Shown piece after piece: positions 1 to 64,000 of a stretch of DNA of 64,000 bases. The notes beneath the pieces were generated by a model. That model did no database searches. It saw only the letters and a program-made list of their open reading frames with translations, and had not been told where the DNA came from. This stretch comes from Candidatus Saccharimonadota bacterium (GTDB lineage Bacteria; Patescibacteriota; Saccharimonadia; Saccharimonadales; Saccharimonadaceae), in the NCBI GenBank assembly GCA_015999875.1, contig JAECRG010000001.1, positions 235,330 to 299,329 of the forward strand, in the 5' to 3' direction. How positions within the stretch are numbered: position 1 is the stretch's first letter; each line of letters opens with the position of its first letter. A program made the translations under genes and the position numbers.

Positions 1-242
1 ATACTCAGATTGAGCTACCAAATCTTGCAAGCCAGGGTATCAAGCGGCCACTTATCATCGCACCTGGCTTTACGACCGATTGCCTAGAGACAATTCATGA
101 ACTGGGCATCGAGGGAGCAGAGCTCTATGCAGAGGGTGGTGGCACAGAGAAGAACCTCATGACACTCAAATGTCTCAACGAAGACCCAAAATTTCTTGAT
201 TATCTCGCCAAAAAAGTGAGCGCACATGCAGGCGGCTGGTAA
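1..242 (+). CDS. hemH: Ferrochelatase, C-terminal part (partial)
   Basis: The reading frame is open from base 3 to a TAA at 240-242 and is cut by the left edge of the window. The roughly 79 visible residues contain APGFTTDCLET, then GGGTEKN and CLNEDPKFLDYL. This is the pattern at the C-terminus of bacterial ferrochelatase (PGF..DCLET, an acidic/Gly patch, then CLN..P.F...L). Ferrochelatase inserts a metal ion into a porphyrin ring, the last or next-to-last step of haem synthesis. Its presence would imply haem or coproheme handling, which is not universal in CPR bacteria. The next gene starts inside its last codons, so the two are probably translated together. The N-terminal domain and catalytic histidine lie outside the window. 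Confidence 0.75.
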   Translation, partial: TQIELPNLASQGIKRPLIIAPGFTTDCLETIHELGIEGAELYAEGGGTEKNLMTLKCLNEDPKFLDYLAKKVSAHAGGW

Positions 243-639
243 AAAAATACTGTATGGGACGCTCGGCCTTTTTTGTACGGGACTAGGCGTCATCGGTATT
301 TGGGTTCCCGGCCTGCCTACGACAGTATTCATACTTATTGCGCTATGGGCGTTTTCAAATTCTAGCAAAAGACTTCATGCGTGGCTTGTGCGCATGCCAC
401 TACTGAAGCATGCAGTCAAGGAAGCGCATCGGTTTCAGCACGAGGGAACCCTACACCCCAAAGTTAAACTGATATCACAAGGAAGCGCCTGGCTGTCATG
501 TATCATCGTCACAGTGATCACTCAAAATGTAGTACTCGCTGTGATACTTGGACTTCTCGCCGCATCCTGTTCGGTCTTTATGCATATCGTACCGAGCACT
601 ACACCCGCTACTAGCGATGTGGTAGATTTGGATAAATAG
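226..639 (+). CDS. YbaN-like inner-membrane protein (DUF454)
   Basis: The 137-residue protein has four hydrophobic segments (about residues 8-28, 30-45, 86-100 and 101-120). It carries the DUF454/YbaN signature: a glycine-rich first helix running into WVPGLPTT, then ALWAFSNSS and the amphipathic stretch HAWLVRMP. The family is widespread in inner membranes and has no established reaction. The start codon overlaps the last 17 bases of the ferrochelatase gene, which suggests one transcript. YbaN relatives have been noticed near haem genes, but I infer no function from that. Confidence 0.75.
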   Translation: MQAAGKKILYGTLGLFCTGLGVIGIWVPGLPTTVFILIALWAFSNSSKRLHAWLVRMPLLKHAVKEAHRFQHEGTLHPKVKLISQGSAWLSCIIVTVITQNVVLAVILGLLAASCSVFMHIVPSTTPATSDVVDLDK

Positions 640-683
640 TAATATTGTGATATAAGTAACCTGACCTACAACGAAAGGGCGAG

Positions 684-803
684 ATGAAGATACTCAAGAG
701 GTTCATCAAGCGGCCGAATCCACGTTTTTCGATAAAAGCCTTCAACCCGAGCAACTGCTCAGAAGCATGCAAATACTACAGAGGAGGCCCTCATCAGCAC
801 TAG
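684..803 (+). CDS. Possible 39-residue cationic peptide
   Basis: The short frame starts with ATG at 684, five bases after an AAAGGG ribosome-binding-like sequence, and ends with TAG at 801-803. A -10-like TATAAG lies upstream near 652. The peptide is basic at its N-terminus (MKILKRFIKRPNPRF) and has two cysteines four apart in NCSEACKYY. A bidirectional terminator hairpin follows at 881-910. I do not recognise it. It could be a genuine small gene or chance coding in a 286-bp gap, and only the ribosome site and its position in front of a terminator support it. Confidence 0.3.
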   Translation: MKILKRFIKRPNPRFSIKAFNPSNCSEACKYYRGGPHQH

Positions 804-880
804 CCATTTGGTCACGAGCTTATACAGCTCACTCCCATTCGCGTCAAACAACATGCGCGGATGGGAATCACCTAGCAAAC

Positions 881-910
881 AAAACATCCGCTATCACTAG
901 CGGATGTTTT
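881..910. terminator. Bidirectional terminator between ybaN-like gene and gap
   Basis: A 12-bp inverted repeat (AAACATCCGCTA / TAGCGGATGTTT) with a short loop is flanked by A and T runs. It can end transcripts from both sides of this convergent junction. Confidence 0.8.
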
Positions 911-925
911 TATAAAGTAAAACTG

Positions 926-1942
926 CTACTTTTGAATGCTCTTGGCAATATCAGCAACCAGCTCAACCAAACGGTTCGAGTAACCCCACTCATTGTCATA
1001 CCATACAGCAATCTTGATGAGGTTACCTGCGACAACCTTCGTAAGTAGTAGGTCGACCGTACCTGAATGACTATTACCGATATAGTCACGCGACACAAGC
1101 GGCTCGTCGCTTACTGCAAGAATACCCTGATAATAAGGCTCTTTCGCAGCCTTACGGAACGCATCATTAATTTCCTCGACAGTCACATCTCGACTCAATA
1201 ATGCGGTAACATCACTAATAGAGACAACTGGTGTCGGAACACGGATCGAAAGTCCGTCAAATTTACCTTCAAGCTGAGGCAGGGTCTTGGTGACAGCGAT
1301 AGCAGCACCGGTAGTAGTCGGCACAATATTCTCTGCGCCATTACGACCTTCGCGCAGATCCTTTTTTGGTGCATCCTGGATTGCTTGGCTAGCGGTATAG
1401 CTATGCACTGTGGTTAGGAGTGATTTCTCTACGCCGAACTCGGCATCAAGTATTGCCATGACAGCCGCCAGGCTGTTAGTTGTACAGCTAGCGTTACTGA
1501 TGACTTCAGTAGAATGAGGAATTTTATCATCGTTCGCGCCAAGCACAATCGTGTCAACACCCTCGCTTTTCGTTGGTCCGCTAATTACAACTCGCTTTGC
1601 GCCAGCTTCTATGTGCTTACTCGCACCTTCTTTGTCTGTGAAGAAGCCTGTTGACTCAATCACTAGCTCAACACCCAGATCTCCCCACGGCAGTGTCACT
1701 GGGTCTCGTTCAGCCAAAACCTTAATGTGCTTGCCGTCTACGATAATACCAGTGTCGTCGCTTGATACTTCATGATGATACGTACCATAGTTACTGTCAT
1801 TTTTCAGCAAATATGCGAGTGTCTTAGTGTCGGTTAAGTCGTTGATAGCCACGATTTCTAAATCACTACGTTCAAATGCAATCTTAAATGCATTGCGACC
1901 GATTCGCCCGAATCCATTAATGGCGATTTTTGTTTGACTCAT
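926..1942 (-). CDS. gap: Glyceraldehyde-3-phosphate dehydrogenase
   Basis: The enzyme oxidises glyceraldehyde-3-phosphate to 1,3-bisphosphoglycerate in glycolysis. The start is the ATG at 1942 (MSQTKIAINGFGRIGRN), where the NAD-binding fold begins. An AGAGGGGG ribosome site lies about 12 bases upstream, and a good promoter sits at 1991-2019. The product has 338 residues, normal for the family. Visible motifs are GFGRIGRN near residue 10, Asp35 in IND (favouring NAD+), the active-site ASCTTN with Cys153, and His180 in TTVHSYT. The frame stays open upstream for another 109 codons, but that extension crosses the promoter and matches nothing in the family. Confidence 0.97.
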   Translation of the reverse strand: MSQTKIAINGFGRIGRNAFKIAFERSDLEIVAINDLTDTKTLAYLLKNDSNYGTYHHEVSSDDTGIIVDGKHIKVLAERDPVTLPWGDLGVELVIESTGFFTDKEGASKHIEAGAKRVVISGPTKSEGVDTIVLGANDDKIPHSTEVISNASCTTNSLAAVMAILDAEFGVEKSLLTTVHSYTASQAIQDAPKKDLREGRNGAENIVPTTTGAAIAVTKTLPQLEGKFDGLSIRVPTPVVSISDVTALLSRDVTVEEINDAFRKAAKEPYYQGILAVSDEPLVSRDYIGNSHSGTVDLLLTKVVAGNLIKIAVWYDNEWGYSNRLVELVADIAKSIQK

Positions 1943-1990
1943 AAGCCTGCGTTGCCCCCTCTTTGTGTAAGCATTAGTACTTTGTCTTTC

Positions 1991-2019
1991 ATTATAGTCA
2001 CGCGCGGGCCTGTATGCAA
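1991..2019 (-). promoter_or_regulatory. Sigma-70-type promoter of gap
   Basis: Read leftward, TTGCAT (2019-2014) and a perfect TATAAT (1996-1991) are separated by 17 bases. The predicted start point leaves a leader of roughly 40 bases with a ribosome site, so gap is one of the genes here with a classical leader. Confidence 0.75.
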
Positions 2020-2056
2020 CAGTATAGTAAGTCAAGAGTGTTATACTGGAACTACT

Positions 2057-3616
2057 ATGAAAAAGCGTGAAGTCCTGGAATTTGCCGAACATTTCTACGA
2101 CGAAGATCAAGTCCTCGAGCTTGAACACGCAATCGATTATGCCACTAGCTATCATAAAGGCCAAAAACGCAAGAGTGGTGAAGCCTACATCACACACCCG
2201 CTTTCTGTTGCGCACAATCTTATCGATTGGGGCATGGACATAGATACCGTACTTGCAGGCGTGCTCCACGATACAGTTGAAGATACCGACGCTACACTCG
2301 ATGAGATCGAAAACCTATTTGGTCGTGATGTCGCGTTTCTCGTTGATGGCGTAACAAAAGTCTCTCAGGCTCGGGCTGGCATGCGGGACCTCTCTAGCTA
2401 CCTACCTCAGACAAAAGATAACCTTTCTAAACTACTTATTGCCGTCGGTCAAGATGTGCGAGTCATCATTATTAAGCTTGCAGACCGACTACATAATATG
2501 TCGACTCTCCAGCACATGCCACCCGATAAGCAGCAAAAAATCGCACGCGAAACCCTGGAAGTTTTTGCGCCCATGGCAGATCGTCTCGGTATGGGTCGCG
2601 TACGCATGCAGATGGAAGAACTTGCGTTTAGCTACCTTGACCCCAAGGAGTTTAAACACCTCCAGGCCGATATGCGCAAACGCCTCGGTCGAAGCACACG
2701 TAAACTCGGTATTGTTCGCACCGAAATTGAACACGAGCTCGACAAACACGGATTTGAATTCGAGATAAATGGTCGCGTGAAAAGTATTTATAGTTTATAT
2801 AAAAAACTTAAAAAAGTTGATGGTAACATCGATGATATTTATGACCTTATGGCGTTACGTATCATTGTTGATAGCAAAGAGGATTGCTATCGAGTACTGG
2901 GTATTTTGCATGGTATGTATCAGCCCATGATTGCGCGCATCAAAGATTACATTGCCGTGCCTAAGCCAAACGGCTATCAAAGCCTACATACCACAGTCAT
3001 CACCCCGACAAAGCAAATTGTTGAATTACAGATACGCACTCACAATATGCATGACTACGCCGAACGCGGACTAGCTGCAAGTTTCCATTATCACGAGCAG
3101 AAAACCACCAAGAGCTACACCAAGAGCAAGCGTGGAAATGGTGGTCTGCCGGCAGAGCTCCAGTGGATTAATCAAATGCAGGAAGTCGCCGCGAGGCTGC
3201 GAGATGGCGAAGATATCAGCCAAGACCAGCTTGCTATCGACCTTTTTGGAAATCGCATCTTTGTCTACTCGCCAAAAGGTGATATTTATAATTTGCCCGA
3301 AGGTGCTTTTCCGCTTGATTTTGCCTATTTAGTGCACAGTGATATCGGTAAGCACACTTACAGCTTTAAGGTAAACGGCAACATACATGCGTTCGATAAG
3401 CCGCTTTCAAATGGCGATGTAGTAGAAGTTGTCACTCGCAAACTACCTCAAGCAAAAAAAGCTTGGCTAGAAATGGTTATGACATCTCATGCAAAAAGTA
3501 AACTCCGCATGCAACTTAAACAACTTGGGCTCATCGAAGGAATTTCGCATGCGGCGGCGATAATTCGCGACAAAGCGTCACGTCGTGTCGGCACAAATCG
3601 CAAGAGCGATCGCTAG
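2057..3616 (+). CDS. rel: RelA/SpoT-family (p)ppGpp synthetase/hydrolase
   Basis: This stringent-response enzyme makes or degrades (p)ppGpp. The 519-residue protein starts at ATG 2057. It has an HD hydrolase domain (His47 in ITHP, HDTVEDT at 71-77), a synthetase domain (about 230-340, with ARIKDYIAVPKPNGYQSLHT) and a TGS domain (about 400-465, RIFVYSPKGDIYNLPEG). It stops after TGS, so the helical, zinc-finger and ACT domains of a full-length Rel (about 730 residues) are absent. That may remove ribosome-dependent control. A TATACT box ends nine bases before the ATG, predicting a very short leader. The last four bases overlap the convergent Nudix gene. Confidence 0.93.
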   Translation: MKKREVLEFAEHFYDEDQVLELEHAIDYATSYHKGQKRKSGEAYITHPLSVAHNLIDWGMDIDTVLAGVLHDTVEDTDATLDEIENLFGRDVAFLVDGVTKVSQARAGMRDLSSYLPQTKDNLSKLLIAVGQDVRVIIIKLADRLHNMSTLQHMPPDKQQKIARETLEVFAPMADRLGMGRVRMQMEELAFSYLDPKEFKHLQADMRKRLGRSTRKLGIVRTEIEHELDKHGFEFEINGRVKSIYSLYKKLKKVDGNIDDIYDLMALRIIVDSKEDCYRVLGILHGMYQPMIARIKDYIAVPKPNGYQSLHTTVITPTKQIVELQIRTHNMHDYAERGLAASFHYHEQKTTKSYTKSKRGNGGLPAELQWINQMQEVAARLRDGEDISQDQLAIDLFGNRIFVYSPKGDIYNLPEGAFPLDFAYLVHSDIGKHTYSFKVNGNIHAFDKPLSNGDVVEVVTRKLPQAKKAWLEMVMTSHAKSKLRMQLKQLGLIEGISHAAAIIRDKASRRVGTNRKSDR

Positions 3617-4023
3617 AGATAAAAATCAAGCGCGGTACGTACTAGTACTTGAAATGGAGGCTCAAACCCTCGCAGGGTTTCTTTATCCACCCAGTCAAAC
3701 CCCGCATGTGCAGGGCTCAGGTGTAACAAAGGACGCGAAGTCTCAAGCTTGAGCATGTAGAGGACACGAGTCATCATGCCCTCGCCCGGCTCATACTCGG
3801 CATCATAACCAATGTGCACTGCATCTTCGGTGTTGAGTACTAACCCTATTTCTTGGGCCAGCTTTCTGTCCAACGCAGCCAAGTCTCTCTCGCCAGGCTC
3901 GGTCATCCCACCAGGTAGATCGAAAGTGCCCGTAAGTTCCGGATACTCACTACTACGCCTGAGCACCAAAAACTCACCTTCGCCGTTACGAATCAATAGT
4001 TTGACCGAGCGACGATCTTGCAT
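3613..4023 (-). CDS. Nudix-fold protein with a degenerate catalytic box
   Basis: The 136-residue protein has a Nudix fold: FDLPGG leads into the box region at about residues 37-62. The canonical REUxEE core reads RKLAQE here, so two of the three metal-binding glutamates are Lys and Gln and only the last Glu remains. Known Nudix enzymes need these glutamates for magnesium. This one may be inactive, use other residues, or act as a binding or sensing protein. It lies three bases after the ppa stop and is probably co-transcribed with ppa. It overlaps the end of rel by four bases, tail to tail. Confidence 0.8.
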   Translation of the reverse strand: MQDRRSVKLLIRNGEGEFLVLRRSSEYPELTGTFDLPGGMTEPGERDLAALDRKLAQEIGLVLNTEDAVHIGYDAEYEPGEGMMTRVLYMLKLETSRPLLHLSPAHAGFDWVDKETLRGFEPPFQVLVRTALDFYL

Positions 4024-4026
4024 AGA

Positions 4027-4557
4027 CTAGCGATTATTCCAGCGCTCGATTGCCTCTTTGATAACAGATTTGGCCTCTTCGATATCACCCCACTTTTCAA
4101 CGACCGTTGTGCCTGGTTTTTTGAGGTCTTTGTAGTGATTGAAGTGGAATTCGATTTGCTTGATCAGCTGCGGAGATAGGTCGGCAAGTGTATTGATCGC
4201 GTTACCTGTATTGCGATCATCGGCGGGCACCACAACTATCTTGTCATCTACCTCATTGTCATCAGCAAATTTCATTACACCGATTACGCGTGCTTCAAGA
4301 AAGATGCCTGTCGGGAGCGGTTCGCTAGTGATGATCAACGCATCAAGCTCGTCACCGTCTTCATCGAGTGTCTGTGGAATGAAGCCATAGTTGGTAGGTT
4401 TAGCAAAAATTGCTGGCTCTACCCGGTCGAGTTGCATCACTGCAAGTTCACGATTCCATTCAATTTTATGGCTGCTGCCCTGAGGAATTTCTATGACGAC
4501 ATTTACAATACCGTCATCAACTGCTCCGGGGGTAAGTACTTGATTAAAATCTGCCAT
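4027..4557 (-). CDS. ppa: Inorganic pyrophosphatase, family I
   Basis: The soluble enzyme splits pyrophosphate to two phosphates and pulls biosynthetic reactions forward. The start is ATG 4557 (MADFNQVLTPG), set by a GAGGAG ribosome site seven bases upstream. Upstream in-frame sequence lacks family similarity. The 176-residue length is typical. The signature DGDELDALI with its metal-binding aspartates is present, followed by DDNEVDDKIVVVP. It is followed closely by the degenerate Nudix gene. Confidence 0.96.
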   Translation of the reverse strand: MADFNQVLTPGAVDDGIVNVVIEIPQGSSHKIEWNRELAVMQLDRVEPAIFAKPTNYGFIPQTLDEDGDELDALIITSEPLPTGIFLEARVIGVMKFADDNEVDDKIVVVPADDRNTGNAINTLADLSPQLIKQIEFHFNHYKDLKKPGTTVVEKWGDIEEAKSVIKEAIERWNNR

Positions 4558-4605
4558 TTGCTGTCTCCTCATTCGTACATTTATCATAAATAGTGCTATC
4601 TTTAG

Positions 4606-4611
4606 TATACT
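4606..4611 (+). promoter_or_regulatory. -10 box placed for a leaderless transcript of the GDPD gene
   Basis: TATACT ends six bases before the ATG at 4618, so transcription should start on or next to the start codon. No ribosome site can fit. The box lies inside the palindrome AGTATACT, so it could also act leftward. Confidence 0.5.
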
Positions 4612-4617
4612 ATAAGT

Positions 4618-5307
4618 ATGCTTGTTATCGGACACCGCGGAGCAAAAGGCAACGGCCTCACCAATACGCTTGACGCAATGAAGTACGCCCTTACCCAAGG
4701 AGCAGATGGATTAGAGTTTGATATTCGCCTGACAAGTGACGGTGTACCAGTTGTCATACACGACGACACACTTCTGCTTACGCGTGGCATAAACCGCAGT
4801 GTCCGTACACTAACCCTTCGCGAGCTCAACGACCTCAGTAGCGATAAGCCAATTCCCACACTCACTCAAGTGCTTGATGAATTCTGGGGTAAAACATATC
4901 TCAACATTGAACTCAAGTCTCGTGGTAGCGGTGAAGCGGTTATTGGCCTGCTCGTTTCGCGCTATATCACTCATGAAGATGACTGGCAAAACTGCCTCGT
5001 CTCTTCGTTCAAGGTTCGCGAACTTCGTGATGCACGCCAACGGGCGCCCCATGCAAGACTTGCACTGCTCCACAACCGAAACCCGTTTACATTTCTCATG
5101 TACCAAAGAAGTCTGAGATTTGCTGGCTTGGGTTTTCATCGCCTCTACGCAAGTCTACTTGCACTTGCAATCGCTAAGCGACTCGGTATCTTTACGTATG
5201 CATATACCGTCAATCGCCCAGGTGGTGCACAGCAACTTCGTGAAAAACAACTCGACGCGGTAGTCACTGACTATCCGCGTCGAATTATTGATGCCCTTAA
5301 GGCTTAA
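4618..5307 (+). CDS. Glycerophosphodiester phosphodiesterase (GDPD)
   Basis: This family hydrolyses glycerophosphodiesters to glycerol-3-phosphate and an alcohol, usually for phospholipid recycling. The 229-residue protein shows the GDPD core: GHRGAKG at residues 5-11, FDIRLTSDG with acidic metal ligands, VVIHDDTL with the catalytic His, and a C-terminal AYTVN and VVTDYP. No signal peptide is visible, so it is probably cytoplasmic. The ATG at 4618 is the only sensible start. It ends one base before the convergent trxB-like gene. Confidence 0.93.
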   Translation: MLVIGHRGAKGNGLTNTLDAMKYALTQGADGLEFDIRLTSDGVPVVIHDDTLLLTRGINRSVRTLTLRELNDLSSDKPIPTLTQVLDEFWGKTYLNIELKSRGSGEAVIGLLVSRYITHEDDWQNCLVSSFKVRELRDARQRAPHARLALLHNRNPFTFLMYQRSLRFAGLGFHRLYASLLALAIAKRLGIFTYAYTVNRPGGAQQLREKQLDAVVTDYPRRIIDALKA

Positions 5308-5308
5308 A

Positions 5309-6244
5309 CTAAGCCCGGTCTAGATCTTCAAGATACTCTCGGATTGATAGTGCAGCCGTTGCACCTTCTCCCACAGCACTTGCTATCTGCATAGTAGCAC
5401 CACTGCGCACATCACCAGATGCGAATATTCCAGGCACTGTCGTAGCAAGTTTTAAATCAGTCTTTATCAAGCCAACTTTGTCCAGTTCTACTCCGCTACC
5501 AGCAAGGAACTGTGTATTCGGCATAAGACCGATAAACACAAATACTCCATCAGTATCATAGCTGACTTCACTACCGTCTTTTGTAGCGGTGACGCGCACA
5601 ACTTTCTTATCTTCTGTCACTATCTCGCTAGGAGTGACACCATAATGTACAGTAATTTTGCCTTCATCGACAAACTTTTGCAACTCGTGTTGCAGTACTT
5701 CACTTGCCTTAAGCGTACTGCGAACCAATAGATCAATATGGGTCGTAAAGCGAGTCAAGAAGATAGCCTCTTGTACTGCAGAGTTACCGCCACCCACGAC
5801 AACCAATCGCTTTTCGCGATAAAAAGCTCCGTCGCATGTTGCACAATAATGCACGCCTCGGCCATAGAATTCGACTTCACCGGGAATACCTAGCTTCTTG
5901 TAGTCACTGCCAGTAGCGATCAATACAGCACGCGCTCGTACAGGTTCGCCATCGACAATAAGCTCTATCTCATCACCGTCTCTTTTGATTCCAGATATAT
6001 CTCCAAAATCAATATGCGCACCAAAACGCTCTGCTTGCGCCTGAAGCTGACTTGCGAGCTGCATGCCACCTATACCTTCAGCAAACCCAGGATAGTTGTC
6101 AACCAGGTCTGTGATTGCGGCCAGTCCACCGATCGTTGCTTTTTCGTAGAGCGTCGTGTCGATATCTTCACGTGTCGTATACACAGCAGCAGCAAGCGCA
6201 CTTGGACCAGCCCCGACCATTACTACATCTTTAACTTCACTCAT
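5309..6244 (-). CDS. trxB: Thioredoxin reductase-like flavoprotein
   Basis: This is an FAD-dependent disulfide reductase of 311 residues. It has the FAD-binding GAGPSA near residue 12, the redox pair CATC at 134-137, a second nucleotide fold GGGNSAVQEA, and the C-terminal GIFASGDV. The NADPH-recognising HRRxxxR of classical TrxB is not intact: the segment reads VRSTLKAS. The electron donor may therefore differ from standard NADPH. An AGGAG ribosome site precedes ATG 6244. It is the last gene of the pheS operon, seven bases after the FKBP gene. A thiol role matching its neighbour, an anchored isomerase, is plausible but inferred. Confidence 0.9.
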   Translation of the reverse strand: MSEVKDVVMVGAGPSALAAAVYTTREDIDTTLYEKATIGGLAAITDLVDNYPGFAEGIGGMQLASQLQAQAERFGAHIDFGDISGIKRDGDEIELIVDGEPVRARAVLIATGSDYKKLGIPGEVEFYGRGVHYCATCDGAFYREKRLVVVGGGNSAVQEAIFLTRFTTHIDLLVRSTLKASEVLQHELQKFVDEGKITVHYGVTPSEIVTEDKKVVRVTATKDGSEVSYDTDGVFVFIGLMPNTQFLAGSGVELDKVGLIKTDLKLATTVPGIFASGDVRSGATMQIASAVGEGATAALSIREYLEDLDRA

Positions 6245-6251
6245 ATTTCTC

Positions 6252-6872
6252 CTAGGACTGCGTTTCTGCAGCTGGCGGAAGCGCCATAATTACAAACTTA
6301 AGAGGTGCACCTTCTTTGATATCCGCACTTGGCGTAAGGCCTTTGGCAAGGTCACCCGGAATAGTGATTACGCGTGCTCCACCAATCTTCATGCCCTGTA
6401 CACCCTGTGTCCAGCCTTCGATAAGTCCAGCACCACCTTCAATCGGCGCCTTAAGAGACGCACCCTCTATCGAGCCGTCGAACACCTTACCTTCAGAATT
6501 CCAGCCTATATAGTATGCGCGATATGGAGTGTCAGCAGAAATTTCTTTGCCATCACCCTGCTTGAGATCATCTTTCACAAGACTCTTGACCTTACTTGCG
6601 TCAAATGCCTCAGGCAGCCCTTCGTATTGCTTGAACTCATCATAATATTGAGCAGAAAGCTTAGTAGCCTCCTCCTTCTGTACTTTTTCTGCCTCGGCCA
6701 TCTGCTTCTGATAGTCTTCGAGTTGTTTATTGTATTCTTCTTGCTGTTTTTGTTGATCAGCAACTTGGTTGCTGTTTGCCAAAATCATTATAAAGAACGA
6801 ACCGATAGTACCGACTGCCATTACAACTGCAATCACAATAATACCAATACGCTGCGCTTTCGACGTTGCCAT
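6252..6872 (-). CDS. Membrane-anchored FKBP-type peptidyl-prolyl isomerase
   Basis: The 206-residue protein has one N-terminal membrane helix (about residues 10-33), a charged Gln/Glu/Lys-rich coiled-coil-like linker (about 38-75) and an FKBP domain (about 95-200). Family motifs visible are YIGWNSEGKVFDGS, LIEGWTQGVQGMKIGGAR and ITIPGDLAKG. FKBPs accelerate proline isomerisation and assist folding. The anchor predicts that the domain acts outside the membrane on exported proteins. It sits in the pheS operon between the ABC exporter and trxB. Confidence 0.92.
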   Translation of the reverse strand: MATSKAQRIGIIVIAVVMAVGTIGSFFIMILANSNQVADQQKQQEEYNKQLEDYQKQMAEAEKVQKEEATKLSAQYYDEFKQYEGLPEAFDASKVKSLVKDDLKQGDGKEISADTPYRAYYIGWNSEGKVFDGSIEGASLKAPIEGGAGLIEGWTQGVQGMKIGGARVITIPGDLAKGLTPSADIKEGAPLKFVIMALPPAAETQS

Positions 6873-6919
6873 AGTCTCCCTCTCTGAATTGTTTACTGCT
6901 ACCAGTATAGCACGATGTA

Positions 6920-8704
6920 TTACGCGCCTATATCAAACTCAGCGAGTTTTTCTCGTGCCTTTTCCGTAGTTGCAAGCTGTAGTTCCAGCAGCTGCGCGTA
7001 GATACCGTCGGTATTCGCAAGCGTAGCGGGAGCCCCTACTTCATCCACATGACCATGCTTAAGCGTCACAATAGTATCAACATGCGCAATAGTACTTAGT
7101 CTATGCGCAATAATAAGTACAGTTCTGTTTTTCATGAGCCGCTCAAGCGCCTCCTGCACCACGGCCTCGCTTCGGCTATCTAGACTACTAGTTGCTTCGT
7201 CCAAGATCAAAATCGGTGCGTCTTTCAATAATGCGCGTGCGATTGCAATACGCTGCTTCTGACCGCCACTTAATTTAATGCCACGTTCACCTATTTCCGT
7301 GTCTAGCCCGTCTGGCAATTCACGCACAAAATCGAGTGCGTTGGCAGACTTAGCCGCAGCTTTAATTTCTTTGTCAGAAGCGCTTGGCCTGCTGTACGCA
7401 ATATTTTCGCGAACAGTGCCGCTAAAGAGTGATGCATCCTGGAAGACTGTTGCAATAGCTTCACGTACACTCGCTTGAGTCACATCCTGTATATCGTGCC
7501 CATTAATCATCACTGTGCCACGAGTAGGCCGATAGAGCCGCATGAGCAGGTTCGAAATCGTAGTCTTTCCGCCGCCACTTTCACCAACAAGCGCAAGTTT
7601 TTGACCAGGCTTGATAACAAACGACACGTCGTTGAGCACCTTTTTCTTTTTGTCGTAGGCAAAACTAACACCAGAAAACTCAATCTTAGCATGCGTTGCA
7701 TCTAGCGCCTTTTTGCCTTTTTCACTTAACACTTCCGACTTCTCATTCATTGCTTCTGCATAATCACGGCTATTTGCTGCAGCTCGCTGATACGAATCAA
7801 TGAAGTAACTCATAGACTGCAATGGACCGCTAATTTGCTGCACGAGCGCTATCAATAGTACCATCTCACCGATAGTAAGCATCCCCGAAGCCGTCTGATA
7901 AAACAGCGTACCGAATACAAGCGCATATATGATACTTAGCGCTATCCCGCGGATTGCATTCATGCCATGCCAGTAAGTCGACTGCTTCTTAGTAATACCT
8001 ACCATTTTCGTAAAGCGACGTGAGAATTCCTGCTGTTCACGCTGCTCAGTATTGAAGCTTTTGACTAAACGGACCTGCGACACCACTTCGGCGAAACGAC
8101 CGCTCGCAATATCATAATGATGATTTTTCTTCTTTTCGTACGCTTGCCATTTGACACTTGTCTTTGCTGTCACGTACAAGAAAATCGGTATCAATAGCAA
8201 CATAAAGACTGCGATCGGCCAACTATACCACAGCATGATGCCGAGTGAAATTAACACTACAAGCAACATACTCAGCAGATTGTTAGCAAAAAACTGCATG
8301 AACTGTGTCACATCAGCAATTGCCCTATTGAGACGATTAATAATCTTACCGGTAATCTCTGAATCAAAGTAGCGTTGTGGCAGCGACAAAAGGTGTTCGT
8401 AGTAACGCGCAGAGAGCTGTTTACGCATACGAGCCGCCACCATGTCGCCCATAATTCCACCGATATTATCGACAGCAGTGCCGACAAGAGACACCACTAA
8501 TAGCAAAATCACAAGCCAAAAAACAATCGTATAATTGACACCGTCACCAGAGCTCAAACCAGCCACGATCGCATCGGTTACTGTTTTGATAACAAATGGC
8601 GGTGCAAGGTTGAGCACTGCTGTCACAATCGAGAGTAGTACAATTACAATAAGTGCGCGGCCTAGGCCATGCGTATAGCCAAACAGTCGTACGAGATCAC
8701 GCAT
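6920..8704 (-). CDS. ABC exporter, fused permease and ATPase
   Basis: This 594-residue half-transporter has an N-terminal six-helix membrane domain (about 1-310) and an ATPase domain with Walker A GESGGGKTT, Q-loop VFQDASLF, signature LSGGQKQR, Walker B ILILDEATSSLD and switch His in IAHRLST. Its layout is that of MsbA/LmrA-type exporters, which work as dimers to move lipids, peptides or drugs outward. The substrate cannot be read from the sequence. The ATG lies one base after the pheT stop, so translation is probably coupled. Confidence 0.95.
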   Translation of the reverse strand: MRDLVRLFGYTHGLGRALIVIVLLSIVTAVLNLAPPFVIKTVTDAIVAGLSSGDGVNYTIVFWLVILLLVVSLVGTAVDNIGGIMGDMVAARMRKQLSARYYEHLLSLPQRYFDSEITGKIINRLNRAIADVTQFMQFFANNLLSMLLVVLISLGIMLWYSWPIAVFMLLLIPIFLYVTAKTSVKWQAYEKKKNHHYDIASGRFAEVVSQVRLVKSFNTEQREQQEFSRRFTKMVGITKKQSTYWHGMNAIRGIALSIIYALVFGTLFYQTASGMLTIGEMVLLIALVQQISGPLQSMSYFIDSYQRAAANSRDYAEAMNEKSEVLSEKGKKALDATHAKIEFSGVSFAYDKKKKVLNDVSFVIKPGQKLALVGESGGGKTTISNLLMRLYRPTRGTVMINGHDIQDVTQASVREAIATVFQDASLFSGTVRENIAYSRPSASDKEIKAAAKSANALDFVRELPDGLDTEIGERGIKLSGGQKQRIAIARALLKDAPILILDEATSSLDSRSEAVVQEALERLMKNRTVLIIAHRLSTIAHVDTIVTLKHGHVDEVGAPATLANTDGIYAQLLELQLATTEKAREKLAEFDIGA

Positions 8705-8705
8705 C

Positions 8706-11234
8706 CTATACTACCTGGGCACCCGTAGCATGAACTACATTTTCGATGATAGTATCAATCACCTGCGAGACTTCAGTAGCATTCAAAGTCTTTTCGTTCG
8801 GACTAATCTCAAAACGAAGTGTCACGTTTTTTGTCGCCCCACCGTCCGACTGGTAGATGTCTAGCGGCTTACTTGTGACCCTAATATCGTCTGACACAAA
8901 CGCTGCCGCTCGATATATATCTTCGTATCGCGTAGCAACATCTACCTGGAAGCAGATGTCTCGCTGTAGGCCTTGATACTTAGAGAGTGGTTTATACATG
9001 GTAGTCCTATGCTGCACAAAAGGACTCACAAACAGCTCAAACGCACTCACGCGTTCGGGCAGCTTGAAATTACGCCCAACCTTAGCACGTAGTTCACCTA
9101 CGACACCTGCCAGCTTGCCGTCTACTTCTACGATTGCAGTCCGGACGGGATCAAACGGCGCAAGCAACTGCTCAAATGGTTTATACGTAGGTACAGTATA
9201 CTCATCCAGCCGTATATACGACACGGTTGCACCCGGCAGTAATTGCCGTACGAGATAGTCGAGAGTGTGACGAGACTGATAATACGCAGGCCCGGTGCCA
9301 TTCAGATCAGCACGCGCCGCGTATACACCAGCTACACGTCCGAATTCCTGAGGTAGCCCATCATCGTCTCGCGCATCCACATGATGTGCTTTGCCAATTT
9401 CGAACAGCATGAATTCATCGTACCCCGCTTTGTCATTCATATGTACTTTGTCGAGCAAGCTTGGTAGCAAACTCAAGCGATAATATTGCAGATCAGGGCT
9501 CAGTGCATTTGAAAGCTGATACGCTTGCGTAGAATCTTGGCCAACTTTTTCAAGTACATTTGCATGCACGAAACTATAGGTCAATACTTCATTTGCCCCT
9601 GCGCGCGCGAGTACCGTGCGGATACGCTCCTTCGCAGTGATTGCCCCATCTTGCACAGCGGGCGTTACTCGCCGATATGGTAGCTCGCGCGGCAACTTGT
9701 CGAAACCATATAGTCGACCGACCTCTTCTACTACATCCTCAGCCAGTTCTATGTCAGTACGCCAAAAAGGTGCCACATACATAGTTATACTTGAGTCGCC
9801 TTCTGCTGGATAAGAGGCGAAATTCACCCTACGCAGCAAGTTTCCCATTTGGTCGGTGCTTAAATCAACGCCCAGGCGATCATTTATGAATGTAGCCGCT
9901 ACTGCGACTTCACCACTGAGTGTCGTATTATCACGCTCATCGTTCATATCTGATATATCGTGCATCTTGCTTGCTTGCGTTGCGCCGACTATGTTCTCAA
10001 GCAAGCTCATAAGCCGCGCCAGCACTCGATCGTTTTGTAGTTTTGACTGGCCTTTATTGAAGCGTGTGAGTGCATCAGTAAATAAACCGTGACGCATACT
10101 GGTTTTGCGTACGGTGTACATATCAAACGTAGCAGCCTCAAGCACGATGCTTTTTGTCTCCGCAGATACTTCACTATTTGAGCCACCCATAATTCCACCG
10201 ATCCCCACGACACCTTCGCTGTCAGCTATCACAATATCGTCTTCGCTCAACTCATACGTTTTACCGTTGAGTAGTGCTGCCCGTTCACCTTGAGTAGCCA
10301 TACGAGCGATGAGCGTATGCCCTCGCAATTTGTCATAGTCGTACGCATGCGTCGGCTGGCCAGTGATCAACATACTATAATTTGTCAGATCAACCACGTT
10401 ATTGATAGGCTTCGCGCCCATTGCCATGAGAGCGCACTGTAGCCACAACGGACTCTGTCGAACAGTCACATCGCTCATCGCAACGGCCATAAATCGAGGA
10501 ACTTTCTCGATCACATTATTTTGAACTTCTAGCTCGAGCGAGCCAGTTCCTTCTGCAAACTCTGGTTGGTTCCAGTACCAGTCCGGATTTTCAAACCTAG
10601 TATCAGTCGCGCCTTCTTCTTTGGCGGTGACACCCTGTAGGATCGCAGATATCTCACGCGCGACACCTAATTGCCCGAAGCAATCAGGACGATGTGTAAA
10701 CATTTTATTTTCGATATCGATGATCGTGTCGTCTAAGCCAAATATCTCGGCAAAACTTGCTCCTGGCTGCAGTATCGCACCTTCAGGCAAATCGGCTTCT
10801 GTCACTACGATGATTCCATCATGGTCGTCATTGAGCGCCAATTCATCACCAGCCGCAAGCATGCCGTTACTCATCACTCCGCGAAGTTCGCGTGCACCAA
10901 GCGTAAATGGCTCTGCATCACCGTACGTTGCGGGTACGACAGATCCAGGAGGAAGCCACACTGCCCACATATCTGCTTGTACATTTGGTGCGCCGCATAC
11001 GACTTGTATAAGCTCACCAGTCCCGGCGTCAATCTTACACACATTTAGTCGATCTGCATTTGGATGCTTTTCACATTCGACGACATGCACTATACGTGCA
11101 TCTTTATACTTATCACCAAGATAGATAACATCTTCGACTCCGCCGAGCTGACCATTAATTCGCTGCACCAGCTCATCGGTTGAAGGCAAATCGAAATCGA
11201 TAAATTGTTTGATTTGATTTAGGCTAACTTTCAT
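8706..11234 (-). CDS. pheT: Phenylalanyl-tRNA synthetase beta subunit
   Basis: This is the large subunit of the alpha2-beta2 enzyme that charges tRNA-Phe. The 842 residues are close to the usual 800. Visible parts are the N-terminal tRNA-binding EMAP-like domain (about 40-155, with ADRLNVCKIDAG and VVCGAPN), the B3/B4 editing domain (about 210-400), the B5 domain (about 415-510), the catalytic-like core and the C-terminal anticodon-binding FDX-ACB domain (about 745-842, ending in TLRFEISP). It starts five bases after the PNPOx-like gene. Confidence 0.97.
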   Translation of the reverse strand: MKVSLNQIKQFIDFDLPSTDELVQRINGQLGGVEDVIYLGDKYKDARIVHVVECEKHPNADRLNVCKIDAGTGELIQVVCGAPNVQADMWAVWLPPGSVVPATYGDAEPFTLGARELRGVMSNGMLAAGDELALNDDHDGIIVVTEADLPEGAILQPGASFAEIFGLDDTIIDIENKMFTHRPDCFGQLGVAREISAILQGVTAKEEGATDTRFENPDWYWNQPEFAEGTGSLELEVQNNVIEKVPRFMAVAMSDVTVRQSPLWLQCALMAMGAKPINNVVDLTNYSMLITGQPTHAYDYDKLRGHTLIARMATQGERAALLNGKTYELSEDDIVIADSEGVVGIGGIMGGSNSEVSAETKSIVLEAATFDMYTVRKTSMRHGLFTDALTRFNKGQSKLQNDRVLARLMSLLENIVGATQASKMHDISDMNDERDNTTLSGEVAVAATFINDRLGVDLSTDQMGNLLRRVNFASYPAEGDSSITMYVAPFWRTDIELAEDVVEEVGRLYGFDKLPRELPYRRVTPAVQDGAITAKERIRTVLARAGANEVLTYSFVHANVLEKVGQDSTQAYQLSNALSPDLQYYRLSLLPSLLDKVHMNDKAGYDEFMLFEIGKAHHVDARDDDGLPQEFGRVAGVYAARADLNGTGPAYYQSRHTLDYLVRQLLPGATVSYIRLDEYTVPTYKPFEQLLAPFDPVRTAIVEVDGKLAGVVGELRAKVGRNFKLPERVSAFELFVSPFVQHRTTMYKPLSKYQGLQRDICFQVDVATRYEDIYRAAAFVSDDIRVTSKPLDIYQSDGGATKNVTLRFEISPNEKTLNATEVSQVIDTIIENVVHATGAQVV

Positions 11235-11239
11235 AATAA

Positions 11240-11668
11240 CTAAGCTCCGTAATACACTCTCTGCTCATCGGACTTTTCAGCATTCAACAGACCAATCTTT
11301 GCCCTATAATAATTCCATTCAGACGCCTTACGGCCATCTTCATCCCCGAATTTATCAGCATATACTTCACGTGCCGCCAACTCATCGTCACCCGAGAGCA
11401 ATTCTCCGTGCGTCTGTATGTATACACAACGTCGCTGCGCAAGCTCACTTACGCTTTGACTGGCATCAAAAATCGTCACGAACAGCTTGTCGTTTTTGGA
11501 AAGGTTTATGGAATGCGTTGCTTCAGGGCTAGAAAGCCAATACACGTATTCGCTGTCATACGCAAAATGCACAGGAGTGCCCCGTGGCGTGCCATCCACA
11601 CTTGCAGTTGCAAGTGTCATGTAAGTATTTTCTTTGAGTACTGCTTGTGCGATATCCGTAGGTGCCAT
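11240..11668 (-). CDS. Pyridoxamine 5'-phosphate oxidase-like FMN-binding protein
   Basis: The 142-residue split-barrel protein resembles the PNPOx-like family: MTLATASVDGTPRGTPVHFAY, then VYWLSSPEATHSINLSKN and RCVYIQTHGEL. Members bind FMN, F420 or haem and reduce varied substrates, so the true reaction is unknown. AGGAG lies six bases before the ATG. Its place between pheS and pheT (gaps of 10 and 5 bases) interrupts what is usually an uninterrupted pair. I see no functional reason for this and treat it as an inserted cargo gene. Confidence 0.8.
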   Translation of the reverse strand: MAPTDIAQAVLKENTYMTLATASVDGTPRGTPVHFAYDSEYVYWLSSPEATHSINLSKNDKLFVTIFDASQSVSELAQRRCVYIQTHGELLSGDDELAAREVYADKFGDEDGRKASEWNYYRAKIGLLNAEKSDEQRVYYGA

Positions 11669-11678
11669 GATTTATCTC

Positions 11679-12722
11679 CTAAAATTGTTTCAAAAAGTCT
11701 AGTTTTGCGCTCTCGAAATGTCGTACGTCTTCAATGGCGTATTTCATCATCACAAGCCGGTCGATGCCGCAACCGAATGCAAAGCCAGTGTAAACGCTCG
11801 GGTCTATACCGGCCATCTGCAGCACGCGAGGATGAATCATGCCACAGCCCAACAGTTCAATCCAGCCTTCGCCACCACATACTTTGCAGCTCGGGTTCGT
11901 ACCTTCGCAAAATGGGCAGCTCAATGCGAACTCAAAGCTTGGCTCAGTAAACGGAAAATAAAAGGGGTTCACGCGCACTTCAAGTTTCTTGCCGTAATAC
12001 TCTTCGAGGAACTTTTGCAGTGTTGCGATCAGCATACCCGCATGCACGTTCTTGGCAACATAGACCCCTTCGATTTGATAAAAAGTATGCTCATGGCGCG
12101 CGTCTAGGTCTTCGTTGCGGAACGTACGATCCGGCACGACAGCCGCAATTGGCTCATCTTTGTCTAGGTTTTCTTTGTACTTTTTCAAAATGCGATTTTG
12201 CATAGTGCTCGTATGCGCAGGTGCGACGAACGCTTCTTCGTTTGTATCTTTTTGAACAGTCATGAATGTGTCGTATTCATCACGAGCTGGATGACCCGCT
12301 GGGAAGTTCAACGATTCAAACATGTGGTATTGATCATCGAGTTCTCGTGACTCTTCTGCGACAAACCCCATCCGCCCGAATATCTCAATAAGTTTCGCAA
12401 TCTCCTGACGAAGCGGATGCACAGTACCCTGTTCGGCGGACAATAATTTTGGAAGTTTGCTGTTGATATGAAGTGGAGCTGTTACATCGAGTGGCACACT
12501 GGCAGATTCTTCAATTTGCGATTCTTTTTCTGCTACTACACGCTCGAGCGCTTGTTTAAGACCGTTGATTTTCTGACCAAAAACACCACGCTGAGCTGGA
12601 TCGAGCGTTGGTATTTTGGCATATAATTGTTTGATTTCAGGTGCCTTCAATATATCGCGCGGCGTCTCAAGCTCGTCGATGCGCGCGAGCAAAGTTGACT
12701 CTAGTTGTGCTATCTCTTCCAT
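11679..12722 (-). CDS. pheS: Phenylalanyl-tRNA synthetase alpha subunit
   Basis: This is the catalytic class II subunit charging tRNA-Phe. The chosen start at 12722 (MEEIAQLEST) gives 347 residues. Residues about 1-85 form the N-terminal coiled coil, followed by the catalytic core with HPLRQE, HTSTMQNR, TFYQIEGVYV, FPFTEPS and GFAFGCGIDRLVMMKY. A four-cysteine motif (CPFCEG, then CKVCGG) is inserted just before the GMIHPRVL strand and may bind zinc. A TATACT box at 12732-12737 lies nine bases upstream, predicting a leader of only a few bases. This is the first gene of the pheS-to-trxB operon. Confidence 0.96.
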   Translation of the reverse strand: MEEIAQLESTLLARIDELETPRDILKAPEIKQLYAKIPTLDPAQRGVFGQKINGLKQALERVVAEKESQIEESASVPLDVTAPLHINSKLPKLLSAEQGTVHPLRQEIAKLIEIFGRMGFVAEESRELDDQYHMFESLNFPAGHPARDEYDTFMTVQKDTNEEAFVAPAHTSTMQNRILKKYKENLDKDEPIAAVVPDRTFRNEDLDARHEHTFYQIEGVYVAKNVHAGMLIATLQKFLEEYYGKKLEVRVNPFYFPFTEPSFEFALSCPFCEGTNPSCKVCGGEGWIELLGCGMIHPRVLQMAGIDPSVYTGFAFGCGIDRLVMMKYAIEDVRHFESAKLDFLKQF

Positions 12723-12759
12723 CTTGTCTACAGTATACAGGAAAAGCCCCCGTGGAGCA

Positions 12760-13002
12760 CTACGTTGAGCGCACAATAAGGTAGACTACCGCTGCCACTG
12801 TCGCGAGACCAAGCACAAGCCATACCGCAAGTAAGGGCGATGAATGATGGGTATCTTCGACGATGCTCGCGTCTTTTTCCCCGTCATATTTAGGCCCTTC
12901 TATATCCGTCTTCGAACGCTCCGCTGCTTTTGCACGCAAATCAGCCGCAATTTTTTCTTGTAGTTTTGAACGCTGTTCATCTTGACGTACATATAATCCC
13001 AT
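12760..13002 (-). CDS. Small tail-anchored membrane protein, unknown
   Basis: The 80-residue protein has a charged, Lys/Glu/Asp-rich N-terminal part (about 1-52) and one C-terminal membrane helix (about 55-77, LLAVWLVLGLATVAAVVYLI). The layout predicts a tail-anchored protein with its N-terminus in the cytoplasm. TAAAAT at 13009-13014 lies six bases before the ATG, a leaderless arrangement like several neighbours. It lies just upstream of pheS in the same direction. I do not recognise a family. Confidence 0.6.
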   Translation of the reverse strand: MGLYVRQDEQRSKLQEKIAADLRAKAAERSKTDIEGPKYDGEKDASIVEDTHHSSPLLAVWLVLGLATVAAVVYLIVRST

Positions 13003-13028
13003 CTTTCAATTTTAGCATGTCAAGCGTT

Positions 13029-13057
13029 TTGCTCCTACTGTTCAGATGGTGTATACT
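13029..13057 (+). promoter_or_regulatory. Promoter of the aquaporin-like gene
   Basis: TTGCTC (13029-13034) and TATACT (13052-13057) are 17 bases apart. The leader of about 25 bases contains AAGGAGGG nine bases before the ATG. Confidence 0.7.
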
Positions 13058-13089
13058 ATAGCCATATTTCACTATAAGGAGGGAAATAC

Positions 13090-13968
13090 ATGGCAACTAA
13101 AAAAACCGCTTCTGCTAAAAAGTCCTCAACGACTGCAGCGAAGCAAACCAAAACTAAAGTAACGACTGTCAAAGCGGTTGCTGCCGATGCTACACCCAAA
13201 GTACCGTCACGCAAGCTCCAGAGCAAAGGATTGCTCCAAGGACGTTCTGTAATTCTAGGCGCATTTATCGCTGAGTTTATCGGTACGTTCATCTTGGCTT
13301 CTGTCGCAGTACACAGCCAAGGCCAGCCACTATACGTCGGTTTCGCATTGATCGCTATCGTACTCACAGTAGGTACGCTTTCAGGCTCACACGTAAACCC
13401 ACTCGTGACTGTAGGTGCATGGGCGACTCGCAAGATCACAGGTCTTCGCGCACTTGGCTATGTTATCTCACAAGTACTCGGTGCATTGCTTGCGTTCGTA
13501 GTAGCATCTACCTATGCAAATGCTGCTCCAGAAGTAAGCCAGCAAGCACAGATGCTTGGACAACAGTCAGTGGCATTGTTCTCAGCTAACCCAGTTCCAG
13601 ACGGAAAAGAATTCTACGTCTTCTTCGCCGAATTACTGGGTGCGACAATCTTCGGACTCGCCGTATCAAGTGCTATCCGCGAACGCCGCAACCGTGCTGC
13701 ACAAGCATTCACTGTTGGTCTCGGGCTCTTCACGGCGCTTGTGATCTCAGGTGTTGCAGCAAGCTACATTGGTGGCTCATCCGTCCTTAACCCAGCCATT
13801 GCATTCACTTTGCAGGCTGTACAGTTCAACTCTAGCGACTGGCTATGGCCAGTGCTAATCTACATTGTTTCACCACTTATCGGTGGTACCATCGGGTTCT
13901 TCCTGTATGACGTACTCCGCGGTGAAAGCGACGGCGGCGATGATAAGCTCATCGACGACGTACTGTAA
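13090..13968 (+). CDS. Aquaporin-like (MIP family) channel with altered motifs
   Basis: The 292-residue protein has a Lys/Ala/Thr-rich, low-complexity N-terminal tail of about 50 residues and a six-helix MIP channel domain. Known aquaporins conduct water or small solutes. Two half-helix motifs are visible: SGSHVNPL (NPL instead of NPA) and SSVLNPAIA, where the selectivity-filter arginine that normally follows NPA is isoleucine. Both changes affect the pore, so the conducted solute may not be water or glycerol. The strong promoter, a near-consensus ribosome site and a following terminator at 13992-14019 suggest a well-expressed single-gene unit. Confidence 0.88.
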   Translation: MATKKTASAKKSSTTAAKQTKTKVTTVKAVAADATPKVPSRKLQSKGLLQGRSVILGAFIAEFIGTFILASVAVHSQGQPLYVGFALIAIVLTVGTLSGSHVNPLVTVGAWATRKITGLRALGYVISQVLGALLAFVVASTYANAAPEVSQQAQMLGQQSVALFSANPVPDGKEFYVFFAELLGATIFGLAVSSAIRERRNRAAQAFTVGLGLFTALVISGVAASYIGGSSVLNPAIAFTLQAVQFNSSDWLWPVLIYIVSPLIGGTIGFFLYDVLRGESDGGDDKLIDDVL

Positions 13969-13991
13969 GTTAGACGCTACTTTCGAACTTC

Positions 13992-14019
13992 AAATACACC
14001 CCCAAGGGGGTGTATTTTT
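13992..14019 (+). terminator. Terminator after the aquaporin-like gene
   Basis: A 12-bp stem (AAATACACCCCC / GGGGGTGTATTT) with a two-base loop is followed by T residues. Confidence 0.9.
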
Positions 14020-14088
14020 GTATGCTAATTCGTGATATTATAGTAGGCTACGCAAGTTTAGAGACGTAGTAATATAGGAGATTCAGCC

Positions 14089-14880
14089 ATGCCATTATCA
14101 CGACAAGAGATGCTCGGTTCAATGCAAATTATAATCGATATATTTCGTGACTTCCGCCCAGAATTAATGAAATCTTATGGCAATATCACGCACGAATCCA
14201 AGAACGACAATTCTCCCGTCACATACCTCGACGTAAAAGTCGAGACGGCCATAAAGCAGCATCTCGCAGAGCTGTATCCCCATATAGGATTTCACGGCGA
14301 AGAGACAGAAGACATACCCTCACAATCTGGTGCGCTCTGGATTGTCGACCCTATAGATGGAACTTCTAGTTTTATTCATGGCTTGCCCTATTGCACAAAC
14401 ATGGCGGGTCTTGTTGTAGACGGAGAAACAGTCGCAAGTGTCATATACCAATTCCCGACAGACGAACTTTTTACGGCCATCAAAGGCAAAGGCGCCTACA
14501 GAAACGACGAAAAGATATCTATAAAAAACACCGAACTCAACAACTCTATCGTATTTTCAGGATCATATGCATATAAAAATATTTACCATTTACTGGAGCC
14601 CCACCATGTAGGCCTCTACGCCCCCCTTGGTGCTTCCGGCTACGAATTTACCAGACTTGCGCAGGGCAACATACAAGGCGTCACGAAGCTTCGCTGCAAA
14701 TCACAGGTTCATGACGATGTGCCAGGCGTACTACTTGCACGCGAGGCGGGCGCACAGGTCATCTCTTTTGAAGACGGACCCTACAAATATGACACGCTAG
14801 AATTCGTCATAGGTTCACCTAATTTTATCGAGCTCATAGAAGAACATACTCCCGAGATCAAATTACTTCTAGAGAAATAA
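14089..14880 (+). CDS. Inositol-monophosphatase-family phosphatase
   Basis: The 263-residue protein carries the lithium-sensitive phosphatase signature: GEETED, then WIVDPIDGTSSFIHGLPYC with metal ligands in DPIDGT, and the C-terminal VHDDVPGVLLAREAGA. Members dephosphorylate inositol phosphate, PAP, NADP or sugar phosphates. The exact substrate cannot be told here. AGGAG in the leader precedes ATG 14089. The gene ends one base before the convergent rmuC. Confidence 0.9.
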   Translation: MPLSRQEMLGSMQIIIDIFRDFRPELMKSYGNITHESKNDNSPVTYLDVKVETAIKQHLAELYPHIGFHGEETEDIPSQSGALWIVDPIDGTSSFIHGLPYCTNMAGLVVDGETVASVIYQFPTDELFTAIKGKGAYRNDEKISIKNTELNNSIVFSGSYAYKNIYHLLEPHHVGLYAPLGASGYEFTRLAQGNIQGVTKLRCKSQVHDDVPGVLLAREAGAQVISFEDGPYKYDTLEFVIGSPNFIELIEEHTPEIKLLLEK

Positions 14881-14881
14881 G

Positions 14882-15955
14882 CTACTCGTCGCGCTGAGGT
14901 CGATCCACGAGTAACGGCTCTACGGCCGGTGTAGTATCGGCAATCCTTACTATATCTTTGTCGATCTTTTTGAGCTCTTTGTGTGCATTATTGTAGTGGT
15001 TCACCGTAGTACCTAGACTGCCGCCTAGCTTCTGCATCAGCTGCTCATAGACAGATATATGGCGTCCAAGCTGCCCTACGCGCACCTGGATTTCCTTGGC
15101 TTGCTGCTCTATCTGTAAGCTGCGCAGGCCTTGCAATACCGTCTGCAAATACGCCATGAAGCTCGTGGGGCTCACGATTATCACTTTCTTATCTCGAAAC
15201 GCATATTCTACCAAATCACGTGCGCTCGCACCAGTGCCAACATCGCCAATTAGCAGGTCGTAGTATAGCGATTCACTCGGTATAAACATGAATGCAAAGT
15301 CCATCGTATTTTCGTCTGGGCGGATATATTTACTTGTTTCGTCGATACGTCCTTTGAGATCACTACGCACACGAGAAAGTAGTGCTTCGCGCTCCGATTT
15401 GCTCTTACTAGAAACCATCCGATTGTAGTTTTCGAGACTAAATTTGCTGTCTACTGCAAGTATCATGTTGCCCTCAAGCCGCACTATTGCATCGACGATT
15501 TCACCGTCGTTAAATTTATACTGCATTTGGAACTGCTTAGGCGAAAGTACATTTTCAAGAACGCTTTGCAAATAGTATTCACCGAACACGCCACGTTGTT
15601 TCGGATTTGACAACACATTTTGTAGCGTCTTTAATTCGTCCGCCACATCCACAACACGACGATTAGTTTCATCTAATTTTGCGAGGCGCGTACTCACGTC
15701 ACCGATCAGTTTCGCGCTTTCAGATAGTTGTCGCTGCATCGACTGCTGCATACGAAGAGTGCCGTTGTCAAGTTTGTCCCCCATATGCTGTTGCATCGTT
15801 GCAAGCGAACGATTGAGTTCTATAATATCTGTTTTAAGCATCGATGTTGTATCGCGCTTCTCGAGCTTATGAATCATTTGCACCAATATATAAATCGTTA
15901 ACGCAAAACCGGCAGCAATAGCCACCGCAAGCATACCAAAAATAAGCATATCCAT
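14882..15955 (-). CDS. rmuC: RmuC-family DNA recombination protein
   Basis: The 357-residue protein has an N-terminal membrane helix (about 5-27), a long coiled coil (about 30-115) and the RmuC nuclease-like domain with RGVFGEYYLQSVLENVLSP, then VDSKFSLENYNRM and FAFMFIPSE. RmuC limits DNA inversions at short repeats and is thought to be a restriction-like nuclease. TATACT at 15962-15967 lies exactly six bases before the ATG, so the transcript is probably leaderless. Confidence 0.93.
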   Translation of the reverse strand: MDMLIFGMLAVAIAAGFALTIYILVQMIHKLEKRDTTSMLKTDIIELNRSLATMQQHMGDKLDNGTLRMQQSMQRQLSESAKLIGDVSTRLAKLDETNRRVVDVADELKTLQNVLSNPKQRGVFGEYYLQSVLENVLSPKQFQMQYKFNDGEIVDAIVRLEGNMILAVDSKFSLENYNRMVSSKSKSEREALLSRVRSDLKGRIDETSKYIRPDENTMDFAFMFIPSESLYYDLLIGDVGTGASARDLVEYAFRDKKVIIVSPTSFMAYLQTVLQGLRSLQIEQQAKEIQVRVGQLGRHISVYEQLMQKLGGSLGTTVNHYNNAHKELKKIDKDIVRIADTTPAVEPLLVDRPQRDE

Positions 15956-15970
15956 GATACTAGTATAACA

Positions 15971-16456
15971 CTAGACAAATATCGGAATGAGACGTGTCGC
16001 GACAGCCGCTACAGCAAACACCACAAGTACCACGATCGCATTGCGAATACGTGCGATCCATGCATAGAGGCTATAAAGCAACGCATACAGTAAGACACTC
16101 CAGCATAGCTGCTCCAGCATGCTGAGACCAGATAACCAGGCAGCAAGGCCCCATAAGCTTATGGCCGCACCGAGCACAATAAGAAGTGGGCGAAACACAC
16201 TTAGGCGAACCAATACAACTACACCGATAATCGCCATGATCACAGCAGCAATATTACCGGCGTAAGTAGCAATATCCGTACATGCCGCCGCAGACGGGTC
16301 GCCACAGAAAATCGATTTAAGTACAAAACGCTCTAGTAGAATCGCAAGACCCCATACCGCAATTCCGATTACAGCGCCTGTAAGCGCAACTTTAGCACTC
16401 AGGCGTACATCCTGATCGATGATTGCTGGTTTTGATTCTGTCACATAGTCAACCAT
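15971..16456 (-). CDS. Membrane protein, unknown
   Basis: The 161-residue protein has four or five hydrophobic segments (about 22-42, 65-85, 90-110, 115-132 and 138-158). A short stretch between the first two has two cysteines (FCGDPSAAACTD) that may form an external disulfide. It is encoded in the same direction as rmuC, upstream of it. I recognise no family. Confidence 0.65.
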   Translation of the reverse strand: MVDYVTESKPAIIDQDVRLSAKVALTGAVIGIAVWGLAILLERFVLKSIFCGDPSAAACTDIATYAGNIAAVIMAIIGVVVLVRLSVFRPLLIVLGAAISLWGLAAWLSGLSMLEQLCWSVLLYALLYSLYAWIARIRNAIVVLVVFAVAAVATRLIPIFV

Positions 16457-16516
16457 TGTTGTGGCTCTCCGTATTACTCATTACTCGCTAAACTTTTCTA
16501 TATAATATACTATAGC

Positions 16517-16999
16517 TTATTTTTTTGCAAGTCTCGTCGAACTGCGGCGCACATCGAAATACCAGGCTGCACCTACAGTCGCCGCAGCAAAACCACCAAT
16601 CACGTCGAGCGGCGCATGCACGAGCGCAAGCACTCTTCCTACGCCTACAAGTAACGCTATTACAGCAAACACCAACGCGAGCCACTTATTGCGCGTACCG
16701 TACCACACCGCAAACACAATCACCCACACAAAAAGTGAGTGGTCCGACGGAAACCCAGGGTTATTGAGGTACGAGGCACCTGGGTCGACTCCCAATAGTT
16801 CAAAAGGTCGTTGCTCACTTGGTTGATATGCGAGAGCCATTAGCTTCGCTACGAGATAACTTGTCATTCCCGCAAGAAGCATTCGCGAGTAGACAGAGAA
16901 CTTATCGTGGTTCGGGACTAGCCAGACGAGTACAACTACCGCGCCCAGTACGAGCGGAAACACCAATCCATCAGCCAGTAATTGTATGAATGAATCCAT
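16517..16999 (-). CDS. PAP2-superfamily membrane phosphatase
   Basis: This 160-residue integral membrane protein has the three-part acid phosphatase signature: YQPSEQRP (K/x6/RP type, with the leading Lys not obvious), GFPSDHSL (PSDH) and GVGRVLALVHAPLDV (R-x5-H-x3-D). Members remove phosphate from undecaprenyl diphosphate or phosphatidic acid at the outer membrane face. BcrC/PgpB-like lipid-carrier recycling is the likeliest role, but this is inferred. TATACT at 17008-17013 lies eight bases before the ATG. Confidence 0.88.
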   Translation of the reverse strand: MDSFIQLLADGLVFPLVLGAVVVLVWLVPNHDKFSVYSRMLLAGMTSYLVAKLMALAYQPSEQRPFELLGVDPGASYLNNPGFPSDHSLFVWVIVFAVWYGTRNKWLALVFAVIALLVGVGRVLALVHAPLDVIGGFAAATVGAAWYFDVRRSSTRLAKK

Positions 17000-17013
17000 A
17001 TATCTCTAGTATA

Positions 17014-17871
17014 CTACTCTTCGCTTCCAGCTCCTGCAAATATGATGCTGTGTTTATCAAATTCTTTCTTCAGGCGGCGGCGAAATTCGCCCGCTACAGC
17101 CCATTGCTCGGCTGGCTCTACTCGACCGAGCGATTTAATGCGAATACCACTATCTTCAAACCCATCTACCCGCAGAAACTGAATAGGCTCAAAGATACTA
17201 CGTGACCATGTATCAGATTTTGCCATCTTCTGCCCAACTTCATTTACCACAGCTTCGACTTCGTCGATATCACTTGTATATGCTATGTCTATGTCTATAT
17301 TTACATTGGCATACTTATAGCTCAAATTTGTCACGGCTTGCGCAGCACCATTGCCTATCACATGCAAATTACCGTCTAGATCACGCAGTCTCGTGATACG
17401 CACTGTCAGATCCTCCACTGTTCCACTAAAGTTGATACCCGCCACCTGCATCTCCACTACGTCACCCACACGGTATTGATTCTCTCCGAGCACAAAAAGA
17501 CCAGCCACGAAGTCTTTAATTACACTCTGTGCGCCAAACCCTACTACAACACCGATCAAACCAGCGCTAGTGAGAAGTGTGCTCAGCTGGAACCCAAGCT
17601 GAGTAAGTATCACAAGTATCGCCAAGACCCAGATGATGACTCCTACGGATGTGCGCAATATACCCCGTAATGTCTGCTCTTGCTTGTGCTCCTCTACCTT
17701 ATTTGCATAGCGATGGCCACGCACAACCCTGCGCACAAAAAGCCCTACAGTATGTTGCACAATAATCTGTAGTATCAACGTAAAAATGATCGTCAACAAT
17801 ACTTGCACGAACATATTTTTGGTTATGATGTCGTGTATCTCGCCCCAATCAATACTAAGTAATTGTTCCAT
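17014..17871 (-). CDS. mscS: MscS-family mechanosensitive channel
   Basis: The 285-residue protein has membrane helices at about 18-40, 70-92 and 95-125. The pore-lining helix ends in GFGAQSVIKDFVAGLFVL, followed by the beta domain (YRVGDVVEM, GTVEDLTVRITRLRDLDG) and a C-terminal alpha/beta cap. MscS channels open under membrane tension and release solutes on osmotic downshock. An AGGGGG ribosome site precedes ATG 17871. Confidence 0.94.
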   Translation of the reverse strand: MEQLLSIDWGEIHDIITKNMFVQVLLTIIFTLILQIIVQHTVGLFVRRVVRGHRYANKVEEHKQEQTLRGILRTSVGVIIWVLAILVILTQLGFQLSTLLTSAGLIGVVVGFGAQSVIKDFVAGLFVLGENQYRVGDVVEMQVAGINFSGTVEDLTVRITRLRDLDGNLHVIGNGAAQAVTNLSYKYANVNIDIDIAYTSDIDEVEAVVNEVGQKMAKSDTWSRSIFEPIQFLRVDGFEDSGIRIKSLGRVEPAEQWAVAGEFRRRLKKEFDKHSIIFAGAGSEE

Positions 17872-17938
17872 AGCCCCCTACAAATCAGCTGAATATTCTT
17901 CAGCTAGCATACCACAAGCTCTATTGCGCGCGCACTAG

Positions 17939-18391
17939 TTATTCGCCGATATTTTTCGTATTGAAGTCGACGTATTGCACATACGTTTGCCATGCGGCCA
18001 CGTCAGTAGCCGGAAGCTTCATCGCTTCATCCACCCATGTCTTGATCAAGCTTTTGCTAAACGACACTACTTGCCCTTCGTTGAGCACAGGCCATCCTGC
18101 TTGCTCAGAGGCTTTTGTCTCAATCGCAACTATACGTGCATTACCAATATTTTTGTTGTTCTCTATACCATATGTCTGCACCGCTTTACGCACTAACTGC
18201 ACATAGGCATCACCCGCGTTGGCCGTATACGAATATGTCGTGCTTTTGTCTGTCTTCTGCTCTGCAGCCTGCACTACACCATGATCTTCACCGTCATGCG
18301 CATATGCACCATCCCCGACTCCTATTACTGCACCTATTGCCATAAACACGCCGATTACTACTGCACTGCTGATTTTTTGCACTATCTTCAC
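17939..18391 (-). CDS. Secreted or anchored protein, unknown
   Basis: The 150-residue protein starts at GTG 18391, placed seven bases after AGGAGG. It has an N-terminal hydrophobic signal or anchor (about 8-30, ending GAYA, a possible cleavage site). A His/Asp-rich stretch AHDGEDHG follows and could bind metal. The rest is soluble and contains YTANAGDAYVQLVRKAVQTYG, which faintly recalls a degenerate LysM repeat. I do not claim that family. It acts outside the membrane if the signal is real. Confidence 0.6.
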   Translation of the reverse strand: MKIVQKISSAVVIGVFMAIGAVIGVGDGAYAHDGEDHGVVQAAEQKTDKSTTYSYTANAGDAYVQLVRKAVQTYGIENNKNIGNARIVAIETKASEQAGWPVLNEGQVVSFSKSLIKTWVDEAMKLPATDVAAWQTYVQYVDFNTKNIGE

Positions 18392-18474
18392 TATAACTCC
18401 TCCTAAACTGTATACGCTTATTATAACCTATACTTGCACATCTTGCATATTGCGCGATCAACTACCCTAGCAGT

Positions 18475-18831
18475 TTATGTTTTGACCAGGTTTACTTCCG
18501 TAGGATGATCGATCACGACACGCCTATAGAGCGCACTCTCTTCATAACCAAGTGCATTTGTACGAATCACTACCACGCGGTTTTCGTGAATTTCTCGCAG
18601 TACACACGAATACCATGCATCGTCAGATTTATCGTAGTATTGCCACACCCCTCTTGAATAGCCTAGCCCCTCACAACGAAGCACTTCCTCAGCTTCTTTT
18701 TTGGTAGTAACGCGAGATATTTCGTAGCCAAAGATCGTCTGAGCTTCCCAGCTTGCGCCGTCATGCACCACAAAACCCAGCGATTCACCGCTGTCTATGT
18801 CGCGCACCCGAGTTTTTCTGGCAGACACCAT
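18475..18831 (-). CDS. Small soluble protein, unknown
   Basis: The 118-residue protein begins MVSARKTRVRDIDSGESLGF, looks beta-rich and contains an NRVVVIRTNALGYEESALYRRVV segment. The start at 18831 is chosen because a TACACT box (18840-18845) lies eight bases before it, while the ATG at 18849 would be upstream of that box. I recognise no family. Confidence 0.5.
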   Translation of the reverse strand: MVSARKTRVRDIDSGESLGFVVHDGASWEAQTIFGYEISRVTTKKEAEEVLRCEGLGYSRGVWQYYDKSDDAWYSCVLREIHENRVVVIRTNALGYEESALYRRVVIDHPTEVNLVKT

Positions 18832-18944
18832 CTCTATATAGTGTAGCAAAATTACGCGCTATGAGCAGAATCTTACATGAGTAAGGTCATGTACAGCTCC
18901 ACTACATCCTATTCATATTTCGACACCAGGTCTATACTATGAGT

Positions 18945-20045
18945 ATGAAAGCATCACTCTCCGCCAATGCAAAGCTTCTTTTTGCAATCCTATTAGTAGG
19001 TGTCGGCGTAGCACTTACTTACACAGTATTTGAACAGGCCATATCCCTATCACTTGATCTCATATGGAACAATCTACTTCACACAAACACTCATCGCCTC
19101 CTAATCTTGCCATTGATCTTTGGCTTTACACTCATTTTCTTTTGGCTACGACATACATTCGATCGTTCGGATAAATCCGAAGGGCTCGGCAGTACTTCCA
19201 GACCTACGCTGGCAAACTTCGGAAAGATTCTTCTAGTCGGTTACTTTTCTCTTCTCGCGGGAGCATCTCTTGGTCCCGAAGCTATACTAGTCCCCGCGAG
19301 CATGCTTCTCGGAGCATATATAGGCAATTCGCTCTTCGCACGCAAACAAGAAACAAGCTTCTTAGCAGGCATGGGCATCGTAGCATTGTTTACCGCATTT
19401 TTTCACTCATACATCATCGGCATATTGGCAATATTCCTGGTCGCCAAACAGGCAAAAAGTAAGCCAACTCTCAGCTTGTTACTTTTTGGTGCAGTTACCG
19501 CAGGCGTCACCTATCTCGTGCTTGGTGTCATTGACTCAAAAGAGGCCGTCACTCTGCCATCATATAGCTGGCATATCAATCTCGTAACTATCCTCTACTC
19601 AGCACTGCTCATAGCATCCGGTTATCTACTAATACGCCTGCTCGCTGTACTCGATACACTCTTTGGGCGCGTATATATACTCGCTCAAAAAAAGAGCTGG
19701 TGGCAACACGCCATAATTGCAGCCATAGGCCTCACCACACTCTACCTCCTGGGTGGCCCACTCGTACAGTTCACTGGTAACCATTCTATAGTGCCGCTCT
19801 TTGAACAATCTGCGACACTAGGTATGCTTGGCATCATATGGGTCATCGTCATCAAAGTTGTTGCTATGGCATGGTCCAAAGCCATCGGCTACAGCGGTGG
19901 CATGATCTTCCCGACAATCTTCCTCGCAGCAGCACTGGTGGCTCTACTACAGCTGTACGTGCCGAGCTTCAACGCAATCTATGGACTCATCGCAGTACTC
20001 ATAGGTGCGTTTATCGCAAACAGCAAGACAGGCGTACTCGCCTAG
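18945..20045 (+). CDS. ClC-type chloride channel or transporter-like protein
   Basis: The 366-residue protein has about ten membrane helices. The best motif is GASLGPEA (about residue 107), matching the GxEGP anion-binding loop of ClC proteins. A second glycine-rich loop YSGGMIFPTIFLAA corresponds to the GxFxP loop. ClC proteins exchange chloride and protons or form chloride channels. The protein is shorter than typical ClCs (400 or more). The second ATG (18945) is preferred because TATACT ends exactly six bases before it and runs directly into the first ATG. It overlaps the convergent VOC gene by four bases. Confidence 0.8.
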   Translation: MKASLSANAKLLFAILLVGVGVALTYTVFEQAISLSLDLIWNNLLHTNTHRLLILPLIFGFTLIFFWLRHTFDRSDKSEGLGSTSRPTLANFGKILLVGYFSLLAGASLGPEAILVPASMLLGAYIGNSLFARKQETSFLAGMGIVALFTAFFHSYIIGILAIFLVAKQAKSKPTLSLLLFGAVTAGVTYLVLGVIDSKEAVTLPSYSWHINLVTILYSALLIASGYLLIRLLAVLDTLFGRVYILAQKKSWWQHAIIAAIGLTTLYLLGGPLVQFTGNHSIVPLFEQSATLGMLGIIWVIVIKVVAMAWSKAIGYSGGMIFPTIFLAAALVALLQLYVPSFNAIYGLIAVLIGAFIANSKTGVLA

Positions 20046-20428
20046 TTACTCAGTACAGATAGTATATTTCCCGCTGGGTCTTTAAACCAGGCGATGTCCG
20101 GACCTTGCGCATTTGCCTTGCCACGGAGTACGCCCTTCTCATCTTGTGGCGCAGGTAAATCTTCGTAGCGCTCAAACACCACGCCGTGCGCACTCAGCTC
20201 GTCTATCGCCGTGTCGATATCTTCGACCGGGAAGTTTAGCACCGTATAGGTTGCTGGCTGGTGGTTTTCTTTCTCATAGATAAAAACTGGGTTGCGCCCT
20301 GGAAATTTCAGCTGCAGCCCCATCCAATCTTGCGATACCTCGACACCCAGTGTCGATTCATAGAATACCCTTGCGGCCTCGATATCGTTGACTGTATATC
20401 CGCTAAACGCTTCGCCACTACCAAACAT
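20042..20428 (-). CDS. VOC-superfamily (glyoxalase/bleomycin-resistance-like) protein
   Basis: The 128-residue protein has the paired beta-alpha-beta-beta-beta modules of the vicinal-oxygen-chelate fold, with SGYTVNDIEAARVFYESTLG at the start and PDIAWFKDPAGNILSVL at the end. Members bind a metal and act on diverse small molecules or sequester antibiotics. The reaction is unknown here. ATG 20428 follows GAAGGAGG by four or five bases. An upstream in-frame ATG at 20446 lies at the predicted transcription start and is less likely. Confidence 0.85.
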   Translation of the reverse strand: MFGSGEAFSGYTVNDIEAARVFYESTLGVEVSQDWMGLQLKFPGRNPVFIYEKENHQPATYTVLNFPVEDIDTAIDELSAHGVVFERYEDLPAPQDEKGVLRGKANAQGPDIAWFKDPAGNILSVLSN

Positions 20429-20461
20429 ATTTCCTCCTTCGGTCATATATCTAGTATACGC

Positions 20462-20875
20462 CTACTGCCACAAGGTGAAAATCACCGAGGCAATCGACAT
20501 CACTACCAAGAAGTAGCTGCTATTGAGCCATAGAAACTTCCAGCTTTTGAGCGAATAGAGCGTCACGCCCACGGTCGTAGCAGCCGTCAGACCAAACCAT
20601 AGCACTAGCCCTACGGTCAGACCGTTCACCACACTTGTCACATCAAGCGAATTCAGCACTACGCCAAGCGTAAACGCCTGCACCAAGCCAGAAACTGCGA
20701 CAAATGCGATTATCTTATTTGCCTTATCTGTCGGAATCTTCAAGATATCGTTACCTGCAAGCTTCGTCCATCTTTTAGCGAATCCCGCTGGCGAATACCA
20801 AAAAGCCCCTATAACCAAATATACTAGCCATACTACAGCAACCGCCCAGTAGTTCAAGTTAGCAAGTTCTAGCAT
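20462..20875 (-). CDS. DUF1761-type membrane protein
   Basis: The 137-residue protein has four membrane helices. Its start is typical of DUF1761: NYWAVAVVWLVYLVIGAFWY followed by SPAGFAKRWTKLAG. A later GFTAATTVGVTLY-like helix and a final helix complete the family layout. Function is not known for the family. A GGAG site precedes ATG 20875. Confidence 0.8.
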   Translation of the reverse strand: MLELANLNYWAVAVVWLVYLVIGAFWYSPAGFAKRWTKLAGNDILKIPTDKANKIIAFVAVSGLVQAFTLGVVLNSLDVTSVVNGLTVGLVLWFGLTAATTVGVTLYSLKSWKFLWLNSSYFLVVMSIASVIFTLWQ

Positions 20876-21007
20876 TACATGTATCTCCGTTTGAGTTTAT
20901 AGATGTATCATAGGGCATTTGAAACCAGATAGGAAGAGGCGGCAGCTGCAAGTATACTACGTGGTTTCCAGGTGTGCCATAATAGAAGTCATATTACTGG
21001 AGATAAA

Positions 21008-21550
21008 ATGATAGAAGTTGAGCGAAAATACAGAATATCAAACATTCAAGATTATGTGAAAAGCATTGCCAGACTTGACGCGCAAGAACTTGGCACAACA
21101 ACACAGAAGGATTAAGTATACTTGCCTTCTTCCGTATGGTCTTTCCGTGAGTACACAAAAGGAACTCCTATTATACGTATACGCACCGAGGACAACTCCA
21201 TTACATTGACACTCAAGGCAGGCGGAGAGGCGCATTTTACTCGCGAAGTTGAAACTATTGTGTCGGATGCCGAGGCTACTAGCCAGATTATTGAAGCTCT
21301 TTCGATGCATGAGGTCATGGAGATCGATAAGACACGTACAACGTACCGATGCGAAGGCTTTACTGTCGCCCTGGATCGTGTTGTGCATTTAGGTGATTTC
21401 CTAGAAGTTGAACTACTCGTCGAGACCGAATCAGAAGTACCCGACGCCATAAAGTCGATCGATTTATTCGCTAAACAAAAACTAGGTTTGTCGACTGAGT
21501 CCATAGAGAATGAACGATACGATACGCTGCTTGAACACACAAAATCATAG
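21008..21550 (+). pseudogene. CYTH-domain (triphosphate tunnel) protein interrupted by TAA
   Basis: From ATG 21008, preceded by GGAG, the frame encodes EVERKYRI (the ExExK motif of CYTH enzymes) and runs to residue 35. A TAA stands at 21113-21115. The same frame continues without shift to 21550 with the rest of the domain: IIRIRTEDNSITLTLKAGG, then DRVVHLGDFLEVELLVE with its acidic and basic tunnel residues. CYTH proteins are adenylate cyclases, thiamine or inorganic triphosphatases. One base change explains the break, so this is a recent pseudogene, a read error, or a gene rescued by readthrough. The 142-residue downstream part could be translated alone only from TTG 21122 and would lack the ExExK strand. 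Confidence 0.75.
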
Positions 21551-21728
21551 AAACTAATAGCTGTTGCTCGCCGTGCCCAGTTCTGCCGTAGATATTTACC
21601 AATATACTCCTTAGAATTACGACCCAAACATAGATATCTTGTGGCGTGCTTTTTATAACATCTCGGGTATCTTTTTGCTATACTGTAACCATAAGTACTT
21701 AATGAGTGGCGCAAAGGAGCATACGATC

Positions 21729-22496
21729 GTGGCGAGACTTCCGCAAGCGGGTGGAGATGACGGTAACTGGGGGACAATTCTCAATGACTATCTTTTGCAA
21801 TCGCATGATGAACAGGGTGCCCTGAAACAAAATACTGTCAGCGCAGGCCAGTTACAGACGAATAGCGTTACAAATGACGCAGTGGCAGATGGCACAATTA
21901 CCGAATCTCAGCTCGATACAGCGCTGGCAGCAAAAGTAAACGGTAACGTCACACTCACTGGTATCCAGACTATAGCGGGCGTAAAGACCTACTCGAGCTC
22001 GCCTATCGTGCCGACCCCAGCAACCAACGCGCAAGTTGCAAATAAACAGTATGTCGACGCATCTATTGTCAGTGCTGGCCATTCCGGCAGAGAACTCGCG
22101 TACGCTGATATCAATTCCCAGTATCGAATCGAAGCTGCCGACAATAGCTGGCATAATATTCCAGGACTAACCATTACGACAGCGACAACTGATCGACCAG
22201 CATATGTTACGGCGCACCTTGGGATTATCGTGGTCGAAACAACAGAATACTGCAACGTACTCGTTTCCATTCTGAATGAGACAGATACCGTCGACCTCTT
22301 CCATCAGGAAATTCAAGTCCTCCCTAGCCCATCTGGATTTGGCGTCGCTTCCGTTCCTCCGATAATCGTCCGAATTCCTGCTGGAACTGCGTCAAAGACA
22401 TACGATATCCGTGTTCAAAGCTTCGATGGAAAAGCGATCAATGTCGCACCCTCATGGTCTACCAACAAACCATCACTCTTTGCTATTGAGGCATAG
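21729..22496 (+). CDS. Phage tail-fibre-like structural protein
   Basis: The 255-residue protein starts at GTG 21729, nine bases after AAAGGAG. An ATG at 21702 lacks such a site. It opens with ARLPQAGGDDGNWG and NDYLLQSHDEQGALKQ, followed by repetitive coil segments (NSVTNDAVADGTITESQLD) and LTGIQTIAGVKTYSSSPIVP then ANKQYVDA. This wording recurs in tail-fibre and minor tail proteins. The C-terminal half is beta-rich and may form a receptor-binding head. There is no signal peptide. With the hydrolase six bases downstream it looks like a two-gene module taken from a phage. No other virion genes are near. Confidence 0.7.
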   Translation: MARLPQAGGDDGNWGTILNDYLLQSHDEQGALKQNTVSAGQLQTNSVTNDAVADGTITESQLDTALAAKVNGNVTLTGIQTIAGVKTYSSSPIVPTPATNAQVANKQYVDASIVSAGHSGRELAYADINSQYRIEAADNSWHNIPGLTITTATTDRPAYVTAHLGIIVVETTEYCNVLVSILNETDTVDLFHQEIQVLPSPSGFGVASVPPIIVRIPAGTASKTYDIRVQSFDGKAINVAPSWSTNKPSLFAIEA

Positions 22497-22501
22497 CTAC
22501 T

Positions 22502-23245
22502 ATGCAAACTCACTACATAAAAAACCTTGTTGGAGCGGAAAGTGACAACATTATCGTATATCTTCCGCGCCTCTGGAAATCTAACGGTTCAAGGTCGGCG
22601 ATTATACTGTGTGGCGGGACAAATGATTCGTGGATGCTAGGTTTTAATGAAAATGCCGTACTCCCTATCGCACGCGCGTTGACAGCTGCAGGCTATGCTG
22701 TCGGCTGGTCCGATTTAGGTATAAACCAATACGCCAATCAAAATGCGATGAATCGTATCGATGCACTTCGTACGTATTTGCAATCTCCTTCCATCGGAGC
22801 AAGGAGCGACAAGATTGCACTAGCTGGCTTTAGCCTAGGTGGACTAAATGCTTTTGCCTATGCGGGCAATAATCCGACAAAAACCCTTTGCATGACCGGC
22901 TGGTGTCCTCTTGTGAATATGCAATTAGCAGTTGATAGTATAGACATCAATCCATATGTAACTGCTTCATACGGAGGTGCTTGGACCGAGACACAGTATG
23001 GCGCGACATCAAATCCATTAACGATGGCAATAGCCGGTAAATATACAGGGATTCCTACAGAAATTCATTACTCTAGCAATGATCCTGTTATTCCACAAAG
23101 CTCTATTACTCAGTTTATCTCAGCGGTAAATAGCAGCGACACAGTGAGCGTTAACACTGGCGCCTACGGTCACTCCTGGCAGGCTGCAAATAATCAGCAA
23201 TCGATTGACGCGTTGCTTAATCAATTGCAGCAAGCTTCATCTTAG
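22502..23245 (+). CDS. Alpha/beta-hydrolase (esterase-like)
   Basis: The 247-residue protein has an alpha/beta-hydrolase core. The nucleophile elbow is GFSLGG (Ser about residue 120), the acid is in SSNDPVIP and the histidine in GAYGHSW. No signal peptide is visible. It begins six bases after the tail-fibre-like gene, so both are probably made together. Phage tail modules often pair a receptor-binding protein with an esterase or depolymerase, so an envelope or polysaccharide ester is a possible substrate. That is inference from context. Confidence 0.8.
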   Translation: MQTHYIKNLVGAESDNIIVYLPRLWKSNGSRSAIILCGGTNDSWMLGFNENAVLPIARALTAAGYAVGWSDLGINQYANQNAMNRIDALRTYLQSPSIGARSDKIALAGFSLGGLNAFAYAGNNPTKTLCMTGWCPLVNMQLAVDSIDINPYVTASYGGAWTETQYGATSNPLTMAIAGKYTGIPTEIHYSSNDPVIPQSSITQFISAVNSSDTVSVNTGAYGHSWQAANNQQSIDALLNQLQQASS

Positions 23246-23392
23246 TGCGATTTGTTATTTTTATGATGCACATCAAGGCATCTTAGACTCCAGCGCAGGG
23301 ATCTTTTCAGCGTTGTACTATCTAGTATGAACCTCCCAGCTCATACCGAGACAGAGAATCGGCGCTTCGGGCTTCAGGCACGCAATACAAAG

Positions 23393-23428
23393 AAAAAAGT
23401 CCTAGATCAGAAGATCTTGGACTTTTTT
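23393..23428. terminator. Terminator hairpin 3' of tRNA-Gln
   Basis: The inverted repeat AAGTCCTAGATC / GATCTTGGACTT is flanked by A6 and T6 runs and can act on both strands. Confidence 0.8.
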
Positions 23429-23430
23429 CA

Positions 23431-23505
23431 TGGCTGGGGTGGAGGGATTCGAACCCCCGAATGCTGGTACCAGAAACCAGTGCCTTACCACTTGGCGACA
23501 CCCCA
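23431..23505 (-). tRNA. tRNA-Gln (CTG)
   Basis: The leftward sequence folds as a cloverleaf with acceptor TGGGGTG/CACCCCA, anticodon loop TTCTGGT (anticodon CTG), T arm GTTCGAATC and an encoded CCA. The hairpin at 23393-23428 follows it. Confidence 0.95.
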
Positions 23506-23536
23506 ATAGTGACCAAACAGGTATTATTATACAGAT

Positions 23537-23980
23537 TTAGCGATGTTTTTTCAACGGCTTTAGCGGTAGTCCGATCACCCATACGGCCACAAGTGCCAAG
23601 AATATGCTCACATGAGCGACGAGCATCGCTATGAACGCTTCACTCCGGCCAAGATTAATCTCCATCCACCACGCAGCTAGTAGCCAGCCTAGTGGCGCCA
23701 GGAAGGCAGCTGCGCAGCTGACCAAGCGCATCAGTGGACTCACGTCTATACGCAGCAAATACAGGAGCGAGAACACGCCAGCGCTCACCGTCACGATAGC
23801 CGCAAAGAGACCTACGCTACTGCCGCCGATATTCTGCTCAAGTATGTAAGAAGTGATTTCGTCGAATTTATAGAGCACGTAGGTCGTCACAGACACCACG
23901 ATGAACGCGTAGAAAAGCACTACCAGATAGAGCTTTGGGTGATGCAATTTAGGCGCGGGTGTCACAGTAATTTTCTTCAT
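23537..23980 (-). CDS. Four-helix membrane protein, unknown
   Basis: The 147-residue protein has four hydrophobic helices (about 18-40, 52-75, 83-105 and 115-138) and short basic ends (MKKITVTPAPKLHHPK, KPLKKHR). I recognise no family. It lies just upstream of tRNA-Gln on the same strand. Confidence 0.65.
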   Translation of the reverse strand: MKKITVTPAPKLHHPKLYLVVLFYAFIVVSVTTYVLYKFDEITSYILEQNIGGSSVGLFAAIVTVSAGVFSLLYLLRIDVSPLMRLVSCAAAFLAPLGWLLAAWWMEINLGRSEAFIAMLVAHVSIFLALVAVWVIGLPLKPLKKHR

Positions 23981-24155
23981 AGTTTTATTATACGCTACAT
24001 TCCGTTGTTAAATTAGCTTTTTTGCTTGTGCTTTGCCGTGCAGACCTGTAGAGTAATTCTTAGCGAAAGTTACAAAAACAAACATTTTTCAAAAAACAAA
24101 CGTAATTGTACCGTTCGCTCTACGATATACCCACCACAACAATTCTCTTCCCCTG

Positions 24156-24500
24156 CTACTTGGCAGGGGTCTTTGGTTGTTGGGAAACTACTGCCACAGG
24201 TGAATTTTTACGAACCACTATGCCATATATACCTACAACTATCAGAAATACACCCAGCCCGTAACTTAGCCACGGTGTTTGCACTATGCCAAGTTCACGC
24301 AGCAGCATAAATAACCCCACACCCATGACGCTCAGCCCTACAGACGCGGACGACTGCACGGTAAAAACTCCAGCCAGCACAATGACACATGCGATCCAGA
24401 AGTTCGCCGTCACTCCGCTCATACCGATTCCCAAGAACACTACGCCCGCCACTATAAGCGCTGCGCCTACTACTATATGAGCTATCGTGCCTAGCTTCAT
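24156..24500 (-). CDS. Small membrane protein, unknown
   Basis: The 114-residue protein has four short hydrophobic segments and a Pro/Gln/Lys-rich tail (SQQPKTPAK). AAGGAG precedes its ATG, which overlaps the stop of the AI-2E transporter gene by four bases, so it is the second gene of that unit. The family is not recognised. The 175-bp stretch to its left (23981-24155) shows no gene. Confidence 0.65.
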   Translation of the reverse strand: MKLGTIAHIVVGAALIVAGVVFLGIGMSGVTANFWIACVIVLAGVFTVQSSASVGLSVMGVGLFMLLRELGIVQTPWLSYGLGVFLIVVGIYGIVVRKNSPVAVVSQQPKTPAK

Positions 24501-25591
24501 ACCTTTAGCTCCTTAGCGAGCGTACCTTTTCTATGCTCAACATATGTTTCATAAGTCGTCAGTAGCAAAATCATAATAAGTGGGCCATAGATTAGACCTA
24601 ACAGGCCGAAGTAATACAGACCACAGAAAATCGAAAGTACCATAAGCGCGGTGTTGAGTCGGACACTCTTCGGTATTAGCCTTGGACGCATGACATTATC
24701 AATGTTGCAGATTACAAACTGGAAAATCACAAACACCCATAGACCACCCGCTACGTTACCCGTGGCGATCGCGACAATCGATATAATATACACAAGTGGT
24801 GCACTGCCAAGAGGAATCATATTAAGTAGCGTCAGTAGCCCCACGAGGAAGAAGAAGTACGGGCCGGCACCCACGATTAATAGCAGTAGTGCAGTCAAAA
24901 TAGCCAATATAAACGAGATAAGTAGTTGGCTCAACATACTCGCCTTAATCATCGCACCGGTGCGTGAAAAATACAGTGCTGTCATACGTTCGTCAAACGG
25001 ACTAATACTGCGGAGATCATCAAGTATTTTCGCGCCTCTCGCCAGAAACGCCATGAACGCAAATAAATAAATAGTCGTTACAGTGAATAACGCAGGGATG
25101 CTCGACGCAAACCCGATCATGATATCAAGAAGTGTCTTGAGTAGCGTAGGTACAGTATTTGCGAAGAAGTTCTGGATAGATTCGATGCTCATGTGAAGCT
25201 GACCTGCGCTAATAGGATCTACTACTGCGTTGACTTGGTCCACTATCGCTTCTATCTCGTCTCTTAGCGACCCGTTGGCACCCGTCTGGAAATAGCTAGC
25301 TGTGGAGGTGGCAAACGACACACCCTGTGCAAATGCCACAAGCAGAGTTACCGCAATCGGCAGAACGACTATAATGACCGCGAGCGCAACTGTTACAGCA
25401 GCAGCTATCATCGCTGGCAACCTACGCGCTATGCGCACATGTATTGGATAGAAAAGATACGCCGACACCGCCGCAAACGACAAGATTCCCAGATACGGCC
25501 ACAAAAATGCCACTGCTGCCGCCACCGCTATCACGAGTGTTACTTTCCAGTGCGATTCGATCTTATCTTCACGCTTTTTCGCAGTCACCAT
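24497..25591 (-). CDS. AI-2E-family (PerM/YdiK-type) transporter-like protein
   Basis: The 364-residue protein has about seven or eight membrane helices in the layout of this family: two early helices, an external domain (about 105-160), then a helix cluster ending in FWVFVIFQ-like and NVMRPRLIPKSVRLNTALMV, the family's most conserved segment. Some relatives export autoinducer-2, others are sodium/proton antiporters, and many are untested. The substrate is open. It is co-transcribed with the small membrane protein that follows. Confidence 0.85.
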   Translation of the reverse strand: MVTAKKREDKIESHWKVTLVIAVAAAVAFLWPYLGILSFAAVSAYLFYPIHVRIARRLPAMIAAAVTVALAVIIVVLPIAVTLLVAFAQGVSFATSTASYFQTGANGSLRDEIEAIVDQVNAVVDPISAGQLHMSIESIQNFFANTVPTLLKTLLDIMIGFASSIPALFTVTTIYLFAFMAFLARGAKILDDLRSISPFDERMTALYFSRTGAMIKASMLSQLLISFILAILTALLLLIVGAGPYFFFLVGLLTLLNMIPLGSAPLVYIISIVAIATGNVAGGLWVFVIFQFVICNIDNVMRPRLIPKSVRLNTALMVLSIFCGLYYFGLLGLIYGPLIMILLLTTYETYVEHRKGTLAKELKV

Positions 25592-25762
25592 ATCACATCT
25601 CCACGTTTATAATTTCACTATACTCTAATGACGCAAAAAGCACAACATATTTTGCCACCTTAAGCAGAAGTTATTTCTGCATACAGAGCACGATTACGTT
25701 GACTTATGTCGAAGATAGGCGAAGAATGATGGTACAAACTAAGTGCGAATAAGGAGGGGTGT

Positions 25763-26152
25763 ATGGTTGAAAGAAAATCCACGGGTTGGGTTGGTTGGAT
25801 ATTCTTTGCGAGTGCGCTAATGATGCTCGCAGGAGGGCTCAATATACTTGCCGGTTTGACCGGTATTTTTAATGGCAATTTCTATGCGAGCACTGGTGGA
25901 GAGCTGATAGTGTTTAACTACGCCTCGTGGGGCTGGATTCACCTATTACTTGGTGTCGCGGTACTGGCAGCAGGCACTGCGCTCCTCGCAGGCAAGACGT
26001 GGGCTCGTATAGTCGCGGCAGTGCTCGCGGTGATATCGATAGTGGCACACGTTGCCTTTTTACCAGCATACCCATGGTGGTCTGCAATTGCTATAGTCAT
26101 CGATGCATTGATCCTTTACGCGGTCACGATGCACGGTGACGAAGTTCGTTAA
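25763..26152 (+). CDS. DUF7144-type membrane protein, copy 1
   Basis: The 129-residue protein has four membrane helices and begins STGWVGWIFFASALMMLAGG. Later parts are GWIHLLLGVAVLAAG, WARIVAAVLA and AYPWWSAIAIVIDALILYAV, closing with HGDE. This pattern is common in Actinobacteria (DUF7144) and has no known function. AAGGAGGGG precedes ATG 25763. The next gene is a clear paralogue, so this is a tandem duplication. Confidence 0.8.
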   Translation: MVERKSTGWVGWIFFASALMMLAGGLNILAGLTGIFNGNFYASTGGELIVFNYASWGWIHLLLGVAVLAAGTALLAGKTWARIVAAVLAVISIVAHVAFLPAYPWWSAIAIVIDALILYAVTMHGDEVR

Positions 26153-26170
26153 TCTAACAAGGAGAATTAT

Positions 26171-26569
26171 ATGGCAACAAATAACACTTCAGCATCAGGA
26201 TGGGTGGGATGGGTGTACTTCGCAGCCTGCCTGTTACTACTTGCAGGTGCGTTTCAGCTTTTTGCTGGCTTCACCGCACTACTCAACGACACATTTTACG
26301 CTATCAAAGATACTACGCTAATAGTGTTTGATATCACCACCTGGGGCTGGATTCATCTGGTACTAGGTATCTTTTTGCTATGCACCGGCGTGGCACTGTT
26401 CAACGGTAGCAACTGGGCACGTGTTGTCGCAGTGCTGCTCGTATCACTCAATTTCATCGTACAATTTGCGTTCATCGGAGCATACCCAATCTGGTCGGTC
26501 ATTATCATGATGCTCGATCTCATAGTAATCTATGCATTAACCGTCCACGGCGACGAAGCAAGGAGTTAA
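26171..26569 (+). CDS. DUF7144-type membrane protein, copy 2
   Basis: The 132-residue paralogue shares the same four-helix plan: SGWVGWVYFAACLLLLAG, then TWGWIHLVLGIFLLCTG, NWARVVAVLL, AYPIWSVIIMMLDLIVIYAL and HGDE. It starts 18 bases after copy 1 with an AAGGAG site. The two copies differ at many positions, so the duplication is not recent. Confidence 0.8.
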   Translation: MATNNTSASGWVGWVYFAACLLLLAGAFQLFAGFTALLNDTFYAIKDTTLIVFDITTWGWIHLVLGIFLLCTGVALFNGSNWARVVAVLLVSLNFIVQFAFIGAYPIWSVIIMMLDLIVIYALTVHGDEARS

Positions 26570-26572
26570 ATT

Positions 26573-27151
26573 ATGGAAAATGAACTACGTTACATGCAAA
26601 CACACTGGTGGATACTCACGATTCGCGGCATCCTGGCTATTATGTTTGGTGTTGCCTGCGTATTCTGGCCAGGCATCTCACTCGTTACATTTGTCTACTT
26701 GTTTGGCATCTATATATTAGCGGCCGGGCTCGTGGCAGTGTTTCAGGGAGTTGTATCGATCGGGCATCACAAAACCTGGATACTTACGCTACTACTTGGC
26801 ATATTCGAGATCGGTGTCGGCGTATACCTACTGCGTCATCCCGAAATATCGTTTGCGATTCTCATACTTTTGATCGCATTTAGCTTCATACTATACGGTG
26901 TGTTCGAGATTGTCGGCTCACTGTCAGATAGTCGTGCTACTACGGCCAGCAAGACACTTGCGATCATCACCGGAGCGCTTGGTGTACTAGCGGGCATCGT
27001 CATGTTCTTCCAGCCAGCTGCCAGTGGTGTTGCATTTGTCTGGATCGTAGGCTTATTCGCTCTCATCAGCGGACCGATCTGGATTGCGATATCACTCGAT
27101 GTCAAAAACATCGGAGACGGGCCAAAGGGCCCGAAAGCCAAACTCGCGTAA
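26573..27151 (+). CDS. HdeD-like membrane protein (DUF308)
   Basis: The 192-residue protein has six membrane helices in three DUF308 pairs, with WWILTIRGILAIMFGVACVFWPG at the start and repeated G-x-L/V-x-G helix patterns. E. coli HdeD is linked to acid resistance, but the family is broad. It begins three bases after the second DUF7144 gene and ends at a strong terminator (27161-27196), so the three genes form one unit, perhaps for envelope stress. Confidence 0.85.
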   Translation: MENELRYMQTHWWILTIRGILAIMFGVACVFWPGISLVTFVYLFGIYILAAGLVAVFQGVVSIGHHKTWILTLLLGIFEIGVGVYLLRHPEISFAILILLIAFSFILYGVFEIVGSLSDSRATTASKTLAIITGALGVLAGIVMFFQPAASGVAFVWIVGLFALISGPIWIAISLDVKNIGDGPKGPKAKLA

Positions 27152-27160
27152 CAGCGTCGC

Positions 27161-27196
27161 ATCAAAATACCCCTCGCGTAAGAGGGGTATTTTGAT
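27161..27196. terminator. Bidirectional terminator between hdeD-like gene and trmD
   Basis: A 14-bp stem (ATCAAAATACCCCT / AGGGGTATTTTGAT) closes a short loop. Flanking A and T tracts serve both directions. Confidence 0.9.
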
Positions 27197-27205
27197 GCCA
27201 ACATC

Positions 27206-27862
27206 TTACTCCGCTTTGTATGAATGTTCTATGCGCCATTTGTCGATAGCTGCGTGATGTCCGCTCAGTAGTACATCAGGCACTTTCATGCCTCGAAACT
27301 CTTCTGGGCGTGTGTACTGTGGAAACTCGAGCGTCTCTCCGTCACTGAAACTTTCAATCTCAGCACTCGCCTCTCCGCCTAGTACCCCTGGTATAAGCCG
27401 TACAATACTGTCAATTATTGTCATGGCTGGCAGCTCGCCACCAGTAAGCACGTAATCACCGACACGAATCTGCTCATCTACGAGCGCCACGATACGCTCA
27501 TCATAGCCTTCGTAGCGACCACAGATAAAAATATAGCCTTGCTCTCTATCATCAGCGTGCGTCTGAGCAGCCGATTGCACCCACCTATCTCCTCGTGCTG
27601 TCATGAGTAGCACTTTGGCATCTGGGTCATTGAGCTTAGCAGCCTCAACCGCCGCAAAGAGAGGCTCCGGCTTCAGCAACATGCCATCACCCCCACCGTA
27701 CGGTGTATCGTCGACAGTTCGCCGTGGCCCCAGGCCAAATTCACGCAAATCTATCGTACTTAGCTGCACAATCTCGTCTTTTTGCGCCTTCCACATCATA
27801 GAGTTTTCAAACACTCCAGTGAACATATCAGGGAAAAGAGTAATAACTTGTAGTTTTCTCAT
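27206..27862 (-). CDS. trmD: tRNA (guanine-37-N1)-methyltransferase
   Basis: TrmD methylates G37 next to the anticodon and prevents frameshifts. The 218-residue protein has the knotted SPOUT fold with ITLFPDMF at the N-terminus, DDTPYGGGDGMLLKP, the S-adenosylmethionine site FICGRYEGYDER, GDYVLTGGELPAM and the tRNA-binding FRGMKVPDVLLSGHH. It is transcribed alone here. The usual rpsP-khpA-rimM-trmD block is split, and no rimM is present. Confidence 0.97.
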   Translation of the reverse strand: MRKLQVITLFPDMFTGVFENSMMWKAQKDEIVQLSTIDLREFGLGPRRTVDDTPYGGGDGMLLKPEPLFAAVEAAKLNDPDAKVLLMTARGDRWVQSAAQTHADDREQGYIFICGRYEGYDERIVALVDEQIRVGDYVLTGGELPAMTIIDSIVRLIPGVLGGEASAEIESFSDGETLEFPQYTRPEEFRGMKVPDVLLSGHHAAIDKWRIEHSYKAE

Positions 27863-27883
27863 CCGTACCAGTGTACTAGGTAT

Positions 27884-27913
27884 TGACTTTTTTGTAAATA
27901 CGTGATATATAAT
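27884..27913 (+). promoter_or_regulatory. Promoter of the 123-residue unknown gene
   Basis: TTGACT (27884-27889) and TATAAT (27908-27913) are 18 bases apart. A leader of about 30 bases carries AGGAG eight bases before the ATG. Confidence 0.7.
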
Positions 27914-27948
27914 AGATACCTATTCGTTTCGAAATTAGGAGTACACCG

Positions 27949-28320
27949 ATGAGCACATATGGACCCGACGCAGGACGCAACATCGTCGTTTATGGCAAGG
28001 GAGGAAGTATCGACCTACTGGCAACTGTTCTATCCGTCGGCAATGGAGGCGCGACAATTCGAGAGCTGTCAGTAGACAGCGGCACGTCGGAGATCAGACT
28101 GATGCAAGCTGATCGAAAGATCTTTGCGATAAAACTTCGTCAGGCCGAGATCTGCGACAAGCAAAAGTTTGAGTCACTCAAGACACAGATGCTAGCCGAC
28201 GCGATCAACGAGAAGATCAACCAGATCATCGACTGCACAAGCAAGGGCAACCCTGAGCTCGCTCGCACCCTTTGGGATATGGTCGGCGCAAAATTCGAAG
28301 TATCCAGTACAGACTTGTAA
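27949..28320 (+). CDS. Small soluble protein, unknown
   Basis: The 123-residue protein has a glycine-rich, beta-like N-terminal half (MSTYGPDAGRNIVVYGKGG) and a helical C-terminal half (about 65-115). It has no signal peptide. It has its own near-consensus promoter, a good ribosome site and a following hairpin at 28340-28360, so it is probably expressed. I recognise no family. Confidence 0.65.
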   Translation: MSTYGPDAGRNIVVYGKGGSIDLLATVLSVGNGGATIRELSVDSGTSEIRLMQADRKIFAIKLRQAEICDKQKFESLKTQMLADAINEKINQIIDCTSKGNPELARTLWDMVGAKFEVSSTDL

Positions 28321-28339
28321 CAAATTTCAACGGATAGGT

Positions 28340-28370
28340 GGCGAGTCATTACGACTCGCCTCTTATTCTT
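28340..28370 (+). terminator. Terminator after the 123-residue gene
   Basis: GGCGAGTC and GACTCGCC pair around a five-base loop and are followed by TCTTATTCTTT. Confidence 0.75.
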
Positions 28371-28391
28371 TACATATTACAGAAAACCACA

Positions 28392-28415
28392 AAACCGCCC
28401 TAAAAAGGACGGTTT
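28392..28415. terminator. Second hairpin in the 28.3-28.6 kb gap, probable khpA terminator
   Basis: AAACCGCCC and GGACGGTTT pair with one mismatch around a TAAAAA loop, and A and T residues flank it. Read leftward it could end the khpA transcript. The rest of the gap contains a 16-bp palindrome (28435-28450) and no gene. Confidence 0.5.
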
Positions 28416-28578
28416 CATAGACATATAAGGCTCTCAACAATATATTGTTGCTCGCATAGAGCGCTTTCTCGCAGTTCAAGTTGTTCTGAACTGTTTATGA
28501 TTATAGCATGCGATTTGCCTTGAGCACAACAGTTTTCACGCATGAAATCACCGTTGTGGACACACTGTGGACAACTAC

Positions 28579-28962
28579 TTAGATATCTAGGTCGTCGAGC
28601 TCTTCTAGCTCACGGCGTGATTTTTTGGCATAATCAGAACTACTATCCTCGACATCATTCGCTTGCGATTCCTCGCCAGTAACTTGATCATCTGAAGATA
28701 CAGCATAGCCTTCACCGTCGTTGTTGACGATCTTGAGATTATAGCGAGCATCGTTTTTAGTACCAAGTGCACGCAACAGTGTGCGTAGACTTTGTGCCGT
28801 AACACCACGCTTGCCGATCACACGGCCTAGGTCGTCTGGATTGACCGTGAGAGTAAGTAGCACGCCCTTTTCATCGATCGTGCGCTCTACTACCACGTCA
28901 TCTGGATTTCCCACCAGTGATTTTACGATATATTCTACAAATTGCTGGTCTATTGTCGACAT
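28579..28962 (-). CDS. khpA: KH-domain RNA-binding protein
   Basis: The 127-residue protein has one KH domain (about 1-75) with GRVIGKRGVTAQSLRTLLRA, the GxxG RNA-binding loop. A long acidic, Ser/Asp/Glu-rich tail (about 80-127) is not present in typical 75-80-residue KhpA. KhpA, usually with KhpB, binds RNA and affects cell shape and division in Gram-positives. The start at 28962 is fixed by GGAGGG six bases upstream. It follows rpsP as in other bacteria, with a terminator hairpin at 29049-29082 between them. Confidence 0.9.
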   Translation of the reverse strand: MSTIDQQFVEYIVKSLVGNPDDVVVERTIDEKGVLLTLTVNPDDLGRVIGKRGVTAQSLRTLLRALGTKNDARYNLKIVNNDGEGYAVSSDDQVTGEESQANDVEDSSSDYAKKSRRELEELDDLDI

Positions 28963-29048
28963 ATTGCCCTCCACACCTGTTCGGTCTCTACTCACTAATA
29001 TCGTGTTTTAAGTATAGCATGAGAAGTTTAGTGGATGCTAGCCAAATA

Positions 29049-29082
29049 AAATTACCCGCCTCGTCACGAGAGCGGGTAATTT
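29049..29082. terminator. Hairpin between rpsP and khpA
   Basis: AAATTACCCGC pairs with GCGGGTAATTT around a 12-base loop. It lies downstream of rpsP read leftward and may partly end or process the rpsP transcript. Confidence 0.75.
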
Positions 29083-29097
29083 GTAGACCGAGAAGGT

Positions 29098-29451
29098 TTA
29101 CGCTTCTGCTGGAACTTCTTCTACTGCCTCTTCTTTTGGCTGATTCTTGCGAAGTTTATCAGAGTTCTTGATTGACTTTTGCTTAGATACATCAGATGTC
29201 TTCACCCAGTCAGGAAGTTTCACGCCCGCATCCTTGAGCAGTTTCACTACACGGGGTGATGGCTGTGCGCCATTATCAAGGTATTTCTGAGCATCTTCCG
29301 TCTGGATAGATGACTGTTTGGTATGTGGGTTATAGCTACCGACATAAGCAACCACGCGACCACTAGATGGATGGCGCTGTGCTTCTTGCACTGCTACACG
29401 GTAGACTGGATAGCCTTTACGGCCGATACGTTGCAAACGAATTGCGAGCAT
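29098..29451 (-). CDS. rpsP: 30S ribosomal protein bS16
   Basis: The 117-residue protein begins with the family hallmark MLAIRLQRIGRKGYPVYRVAV and continues VAYVGSYNPHTK. The core (about 85 residues) is followed by a charged tail (about 90-117) that ends in an acidic stretch. bS16 is a primary-binding protein of the small subunit. Confidence 0.97.
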   Translation of the reverse strand: MLAIRLQRIGRKGYPVYRVAVQEAQRHPSSGRVVAYVGSYNPHTKQSSIQTEDAQKYLDNGAQPSPRVVKLLKDAGVKLPDWVKTSDVSKQKSIKNSDKLRKNQPKEEAVEEVPAEA

Positions 29452-29531
29452 GTAATTAAAACTTCCTTATCTCTCTTAGATTTTGTGACTAGTTCTTGAA
29501 TGAGTATACAGTATATTTGCTAGTACGTCAA

Positions 29532-30245
29532 TCAGTTCTTCTGAGCCTGATACTCTTTCAGTGCCGCACGAGCAGCGACCTGCTGAGCGTTTTGCTTACT
29601 TGGGCCTGTACCCTTGCCCATCAGCTTGTCACCTACAAAAACACCGAGTGTAAAAATCTTATCATGGTCTGGACCGACTTCTTCTAAAACTCGATAAACA
29701 GGCGTATGTCCGTCTATGCGCTGGCTCACTTCTTGTAAGTGTGATTTAGGATCTCGCCAGCTACCAGATTCGAGAATGGCGTCGATCTTACTGATAATGT
29801 ACCTCTTGATAAAGGTATCTGCATCTGCATAACCACGCTCTAAATAGATTGCGCCGATTACAGCCTCAAACGCATTTGCCAAAATTTGTTGGCGAGCACG
29901 AGTACTTCCCTGCTTTTCGCCACGACTCATGCGTACAAGCGGCTCATAGCCAAGTGCATCACCAGCAGCACCGATGCTCTCTGTGCGCACAAGTGCAGCT
30001 CGCCAGCTTGTTAAAATGCCCTCTGGATCAGAATAGTTGTTAAACAAATAGTCTGTCACCGATAGCTCTAGCACTGCATCGCCGAGAAACTCTAGACGCT
30101 CATTGTGCTCTGTAACGCTCTTTTTGTGCTCGTTTACATAACTTCGGTGCGTAAGCGCAGTGATAAGCAAGTCGATGTTTTCAAATTCATAGCCGATTTT
30201 CTCGACCGCAAAATCTTGGTAAGGTTGTTTTAGCATACCAGTCAC
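29532..30245 (-). CDS. rnc: Ribonuclease III
   Basis: The enzyme cuts double-stranded RNA, including rRNA precursors. The 237-residue protein has the catalytic signature ERLEFLGDAVLELS (about residue 45), a second acidic site in NAFEAVIGAIYLE, and a C-terminal double-stranded-RNA-binding domain (about 160-235, ending AARAALKEYQ). The likely start is GTG 30245, eight bases after AGGAG and overlapping the stop of the preceding Nudix gene. An ATG three codons later is possible. Confidence 0.96.
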   Translation of the reverse strand: MTGMLKQPYQDFAVEKIGYEFENIDLLITALTHRSYVNEHKKSVTEHNERLEFLGDAVLELSVTDYLFNNYSDPEGILTSWRAALVRTESIGAAGDALGYEPLVRMSRGEKQGSTRARQQILANAFEAVIGAIYLERGYADADTFIKRYIISKIDAILESGSWRDPKSHLQEVSQRIDGHTPVYRVLEEVGPDHDKIFTLGVFVGDKLMGKGTGPSKQNAQQVAARAALKEYQAQKN

Positions 30246-30742
30246 TATAGCTTCTCCTGACGAATCTTTTTCATAGCAAGCAACATCAGTTTACCGATGT
30301 CTTCATATTCGATCTCTTCAAGCGCATCATGGAATTTAAACCATTTGATGCCGTTCATCCATTCTTCTTTTTGAATCGCGTTAGTGTCCCCTCGTGCTCG
30401 CACTAGGTAAATCTGAGTAGTCATAAGTACCAGCTTGTCGATGCGACGGTAGCGAAAATGGATCTTGCCAAGCCAGCCTAGCATGTCGACATTCTGCAGA
30501 CCCGCTTCTTCTCCGATTTCACGTTTAGCAGTCTGCTGCGCCGTCTCACCTTCTTCGATATGGCCCTTTGGTATAGTCCAGCGGTCTTTGGCATCTTGGA
30601 TAAGAAGAATCTCTACCCCGCCTTTTTCGTCGCGACGAAAAACAATACCACCAGCTGTTGGCTCTCGGACAATCTCCTGAATAGACGGACGCTTACGATT
30701 GAAGTATTTTTTGAACTTATCAAACTTCGGTGGCGTTGCCAT
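30245..30742 (-). CDS. Nudix hydrolase with an intact box
   Basis: The 165-residue protein has a complete Nudix box: GHIEEGETAQQTAKREIGEE with REIGEEAGL at its end. It starts at ATG 30742, eight bases after GGAGG. Upstream codons belong to the overlapping nusB. Members hydrolyse nucleoside diphosphates linked to another group, and the exact substrate is unknown. The position between nusB and rnc (23-base overlap with nusB, one-base overlap with rnc) suggests an RNA-related duty such as cap or dinucleoside removal, but that is inference. Confidence 0.9.
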   Translation of the reverse strand: MATPPKFDKFKKYFNRKRPSIQEIVREPTAGGIVFRRDEKGGVEILLIQDAKDRWTIPKGHIEEGETAQQTAKREIGEEAGLQNVDMLGWLGKIHFRYRRIDKLVLMTTQIYLVRARGDTNAIQKEEWMNGIKWFKFHDALEEIEYEDIGKLMLLAMKKIRQEKL

Positions 30743-31178
30743 TTGTTTGATCCTCCACAAGAGTCCTATACGCCGTACCAAGTACGCCGTTAATAAACTT
30801 GCTTGAGTTATCAGAACCAAACGACTTGGCAAGCTCTACAGCTTCGTTGATTGCCACACGCGATGGCACATCTTCTTGCTTGTAAAGCAGCTCGTAGAGA
30901 CCAATTCGCAAGATATTGCGATCGATACGAGCAACCTGCACTAGCGGCCAGTCGGGCGCAAGTGGCTGCAAAGTTTCGTCGAGCTTCACAAGACTGGCTA
31001 TGACGCCATCCACCAGCTCACCTACGAACTTAGTATCGCCGATATCGTCTTTGTATCGCTCGAGATTTCGTGCAATCACCTCTTCTACATCGACAGGCGT
31101 CTCGTCTGTGTGACGAAACTCATATTCGTAGAGACTTTGAAGAGCCACTATCCTGCCGAGGTGTCGGTTTGAAGCCAT
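30720..31178 (-). CDS. nusB: Transcription antitermination factor NusB
   Basis: The 152-residue all-helical protein shows family features: RIVALQSLYEYEF at the start, APDWPLVQVARIDRNILRIGLYELLY in the middle and AINEAVELAKSFGSDNSSKFINGVLG at the end. NusB with NusE binds boxA of rRNA leaders and prevents early termination. TTGCTT-N18-TATAAT (about 31218-31247, leftward) forms a likely promoter for nusB, the Nudix gene and rnc. Confidence 0.95.
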   Translation of the reverse strand: MASNRHLGRIVALQSLYEYEFRHTDETPVDVEEVIARNLERYKDDIGDTKFVGELVDGVIASLVKLDETLQPLAPDWPLVQVARIDRNILRIGLYELLYKQEDVPSRVAINEAVELAKSFGSDNSSKFINGVLGTAYRTLVEDQTNGNATEV

Positions 31179-31301
31179 GTCGTTAACGTTCTTTCTTCTT
31201 TAATATCGTTTGTGTTAATTATAACATTGGCAGCCGGGCAGAAGCAAAGACTTGTTTCATTTCCACGGGTAACCTGATGTATAAATCATACAGTCATATG
31301 C

Positions 31302-31329
31302 TAAAACGAGCGATATACGCTCGTTTTAG
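31302..31329 (-). terminator. Terminator of rpmF
   Basis: AAAACGAGCG and CGCTCGTTTT pair around a short loop right after the rpmF stop, flanked by A and T residues. Confidence 0.85.
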
Positions 31330-31331
31330 AC

Positions 31332-31472
31332 TTATTTTTTGCCTGTTTCGCGCTTTGTCGTCTTGACCTTCACTGGTGAAGTAGCGTTCACGCGGCGTGC
31401 AAGTTTGAGCACGAGGTGGCTACGGCGAAGACCTGTTTTGCGAGGGCTACTCTGCTTTTTTGGCTGTCCCAT
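31332..31472 (-). CDS. rpmF: 50S ribosomal protein bL32, zinc-free form
   Basis: The 46-residue protein, MGQPKKQSSPRKTGLRRSHL and on to a basic end (TTKRETGKK), matches the N-terminal part of bL32. The C-terminal CxxC...CxxC zinc motif of many bL32 proteins is absent, so this is a zinc-independent version. AAGGAG lies nine bases before ATG 31472. The gene has its own terminator and is monocistronic. Confidence 0.92.
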   Translation of the reverse strand: MGQPKKQSSPRKTGLRRSHLVLKLARRVNATSPVKVKTTKRETGKK

Positions 31473-31547
31473 GTCAGAATTCTCCTTATTTTACATTAGA
31501 AACTAGCAGTTATTGTACTACAGACGGAGAGATAACTCAAGCATGTA

Positions 31548-31576
31548 TTGACATATCATAGCGTTTATGCTATTAT
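31548..31576 (+). promoter_or_regulatory. Near-consensus promoter abutting a start codon
   Basis: TTGACA (31548-31553) and TATTAT (31571-31576) are 17 bases apart, with an extended TG one base before the -10. The ATG at 31583 is only six bases downstream, so the mRNA should start on or beside the start codon. Confidence 0.8.
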
Positions 31577-31582
31577 GTATCC

Positions 31583-32014
31583 ATGACACACGATACGGCA
31601 CCAAAAACAAAAATCGAAAAAAGCCCTAACTATACACTACGACGTGCAATCGCAATTGGATCGGTTGCTGCAGCTGGAGTAATCGGCATGGGCGTATATA
31701 ACGCATCAGATTCACCACCAAAAACACCCGAGCACTCACGATATACCACTAATGTTGAGACACTAGAGCTAGGGCAGGGCGACGTAGTTATAAATGCCGC
31801 GATCAATGGCGCACGCAAAATTAAGCCAGAGCTCACCCTGGAAGACCAACAAAATATTACCGAGCAGGCTCAATCTGAGAACCTGCGCAATAATGTAGTA
31901 CAGCCCGGTTACGAAGTGACCGTACGCTACGGGGAATACGATGGTAAAGCCGACGCGTCCGGCGAAGTCGGCACCGATTTTGAGGTAGAAGTTACACCAG
32001 ACGTTATCAAATAA
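31583..32014 (+). CDS. Anchored extracytoplasmic protein, unknown
   Basis: The 143-residue protein has one N-terminal membrane helix (about 22-42, AIAIGSVAAAGVIGMGVY) after a basic cytoplasmic stretch. It then has an outward domain with a Ser/Pro-rich linker and an acidic, beta-rich C-terminus (YEVTVRYGEYDG, EVEVTP). The family is not recognised. The transcript is predicted to be leaderless because the near-perfect promoter lies six bases before the ATG. It ends two bases before convergent leuS. Confidence 0.65.
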   Translation: MTHDTAPKTKIEKSPNYTLRRAIAIGSVAAAGVIGMGVYNASDSPPKTPEHSRYTTNVETLELGQGDVVINAAINGARKIKPELTLEDQQNITEQAQSENLRNNVVQPGYEVTVRYGEYDGKADASGEVGTDFEVEVTPDVIK

Positions 32015-32016
32015 CG

Positions 32017-34935
32017 CTACACTACGATACTGACTAACCGACCAGGGACATAAATTACCTTGGTCGGTTTTTTGTCACCTACAAATTGTTGCACATGCGC
32101 ATCAGCAAGCGCAGCCTGCTTAATGTCGTCATCCGATGCATCACTTGCAACCTCCAACTTGGCGCGAAGTTTACCATTTACCTGCACGATGATCGTCATC
32201 GCGTCGGACGCAATTTTAGCATCATCCCAAGTTGGCCATTCTACAAAATCAAGCTGCGTGTCGTGCCCAAGCTGCTGCCATAGCTCTGCCGCCATATGTG
32301 GCGCAAATGGCTGCACCAACTGCACAAGTGCCTCCAGTGGCACTTGCCACTCTGGGGTGAAGCCGTTGGTTTTGAGTTTATAAAGCTCATTCACATGTTC
32401 CATAAGCCCGGCAATTGCAGTGTTAAAGCTGAGTCGATTTACATCTCCCGTCACTTTTTTGATCGTCTGGTGCGTGAGGCTTTCAAGTTTCTTCGCATCA
32501 ATAACGCCGCTTTTATCACTTTCATCGTATTCCTGCACGAGTGTCCATAGACGATTCAAGAAGCGGTACACACCGGCGATACCCTTACTTGACCAGCTTG
32601 AGTTTTCGTTGATTGGACCGAGGAACAGCTCAAATGTACGGAGTGCGTCAGCACCATATCCCGCGTCAATCACCTCAAGCGGATCCACGACGTTACCCTT
32701 ACTCTTACTCATCTTGGTACCGTCTTCAGCCTGAATAAGACCGTGGTACACGAGCTGCTTGACCGGCTCTTTGACCGGTACAAGGCCCAAATCATAAAAC
32801 ACATGATTCCAAAAGCGCACGTACAGCAAATGCGCCACAGCATGGTCGCCACCCACATACATATCTACAGGTGACCAGTAGTCGGCCTTTTTTGGATCCC
32901 AAGCTTGTTCGTCGTTGTGCGGATCTGTGTAACGAAGCAAATACCAACTGCTACATGCATAGCCGTCCATGGTGTCTGTTTCGCGCTGCGCCGGCTTACC
33001 ACACGTAGGACAGGTGGTGTTCACCCAATCTGTTTGTCGAGCAAGTGCAGACTTGCCATCGCCCTTTGGTGCATAGTCTTCGATTTCTGGTAGCACTACC
33101 GGTAAATCTTGTGTCGGTACTGGTACTGCACCATGCTCGTCACAGTGAATCACAGGTATAGGCGCACCCCAATAGCGCTGACGGCTGATGAGCCAGTCCC
33201 GCATCTTGTACGTCACTTTACTACGACCGACAGCTTGCTGCTCGAGCCAAGCTACTATTTCTTCACGCGCCTCACTACTGCTCATACCATCAAATACACC
33301 GGAGTTTATCAATGATCCTTCGCCGCTGTAGATATTGGGCTTATAGGTCTCATTAGCGTCATACGCCTCCGCAGCCTGGCGAGCACGCTGGATTGCTTCT
33401 ATCCAGTGCGAGATACCGTCTTCGGTAGATGTATTCTTTTCTTTGATGAAGTCCTCTTCGATATCCGCAGAACTTCCCCATACAACTTCATAATTCTCAT
33501 TTGATTCTTGCTGTTGCTCTCCCTGTAGGTCTTTGTCGAGTATCGCCAGGAAGGTAAAGCTATGTGAACGTCGGTTGCTATTTTTGTTTGAATTATAATA
33601 GTATGAATTCGTCGGTTCGCCTAAGCTAATAAGTTTGACTATGTCAGAGAATCCCGCTTCTTCTTTGAGCTCACGACGAGCGGCTTCTTCATATGACTCA
33701 CCTTCGTTGAGTCCGCCCGCCACCAACCAGCGCCGATCATTGACGTTCTTGTTGCGCAAGCTCATGAATTCTTTGGTGTTTGGATCATATCCGATCACTA
33801 CAGGACCTGTGACGTTCACAGAGTCTGGCAAAATACTACCAAAATCTTGCACAACGACACGCACAACAGGTAGTTCAAACTTCTGCGCAAATGCGAAGTC
33901 GCGTTCGTCATGCGCAGGTACGCCCATTACCGCACCGGTACCGTAACCACCGAGGACATAGTCGGCCACCCAGATAGGCGCTTGCTCACTATTTACAGGA
34001 TTGATAGCATAGCTACCAGTCCAGACGCCGGTTTTTTCTTTGCCTTCGGATTGGCGTTCGATTTCTGACTTCTTAACTGCCTCATCGATATAGCTATGTA
34101 CAGATTCGCGCATCTCGTCTGTAGCAAGTTTTCGTGCGAGTGGATGCTCTGGCGCCAATACTAGAAATGATGCACCGAAAAGAGTGTCTGGGCGTGTCGA
34201 AAACACAGTAATTGTGTCGTCCGACCCATCAATAGCAAAATCTATCTCAGCGCCTTGCGAACGACCAATCCAGTTGGCTTGAGCTGTTTTAATTTTCTCT
34301 GGCCAGTTAAGGTTTGGAATTTCTTCGAGTAGCTCGTCGGCGTATTCGGTAATCTTAAAGAACCACTGTTTCATAGACTTTTTCTCTACTTCAGTGCCAC
34401 AACGCCAGCATCTACCAGCTTCTACCTGTTCGTTTGCTAGGACGGTCTTGTCTACGGGACACCACCACTGCAGCGATTCCTTCTGATATGCGAGTCCGCG
34501 CTCAAACATCTGGGTAAAAACCCATTGTGTCCATTTGTAATACTCAGGGTCGGTAGTGTTGATTTCGCGAGACCAGTCGATACTTGCGCCGACACGCGTA
34601 AGCTGGTTTTTGAAGTTTGCAATGTTTTGCTTGGTCACCACAGCAGGTGCGGTGCCGGTTTTTATAGCATAATTCTCTGCCGGCAGACCAAAGCTATCCC
34701 ACCCCATAGGGTAGACAACATTATGACCAAGTGCACGACGAAAGCGTGCCACCGCATCGACGATAGAGTGTTCGAAGAAATGGCCAATGTGCATGCCTGC
34801 ACCAGACGGATACGGGAACATACCTGTTACATAGTACTTAGGTCTAGCGTCAAAATCTTTAGACTGGTATCGTGTGTCGTCAGCCCAGATTTGCTGCCAT
34901 TTTGGTTCTATCTCTGTCGGATTGTAGCGTCTCAT
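32017..34935 (-). CDS. leuS: Leucyl-tRNA synthetase with an inserted Nudix domain
   Basis: This class I synthetase charges tRNA-Leu. The 972 residues exceed the usual 800-870. Standard parts are HIGH at 49-52, KMSKS at 741-745, and the CP1 editing domain with TVFSTRPDTLFGASFLV and GYGTGAVMGVPAHDERDF (about 235-350). Between the editing-domain strand ending near residue 362 and LINSGVFDGMSS (about 542-553) lies an extra segment. Residues about 370-520 read as a full Nudix domain, with a canonical box at 407-429 (GGLNEGESYEEAARRELKEE, then AGF) and HSFTFLAI and EDGISHWIEAI strands. The insertion falls near the editing pocket. It may hydrolyse nucleotides, bind them, or only serve structure. Confidence 0.95.
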   Translation of the reverse strand: MRRYNPTEIEPKWQQIWADDTRYQSKDFDARPKYYVTGMFPYPSGAGMHIGHFFEHSIVDAVARFRRALGHNVVYPMGWDSFGLPAENYAIKTGTAPAVVTKQNIANFKNQLTRVGASIDWSREINTTDPEYYKWTQWVFTQMFERGLAYQKESLQWWCPVDKTVLANEQVEAGRCWRCGTEVEKKSMKQWFFKITEYADELLEEIPNLNWPEKIKTAQANWIGRSQGAEIDFAIDGSDDTITVFSTRPDTLFGASFLVLAPEHPLARKLATDEMRESVHSYIDEAVKKSEIERQSEGKEKTGVWTGSYAINPVNSEQAPIWVADYVLGGYGTGAVMGVPAHDERDFAFAQKFELPVVRVVVQDFGSILPDSVNVTGPVVIGYDPNTKEFMSLRNKNVNDRRWLVAGGLNEGESYEEAARRELKEEAGFSDIVKLISLGEPTNSYYYNSNKNSNRRSHSFTFLAILDKDLQGEQQQESNENYEVVWGSSADIEEDFIKEKNTSTEDGISHWIEAIQRARQAAEAYDANETYKPNIYSGEGSLINSGVFDGMSSSEAREEIVAWLEQQAVGRSKVTYKMRDWLISRQRYWGAPIPVIHCDEHGAVPVPTQDLPVVLPEIEDYAPKGDGKSALARQTDWVNTTCPTCGKPAQRETDTMDGYACSSWYLLRYTDPHNDEQAWDPKKADYWSPVDMYVGGDHAVAHLLYVRFWNHVFYDLGLVPVKEPVKQLVYHGLIQAEDGTKMSKSKGNVVDPLEVIDAGYGADALRTFELFLGPINENSSWSSKGIAGVYRFLNRLWTLVQEYDESDKSGVIDAKKLESLTHQTIKKVTGDVNRLSFNTAIAGLMEHVNELYKLKTNGFTPEWQVPLEALVQLVQPFAPHMAAELWQQLGHDTQLDFVEWPTWDDAKIASDAMTIIVQVNGKLRAKLEVASDASDDDIKQAALADAHVQQFVGDKKPTKVIYVPGRLVSIVV

Positions 34936-34952
34936 ATCCTACCCATTATACA

Positions 34953-34984
34953 ACAAACCCCTCTCTCACTCGAGAAGGGTTTGT
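34953..34984. terminator. Hairpin upstream of leuS, terminator of the lipoprotein-like pair
   Basis: ACAAACCC and GGGTTTGT pair with an inner TCTC/GAGA extension. Read leftward it ends the transcript of the two anchored proteins before leuS. Confidence 0.75.
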
Positions 34985-34997
34985 AGTAATGAGCTGA

Positions 34998-36029
34998 CTA
35001 CTGTCCTATCGGCATAAGCACAGGCATTACTGCCTTGAAATCAGTGGTCTCCGTAGGTGTAGCAACATCTACATTGACATCGTAACTAAGATTCAAATCA
35101 ACTGCAGTAGTGTTGCCATTTTCTGCTTTGTCGTATTTTATACGTGTAATTGAGTGAGTGAAGCGATCCACCCAGATATCAACGCTTTGATCATTCATAG
35201 AGTCGGAAGCCCCAAGTGTCAAGATATCTTGACCGCAGGTACCGAGCTGCTTGACGGCTTCGTTACTTGCGACACTGTCTTTGAACTCCTTGAGCTTAGC
35301 TTGGTCGATAGATACTCGATATCCTTGCGCCGAGCCTTCGGCTTCAAGCTTTTTTTCAATCTTGATAAACTGGTACTTCAGATAACTTGCAGATAAGCTA
35401 TTGCGCGCACCACTATCGCTTTCAAGTTTACGGGCAAATGCCGCATAGCAGTCCGTCCCTGATTCGGTACCACTCGCAAGAGAGCGGAGTTCAGACTGTG
35501 TCACCTTTAGCCATTTACCCTCCATCTTCTTGCCGGCATCACCTAGTGCGCTTCGTATTGGGCTCAAAGCCAGCTTCTGCTGCTCTATCGCAGCCGCATC
35601 GCTAGGCTCCGGGAGTATAGACCCGATAAATGAGCTTGCAAATGATTCCATGAACTTTTCAGCTTCATTGACCTTTATGTACAGCGAACCATCTTCAGCT
35701 ATAACAGTCTGAAATGCGCCATTTAGCTTGCTATCCCTTAAGCCGGCGTATTCAAACTTGATATCAGCACCCGTGATCTTTTTGTTGGTTTTTGCTTCTA
35801 TAGTGGTTTTGTATGTGCCGTTTTTTGTTATAGCGCTAATAGTACCATCAACACCGACTGACTTTGCGTTCACTAGGTTCGCAAACCCTGAAGCTAGCTG
35901 GCGCTCTGGACTCTGGAAGAACAGTACAATACCTACGACAATAATCACGACTAAAGCGACCGCTACTCCGAGTGCAACGAAAATTCCCTTATTAGATGTG
36001 CGTTTTTTCTTGGTAGTCTGTTTATCCAT
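34998..36029 (-). CDS. Membrane-anchored extracellular protein A, unknown
   Basis: The 343-residue protein has a basic N-terminus (KKKRTSNKG), one membrane helix (about 16-38) and a large outward domain. The domain shares a plan with the next gene: alternating strands, then GKWLKVTQSELRSL and a cysteine in TDCYAAFARKLE, and a later cysteine in QLGTCGQDI. The strands resemble LppX/LprG-type lipid-carrying pockets, but I cannot prove this. Its start follows AAGGG. The two genes are tandem relatives. Confidence 0.7.
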   Translation of the reverse strand: MDKQTTKKKRTSNKGIFVALGVAVALVVIIVVGIVLFFQSPERQLASGFANLVNAKSVGVDGTISAITKNGTYKTTIEAKTNKKITGADIKFEYAGLRDSKLNGAFQTVIAEDGSLYIKVNEAEKFMESFASSFIGSILPEPSDAAAIEQQKLALSPIRSALGDAGKKMEGKWLKVTQSELRSLASGTESGTDCYAAFARKLESDSGARNSLSASYLKYQFIKIEKKLEAEGSAQGYRVSIDQAKLKEFKDSVASNEAVKQLGTCGQDILTLGASDSMNDQSVDIWVDRFTHSITRIKYDKAENGNTTAVDLNLSYDVNVDVATPTETTDFKAVMPVLMPIGQ

Positions 36030-36092
36030 TTCTCACCCTTTTTATTGTAACTATGCCTACATTTATACCATACCGCCTATGCTTATACCAGG

Positions 36093-37145
36093 CTATCGAA
36101 TTATTTTCGAATTCGCGGCACTTTGTTGTTGCTGCTGAAATATTCGACCTAGCGAGCTTAACTCTGTCTGCAAAGATGCATACTCTACGATATCTTGAGT
36201 AGGAGGCACAAGTTTATCTCCGGCTTTATACCCAAGCGATACTCGCGTCGTATTAACCTGATTTTGAATCGACGAAACACTCACAAAGTTTGTAATCCTG
36301 TTATCGCTATCTACAGTTATTTTTGTTGTCGATGTAGACTCATCTTTAGTCTGTTGTGATTGTGGCGTGCTTTGGGCAGCCGCAGCATCGGTACCGAGCG
36401 GGTCGTAGGTAGAATCACATTCTTTAGTAGATTTGAAAAGATCCTTGGTTTTAAGTGATTTGATAAAATCTTGCATAGCACTATTGTCATACTTAACTGT
36501 GTATTCTCTCATTCCTCCGTCTTTTTGCTCAACACCCTCCACATCGAGGAATCGGTTACCAGAGTATACCGAAGCAAGCTCTACAGCTGTAGCGGGGTTG
36601 TTTGCAATCTTGTCGAACAACACCACAGTACAAGTGTTCGCCTTGTTGTCTGACGGTTTCATTCGCAGCCACTTGTCATTGATCTTCGTTGCGATTGAAT
36701 CTAGATCTCCTTTGATTGTCGGAGCACTTCCGCCGAGTGTATCTGCGACTTTCTGTGCATTTGAAACACGAATATATGTCGTGTTTTTTTCTAGATCACC
36801 ATGTACCTGAATAGGAACATTGAGCGTTTCTCCCTGGAAACTACCGTTAATTTCGCCATTGAGTGAAGCCTGCTTGAGATTATCTACACTAAATGTGCCC
36901 TTTGCGTCAAAGGTGTTTGTCTGTGCTTGCTGAGCAAGAGAGAATTCACCATTGATACGTGGCTGCTTAAGCGTAGTGGTAATTGCTTCTACTAATCGCT
37001 TCTCGTCCCCACCTAGACCACGGGCTACAAGATTAAATACAAATATAGCGGCGATAAACGCAATGATGACACCACCTAGAATTAGAACTCTCTGGTACGG
37101 GCTCTCGAACTTACCAGCTTGTTTTTTTGCACGCGATTCAGACAT
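36093..37145 (-). CDS. Membrane-anchored extracellular protein B, unknown
   Basis: The 350-residue protein begins MSESRAKKQAGKFESPYQR, has one membrane helix (about 20-43) and an outward domain with INDKWLRMKPSDNKANTC and a cysteine in TKECDSTYDP, matching the W-plus-cysteine pattern of protein A. A Gln/Thr/Ser-rich stretch (about 248-270) and a Gln-rich end (IFQQQQQSAA) are low-complexity. GAGGGG precedes its ATG. The pair could be surface-exposed structural or lipid-binding proteins, but nothing more can be said. Confidence 0.7.
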   Translation of the reverse strand: MSESRAKKQAGKFESPYQRVLILGGVIIAFIAAIFVFNLVARGLGGDEKRLVEAITTTLKQPRINGEFSLAQQAQTNTFDAKGTFSVDNLKQASLNGEINGSFQGETLNVPIQVHGDLEKNTTYIRVSNAQKVADTLGGSAPTIKGDLDSIATKINDKWLRMKPSDNKANTCTVVLFDKIANNPATAVELASVYSGNRFLDVEGVEQKDGGMREYTVKYDNSAMQDFIKSLKTKDLFKSTKECDSTYDPLGTDAAAAQSTPQSQQTKDESTSTTKITVDSDNRITNFVSVSSIQNQVNTTRVSLGYKAGDKLVPPTQDIVEYASLQTELSSLGRIFQQQQQSAANSKIIR

Positions 37146-37191
37146 GATTCCCCTCTCTTCTCACAAATCAACTTTCATTATAGCATCGATC

Positions 37192-38472
37192 CTAAAAGCG
37201 TGAGAAGAATTGAGACTTAGCTTCGAGCCACTCTGGTGTTTGGCGCACTAAATGTTCATTGTCATCGATACTATGCAAAATTATTTTTACGGCCTCCTCT
37301 ACGAAAATACCGCCTTCCGAGCCCTTTGCCAGTATAATCGCACCTGGCTCAATAAACTGATGAATATATGAACCTGCGCTAATCGCGTCCGGAAAACTCT
37401 TAACCGGGCAGCCGTTTGCCTGTGCTGCAGGCGCCAAGTATTGCGCAGCCTCTTCACCTACTGTCACTACCCAGTCGATTTGATCAGGGTAGCACATGCG
37501 CCCAATACGCTCGTGCTCAGCCGCAGAGCTTGCGCCAAGTTCATTCATACTACCAAGAATTGCGATATGTTGCGGAGCTGGCAAATTGATAAGGGTTTGC
37601 AATGCCATCTGGGCTGCTGCTGGACTGGAGTTGTAGGTATCATCGATGATAAGTGAGCTGTTTGCCCCCTTGATCGTATTCATTCTACCGGGCACTGGGC
37701 GAATCATCTCCACTCCACGCACAATTGCTTCCGGAGCCATGCCGAAGCGAATTGCAACTGCGACCGCACCTACTACTGGTCGAACGTTGTGTTCGCCCAG
37801 CACATGAAGAGTTGCGTGTATATTATCTTGAAATTCAGGGTTTGTGAAATATCCCTTGTGTCCTTCCTCTATGCTAAAATCTTCATCGACAAACGAATAC
37901 TCCGCCATGCCACTTGTGCCGTATGTATCGATGTTTGGATTTGTCAGTAGCTGCGCAAATCTACCCTCGATATCATCTCGGTTGATAATAACCACTTTAC
38001 TAAAATTTCCGAGACTTAACTCTTCAGCGGCAACCGCATCAATTGTACCGAAATTCTGCATATGTTCCGGGGTAATAGCGGTTATCACGCCCACGTCGGG
38101 CTGCAGATACCTGCCAAAAGACGGGATGTCTCCTGGCCGATCTGTGCCAATTTCTTGAATAATTACGTCCACATCACTAGGACTTTTGATTTTTTGCTTT
38201 GCAGCGCGAAACACGGACCACCACGCAAATGGGCTGCGGATTTGCCCCGGGTAGTCTATGCCGAGTATTGCGAGCGGAGCTGTAAGCTCAGTGTTATGGT
38301 TACCCTCGTGCATATGCACACGGTACTGCTGCGAGAGGACGGTAGCGATAGCAGTCTTTGTACTTGTTTTGCCAACACTGCCAGCAACGCATATCAGTTT
38401 GATATCAGGATGAGCTTGAAGGTATTTGACGGTATATTTCTCAAGCTTTTTTTGGATATAGTTCTTAAACAT
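37192..38472 (-). CDS. murF: Mur-ligase family protein, MurF-type
   Basis: MurF joins D-Ala-D-Ala to UDP-MurNAc-tripeptide in cell-wall synthesis. The 426-residue protein starts at ATG 38472 (MFKNYIQKKLEKYTV). The longer open frame runs into tRNA-Ala and is rejected. The ATP-binding loop GSVGKTSTKTAI, then EGNHNTELTAPL, EIGTDRPGDI, TPEHMQNFG, HNVRPVVGAVAVA and DDTYNSSPAA (the DxYNANP site, with small changes) are present. The C-terminal domain carries LGSMNELG. The usual N-terminal MurF domain is reduced. MurF is likelier than cyanophycin-type ligases, but substrate is not certain. Confidence 0.88.
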   Translation of the reverse strand: MFKNYIQKKLEKYTVKYLQAHPDIKLICVAGSVGKTSTKTAIATVLSQQYRVHMHEGNHNTELTAPLAILGIDYPGQIRSPFAWWSVFRAAKQKIKSPSDVDVIIQEIGTDRPGDIPSFGRYLQPDVGVITAITPEHMQNFGTIDAVAAEELSLGNFSKVVIINRDDIEGRFAQLLTNPNIDTYGTSGMAEYSFVDEDFSIEEGHKGYFTNPEFQDNIHATLHVLGEHNVRPVVGAVAVAIRFGMAPEAIVRGVEMIRPVPGRMNTIKGANSSLIIDDTYNSSPAAAQMALQTLINLPAPQHIAILGSMNELGASSAAEHERIGRMCYPDQIDWVVTVGEEAAQYLAPAAQANGCPVKSFPDAISAGSYIHQFIEPGAIILAKGSEGGIFVEEAVKIILHSIDDNEHLVRQTPEWLEAKSQFFSRF

Positions 38473-38510
38473 AATACCTACAGCATAACCGATATGATGG
38501 ATAATTTCTA

Positions 38511-38587
38511 TGGTGGAGCATGGCGGGCTCGAACCGCCGACCTCTTGCATGCCATGCAAGCACTCTAGCCAACTGAGCTAATGCCCC
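38511..38587 (-). tRNA. tRNA-Ala (GGC)
   Basis: The leftward sequence has acceptor GGGGCAT/ATGCTCC, D arm GCTC/GAGT, anticodon loop ATGGCAT in stem CTTGC/GCAAG, T arm with GTTCGAGCC, and an encoded CCA. Confidence 0.95.
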
Positions 38588-38608
38588 ATGAAGATTTAGT
38601 ATACAGAA

Positions 38609-39313
38609 TTATTTCGTTTTGCGAAGCTTGCCGACTCTTGGGGCAATCATAAACAACAGTATGATTGCAAGTATGACAGCAAAACCACACATCACACTCG
38701 GAATTGCAGAGAGTGTTTCCGGCGCAATAAGATTTGCGGCTATTGTAGGGAATATAAACGATGCATAACCCACCCCAAGCCAACGAAGAGCCTGTCTTCG
38801 CTTCTTATCCTTGATATCTTTTGCATACAAGAATGCAGCCGTCATGCCAGCTGCGAGCCAAACATAGTAGTAGCCCATATAGACAGTCAACGCAGGCTTA
38901 TAGACTTCAAATATTACATAATTCCCCATGCACTCACTACTCTGTATGCCATGCCCTACAGTAAGGAAATAGACCGAAAAGACTACCGCAACAGCGTAGC
39001 CACCCCATGTGATAAATGGCAGCTTTTTGCCAGCGATAGCCAGTCCAAGGTGCGTGCCAATTGGCGGGAGAAAAGATATCGCAACCCATCCGACACGCGA
39101 CCAGTCGAGACTAGACAGCCCGAGAGCTACCTCGCATACCATATACTCGGCAAATTGAAATATTGCCAGGCACAGTAGCATAGCAATGATCAGTTTTATT
39201 TCTAATGTGCGACGGTATCGGAGCAGTAATATAAGTGCAGCTACGGTTTCAAATATAAAAGTAGCAATCATGACAGCAGGTGAGAAACAGTAAAATGATA
39301 GACTTCGTCGCAT
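38609..39313 (-). CDS. Seven-helix membrane protein resembling a histidine-kinase 7TM domain
   Basis: The 234-residue protein has seven membrane helices and a short basic C-terminal tail (RVGKLRKTK). The helices carry FQFAEYMVCE and WVAISFLPPIGTHLGL, patterns seen in 7TM sensory domains that precede histidine kinases, but here no kinase follows. Function is unknown. It could be a stand-alone sensor or a transporter-like protein. Confidence 0.65.
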   Translation of the reverse strand: MRRSLSFYCFSPAVMIATFIFETVAALILLLRYRRTLEIKLIIAMLLCLAIFQFAEYMVCEVALGLSSLDWSRVGWVAISFLPPIGTHLGLAIAGKKLPFITWGGYAVAVVFSVYFLTVGHGIQSSECMGNYVIFEVYKPALTVYMGYYYVWLAAGMTAAFLYAKDIKDKKRRQALRWLGVGYASFIFPTIAANLIAPETLSAIPSVMCGFAVILAIILLFMIAPRVGKLRKTK

Positions 39314-39467
39314 AGATAATATCCTAAGTTGAGCTGCTACGCGCCCACCCGGGGCACTTTTTTTGTTTGACGTATAATGTTTGTTTTGTCTGGCAAAAGG
39401 ATACCCCTTTTGCGTACCAGCTCAGCGCTAGTATGACAAACTATCGCCCAAAGCACAAGTAGTTTAA

Positions 39468-39836
39468 CTATTTGCCAGGGATAGGCAGTGGGGAATCGAG
39501 CCAGTCCCAGCCCAACCCCAAGATCGCGTTAATAAAGCCATATCCGTTGAGAAGCCAGATCGTAGCTACCACCACGATGGCCGTAAGGCACCAAAATGTG
39601 ACTTTTATCCATGGCTTTTGACGCGCAAGCCACGCCTGCCACGCGTCGTATTTTCCACGGGCAAAATGGAGGATGCGCTGCGCCCACTCAAACTCCGTAG
39701 ATAGGATCGCAAGCCCAGCAAATACAATCAGCCAGCCCGGTCCGGGGTATGGTATCGCCACAATGCCAACAAGGACCACTAACCCACCGACTATTGCGAC
39801 AAGAGCTTTTTTTGTTTGCCGTTTCACGTTGTTCAT
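39468..39836 (-). CDS. PGPGW-motif membrane protein (TIGR02611-like)
   Basis: The 122-residue protein has the diagnostic YPGPGWLIVFAGLAILSTEFEWA, two or three membrane helices and a basic stretch, matching the PGPGW family of unknown function common in Actinobacteria. A TACACT box (39845-39850) lies eight bases before the ATG. It is divergent from the flavin cassette. Confidence 0.85.
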   Translation of the reverse strand: MNNVKRQTKKALVAIVGGLVVLVGIVAIPYPGPGWLIVFAGLAILSTEFEWAQRILHFARGKYDAWQAWLARQKPWIKVTFWCLTAIVVVATIWLLNGYGFINAILGLGWDWLDSPLPIPGK

Positions 39837-39928
39837 CTACATCTAGTGTAGCAGACCACGGAATTAAGCCTACTCTCATCTTACCTTAGTATGCTATGGT
39901 TTTAATAGTAGATCACGGAAGGATACGT

Positions 39929-40408
39929 ATGCAAGACAATAAAGCAAAACTCATAGGGCTTGTAGTCATCGCGCTACTGGCAGTCGCCGGCACGGGTGCC
40001 GTCGTTATGCTCAATAATCGTGAACCAACTAACCAGACTTCCGAGGCGCAAGACAGCACCACCACGACCGAGCATGCAAACGCCAAAAGCACCGAAAACA
40101 CTGGTAACTCCTACAAAGATGGCACCTACGATGCCGACGGCAGCTACCGCACTCCAGGCGGCGCAGAGAGAGTGTCGGTCAAAGTAACACTCATAGACAG
40201 CACTATTACAGCAGTAGAAGTAACCGGTAGCGGAAGCGGAGAGTCTGCACAATACCAGGAATTGTTCAAAGACGGCATATCGGATGTGGTAGTGGGTAAA
40301 AATATTAATGAAATTCAAGTTTCTCGCGTGTCCGGCTCATCACTCACCTCAACAGGTTTCAATAATGCAATCGAAACTATCAAACAAGAAGCTACCACTT
40401 CCGCATAG
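39929..40408 (+). CDS. Membrane-anchored FMN-binding domain protein
   Basis: The 159-residue protein has one N-terminal membrane helix (about 8-28), a Thr/Ser/Asn-rich linker (about 30-60) and an FMN-bind domain (about 63-155) facing outward. The domain opens YKDGTYDADGSYRTPGG and closes with SGSSLTS at 135-141, the place where NqrC/RnfG-type proteins carry covalently bound FMN. The usual acceptor threonine (SGAT) is Ser138 here. The start is ATG 39929 after AAGGA. The gene overlaps apbE, whose product is the enzyme that attaches FMN. It probably passes electrons beyond the membrane. Confidence 0.88.
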   Translation: MQDNKAKLIGLVVIALLAVAGTGAVVMLNNREPTNQTSEAQDSTTTTEHANAKSTENTGNSYKDGTYDADGSYRTPGGAERVSVKVTLIDSTITAVEVTGSGSGESAQYQELFKDGISDVVVGKNINEIQVSRVSGSSLTSTGFNNAIETIKQEATTSA

Positions 40409-41249
40409 TTTGAAGTTCGAAGCGATCGGGACTCGCTGGCGAATCGAAACCGCACAGGAAGTAGGTGCTGAGTCAGCTACGCAAGTTTTTGAGACTATTC
40501 GCACATTCGATATGAAATGGTCTCGCTTTCGTACAAATTCACTTGTTACTATGCGCAGTAAGGTAGCCGGCTCTATTTCACTTGACGCAGACGAAGAAGC
40601 TATGCTCCTGCTATATAGGCGGCTCTACAATATATCGAATGGCGCCATGACGCCTTTGATTGGCCGAACGCTTGCTGATCTAGGCTATGATGCGAGCTAC
40701 AGCTTGCAACCACAAAAATCAGTACACAACGCGGTCGCTTGGGATACGACACTTGAGCTACGACTTTCGTCACTAGAGTTCATACAACCTGCATTGCTCG
40801 ATATTGGAGCAGCAGGCAAAGGCCTATTGGTCGATAGAATATCGACTATTCTTAAGCGACAGTTAGAGTCTTTCACAGTAGATGCCGGAGGTGACATATA
40901 CGTGTATGGTCATGTAGAAAAAATTGGCCTTGAACACCCTGACGATATCTCCAAGATAATTGGAACTGTATCTACACACAATCAAGCCCTGTGCGGATCC
41001 GCCAGCAATCGTCGCACATGGCGAGGGTATCATCATATTATTGACGCGCGCGATGCCTCTTTGGTTGATTCCATAGTCGCAACATGGGCACTGTCTGACA
41101 CAGCCATGCATGCGGACATGGCTGCCACAGCACTATTTTTTATCGAGGCTCAAACACTGCAGTCAGTTTTAGATACCATATATGTCGTTATGTACCCGGG
41201 TGGCGCAGTGCGGTATGCTAAAAATAAGGAGATCGAAATATATGGATAA
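40365..41249 (+). CDS. apbE: ApbE-family FMN transferase
   Basis: ApbE attaches FMN from FAD to Ser/Thr residues of exported redox proteins. The 294-residue protein has KWSRFRTNS, the glycine-rich PALLDIGAAGKGLLVDRIS (about 145-163), DAGGDIYVYG and a closing SDTAMHADMAATALF. Most ApbE proteins have a signal peptide or lipoprotein anchor. None is seen here, so the site of flavinylation is unclear. ATG 40365 is 43 bases inside the FMN-bind gene. The end overlaps the membrane reductase gene by eight bases, so all three are coupled. Confidence 0.9.
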   Translation: MQSKLSNKKLPLPHSLKFEAIGTRWRIETAQEVGAESATQVFETIRTFDMKWSRFRTNSLVTMRSKVAGSISLDADEEAMLLLYRRLYNISNGAMTPLIGRTLADLGYDASYSLQPQKSVHNAVAWDTTLELRLSSLEFIQPALLDIGAAGKGLLVDRISTILKRQLESFTVDAGGDIYVYGHVEKIGLEHPDDISKIIGTVSTHNQALCGSASNRRTWRGYHHIIDARDASLVDSIVATWALSDTAMHADMAATALFFIEAQTLQSVLDTIYVVMYPGGAVRYAKNKEIEIYG

Positions 41250-42753
41250 ATTCACTCGTCCAGTCGAAGTACTGAGTGATTCGATCACAATGTACGTTGC
41301 TACGGTGTGTGCGCTCAGCATGATTACCCTCACAGCCCTAGTACTTAGCGCAACAGGTCAGCTAGGTTTCGACATTGCAGACCTCGCCAGTACACTGGCG
41401 GTGTTGTTACTTGTATCATACTCAGCAAGTCGATTATTTGCCTGGACCTTCTCGACTCAGCACAATCGAGAGTCATGGCTTATCACAGCGCTTATTTTGT
41501 TTCTTACACTAGCCCCTGGAGACAGCACGCTTGAATACGTCAAACTTGCACTAGTTGCCAGCATCGCTGTAGCGTCTAAATATCTAATCGCATGGCGAAC
41601 TCGCCACATCTTCAACCCTGCTGCGATTGCCCTGGCAATAGGAAGTCTTTCTGGTCTCACTTCGGCTTTTTGGTGGGTTGGGACACCTCTATTGCTGCCG
41701 GTCGTCGTCGTCGCAGGGGTACTGATTGTTTCAAAAACACGGCGCTATTTACTCGCAAGTACTTTTACTGCCACCGCGCTTATCACCTCAGCCATCGTGG
41801 CGCTTATCAGCGATTACCCGCTAGTCGATGCAATTCGACTCGATCTCTTGTCTGGTCCGTTGGTGTTTTTTGCGGCCATCATGCTCACTGAGCCTTTCAC
41901 TGCACCAGCCACGCGCGGACGTCAGCTTATATATGCTACTTTCGTTGGTATACTCTACAGCTCACAATTGCCATTGGTTTCTATGCCCAGTATTGCATTA
42001 CTGATTGGAAACCTCTTAACATTTTATTTTGTAGTACGCACAGGAGATCTCCGCTTTAAAGTCACGGGCGTAAAAAAAATCGCACCACGCACATACGAGC
42101 TCCAGGCTACACCCTACTCACGACTCAATTACCTTGCAGGCCAATACACAGAGTTGTCGATACCTCACCCCAAGCAAGATAGTCGAGGATCGCGACGAAT
42201 CTTTTCATTTGCGTCCAGTCCAGATGAAGCTACTATCCGACTTACGACAAGAGTACCTACTGGTAAATCAAGTAGTTTCAAACAGGTATTCACAAGGATA
42301 CCAGTGGGGGCGACTCTTCGCGGCAGCTATATAGGTGGCGACTTCACCCTCCCAAAAGATGCATCAGCTCCACTTGTATTTATTGCAAGCGGCATCGGCA
42401 TCACGCCATTCCGCTCCATGCTTGCACATATGCTCGCTACAAAAGACACACGACAAATAACGCTGTTCTACTTCGTGCGCGCAACCGATGACATACTATA
42501 CGCTAAATTACTCGCACAGGCTGAGCGCGAGCTTTCTGTTACTGTCGTCTTTGTCGTAGCGCAGCCATCCAAGACATGGCAAGGCGAGCATGGATTGCCA
42601 ACGAAAGAGCTGTTTGAAAGATATGTCACGGATATTAGCCAGCATACGGTCTATATCTCTGGATCCCCTACACTAGTCGACTCAGCTAGAGCACAACTTA
42701 CAGGTAATTACACGCCTCAGCGAGTCGTGACTGATTATTTTACCGGTTACTAA
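41242..42753 (+). CDS. NqrB/RnfD-like membrane domain fused to FNR-type flavin reductase
   Basis: The 503-residue protein has about nine membrane helices (about 14-275) and a C-terminal ferredoxin-NADP-reductase-like domain (about 280-503). The membrane part includes HIFNPAAIALAIG and MLTEPFTAPATRGRQ, as in NqrB/RnfD. The reductase part has the FAD motif RRIFSFAS, the NAD(P) motif ASGIGITPFRSM and the C-terminal VVTDYFTGY. It should take electrons from NAD(P)H and move them across the membrane to the flavinylated partner. AAGGAG precedes ATG 41242. The convergent HAM1 gene overlaps by 14 bases. Confidence 0.88.
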   Translation: MDKFTRPVEVLSDSITMYVATVCALSMITLTALVLSATGQLGFDIADLASTLAVLLLVSYSASRLFAWTFSTQHNRESWLITALILFLTLAPGDSTLEYVKLALVASIAVASKYLIAWRTRHIFNPAAIALAIGSLSGLTSAFWWVGTPLLLPVVVVAGVLIVSKTRRYLLASTFTATALITSAIVALISDYPLVDAIRLDLLSGPLVFFAAIMLTEPFTAPATRGRQLIYATFVGILYSSQLPLVSMPSIALLIGNLLTFYFVVRTGDLRFKVTGVKKIAPRTYELQATPYSRLNYLAGQYTELSIPHPKQDSRGSRRIFSFASSPDEATIRLTTRVPTGKSSSFKQVFTRIPVGATLRGSYIGGDFTLPKDASAPLVFIASGIGITPFRSMLAHMLATKDTRQITLFYFVRATDDILYAKLLAQAERELSVTVVFVVAQPSKTWQGEHGLPTKELFERYVTDISQHTVYISGSPTLVDSARAQLTGNYTPQRVVTDYFTGY

Positions 42754-43300
42754 ACCAATCGCCGAATTGTGCCCAGTGCTGCAAGTCTTCACCCGCTGAA
42801 GCGATTTCACCGTCTCCTAGCTGCTCAGCCATAGTCTTGTCTCCATACAATATGACCAACTTCTCGAACGACTCTTCGCCGTGATCACGACCTCGGGGAG
42901 TATCGATAAAATGACCTTCGTAATCAGACTGAAAATGTTGCAGGGTAACTCCATCGTAGTATGCAACATGTTCATGGCAAAATATGCGCGCATCGTCGTG
43001 TCGAGACATCAAAGCAACCCAATCTTCAGGCTTTAGCCATGCAGCAATATCTTTCATGTACGCGCCGGGAAAGCCACCAAGCGCCGGTATAGACCAGCTA
43101 GTATCCGACACCACTACTGGCCGCAGTAGTGTCTCATATGCTGCGATGGCTTTTGCTTTCGTTACCTCAATTGAATCCCTGTGTTGAATCTCGTCTATTT
43201 CAACCTTTTTGGCGATGACTTCAATGTTATATGCAGCCAAAGAACCGTTTGCTTCGGATATTTTTCTAGGGTTGCCTGTCGCAAAAACTACTTGTTTCAT
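42740..43300 (-). CDS. HAM1/RdgB-type non-canonical NTP pyrophosphatase
   Basis: The 186-residue protein begins VVFATGNPRKISEANGSL, followed by VVVSDTSWSIPALGGFPGAYMK and RDHGEESFEKLV. These are the substrate- and metal-binding blocks of the HAM1 family that removes dITP/XTP from the nucleotide pool. It is cytoplasmic. TATACT at 43307-43312 lies exactly six bases before the ATG. Confidence 0.88.
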   Translation of the reverse strand: MKQVVFATGNPRKISEANGSLAAYNIEVIAKKVEIDEIQHRDSIEVTKAKAIAAYETLLRPVVVSDTSWSIPALGGFPGAYMKDIAAWLKPEDWVALMSRHDDARIFCHEHVAYYDGVTLQHFQSDYEGHFIDTPRGRDHGEESFEKLVILYGDKTMAEQLGDGEIASAGEDLQHWAQFGDWFSNR

Positions 43301-43312
43301 TGCACTAGTATA

Positions 43313-44203
43313 TCAAACAGTTAGCTGTGTTCGGGACGCAAGCAAGTCATAACATAATTTCACATTTGCAGCCTGTGAGCGACGAACATCCGTAAGCTGA
43401 CCATCACTTGTACCGAGTACCTCCAGCCAATAGCCGAGCGTTGATACAATCGCATGTTCATCAAATAGATCAGGATACATGCCATACACGTCGAAACCCG
43501 ACCGCGTCGCACCCACACATAATGACGCTACATCAAGAGCGTCGTCACCCACGCAAAGCCATGTCCAGTCGACAAGCTTACCCGTCTTTGTATGTAGATC
43601 ATATGCAAAATTATCTGCTCGTAGATCGTCGTGCACTAACGTATCTTGATGGACATACCAGGCCTGCATCAATCCACCACAGCGCTCCACAACCTCGGAA
43701 CTTACTCCTATACCATGACATGCTTGCAAAATATCATTTGCACGAGCAAGCACCGCTTCGTTTCTGAGCATAGGCCACCTATTCTGCACACCTACTACTT
43801 TGCGCATGGAGAAATCTGGATCACTTTCAAAGAGGTATCGTAATGCCTTCAAATCTTTTCTCGCACGCATAATAGCATGTAATTTATCAGTGTCCCAATT
43901 CGGAGAGAAATCGTAGCCTATGAGCGCCTGAGTTGCAAACGACGTACCTTCTGCATTTACAGCAAGCAATCTTGGTATGTAATCATAGCCAGCCTCTTGG
44001 AGTAGCTTATACGCTTTTACTTCCTTTCGGGCCCAATGTGCCGAATTGTCATCCATCGCACATTTCACAAACACTTGAGTGCCGTCCACCAACGTCACGA
44101 GACCCGTATACGCGGCAGTAAACCCCTGCTCAGAAGTTTGTATGTTTGGTACACGAGGCCATATATCTCGCTGCCAATCGTAGTAGTAGACAAACTTATC
44201 CAT
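43313..44203 (-). CDS. Aminoglycoside-phosphotransferase-fold kinase
   Basis: The 296-residue protein has the kinase-like APH fold: FVKCAMDDNSAHWARKEVKAYKLL with the ATP-contacting Lys and Glu, the catalytic loop VHDDLRADNFA and the metal-binding LVDWTW. Members phosphorylate sugars, choline, aminoglycosides or other small molecules. The substrate is unknown, and antibiotic resistance should not be assumed. Confidence 0.85.
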   Translation of the reverse strand: MDKFVYYYDWQRDIWPRVPNIQTSEQGFTAAYTGLVTLVDGTQVFVKCAMDDNSAHWARKEVKAYKLLQEAGYDYIPRLLAVNAEGTSFATQALIGYDFSPNWDTDKLHAIMRARKDLKALRYLFESDPDFSMRKVVGVQNRWPMLRNEAVLARANDILQACHGIGVSSEVVERCGGLMQAWYVHQDTLVHDDLRADNFAYDLHTKTGKLVDWTWLCVGDDALDVASLCVGATRSGFDVYGMYPDLFDEHAIVSTLGYWLEVLGTSDGQLTDVRRSQAANVKLCYDLLASRTQLTV

Positions 44204-44267
44204 TGCCGTGTATGTATAGCATTAGCGTCATTGCCCCTATTGTAGCAAGATAGCTGCTTGATGACTA

Positions 44268-46070
44268 CTAGTGCAACTGACTTTCGAACATACGATAGTA
44301 CGCACCTTTTCTAGACACCAGCTCCTCATGTGCACCACGTTCCACAATTTTACCTTGCTCAAACATATAAATTACATCGGCTTTTTCGACCGTACTCAAG
44401 CGGTGACTAATGGTAATAATCGTTTTGTTTTTGTCTGCAAATAAACGTTTGAAAATACGTGACTCAGCGAGTGCGTCGATTGCACTTGTCGGTTCGTCAA
44501 GTATCACCACCGGACTATCTCTATAGAAATTACGAGCAAGCGCAAGTCGCTGATACTGACCCCCACTAAGCTCGGTAGCAGATGCTTCATCATTATCCTT
44601 AGCCATCCATCGTTCTATATATGTGGCACCGCCATGCTCAAGCTTACCTGCAATATCACTAAACTCAGCCTGTTTCATCGCCGCAGAGACCCGTGCTTGA
44701 TCCGGCCCACGACTCACGTCGCCGAGAGTAATATTTTCGTCTATTGTGGCAAAATAGTAGCTGATGAACTCTTGCCCTAGCATGGCAATATACTTATGCC
44801 ACGATTCAACGCTCACATCTTTGAGTGAGCGGCCATCAACAATCACTCTCCCGCGCGTAGGTGTATAAAGGCCCATAATAAGTTTGATTAGCGTGCTTTT
44901 GCCCGCTCCATTTTCGCCTACTATCGCGATATGCTGACCTGCATCAATAGCGAGCGATACGTCATCGAGTACTGTGATATTTGTCTTTGGATACTGAAAC
45001 GACACATGATCTATTTCAATACGTTGTGGTGCATGATGAATCTTCTCTGGCTTCAGCTCTTCGACTGCGATATCCATAAATCGCTGATAATCTACGAGGT
45101 TTGCGAGATCCTCGTCTGCTTGACCAAGCTGCCTAGCCAAGCTACTCGCTTGACCCATAGCCCGGCTCACCATCTGCTGCACGAAGAGAAATTGACCGAC
45201 AGGCTGTGAGCGATCGATGATTTGTAGCACGATCCACAGCAACGCCCCAAGTTCTACGAGTGCCTCACCAATATCTGCGACTGCCTGCTTCCAGATAGTT
45301 TTGAGCTCAAAATCAAGACGTTCTTTTTCATCTTGGTCGCGTAATTTCGCATAGGTTTTCATTAGATGCTTAAATACACCATATATTCTTAGCTCGGCCA
45401 TGTTACGAGATTCACTAAGCATCCACCCCATGTTACCCTTGCGCCTACGATTGGTGATATTGCCCTCCCAGTGGCGTGCTTGCTGTCTAGCGAGTTGAAG
45501 CTGCAGTACAATCCCGGGTATGATTGCAACCGTGACTGCAAGCGCAAGCCATGCATTTACAAACACTAACGCCACGAGTGACCCAACAGCCCCCACGACA
45601 CTCACTATCATCGTGCCAATAGTATTGAATACATTGCTAAAGACATAGCTAAATCTTCGTGCCTTTTCCTGAAGGTCTATCACCTCTTTGTCGTCATACA
45701 TTTCAAATGGTAGCGACCCAAAGTGTATTCTCATCTTGTCCTCTATTGCTGCATCTATGACATAGCGTGTCTTCTGCGAGACATAGCGACTTACGCTACC
45801 CCACAGCAACATCACTACACTAATACCAGAAGTGATCACTACATACATGAAAACATGTCGAGCAGCATCAGCATTACCTGCATATGCACCTGCTAGAGCC
45901 GTCGTAGTGAGCGCGGCAAAGTATGTCGTTGCAATAGGCAACAATGCCTGCACGATACTATCTATAAGCTGTATAACACCTGCGCTAGGCGACAAACGAA
46001 AAGATGTCGCGCCAACACGAGCGATCGACACGAAATATTGTTTCATCGTTAACTTCTGCTTTTTTACCAT
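44268..46070 (-). CDS. ABC exporter, fused permease and ATPase
   Basis: The 600-residue half-transporter has a membrane domain (about 1-330) and an ATPase domain with Walker A GENGAGKST, signature LSGGQYQRL, Walker B VVILDEPTSAID and switch His in ISHRLST. It differs clearly from the 6920-8704 transporter. It resembles exporters near lantibiotic or peptide genes, but no peptide gene is seen here. TATACT at 46079-46084 lies eight bases before the ATG, predicting a minimal leader. Confidence 0.93.
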   Translation of the reverse strand: MVKKQKLTMKQYFVSIARVGATSFRLSPSAGVIQLIDSIVQALLPIATTYFAALTTTALAGAYAGNADAARHVFMYVVITSGISVVMLLWGSVSRYVSQKTRYVIDAAIEDKMRIHFGSLPFEMYDDKEVIDLQEKARRFSYVFSNVFNTIGTMIVSVVGAVGSLVALVFVNAWLALAVTVAIIPGIVLQLQLARQQARHWEGNITNRRRKGNMGWMLSESRNMAELRIYGVFKHLMKTYAKLRDQDEKERLDFELKTIWKQAVADIGEALVELGALLWIVLQIIDRSQPVGQFLFVQQMVSRAMGQASSLARQLGQADEDLANLVDYQRFMDIAVEELKPEKIHHAPQRIEIDHVSFQYPKTNITVLDDVSLAIDAGQHIAIVGENGAGKSTLIKLIMGLYTPTRGRVIVDGRSLKDVSVESWHKYIAMLGQEFISYYFATIDENITLGDVSRGPDQARVSAAMKQAEFSDIAGKLEHGGATYIERWMAKDNDEASATELSGGQYQRLALARNFYRDSPVVILDEPTSAIDALAESRIFKRLFADKNKTIITISHRLSTVEKADVIYMFEQGKIVERGAHEELVSRKGAYYRMFESQLH

Positions 46071-46154
46071 TCGAATACAGTATACTCTCTTTGCGTGAAC
46101 CCTTCACTCTCGAGGTTTTGAATGGATACTACGATAGGTCCGCCTTGTGCATCC

Positions 46155-49284
<3,130 letters not shown>

Positions 49285-49295
49285 AACGATCTTTT

Positions 49296-50171
49296 CTAAA
49301 ATTTAGCAGCATTATCACGAAGACGCGCGATACGATCATCCAGTGGAGGATGTGAGCTAAAGATTTTGTTGAAGAAACCTGACTTGAGAGGATTGTTGAA
49401 AAACAGATGCGCCGTAGCCGTACTTTGTTTTTGCATGGGTCGTCCATACTCTTTGAGTTTTTCAAGTGCACTTGCGAGACCTTCCGAGTCACGTGTCGTC
49501 ATAGCACCTGTAGCATCAGCCAAATATTCTCGTTGGCGGCTCACAGCCATCTGCACAATCGCCGCCATGATAGGAGCCAACACTACGATCACTACGCCGA
49601 CAACTATCACTATCGGGTTTACATTACGATTATCACTATCGCTGAAGAAAAACATACGAAGTACGATATCTGATAGTATGCCTATTGCGCTCACTAAACC
49701 AAAAGCAATCATGGATACACGAATATCGTAATTCTTCACGTGTCCAAGCTCATGAGCCATCACACCCTGAAGTTCACGATCATCCATAATCTCAAGTATG
49801 CCGGTGGTTGCCGCCACGATAGCATGCTTAGGATCACGACCTGTAGCAAATGCGTTTGGCGCTGGATCATTAATCAGATACACTTTTGGCATCGGCATAC
49901 CTTCAGTGATTGATAGATTTTCTACAATACGATAAAGACGCGGATTGTCTTTCTTCTCAATCTCCTGGGCGCCAGTCATAGCGACAGCCAGTTTACTAGC
50001 TGCAAAGTACTGAATCAATGTGTATACCGCCGCCCCGCCAACGACCCAATATGCTATCGATGTGTTACCAAAATATAAACTGACAAACCAACCGATGGCA
50101 CCGATCAGACCAACAAACACCGCCATAATTAAGACGGTATTTCGCTTGTTGGCCGCAATAGAACTATACAT
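49296..50171 (-). CDS. htpX: HtpX-family membrane metalloprotease (M48)
   Basis: The 291-residue protease has membrane helices (about 14-35 and 38-55, with two more near 160-200), the zinc site GVMAHELGHVKNYD and a third ligand Glu in REYLADATGA. HtpX degrades misfolded membrane proteins. lemA lies 36 bases upstream, a pairing common in bacteria. Confidence 0.95.
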   Translation of the reverse strand: MYSSIAANKRNTVLIMAVFVGLIGAIGWFVSLYFGNTSIAYWVVGGAAVYTLIQYFAASKLAVAMTGAQEIEKKDNPRLYRIVENLSITEGMPMPKVYLINDPAPNAFATGRDPKHAIVAATTGILEIMDDRELQGVMAHELGHVKNYDIRVSMIAFGLVSAIGILSDIVLRMFFFSDSDNRNVNPIVIVVGVVIVVLAPIMAAIVQMAVSRQREYLADATGAMTTRDSEGLASALEKLKEYGRPMQKQSTATAHLFFNNPLKSGFFNKIFSSHPPLDDRIARLRDNAAKF

Positions 50172-50207
50172 ATAGCTTTTAGATATTCCTCTATTTGTAC
50201 TTAGCGA

Positions 50208-50777
50208 TTAAAACTTAACTTCGACTGGGTTTTCGACACTTGCCATGTCTTCAACTTCGAAGAACTCACGTTCTTTGAATCCGAGCGTACCTGCAAACAC
50301 GTTGTTTGGGAAAACCTGGATCTTTGTATTGAGATCACGCACGCCACCGTTGTAGAAGCGGCGAGATGCCTGAATCTTGTCTTCCGTATCAACAAGTTCG
50401 TTCTGAAGCTGCAGGAAGTTTTCGTTGGCTTTGAGGTCTGGGTAGGCTTCCGCTACTGCAAAGAGACTCTTGAGCGCGCCTTCAAGCATATTCTCTGCGT
50501 CCGCTGTCTCTTTGACACCCTTAGCGCCCATCACTGCTGAACGAGCTTCAGTAACTCGCTCAAATACACCACTTTCGTGAGCCGCATAACCCTTGACACT
50601 GTTGACGAGATTTGGAATCAAGTCAGCACGACGCTTAAGTTGCACGGTGATATCGCTCCATGCTTCATCGACACGGATTTTGAGTGTAACAAGTGAGTTA
50701 TAGGTAGACCACAAGAAAATTCCGAGAACTACGAGCAACCCTACGACGATCAGTAAAATAATAAGACCAGTTGACAT
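50208..50777 (-). CDS. lemA: LemA-family anchored protein
   Basis: The 189-residue protein has one N-terminal membrane helix (about 3-24) and a long helical domain with [23 protein letters not shown] and [28 protein letters not shown], the LemA signature. Its role is not settled, but it is linked to envelope proteases such as HtpX, which is the next gene here. Confidence 0.95.
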
Positions 50778-50857
50778 GAAATTAAATTCCCCTTCTGTAC
50801 AATTTGTATGTACTATTAGTATACCTTGTTTTGAGGTGGTTAGCTAGTGGTAGCCAG

Positions 50858-51607
50858 CTATTTCTGTAGGATTCTACCGACTGTTTCTGTCAAATCTGCA
50901 GGCAAGACAAACAGCGTCTTCTGACTTGGCTCAGTACTAATCTTTTCGAGCGTCTGCAAGGTACGAATACTGATACCACCCGGAACCTTTGCGAGCATAT
51001 GTGCAGCCTCAGCTACGGCAGTCGCAGCAGCCTTCTCGCCTTCGGCAGTAATGATTACCGCGCGACGCTCACGCTCCGCTTCGGCCTGTTTCGCCATCGC
51101 ACGCTTCATATCTGTAGGTAGTTCGATATTTTGCACCTTTACAGCCTCTACATCGATACCCCATTGGTCCGTCTGTCGGTCGACGATTTCTTTGATTTGC
51201 TGACTGATTTCTTCACGCTTACCGAGTAGATCGTCCATATCTACGTTACCCGTCACATCGCGGAGAGCAGCCTGGGCAAACTGGCTTGTTGCATAGATAT
51301 AGTTTGTCGTCTCGAGCACCGCCTTTGGTGCGTCGATTACTCGAAAATACACCACTGCGTCCACGCCCACGGTCACATTGTCTTTTGTGATAACTTCTTG
51401 TTTAGGCACATCAATAGGTGTACTGCGAATATCTACACGCAACATACGCTGGAATATAGGTATGACAATCCGAAGGCCTGGGCTACGTATACCGGAGAAT
51501 TTACCGAGTGTAAGTATGACACCGCGTTCATATTGGTTGATCACCTTGAGTCCGCTCAAGATAAAAAGAACTGCCGCTATAACAATCATCCACACTATAA
51601 TATCCAT
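50858..51607 (-). CDS. SPFH/band-7 (stomatin-like) protein
   Basis: The 249-residue protein has an N-terminal membrane helix (about 2-22) and a band-7 domain with QYERGVILTLGKF, RSTPIDVPKQEVITKDNVTV and YATSQFAQAALRDVTG, then a helical region rich in Ala/Glu. Members form membrane microdomain scaffolds and often work with proteases. No NfeD partner is adjacent, but the LemA/HtpX pair follows. Confidence 0.93.
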   Translation of the reverse strand: MDIIVWMIVIAAVLFILSGLKVINQYERGVILTLGKFSGIRSPGLRIVIPIFQRMLRVDIRSTPIDVPKQEVITKDNVTVGVDAVVYFRVIDAPKAVLETTNYIYATSQFAQAALRDVTGNVDMDDLLGKREEISQQIKEIVDRQTDQWGIDVEAVKVQNIELPTDMKRAMAKQAEAERERRAVIITAEGEKAAATAVAEAAHMLAKVPGGISIRTLQTLEKISTEPSQKTLFVLPADLTETVGRILQK

Positions 51608-51637
51608 CTCATATCCTCCTACCTACTAATAATTTCT

Positions 51638-51723
51638 GGTGCGCAGAGCGGGAATCGAACCCGCACGCCTTTTACGGCAAGAGATTTTAAGTCTCTCGTG
51701 TCTACCAATTCCACCATCCGCGC
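51638..51723 (-). tRNA. tRNA-Leu (TAA)
   Basis: The class II tRNA has a long variable arm, acceptor GCGCGGA/TCTGCGC, anticodon loop CTTAAAA in stem AGAGA/TCTCT (anticodon TAA), T arm GTTCGATTC and an encoded CCA. Confidence 0.95.
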
Positions 51724-51747
51724 TTGTTCTCCAGTATACTAGAAAAT

Positions 51748-52341
51748 ATGAAACAAGTCTTGATAATTCATGGTGGTTCAAGCTTCAACTCGTATGAGTC
51801 TTATTTTCGAGATCTTCAGGAAAGTACAGTTAAGTACGAAAGGTTGCTTCCTCAGCAAAAATGGAAACCCTGGGTTGCAGAGCAAATATCCGACACCGAT
51901 GTACTATTGCCAACTTTTCCAAATGGCTCAAATGCAGTCTATGAAGAGTGGAAAATATACTTTGAGAAAATACTTCCGCATCTGGATCTTGAACATACTC
52001 AACTTGTAGGCCATAGCCTCGGGGCGATGTTCCTAGCGATTTACCTCAACGACAACCCTCTCGCCAAAAAAGTGAGACGGCTCGTACTTATATCCCCTGC
52101 TTACGACGACGAAAGCGCCGAAGAGCTCGGTAGCTTCAAAGTTACATCTGCAACAAATGTTGTCGACAGTACTGAAAGTGTACATCTATTTCACAGCCAA
52201 GATGACCCGGTAGTGCCGTACTCTGAACTTGCTAAATTTGAGCATGACTTACCGAGCGCTACAGTTCACAAATTTAGCAAACGCGGCCATTTCCTCGACG
52301 CCACTTTCCCCGAACTTCTAGAATTGCTCAAACAAAAATAG
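51748..52341 (+). CDS. RBBP9/YdeN-type serine hydrolase
   Basis: The 197-residue alpha/beta-hydrolase has LIIHGG at the N-terminus, nucleophile GHSLGA (Ser about 88), acid DDPVVPY and a C-terminal His in KRGHFLD. The compact form matches the RBBP9/YdeN family of small serine hydrolases. Substrates are mostly unknown. ATG 51748 is preferred over a start in the tRNA-Leu side because TATACT (51735-51740) ends seven bases before it. Confidence 0.85.
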   Translation: MKQVLIIHGGSSFNSYESYFRDLQESTVKYERLLPQQKWKPWVAEQISDTDVLLPTFPNGSNAVYEEWKIYFEKILPHLDLEHTQLVGHSLGAMFLAIYLNDNPLAKKVRRLVLISPAYDDESAEELGSFKVTSATNVVDSTESVHLFHSQDDPVVPYSELAKFEHDLPSATVHKFSKRGHFLDATFPELLELLKQK

Positions 52342-52366
52342 CCTCTGGAAACCAAAGACCATTTTG

Positions 52367-52440
52367 TGGAGGCACGTGCGGGAGTCGAACCCGCCTACAA
52401 GGTTTTGCAGACCTCTGCGTAACCGCTCCGCCAACGCGCC
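52367..52440 (-). tRNA. tRNA-Cys (GCA)
   Basis: Acceptor GGCGCGT/ACGTGCC with discriminator T, anticodon GCA in stem-loop AGGTCTGCAAAACCT, T arm GTTCGACTC and an encoded CCA are seen leftward. The T discriminator is typical of tRNA-Cys. Confidence 0.95.
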
Positions 52441-52486
52441 ATCTTGGATTATTATAGCAGATACTTCTATTTGCTACTGCGCCAAT

Positions 52487-53350
52487 CTATGTATTTATCA
52501 CCTGGGTACTTATGAGTAGCATCGTGATCACAAATCCAGCCGCTAGATTTAGCCATATAAAACGTCGCCACGGCTTGTTTGCAGTGCCCGAGCTGGCGTC
52601 TGTCACGCTATGAAGTGGCAATATATTTACTACGTATGCGATACACACCAGCCCGAGTACGCTATATGGAACAGGCTGCATCAATAATACAGCTGCAGCC
52701 AATAGATACAAGGTACCCGCGAAATACACTGTCTTGCGTGCACCCAAACACGTCGCGATAGAAGCCAGCTTGCCTTGGCGATCTGGTATGATATCTTGCA
52801 CCGCGCCAAACGCATGACTTGCCATACCCCATAGCAAAAACGCGATAATATATGGTAGCGCTGCTTCAGAAAAAGTCGTGAGTGAAAGTGCATAAATTGC
52901 CGGACCCACGAAGTGTAAACTGCTCGTAAGTGAGTCTAGAAAAGGCCTCTCTTTGAATCGGAGCCCGGCGATAGAATACGCCACCACAAAAAACAGCACC
53001 GCCATCAATACTATGTTTGAGGTAAGTGTACCCGCGCATAGCATATATACTACAAAAGGAATCGTCGTGAGTACGACTGCCCTGGCAATGACGGGATGCA
53101 GCTCTTTTTGCTCACGCATGCCTTCTATACCGCCTTTGCGAGGATTCCGTATATCCGACTCATAATCGAAAATATCATTTACTCCATACATCAGTAAGTT
53201 GTAAGGAATCAAAAAAAATATCGTGCCCACCACTAGCAGCGTTATATCCTGCCCGCCCGCAAGCCAGTACGCTACCGCAAAAGGATAGGCTGTGTTAACC
53301 CAAGAAATAGGGCGAGACACCATGATAAGTTTTTTAAGCGTCGCGAACAT
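52487..53350 (-). CDS. crtEb: Lycopene elongase (UbiA-type, C50 carotenoid synthesis)
   Basis: This UbiA-family prenyltransferase adds C5 units to lycopene to give C50 carotenoids. The 287-residue protein has about eight membrane helices. Key matches to corynebacterial CrtEb are VSRPISWVNTAYPF, FFLIPYNLLMYGVNDIFDYE with the prenyl-phosphate aspartates D59, D62 and D66, SDIRNPRKGGIEG, LRFKERPFLDSLTSSLHF and AVQDIIPDRQGKLASIAT. Start ATG 53350 follows GGAGG by five bases and lies inside the crtYf end. It is the last gene of the crt operon. Confidence 0.92.
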   Translation of the reverse strand: MFATLKKLIMVSRPISWVNTAYPFAVAYWLAGGQDITLLVVGTIFFLIPYNLLMYGVNDIFDYESDIRNPRKGGIEGMREQKELHPVIARAVVLTTIPFVVYMLCAGTLTSNIVLMAVLFFVVAYSIAGLRFKERPFLDSLTSSLHFVGPAIYALSLTTFSEAALPYIIAFLLWGMASHAFGAVQDIIPDRQGKLASIATCLGARKTVYFAGTLYLLAAAVLLMQPVPYSVLGLVCIAYVVNILPLHSVTDASSGTANKPWRRFIWLNLAAGFVITMLLISTQVINT

Positions 53351-53633
53351 TATCGCCTCCAAAATTATTCCATGCCCATGGCACTACGATTGCCGCAAAT
53401 ATCGCATAGAAGAAATCTTCTACAGGCGCATACCCGATATATACTCCGAGTATCTTATCCAGGTCATAGCCTACTACCTGGAAATACACCAATACCGAAT
53501 CAAATACAGCCGTGAGCAGCAGCAGCACACCGAGCAACGCCCACCACTTCTTCGATGGCGTATGTATGCCGATTCGCACAAACGCGAGAATCAGCAACAT
53601 AAATATGATGTTAACTAAGAGATATGTCGCCAT
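53334..53633 (-). CDS. crtYf: Lycopene-cyclase-type subunit, second half (CrtYf/CrtYd-like)
   Basis: The 99-residue protein has three membrane helices and the family motif GYAPVEDFFYAIFAAIVVPW. In actinobacteria, two such small proteins pair as a heterodimer that forms the end rings of C40 or C50 carotenoids. With a lycopene elongase in the same operon, the substrate is probably a C50 intermediate such as flavuxanthin. It overlaps crtYe by 19 bases and crtEb by 17. Confidence 0.88.
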   Translation of the reverse strand: MATYLLVNIIFMLLILAFVRIGIHTPSKKWWALLGVLLLLTAVFDSVLVYFQVVGYDLDKILGVYIGYAPVEDFFYAIFAAIVVPWAWNNFGGDNVRDA

Positions 53634-53929
53634 CGCCCTAATCCTCTATATAGCAGCAGCGTGACATACGTTAGCAAAAATAGGAAAAATAATTCTTCGA
53701 TAGGAAATTCTGGCGCGATTCGATACGGCAATGTATAGGGACTATTGCCATGGAAAAATATGCCAAACCATATGCCCGCAAAATCCCACAATACGAATAG
53801 CATGATCGCGAAGCTGAGAGTCACTGCGGTTCGGCGCGCGTCGTGCCAAAACGCCAACTTATAGCGCCAGTCTAGAGTTATCAGTCCTATGATACTAAAT
53901 AAGAGCGATCCAAGATAAAGCCACTGCAT
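53615..53929 (-). CDS. crtYe: Lycopene-cyclase-type subunit, first half (CrtYe/CrtYc-like)
   Basis: The 104-residue protein has three membrane helices and the motif EFPIEELFFLFLLTYVTLLLY, the partner signature of the heterodimeric cyclase. Ring type (beta, gamma or epsilon) cannot be told from these motifs. Its start codon shares a base with the crtI stop, so translation is coupled. Confidence 0.88.
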   Translation of the reverse strand: MQWLYLGSLLFSIIGLITLDWRYKLAFWHDARRTAVTLSFAIMLFVLWDFAGIWFGIFFHGNSPYTLPYRIAPEFPIEELFFLFLLTYVTLLLYRGLGRWRHIS

Positions 53930-55449
53930 CAGAGAGCCTCCCCTGGCACAATACGTGCAATCCTACCACCACGCGTTTCGCCGATTATACGCTTGTATAC
54001 GAGCTCTGCACCGATCAAACACATCGGTAGGCCGATACCGGGCGTCGTAGAGCCACCCACGTAGTAGAGATTGCTCAGCTTCTTGCTTTTGTTTGGCGTG
54101 CGGAAGAAAGCGCTCTGCTTGAGCAAATGTGACTGCCCTAGCATGGACGATTGCCACGAATAGTACTGCGTCAGAAAATCATTTGGCCCAAATAGTTCTT
54201 TTACGAGCAGCCTATCTCGCAAGCTAGCACCTGTCATTTCTTCTATCTGCTGCAAATAGCCGTCTGCAAGTGTATCGAGCTCATCTGCATCCACTTCCAC
54301 CCCCGCAGGTAGCGGCACAAGTACAAATACATTTTCTTTGCCTGCGGGCGCGACGGATGGATCGCTATGGCTTGTTTTGGCAACATAGATAGATGCTGGT
54401 CTCGGCATTTGCTTGTCCCGGTATATCGCTTCGAAGTTTTCTTTCCAGGCTTCTACAAAGAGTAAGTTATGATGCTCGAGCTCTGGCACTTTTCCATCGA
54501 TACCGAGATACAGTAGCAACGCCGACGGACCAGGTTCTTTGCCTTGCCAATACTTTTCGTCGTACGTACGGTCTGCGCCGTCGAGCAGCTGCGTCTCGGT
54601 ATGGTGAAGGTCAGAATTAGACACGACGACATCTGCATCGACCTGCGTACCGTCTGCGAGTGTGATGCCAGCTGCCTTTCCATTATGCGTCCGTATCTTG
54701 TCTACTTCTCCCTCGTAGTGAAATACCACGCCGTGATTGCGGGCAATTGTTTCAATACTCTCGATGATCGTATACATACCACCCATCGGATAATACACAC
54801 CCTCATCGAAATCTAGCGCGCTCATAAGGCTGTACATGGCGGGCGCAGAAAACGGCGAGGTACCCAGAAACACCATCGGGTACTCGAGTATTTGCTTGAG
54901 TCGCATATCTCGTACGTAGGAGCTTACGTACTGGTGAATCGGTTTCAGCAGTAGCGATGGCAGCATAGTACTTTTGCGCAGCACTGCCGTATTTGCCAGG
55001 TCGCGCACATCTTCGAAGTTGGTGTAGAGAAAATGTTTGAGTGACAATTCATAAATCTCTTTGCTGCGCGCCACATAGCGCTCAAGTGCATCACCGCCAC
55101 CCTGCTCCACAGCCTCAAACGTTTGCTTGTCGCGCTCAAGCTGGCCAGTCACCACTATCGCATCTTGGCTTTCATAAAACACTTTGTAGGCTGGCGTGAG
55201 TTTGTGTAGATCAAGCCATTTTTCGATAGGCTCATCCATAAGTTCATAAAAATGCTCAAACACATCTGGCATCAGGTACCACGATGGACCGGTGTCGAAA
55301 GTAAACCCATCTTTTGCTAGTTTGCCGGCTCGGCCACCCGCTGTGACTGCTTTCTCATACACATGCACTTCGTGCCCAGCTTTTGCGAGTAAGCTTGCCG
55401 TGGCTAGCCCGCCGATGCCTGCACCTATGACAATATATCGATTTGTCAC
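53929..55449 (-). CDS. crtI: Phytoene desaturase
   Basis: CrtI introduces double bonds into phytoene to give lycopene. The 506-residue flavoprotein has the N-terminal FAD fold VIGAGIGGLATASLLAKAGH, then GGRAGKLAKDGFTFDTGPSW, and the C-terminal carotenoid-desaturase signature YYVGGSTTPGIGLPMCLIGA. It overlaps crtB by four bases. Confidence 0.96.
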   Translation of the reverse strand: MTNRYIVIGAGIGGLATASLLAKAGHEVHVYEKAVTAGGRAGKLAKDGFTFDTGPSWYLMPDVFEHFYELMDEPIEKWLDLHKLTPAYKVFYESQDAIVVTGQLERDKQTFEAVEQGGGDALERYVARSKEIYELSLKHFLYTNFEDVRDLANTAVLRKSTMLPSLLLKPIHQYVSSYVRDMRLKQILEYPMVFLGTSPFSAPAMYSLMSALDFDEGVYYPMGGMYTIIESIETIARNHGVVFHYEGEVDKIRTHNGKAAGITLADGTQVDADVVVSNSDLHHTETQLLDGADRTYDEKYWQGKEPGPSALLLYLGIDGKVPELEHHNLLFVEAWKENFEAIYRDKQMPRPASIYVAKTSHSDPSVAPAGKENVFVLVPLPAGVEVDADELDTLADGYLQQIEEMTGASLRDRLLVKELFGPNDFLTQYYSWQSSMLGQSHLLKQSAFFRTPNKSKKLSNLYYVGGSTTPGIGLPMCLIGAELVYKRIIGETRGGRIARIVPGEAL

Positions 55450-56276
55450 TTTACCACTCCTAGCGTCACTTTTGTGAGTAGCCAGAGTTTTCGCGCCCCG
55501 CCGATACGCACCCGCTCTTGCTTGAGTGTTTCAGCCGAAGTTGCTTTGATCTTCTGCAGCAGCTCACCGTAGTACAGCATGCTGAGCGACACCGCTCGGC
55601 GGCTATTGCTAGGTAGCTTGCTCACATAGCTCCGTGCCTGCGCAAAATCTTGCCCTATATCTTCTACTATGCGCGCTTTTTGCGCTTCATCAAAATGACC
55701 ATATGTAACGCCCGGAAAATACAGCCGTCCAAGCTCATCGTGATCTGCCGCCACATCACGCAAGAAGTTTACTTTTTGATATGCCGACCCCAGTGCTCGA
55801 GCGCCTGGTACAAGCGATCGATACTGCGCCTCATCGCCACCGCAAAAAACCCGTAGACACATCAGCCCCACCACTTCAGCTGAACCATAGATATATGTCT
55901 CGTAGCGCTCCACCGTATAGCTATCCACGGTCTCGAGGTCCATCGCCATGCTTTCAAAAAAAGGTCGTATCAATACTTCGTCTATACCATAGCGCTTGGC
56001 TGTGAGTGCAAACGAATGAACAATTGGATTTGTGTCATACCCCCGCGCGATTGCTGCATACGTATCAACTTCTAGGCGCGTCAGCAGCTCCTTTGCATCG
56101 TCATTGCGATATGTGTCCACTATTTCATCAGCAATTCTTACCAGTCCATACACCGCATAGATATCCGCACGGATAGAATCATCAAACAGACGTGAACTCA
56201 TACTAAACGACGTAGAGTATTGCTCGGTCACAAGTTCACTCACCTGATATGATACTTTTTCGTAGAGCTCCATCAC
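55446..56276 (-). CDS. crtB: Phytoene synthase
   Basis: CrtB joins two geranylgeranyl diphosphates to phytoene. The 276-residue protein has the first aspartate motif in VRIADEIVDTYRND and the second in NFLRDVAADHDELGRLYFP, with AYQKVNFLRD before it. It overlaps crtE by four bases at the start and crtI by four at the end. Confidence 0.95.
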   Translation of the reverse strand: MMELYEKVSYQVSELVTEQYSTSFSMSSRLFDDSIRADIYAVYGLVRIADEIVDTYRNDDAKELLTRLEVDTYAAIARGYDTNPIVHSFALTAKRYGIDEVLIRPFFESMAMDLETVDSYTVERYETYIYGSAEVVGLMCLRVFCGGDEAQYRSLVPGARALGSAYQKVNFLRDVAADHDELGRLYFPGVTYGHFDEAQKARIVEDIGQDFAQARSYVSKLPSNSRRAVSLSMLYYGELLQKIKATSAETLKQERVRIGGARKLWLLTKVTLGVVK

Positions 56277-57337
56277 TTGTCTCGTTTCGTCACGATAGTG
56301 ATTAGCTCGCGCAGCTCAGACATATCGCCAGTATCGATTTGCGACAACACATCATCGGCCTTTTGCGCATATTGCGTAATCGCAGTTTCCGTACGCGCAA
56401 GCGCACCACTTTCGATGAGCAGCTGCTTGATATCTTCCGCTTCGTCATGCGTTACATCTTTGCTGCCAAAATACTGCTCGAAGCGCTGCTTCTGCACATT
56501 GCTTGCTTGCTCATAAAACTCTTCGACCATAAAAGTATGCTTCCCTTCACGGATGTCGCTGATGGTCGGCTTGCCTATCGTGCTTTCGTCTCCAAATATA
56601 CCGATCACGTCGTCTCGTAGCTGATATGCAATACCAAGATCTTGAGCAAATTGCTTCAAGCGCTCTATAGACTGGCTCGATGCACCCGCGAGCGTAGCAC
56701 CAATCGTGAGCGGGCCTACAAACGTATAGCTTGCTGTCTTGTAGAGTGCAACGGTATGCGCGTCTACGTCACCCATCTCGCGAAATGCCGCCTCCGTGTC
56801 GATCAGCTCGCCGCCAGCCACATCAAATATACTCTTGCTATGGATCGCTTGCACGGCGCTGAGCGCCTTTGTGTCAGCACCACTTTCTGCCATCATCCTA
56901 TAGCTACCCGATATCAGCAGGTCGCCAGCAAGTAAGGCTGCGCTCTGGGCATAGTGCAGTCTGTCTACCTCATCTGCTACTGCGCGGTAGTTTGTTTTGA
57001 AATAATTGCCCGCGATATTGTCCACCCCGTAGCGCACATAATCTCGGTCGATCACATCGTCATGTACGAGCAAACTCATATGAAGAAGCTCTTGAGACGT
57101 GGCGATCAGTACCACCTGCTGACTCTCCATTCCCCCGAAAGCCTTGTGTGCACGCAGTACCATGCGCGGGCGTAGCCGCTTACCACCGGACTTGATTAGT
57201 CGGTGCATATCTTGCCATAACTGCTCATAGTAGCGACTAATATGTGCCGCTTCTTGTATATTCTCAGCGAAATAAGCATCGATCGTTTCGTTTATGCGCT
57301 GTATCGCAGCTTTTTCGTGAGTAGATAAATCCGACAT
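56273..57337 (-). CDS. crtE: Geranylgeranyl diphosphate synthase
   Basis: CrtE makes the C20 precursor from IPP and DMAPP/FPP. The 354-residue polyprenyl synthetase has GGKRLRPRMV, the first aspartate motif HDDVIDRD (D93, D94, D97) and the second in YQLRDDVIGIFGDESTIGK. It is the first gene of the operon. TATAAT lies ten bases before the ATG, so the leader is only about four bases and no ribosome site can be used. Confidence 0.94.
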   Translation of the reverse strand: MSDLSTHEKAAIQRINETIDAYFAENIQEAAHISRYYEQLWQDMHRLIKSGGKRLRPRMVLRAHKAFGGMESQQVVLIATSQELLHMSLLVHDDVIDRDYVRYGVDNIAGNYFKTNYRAVADEVDRLHYAQSAALLAGDLLISGSYRMMAESGADTKALSAVQAIHSKSIFDVAGGELIDTEAAFREMGDVDAHTVALYKTASYTFVGPLTIGATLAGASSQSIERLKQFAQDLGIAYQLRDDVIGIFGDESTIGKPTISDIREGKHTFMVEEFYEQASNVQKQRFEQYFGSKDVTHDEAEDIKQLLIESGALARTETAITQYAQKADDVLSQIDTGDMSELRELITIVTKRDK

Positions 57338-57347
57338 TAGTTACTTC

Positions 57348-57375
57348 ATTATATCTTATGAAAGCCTTTCATCAA
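57348..57375 (-). promoter_or_regulatory. Promoter of the crt operon
   Basis: Read leftward, TTGATG (57375-57370), 16 bases, then a perfect TATAAT (57353-57348). All six crt genes could be made from this promoter. Confidence 0.7.
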
Positions 57376-57383
57376 ACGAGCTC

Positions 57384-57408
57384 ATGTGCACATTTACACA
57401 GTGTACAC
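57384..57408. promoter_or_regulatory. Twin palindromes upstream of the crt promoter
   Basis: ATGTGCACAT (57384-57393) and GTGTACAC (57401-57408) are two perfect palindromes with centres about 16 bases apart, 9-33 bases upstream of the -35 box. They could be sites for a dimeric regulator of the carotenoid operon. No regulator gene is adjacent. Confidence 0.4.
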
Positions 57409-57443
57409 ATACTCGTATACACAATATAGAGCGAGGCATAGTT

Positions 57444-57467
57444 CACGCTAAGCCTTCTTTTAGCGTG
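57444..57467. other. Hairpin between crtE and tRNA-Phe
   Basis: CACGCTAA and TTAGCGTG pair around an eight-base loop, and a small TGCCA/TGGCA hairpin follows. No T run is present. It may insulate the divergent transcripts. Confidence 0.4.
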
Positions 57468-57521
57468 CCATCTTGGCAAACGAGGTTAAATTTAGTAGAA
57501 TATACAGAGTTCAACTGATGT

Positions 57522-57597
57522 GGCTCTTTAGCTCAGTTGGTAGAGCAACGGATTGAAGCTCCGTGTGTCCCCAGTTCAAGTCTGGGAGGAGCCACCA
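57522..57597 (+). tRNA. tRNA-Phe (GAA)
   Basis: Acceptor GGCTCTT/AGGAGCC, D arm GCTC/GAGC with loop AGTTGGTA, anticodon loop TTGAAGC (GAA), T arm GTTCAAGTC and an encoded CCA are visible. Confidence 0.96.
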
Positions 57598-57635
57598 AGA
57601 AAATACCCTCATCGTAAAGATGGGGGTATTTTCTT
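57597..57635. terminator. Terminator between tRNA-Phe and the convergent hydrolase gene
   Basis: AAGAAAATACCC pairs with GGGTATTTTCTT, extended by TCATC/GATGG. A/T runs allow both directions. Confidence 0.9.
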
Positions 57636-57637
57636 GG

Positions 57638-58405
57638 TTAAAGCTCCTGTAAAATGCGAGCTATCTTTTTACCTTGTCGTGGCGTAATCTCATGCGGGCC
57701 TAGCATCGTCTTGGCACGTGCATAGCGTTTATTCCGCTTGGCTATCTCTTGGTTGTTGCGACGAATAATAAAAAGATCAAATATACCGTTTACATACAAC
57801 GTCGGCACGGATAGCTCCAACGCATCACGATATGTCTGAAACTGCATGATAGTATTCTCGAGGCTCTTGCGATACGCAGGCCATATCTTCTCGGTGATCT
57901 CAACACCTTTTACAAGCGGCACCAGCTCATCAGCGATTTTACCACCCACTTGCACAGCCTCGGGGTTTTTCTTTACTACAGAGAAGATTCGGAAATACAA
58001 CCCACCAGAGCGCATAAGCCGTGACCATGTGTCACTTCGCGGCAACGCCTTATATATAGGTGCACCCAGCAACACAAGTTTACTCACCAGATCTGGCCGC
58101 CGCTTAGCCACTTCGATCGCCACCAAACACCCCATGGAGTGCCCAGTCAGCTCGGCATGTTCAATCCCAAGCTTATCAAGTGTCGCTATCACCGCCTCCG
58201 CATGATCACCTGACGTATACTCGACATCTGGCTTGGGCGCATCACCAAAACCCAGCAAGTCGAGAGCTATCACGCGATTCTGTGAATAGTCCATATGTTC
58301 GGTCACAAACGACCAGCTTTTATGGTTATTCCCTAGCCCGTGCAATAGCACGATTGCGTTGCCGGAGCCTTCGTTAAATTTGACCGGTAGATGATACTGT
58401 GTCAT
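57638..58405 (-). CDS. Alpha/beta-hydrolase
   Basis: The 255-residue protein has VLLHGLGNNHKSW (oxyanion region), nucleophile GHSMGC (Ser about 102), acid NGIFD and His in GPHEI. It resembles broad hydrolase/lipase families such as MhpC or BioH. The substrate is unknown. Confidence 0.88.
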   Translation of the reverse strand: MTQYHLPVKFNEGSGNAIVLLHGLGNNHKSWSFVTEHMDYSQNRVIALDLLGFGDAPKPDVEYTSGDHAEAVIATLDKLGIEHAELTGHSMGCLVAIEVAKRRPDLVSKLVLLGAPIYKALPRSDTWSRLMRSGGLYFRIFSVVKKNPEAVQVGGKIADELVPLVKGVEITEKIWPAYRKSLENTIMQFQTYRDALELSVPTLYVNGIFDLFIIRRNNQEIAKRNKRYARAKTMLGPHEITPRQGKKIARILQEL

Positions 58406-58476
58406 ATTACTCCCAATTGTACTATGAACCCCTTGAAAAATCTTGCCGACTTACATATAATTGTCTGAGTAACTAT

Positions 58477-58552
58477 GCGGGTATAGCTCAGTTGTTAGAG
58501 CGCATCCTTGCCAAGGATGAGGCCAGGAGTTAGAGTCTCCTTACCCGCACCA
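58477..58552 (+). tRNA. tRNA-Gly (GCC) with altered elbow bases; site of integration
   Basis: The cloverleaf is complete: acceptor GCGGGTA/TACCCGC, D stem GCTC/GAGC, anticodon loop TTGCCAA (GCC) in CATCC/GGATG, T stem AGGAG/CTCCT and an encoded CCA. A promoter TTGAAA-N17-TATAAT (58433-58461) precedes it. The D loop reads AGTTGTTA instead of AGTTGGTA (T at position 19) and the T loop reads TTAGAGT instead of TTCRANN (A at position 56). The nearly universal G19-C56 pair is thus replaced by U19-A56. The 3' 23 bases also encode the C-terminus of the recombinase on the other strand. Confidence 0.92.
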
Positions 58553-60095
58553 TAATAGAATTTGAAGACCTGAGAAGGTCTTTTTTCTTGTCCCGACCCC
58601 TGAAAATTGGACTAATTTGATTGGTGTAAACTTTTCCGTCCTTGTCGATATAAATTTTGTCTGGAAACACCAAAAGTTTACACCTTTGCATATCATCCTC
58701 TGTTAATTCGAAGAATTTCGAGCCTTTGCTTTTCAGGAAGCCGAAGGCGAAATCTAGGAACTCACCAAGGTCGTTATCGTGCTGGTGGCGAAGGCTCTCT
58801 ATCTTCGTTTCATTCTTTGAGATGTCATCTTTGATGCGTTGAATAGACTGAAGAATTTCTTGCTTAATGACGGCATTGTCTGGGTCGGTCGCCGCATCAA
58901 CCTTACTAATAACACCCTCTTGCAGTTTTGTGTTTGCCGTCTCAAGCCGTCGAATGTCGTTTTGGGCATTTTGGTGCTTGGCGTTAAAGGCTTTAACGAG
59001 CTTTTGCCTTAGCTCGGCAAGACCTTCCTTTTCAAGTACCGTGTTATCAAGTAACACACTGAACTGTTCGTGCACATCATCCTTTTTCATATAGCGATAG
59101 CATCCACGACAGCGATATTTTTCATAATACTTAGTGACGCTTCTCTTCTTGCCGTTATTGAGAGGACAGCTCGTTATGCGAGGATGTTGCTTGTTTGCCC
59201 TCTCGCAATCATCACAAGTAATCTTATTCGATAGCGGATAAACTTGGTTCTTGTTTTTATGATGCCCAGTTTGGTTTTTGGGGTTGCGGTCGAATACTCG
59301 CAGTATTGCCTCGTGGTCTTCACGGCTAATAAGCGGTTCGTGTAAGCCGTTCTCGTTACGGACATTGAACTTGCCACCAAGGTCGATGATACCCGCATAA
59401 TATGGGTCACACGCCATACGCCGAAAGCTATCCATCTTGAGTTTGGAGTAATACTTGCCGAAGTCTGTCTCGTTGAGGTCTTTTAGGGCTTGTGTGGGCG
59501 TTGTAATGCGGTGTGCGAGACTTACGAGCGTTAAACGAAGTGGATTTGCTAGCAACGGGTTTATATTGTGTACGCCCGAACGGGTACTCTTTTGGTAGCC
59601 TGGCTTTGGGCGAGACGGCAAGCGTCCTTCTTGGATTGCTTTAATGCCTCCAGAAATGGATTTATTAATACGCTCTTCATTACTTCCCTCGGCTGAAAAG
59701 TATTTCGAGAATTTAAGAAGTTTCGCCCCGAGGTCTTGCTTATTTAGCTCGGGATTAGAAGCGTACCAAACGGTAACGCCACTTTGTCGGAAAAGCACCT
59801 CGAAATATGAAGCTTCGTCAATTGAACGCATAAACCTGTCGGGTTCATCAACAATAAGGAATTTTACTTGCCCTCGCTTTTTCTTGGCATAGGCAAGCAT
59901 TTCTTTAATGTCTTTACGGTTAATGTTATTGCCCCGCTTGCTCGAAACACTTCCAGACCACCAGCCATCTTCGGGGATAGTAACGCCCAATTCTTGAGCT
60001 GCTTTTAATACGGCATCTCGCTGTCTGTTTAAGCTATTGTTTTCAAGTTGTTCTGTCGATGATACTCGACAGCTAGCGATTGCGAGTGCGTTCAT
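58530..60095 (-). CDS. Large serine recombinase (integrase)
   Basis: The 521-residue enzyme cuts and rejoins DNA to integrate or excise the element. It has an N-terminal resolvase domain (about 1-150) with the catalytic serine in CRVSSTEQLENNSL and LIVDEPDRFMRS, a recombinase domain (about 165-290), a zinc ribbon (CDDCERAN, then YRCRGC) and a coiled coil (about 375-445). The last eight codons lie within tRNA-Gly, so integration decides the C-terminus. Its ATG overlaps the stop of a 36-residue gene in an ATGA. Confidence 0.93.
   Translation of the reverse strand: MNALAIASCRVSSTEQLENNSLNRQRDAVLKAAQELGVTIPEDGWWSGSVSSKRGNNINRKDIKEMLAYAKKKRGQVKFLIVDEPDRFMRSIDEASYFEVLFRQSGVTVWYASNPELNKQDLGAKLLKFSKYFSAEGSNEERINKSISGGIKAIQEGRLPSRPKPGYQKSTRSGVHNINPLLANPLRLTLVSLAHRITTPTQALKDLNETDFGKYYSKLKMDSFRRMACDPYYAGIIDLGGKFNVRNENGLHEPLISREDHEAILRVFDRNPKNQTGHHKNKNQVYPLSNKITCDDCERANKQHPRITSCPLNNGKKRSVTKYYEKYRCRGCYRYMKKDDVHEQFSVLLDNTVLEKEGLAELRQKLVKAFNAKHQNAQNDIRRLETANTKLQEGVISKVDAATDPDNAVIKQEILQSIQRIKDDISKNETKIESLRHQHDNDLGEFLDFAFGFLKSKGSKFFELTEDDMQRCKLLVFPDKIYIDKDGKVYTNQISPIFRGRDKKKDLLRSSNSIMVRVRRL
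58565..58588 (+). terminator. Terminator of tRNA-Gly
   Basis: AAGACC and GGTCTT pair around TGAGAA and are followed by a T run. It lies inside the recombinase coding region on the other strand, so it may come from the element. Confidence 0.7.
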
Positions 60096-60202
60096 TTGAC
60101 TACCTCGATATTAGAAGTTGACATCTCTCGGACAAGCTTGCGGAAAGCCAAAGAGATGCCAGCTACTAGCATCGAGAATATAGTATTAAGTCGTTTCTCC
60201 AT
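60092..60202 (-). CDS. 36-residue protein translationally coupled to the recombinase
   Basis: The frame MEKRLNTIFSMLVAGISLAF ends VREMSTSNIEVVK. Its ATG (60202) lies inside the end of the preceding 57-residue frame, and its TGA overlaps the recombinase ATG as ATGA. Such overlaps suggest real translation. A hydrophobic segment (about 8-20) with basic ends may touch the membrane. No family is recognised. Confidence 0.55.
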   Translation of the reverse strand: MEKRLNTIFSMLVAGISLAFRKLVREMSTSNIEVVK

Positions 60203-60359
60203 TTTCCGCAGTTTGTCCTTTTTCTGGTTCTATTTTATCACTGCCTTTTTCTTTGGAGTGAAGATAGGCGTCGTAAAGAAAACTAGCTAGTTCGTCGAGA
60301 AGTTCGCTTTTTGCTACTTTCGGGGTATAAGGTTTTGGACTAGTTTTCTTTGACGCCAC
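60186..60359 (-). CDS. 57-residue hydrophilic protein, unknown
   Basis: The frame starts at GTG 60359 (VASKKTSPKPYTPKVAKSEL) and ends TAA 60186-60188. It has a helical centre (LLDELASFLYDAYLHS) and a charged tail (KGQTAENGETT). It overlaps the 36-residue gene by 17 bases, making a three-gene string with the recombinase. The start lacks a good ribosome site. It might be an excision factor-like accessory, but no homology is claimed. Confidence 0.5.
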   Translation of the reverse strand: MASKKTSPKPYTPKVAKSELLDELASFLYDAYLHSKEKGSDKIEPEKGQTAENGETT

Positions 60360-60408
60360 ACCCTAACAATAGAGATTGGCGATAATCCTGTCGTAAATCT
60401 TGCGTAGT

Positions 60409-60903
60409 TTATTTTCTTTTTCCAGCTTTTACCAGAGAGTAATGGATGTCTCGACATTTATCCAAATATTCTTTGATTTCTTCTTCACGGACATTAAAAT
60501 GCCTTGCTCGTTCGTAACGAATAACCGTATGGGCAACAAGTAGCGTGTCGTTTCTTCCTGTATCAAAAATAGCGTTTCGCAGCTTAATAGGCATCTTGAT
60601 ATTATTCACCAGAACGCCAGCTCGTGCGGGTTTATGTACGGTCACTCGTTTTTCCCAACCCTTGTGTTGAAAAAGCTTCGTAAAGTAGATGTCTGCATTG
60701 CTTTCGAGTTGAAATGTTTGAATGGTGAAGCCGTTTAATTTTAGGTGACGCTTATAGTGGTCGTAGTCGAGCCAGCATACCGTATCTTCGGGGCGACGCT
60801 GGCGAGGAATGATACCGTAGCTACTCTCGGGGTCAAAGCCTTCGGGAAATTCTTCCTTGAGCTGCTTGAGTATCTTCTTTGGTAAACGAGGGTCATTATC
60901 CAT
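60409..60903 (-). CDS. Element protein, 164 residues, unknown
   Basis: The basic, mostly soluble protein begins MDNDPRLPKKILKQLKEEFP and contains CWLDYDHYKRHLKLNGF and a C-terminal helix (VREEEIKEYLDKCRDIHYSL). Its ATG is one end of a perfect 32-bp palindrome (60901-60932). It is divergent from the 242-residue gene and probably shares control with it. No family is recognised. Confidence 0.65.
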   Translation of the reverse strand: MDNDPRLPKKILKQLKEEFPEGFDPESSYGIIPRQRRPEDTVCWLDYDHYKRHLKLNGFTIQTFQLESNADIYFTKLFQHKGWEKRVTVHKPARAGVLVNNIKMPIKLRNAIFDTGRNDTLLVAHTVIRYERARHFNVREEEIKEYLDKCRDIHYSLVKAGKRK

Positions 60904-60932
60904 CTGAAATTATTATATAATAATTTCAGATG
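60901..60932. promoter_or_regulatory. Perfect 32-bp palindrome with both start codons and back-to-back -10 boxes
   Basis: The sequence from CATCTGAAAT to ATTTCAGATG is its own reverse complement with no mismatch. The ATGs of the two divergent genes are its outermost three bases. TATAAT occurs at 60916-60921 (rightward) and at 60917-60912 (leftward), each eight bases from its ATG. It predicts a symmetric bidirectional promoter giving two near-leaderless, mutually complementary mRNA 5' ends, or an operator covering both. Confidence 0.85.
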
Positions 60933-61658
60933 AGCAAAGAAAAACACTACGATATCGAGAAGTCATTTAGCGACACTATTAAAAACTCCGAATTACTCGA
61001 CGCATCTTTTGAGATCACTGAGGTTGGTTTGGATCGCTTTCTTGAAGAGGGTATTGTGAGGGAGCTTCCAGTCGTTAAGACTATATATGCTCTAATGCAA
61101 AGCGGTATCGCCATACACGATCGTTTATTTATTAAAAAACTTATTTCATTTTTAATACGTATTGACGAAGTCAGCCCAGAAAAGCGTAAAAAAATGATTG
61201 CATTGGTAGATAATTCAAAGAAATATCGAATAAAAGTGGGCGAGAAACTATTGTATATTCTCGATAGGTGTAATGATTACGAAGTAGCCGAATTAGTAGG
61301 TGAACTCTTCAAGGCTTACTTGACTTCGAATATTACGTACGACCAATATATCCTGGCTTCTGAGGCTGTATCCAATATGCCTGTAGCTACTATCAAGGGT
61401 TTTATTATCGGTTATGATACTGAGAAAGGCTGGAGATCCATAGAAGATGTGTCGGGCTATATTCATAGTGGCCTATACGATATAAATTACGAGGAGCCAA
61501 ATGTTGTTATTAGAGAGAACGATGATTATAAGGCACTCCGGGAAGGCTCAGCTAATCAGTATGTTGCTGACGTACAAGACGGTGGAATGTGGGCTACGCC
61601 AAGTGAATTGGGTGGTGTGATCTGGTCTGCACTAGGCGGACTTTATCGTGAAGAATAA
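60930..61658 (+). CDS. Element protein, 242 residues, unknown
   Basis: The soluble protein starts MSKEKHYDIEKSFSDTIKNS and is mainly helical in its first 150 residues (LPVVKTIYALMQSGIAIHDR, a possible membrane-touching helix, then a basic helix), followed by a beta-rich end (GGMWATPSELGGVIWSALGG). The ATG forms the right end of the 32-bp palindrome. It is followed by the structured RNA. Position between an integrase and a possible RT hints at defence or regulation, but I cannot name a family. Confidence 0.65.
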   Translation: MSKEKHYDIEKSFSDTIKNSELLDASFEITEVGLDRFLEEGIVRELPVVKTIYALMQSGIAIHDRLFIKKLISFLIRIDEVSPEKRKKMIALVDNSKKYRIKVGEKLLYILDRCNDYEVAELVGELFKAYLTSNITYDQYILASEAVSNMPVATIKGFIIGYDTEKGWRSIEDVSGYIHSGLYDINYEEPNVVIRENDDYKALREGSANQYVADVQDGGMWATPSELGGVIWSALGGLYREE

Positions 61659-61683
61659 AGGTGTCCTTGATGATATAATTAGG

Positions 61684-61830
61684 TTGTCTAGTTTATTTTA
61701 ATACGCAATATCATCACTCGGCTTCTGCCGCAATGATTTTTAGCTTTAGAAAGGGGCATCGCCCGAAACAGTAAGCTAAAACCTTATTGCGGAAAAAATA
61801 GGCTAGACACCGTTGGCGGTGTCCCTTTTT
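61684..61830 (+). ncRNA. Compact three-way-junction RNA with overlapping terminator (riboswitch-like or sRNA)
   Basis: An extended -10 TGATATAAT (61670-61678) predicts transcription from about 61684. The RNA folds into a 15-bp basal helix P1 (61685-61699 with 61795-61809), P2 (CGCAATA 61704-61710 with TATTGCG 61785-61791), and a three-way junction with two arms. Arm P3 is 61711-61736 with a CGGC/GCCG tip. Arm P4 pairs TTTTAGCTT with AAGCTAAAA (61738-61746/61773-61781) and carries an internal loop and a GGGC/GCCC tip. A terminator stem (61806-61812/61817-61823, then CCTTTTT) uses GACA of P1, so P1 and terminator exclude each other. No class I know fits. Confidence 0.65.
61806..61830 (+). terminator. 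Terminator of the structured RNA
   Basis: GACACCG and CGGTGTC pair around TTGG and are followed by CCTTTTTATTT. Its first four bases also pair in helix P1 of the RNA. Confidence 0.85.
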
Positions 61831-61877
61831 ATTTAGGCACTCTACGGTAGTAATTAACCAATAAGGAGTGTCTCGAA

Positions 61878-62105
61878 ATGAAAGACCGTAAAACGTACAA
61901 GATATTAACCGCTTGCAGCTTCATCCTTCCGATTAACCGTTGGTACTTAGGAAATGCAAAGGGCTGGCTACTCCGAAGCATCAGTGCTAACTATTTCTTC
62001 TTTGGGTGGATTGGCGACCTACTTTATATGGATAAGACTTTTGATGAAGCGATGGCAAAACGTGGCTTCACGAACACCAATATTCGTAACGAACAAGGGC
62101 GATAA
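61878..62105 (+). CDS. Small TM2-domain membrane protein
   Basis: The 75-residue protein has the TM2 pattern: a helix LTACSFILPINRWYLGNAKGW, then a second helix ending WIGDLLYMD. AAGGAG lies ten bases before the ATG. TM2 proteins are small membrane proteins of mostly unknown role. It is directly downstream of the RNA and its terminator, so readthrough of that terminator would express it. Confidence 0.75.
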   Translation: MKDRKTYKILTACSFILPINRWYLGNAKGWLLRSISANYFFFGWIGDLLYMDKTFDEAMAKRGFTNTNIRNEQGR

Positions 62106-62106
62106 T

Positions 62107-62161
62107 CCCAACAATTGTCTGCCAACAAAATGACCCCTGTTAGCGGGGTCTTATTGTTGGG
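62107..62161 (+). terminator. Nested hairpin terminator after the TM2 gene
   Basis: GACCCC (62132-62137) pairs with GGGGTC (62145-62150) followed by TTATTGTT. An outer CCCAACAAT/ATTGTTGGG pair encloses it. The remaining bases to 62259 contain an inverted repeat TACCTATC/GATAGGTA and no gene. Confidence 0.75.
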
Positions 62162-62259
62162 CTAAATCCAGACAAAAGGTTTTTACCTATCCACGATTAT
62201 TTAGGTAGGTAGTGCGTTTACGGATTTTTCTAAATTAACGCCTTTGATAGGTAGGGGGG

Positions 62260-63171
62260 CTACTCTGTGCCTCGATAATATGTCATTAGATCTTCAAGAT
62301 CGGAACGAGATTTTGCGTATGCGAATTGCTCTGAGTGTTGGGCACGCACTAGATTATATTCATCAACTTCCGCATCGCCCACTGCCTTTCTTTTAAATTT
62401 CTTGCCGACAGTAGGGTCTGTGAGCTCAATCAGAACGTCAGGGGTTAATGCTAGAAACTGTGGTCTTTGCATAATGTGATTATTGAACATATCATCACTT
62501 GTTAATTCGATTACCGGCGTATCGGACGTAATAAACTGCTTCGAGCCTTTCGCTATGTAGAACCTCCAATTCTTACCCTTGAACCAAAGCATATACTCCT
62601 CGGTCTTCTGGATTGTATTTAGGTGATGCTGATTGCCAAATTCTAGCTTATAATCACCATCTAGGTACATATTTCGCATCTTATCTATTCTCTCCGTTGA
62701 AGCTTCGACACCCTTCTCATCAAAAGCTTGTTTGATATCATCTATGAAGTGCGGTTCAGCGGCTACGGTCTGCCCGAACCATTTCATAGCCTTTTCCATC
62801 ATTCCGTTCACACTACTTCTCATTTGTGGACTTCTGACCCACAGGCAAGCGAAAAACCAGGCAAGTTGATCAAGCTGTCTCGGATTTATTTGCTTGTAGT
62901 TTAAAATATCATCGATTATGCCATCAATGCCACTAGCAAAGTAGTCCTCGATTTCTTTAAAATAGGCTTCAAACTCCTGACTAATGTCATCAGCGACACC
63001 CGTTTCTTCGGCATAGTAAAAATCTTGCCAGCAGACACTCGTGTATGAGCGAGATTTCATCATCCTCCCTTGAGGTAAATCTAAAACCTGGATCATATTC
63101 TTGTCGTCAGAAAACCGCTTAAAGTAGAAACTTGGTGCGAAGTGCTGTCGTTTGGTTATTTGCTTACTCAA
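62260..63171 (-). CDS. DUF4238 protein
   Basis: The 303-residue protein opens with the DUF4238 hallmark KRQHFAPSFYFKRFS, followed by a segment with YTSVCWQDFYYAEE, and a conserved ITSDTPVIEL near the end. DUF4238 proteins are common in mobile and defence regions but have no proven activity. The start is TTG 63171, eight bases after CGAGG. Longer frames overlap the upstream gene and lack the motif. It begins 23 bases after that gene's stop. Confidence 0.8.
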   Translation of the reverse strand: MSKQITKRQHFAPSFYFKRFSDDKNMIQVLDLPQGRMMKSRSYTSVCWQDFYYAEETGVADDISQEFEAYFKEIEDYFASGIDGIIDDILNYKQINPRQLDQLAWFFACLWVRSPQMRSSVNGMMEKAMKWFGQTVAAEPHFIDDIKQAFDEKGVEASTERIDKMRNMYLDGDYKLEFGNQHHLNTIQKTEEYMLWFKGKNWRFYIAKGSKQFITSDTPVIELTSDDMFNNHIMQRPQFLALTPDVLIELTDPTVGKKFKRKAVGDAEVDEYNLVRAQHSEQFAYAKSRSDLEDLMTYYRGTE

Positions 63172-63194
63172 TGTTATGACCTCGTTATAAATTC

Positions 63195-64000
63195 TCAAGC
63201 TTGACGCACAAAGCTCACGGCAACTTGCAGCTGTTGTTCTAAGTCTTTTAGGAGAGCATTTCGTACCTCTGGAATGAGTGAAACGAGTGAGCAAACAAGG
63301 GCGTTCCTCTCCTGTGATGAGGTGGCTTGAGGTAGGGCGTCCTTAATCTTTATCAGGTCTGTATGTTTACCATTCTTTCCCAGAATGCTTTTCGCTAACG
63401 CCCTGTAGTAAGCGGGTTTGTTATGATCAAAGGCGATTGTTCGAGCAAAATCAATAAATACACTGTCTAGACAGCCCTGTTCTAGCAGCCACTCGCAGAC
63501 TAAAAAGTTTTGATAATCGTAGACTGAACTACCCGAAGCCAAGTAACTAGTTAGTCTATCGAAGAAAGTATCAGCATTAGTGACTTTCCCTAAATAACCC
63601 AGAATGAACGACGTTTCTTCTGGGTGATTATCTAAATTGTCTAAGCAGAAGTATGCAGCAAAGTCGTCACCTGCTGCACTTAATCTGTTCAAGAGGTAGT
63701 GGAATAGAGATTTGTCGAACGCATTGTCACTACCCTTAAGATAATACTCTGTAAATTCGTGTTTAATATGGGACAGTTGAATTGAGTTAGGTATTCCAGT
63801 ATTGACAGCTATTCGTGCTGCATACGGATCATCGCCGATGATAATATCGTCTAATTCATCCACGAGGCGATCTTGCAAAGCGGCAATAACCGCCGCTTGT
63901 CCTTCGATTTCCCTAATGGCATCTACGGTTTTTAGGATTTTAGATTTTGAAGACTGAAGATTTAAGCCACGCTTACGTAAGATACTCGACAGCGTCATTA
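63195..64000 (-). CDS. C-terminal part of a possible reverse-transcriptase-type defence protein (partial)
   Basis: The frame is open to the right edge, and the Met at 63998 is probably internal. The first visible residues, LSSILRKRGLNLQSSKSKIL, resemble the L..L...GLxLxxxKT.I segment that follows the palm of bacterial reverse transcriptases. The remaining 240 residues are helical repeats (for example HPEETSFILGYLGK, YYRALAKSILGKNG, SSQERNALVCSLVSL), as in Abi/UG-type antiviral RTs with helical C-terminal domains. The YxDD catalytic site would be outside the window, so this call is tentative. Alternatively it is a helical-repeat protein of another kind. Confidence 0.4.
   Translation of the reverse strand, partial: MTLSSILRKRGLNLQSSKSKILKTVDAIREIEGQAAVIAALQDRLVDELDDIIIGDDPYAARIAVNTGIPNSIQLSHIKHEFTEYYLKGSDNAFDKSLFHYLLNRLSAAGDDFAAYFCLDNLDNHPEETSFILGYLGKVTNADTFFDRLTSYLASGSSVYDYQNFLVCEWLLEQGCLDSVFIDFARTIAFDHNKPAYYRALAKSILGKNGKHTDLIKIKDALPQATSSQERNALVCSLVSLIPEVRNALLKDLEQQLQVAVSFVRQA

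Follow-up and report, generated by a model that had tools for sequence, protein, structure and literature searches.

A putative antitermination leader in Saccharibacteria whose hairpin loop resembles half of its own terminator

The fold and its place in the window

What kind of RNA precedes a short membrane-protein gene near the end of the window (the whole stretch of 64,000 nucleotides analysed here, from a genome of 1.04 Mb in 3 contigs), and how might it act on that gene? An initial annotation, made from the letters alone, described at 61684-61830 a three-way-junction RNA whose basal helix shares GACA with a terminator. Stems P1 and P2, the two arms and the terminator were indeed found at the positions that it gave, and the shared GACA was confirmed at 61806-61809; the overlap of P1 and terminator is conserved among the relatives described below. 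Folding of the RNA body (125 nt) yields -44.0 kcal/mol, as compared with -23.2 ± 3.3 kcal/mol for dinucleotide shuffles (z -6.3), none of the 200 shuffles being as good. The features of the locus are as follows.

61674-61679, + strand: TATAAT -10 box, with TG at 61671-61672 (extended -10), read from the sequence
61685-61699, + strand: 5′ strand of P1, pairs with 61795-61809 (15 pairs, two of them G-U)
61704-61710, + strand: 5′ strand of P2, pairs with 61785-61791
61713-61737, + strand: P3 hairpin (short arm), from the fold, outside the covariance model
61738-61746, + strand: 5′ strand of P4 (long arm), pairs with 61773-61781
61748-61763, + strand: mimic segment of the P4 loop, AGAAAGGGGCAUCGCC, putative antiterminator, pairs with 61815-61830
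61764-61772, + strand: 3′ part of the P4 loop, CGAAACAGU, which contains the few unpaired bases that are moderately conserved
61773-61781, + strand: 3′ strand of P4, from fold and covariation
61785-61791, + strand: 3′ strand of P2, from fold and covariation
61795-61809, + strand: 3′ strand of P1, whose last GACA (61806-61809) doubles as the start of the terminator
61806-61823, + strand: intrinsic terminator hairpin, GACACCGUUGGCGGUGUC, from a terminator scan and stem covariation, followed by CC and UUUUU
61815-61830, + strand: 3′ strand of the terminator with the U tract (61826-61830), GGCGGUGUCCCUUUUU, partner of 61748-61763 in the predicted antiterminated form
61863-61868, + strand: AAGGAG, probable ribosome-binding site, read from the sequence
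61878-62105, + strand: gene behind the leader, for a TM2-like membrane protein of 75 aa, named by resemblance and without a match in Pfam or NCBIfam

The -10 box lies at the usual distance from a predicted transcript start at about 61685-61686, that is, at the first base of P1. The impression that no known class fits the element was borne out by a search of Rfam release 15, which gave no match at the gathering threshold and, at a relaxed threshold, only a chance match to a microRNA; the loci of nine relatives gave nothing in Rfam except one tRNA. Among the open-access papers searched (without preprints and most subscription journals), none describes this RNA, any structured leader in Saccharibacteria or a regulatory RNA of this kind in Patescibacteria. 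On comparative grounds, the window RNA is best described as one copy of a class of structured RNAs, hitherto undescribed and widely distributed.

Distribution, covariation and position before genes

Relatives were collected by blastn over related genomes, followed by a search with the 75-aa protein encoded behind the RNA. The RNA was found directly before the TM2-like gene in Saccharibacteria and in genomes of related candidate phyla, and the window's own genome has a second such copy (L022). As one copy (L011) precedes an unrelated gene, covariance models were built, R1 from five close sequences and R2 from 21 hits; the seed was kept to close sequences and then widened because P1 and P4 were out of register in the first MAFFT alignments. 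At a cut-off of 0.001, R2 matches 143 of 393 genomes (58 of 153 genera) in the class to which the window belongs; a single genome can have up to seven copies, and the window's own has three. Matches were also obtained in 26 of the 362 genomes of a phylum-wide sample, eight of them outside that class, and in none of the 119 genomes of Bacillota that served as false-positive control at 0.001 (one weak match appears at E 0.002). The full leader can be lost, as a decayed copy (L024 4896-4959; L004 is a similar case) keeps the 3′ strands of P2 and P1 and the terminator alone before the TM2-like gene.

No match to the leader was found by blastn against phage records. Three matches to a DNA pattern in viral contigs were rejected as chance, two of them lying inside a deaminase-like gene and none having leader structure around it, and a second DNA pattern gave 0 matches on viral contigs. 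No leader precedes the TM2-like gene of Isobaculum (L035) or those of the viral contigs L037 and L038; the protein of Isobaculum melis (L035 2111-2344) is 58% identical, and gene transfer is possible.

Covariation and conservation in relatives, which had been put forward as tests of the element, proved to be strong and wide, respectively. Across 95 distinct copies, 94.9% of the cells of P1, P2, P4 and the terminator are paired and compensatory changes on both sides are found for 34 of 34 modelled pairs. By helix, P1 is 96.6% paired (13 of 13 modelled pairs covary), P2 95.1% (8 of 8) and P4 92.8% (9 of 9), and P3 varies among copies in both length and sequence. Covariation scores 0.795 with the true partners, 0.196 with shuffled ones and at most 0.099 with slid ones; as these 95 copies were aligned by fitting them to the same structure, the argument rests on the slid control and on the size of the effect.

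A structure that is kept with little sequence, adjoins varied accessory genes and, in the window, sits within an apparent serine-recombinase element could also be a folded DNA site (a recombination hairpin, attC-like or otherwise) by which accessory genes are carried in cassette form. However, G-U and U-G cells are frequent in the 95-copy alignment (237) whereas A-C and C-A cells, the mismatches expected if the opposite strand were the folded one, are rare (34), which argues for RNA made from this strand. The fixed spacing to the promoter and the complementarity to a U tract are likewise features of RNA, and the copies stand before genes, each with a promoter of its own, rather than in arrays after them, so that we regard a DNA site as very improbable. 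The wobbles are also lopsided over all helices of alignment A8, with 192 cells of 5′ U and 3′ G against 45 of 5′ G and 3′ U (70 against 5 in P1).

The position of the leader is also constant. A TATAAT-like box (at least five of six bases) is found upstream in 119 of 121 copies and, with few exceptions, its end is 4-6 nt away from the motif, so transcription probably starts at P1. On the other side, 111 of 121 copies have an open reading frame on the same strand (at least 75 codons) that begins within about 60 nt, as compared with 13 of 119 in the divergent control direction. From these counts and the fixed -10 box, the leader is predicted to lie in the same transcript as the gene, directly before it. 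The same numbers disfavour the earlier suggestion of a small RNA with its own terminator, taken here as one that acts in trans from its own promoter, with the next gene separately promoted. A stable RNA between a strong -10 box and a terminator, present in up to seven copies per genome, would suit such a role, but a small RNA would need neither this constant position nor a loop that matches the 3′ strand and U tract of its own terminator (see below), and we consider it improbable.

A loop that competes for the terminator

The two internal-loop strands AGAAAG and GAAACAGT had been read as a binding pocket. This reading was not supported, as AGAAAGGGGCAUCGCC (61748-61763) can form 16 contiguous pairs, three of them wobbles, with the terminator 3′ strand and U tract, GGCGGUGUCCCUUUUU (61815-61830), and hardly any unpaired bases are conserved outside this pseudoknot. 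The GGGC/GCCC tip of the first reading competes with the pseudoknot and is no general feature of the class. RNAalifold arrived at the pseudoknot unprompted: run on 14 sequences in a plain MAFFT alignment, it favoured a helix of 15 pairs that joins the P4 loop to the terminator 3′ strand with its U tract.

The pseudoknot was assessed in 100 copies, most of them unused for model building, and its helix is in neither covariance model. In these copies it is 8-17 contiguous pairs long (median 13), and the cognate duplexes of loop and terminator have a mean energy of -22.7 kcal/mol, against -13.5 kcal/mol for non-cognate ones, with none of 20,000 permutations as good. The signal persists in 44 divergent representatives with less than 62% identity (z -18). 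For instance, both sides are changed in L033 (AAAACGACACCGC with GCGGUGUCGUUUU), L028 (AAUAGGGCACCACG with CGUGGUGUCCUAUU) and L042 (AAAGGGCAAUCACUC with GAGUGGUUGUCCUUU). A hairpin loop that appears to imitate half of its own terminator is thus, by comparative analysis, the distinguishing feature of the class. The imitation is not exact: in 81 of 95 copies the P4 loop has G where the terminator 5′ strand has A, which would give a wobble in the pseudoknot at a position where the terminator has a Watson-Crick pair.

P1 would compete for the other half of the terminator. Its 5′ strand has the same GUC as the terminator 3′ strand, and the GAC shared by the end of P1 can be paired in the terminator as well, with three of three pairs in 74 of 95 copies and two in another 20 (at least two in 94 of 95). 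The 5′ half of the terminator would thus be contested by P1 and its 3′ half by the P4 loop. The predicted read-through form, with P1 and the pseudoknot, and the predicted stop form, with the terminator, are therefore mutually exclusive, and both are conserved by covariation. The end of P1 plus the pseudoknot outweighs the terminator by 11-26 kcal/mol in 95 of 95 copies, a difference that does not include the geometry of the pseudoknot or the cost of closing its loop, and it is thus plausible, within the limits of such energies, that read-through would be the thermodynamic default. The covariation of the pseudoknot would also arise if it served the finished RNA instead of transcription.

Other contacts of the P4 loop were observed among about eight pairings tried, and we make no claim for them. 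They involve its 3′ part, which shows a weaker signal with P3 (z -5.7 in the divergent representatives) and with the P2 3′ strand (z -3.3), the latter as a second alternative hairpin of CAGUAGG with CUUAUUG. The apical loop of P3 is U-rich and the 3′ part of the P4 loop A-rich (columns 79-83 and 141-157 of A8), and a loop-loop contact is possible.

Comparative sequence analysis thus shows the fold with its pseudoknot, the competition between pseudoknot and terminator, the constant placement of promoter and gene and the wide distribution. The whole is probably a cassette of promoter and leader through which transcription antitermination controls the downstream gene. In the proposed mechanism, the transcript would begin at P1, and P1, P2 and P4 would fold while the RNA emerges. 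P1 would keep hold of the GACA that opens the 5′ half of the terminator, and the P4 loop, a near-copy of this half preceded by A's, would capture the 3′ half and the U tract as these leave the polymerase. The pseudoknot would then block the terminator hairpin and the gene would be read. If P1 or the P4 loop were unavailable, whether because of a bound factor, a competing pairing or folding kinetics, the terminator would form, releasing about 145 nt of leader RNA. The leader is, judging from its sequence features, a portable cis-acting antitermination leader of the kind represented by attenuators or by the expression platforms of riboswitches. The layout of an antitermination element or ON riboswitch, which the initial annotation had recognised, stands as far as the antitermination-type leader is concerned; membership among the riboswitches, which would call for a known ligand, is not claimed, and the pseudoknot between loop and terminator had been missed.

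Possible triggers, target genes and related systems

We infer that some signal shifts the balance between read-through and termination. It might be a metabolite, in which case the three-way junction and the P4 loop would be the aptamer of an ON or OFF riboswitch and the ligand would set the balance between pseudoknot and terminator. The position, the size and the arrangement of terminator and antiterminator are those of transcriptional riboswitches, and the P4 loop has some bases that are 73-86% conserved, namely A145 (0.83) and A154 (0.86) and, to a lesser extent, A141 and U157 (columns of A8). The weak covariation of the 3′ part of this loop with P3 or the P2 3′ strand could also mean a compact fold. 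By contrast, if the pseudoknot, the end of P1 and the terminator with its tail are set aside, no unpaired column is as much as 90% conserved, A154 and A145 in the 3′ part of the P4 loop being the highest. A classical metabolite aptamer is not supported, as this low conservation would argue against one, and the downstream genes, which include those for DNA methylases, TM2-like, DUF4352, DUF4190 and other proteins, are unrelated, unlike those of a metabolite regulon. A metabolite riboswitch is, consequently, an unlikely reading.

Given how few unpaired bases are conserved, a metabolite seems a less likely trigger than a protein or RNA factor or folding kinetics. An attenuator controlled by a protein or an RNA, in which a shared factor on the P4 loop or P1 would set read-through for an accessory regulon, is a version of the antitermination explanation that names the kind of trigger. 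In its favour, the many copies per genome have in common their structure and a loop of the GG(G/C)CA type while standing before unrelated genes, and there is little conservation of anything resembling a metabolite pocket. Much of the common loop sequence is, however, accounted for by the pairing with the terminator, and no candidate factor can be named, so we put this version forward only tentatively.

The genes behind the leader offer no obvious common pathway that would point to the signal. The supposed TM2 gene of the window is TM2-like by resemblance only, since the Pfam TM2 model (PF05154), which as a control matches in 8 of 14 control genomes, gives no match to it, and a special link to TM2 is not supported, as most copies precede other genes. 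These genes are unrelated to one another, with TM2-like proteins, restriction-modification methylases and anchored or secreted proteins among their products, and 59 of 107 distinct downstream proteins have a hydrophobic segment in their first 70 residues. The Pfam counts refer to 110 proteins from the best-scoring copies and may misrepresent the class as a whole: DUF4352 (8), DUF5067 (7), N6_N4_Mtase (6), tRNA_anti-like (5), Fib_succ_major (4), EcoRI_methylase (3), C-5 DNA methylase (3), DUF4190 (3), Eco57I (2) and Tsp45I restriction enzyme (1). Several of the methylases were assigned concordantly by PADLOC and NCBIfam. One portable RNA cassette might control an accessory regulon across Patescibacteria (restriction-modification, surface and membrane proteins) and respond, by way of a protein, an RNA or a ligand, to a common signal that could be host contact or nutrient state, an idea in which our confidence falls somewhat short of even.

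Some features of the leader are known from other systems. Processive antitermination by put-type and EAR RNAs modifies the polymerase and needs no complementarity to any one terminator. The leader resembles them in that RNA would bring about antitermination where a transcript begins, but in it the conserved feature is complementarity to the adjacent terminator. With T-box leaders it shares the competition of antiterminator and terminator in a structured leader; it is set apart from them by covariance-model scanning, as no T-box family is listed in the Rfam scans of the leader, and the most frequent downstream families include no genes for aminoacyl-tRNA synthetases or related to amino acids. 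Transcriptional riboswitches with pseudoknotted aptamers include the ZTP, fluoride and preQ1 classes. There, as here, an upstream pseudoknotted domain in a 5′ leader decides whether an intrinsic terminator forms, whereas in the leader of Patescibacteria the pseudoknot itself would consume the terminator 3′ strand and U tract, the targets are unrelated genes, and there is neither a conserved ligand pocket nor an Rfam match. The LicT and PyrR types are protein-controlled attenuators, and in them, as in ANTAR/EutV, one RNA fold before several genes decides on termination. The leader differs from all three in that its predicted antiterminator is a long-range pseudoknot between loop and terminator. 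ANTAR/EutV is described in PMC3369931, and preQ1 riboswitches are the topic of the review PMC11625349.

Gene regulation in these ultrasmall epibionts is largely uncharted, and a leader class of this kind gives a handle on genes that would be regulated jointly. More than a third of the genomes sampled from one bacterial class have this RNA, ahead of genes for methylases, for anchored proteins and for further accessory functions. The complementarity of loop and terminator makes the mechanism testable with few paired mutations, and genetic tools could draw on the leader as a native part.

As for the surroundings in the window, a gene for a large serine recombinase (58530-60095, - strand) overlaps with its 3′ end a tRNA gene (58477-58549, + strand), which points to an integrative element with its end at the tRNA; in two relatives, L003 and L055, a serine recombinase is near the leader as well. 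After the TM2-like gene there is a second terminator-like hairpin (62132-62150), read on both strands. Further on, a DUF4238 protein (62260-63294, - strand) is encoded next to the C-terminal part of a protein that runs off the end of the window (63195-63998, - strand) and matches the PADLOC model RT_UG21, a defence-associated reverse transcriptase, with an E value of 2e-47.
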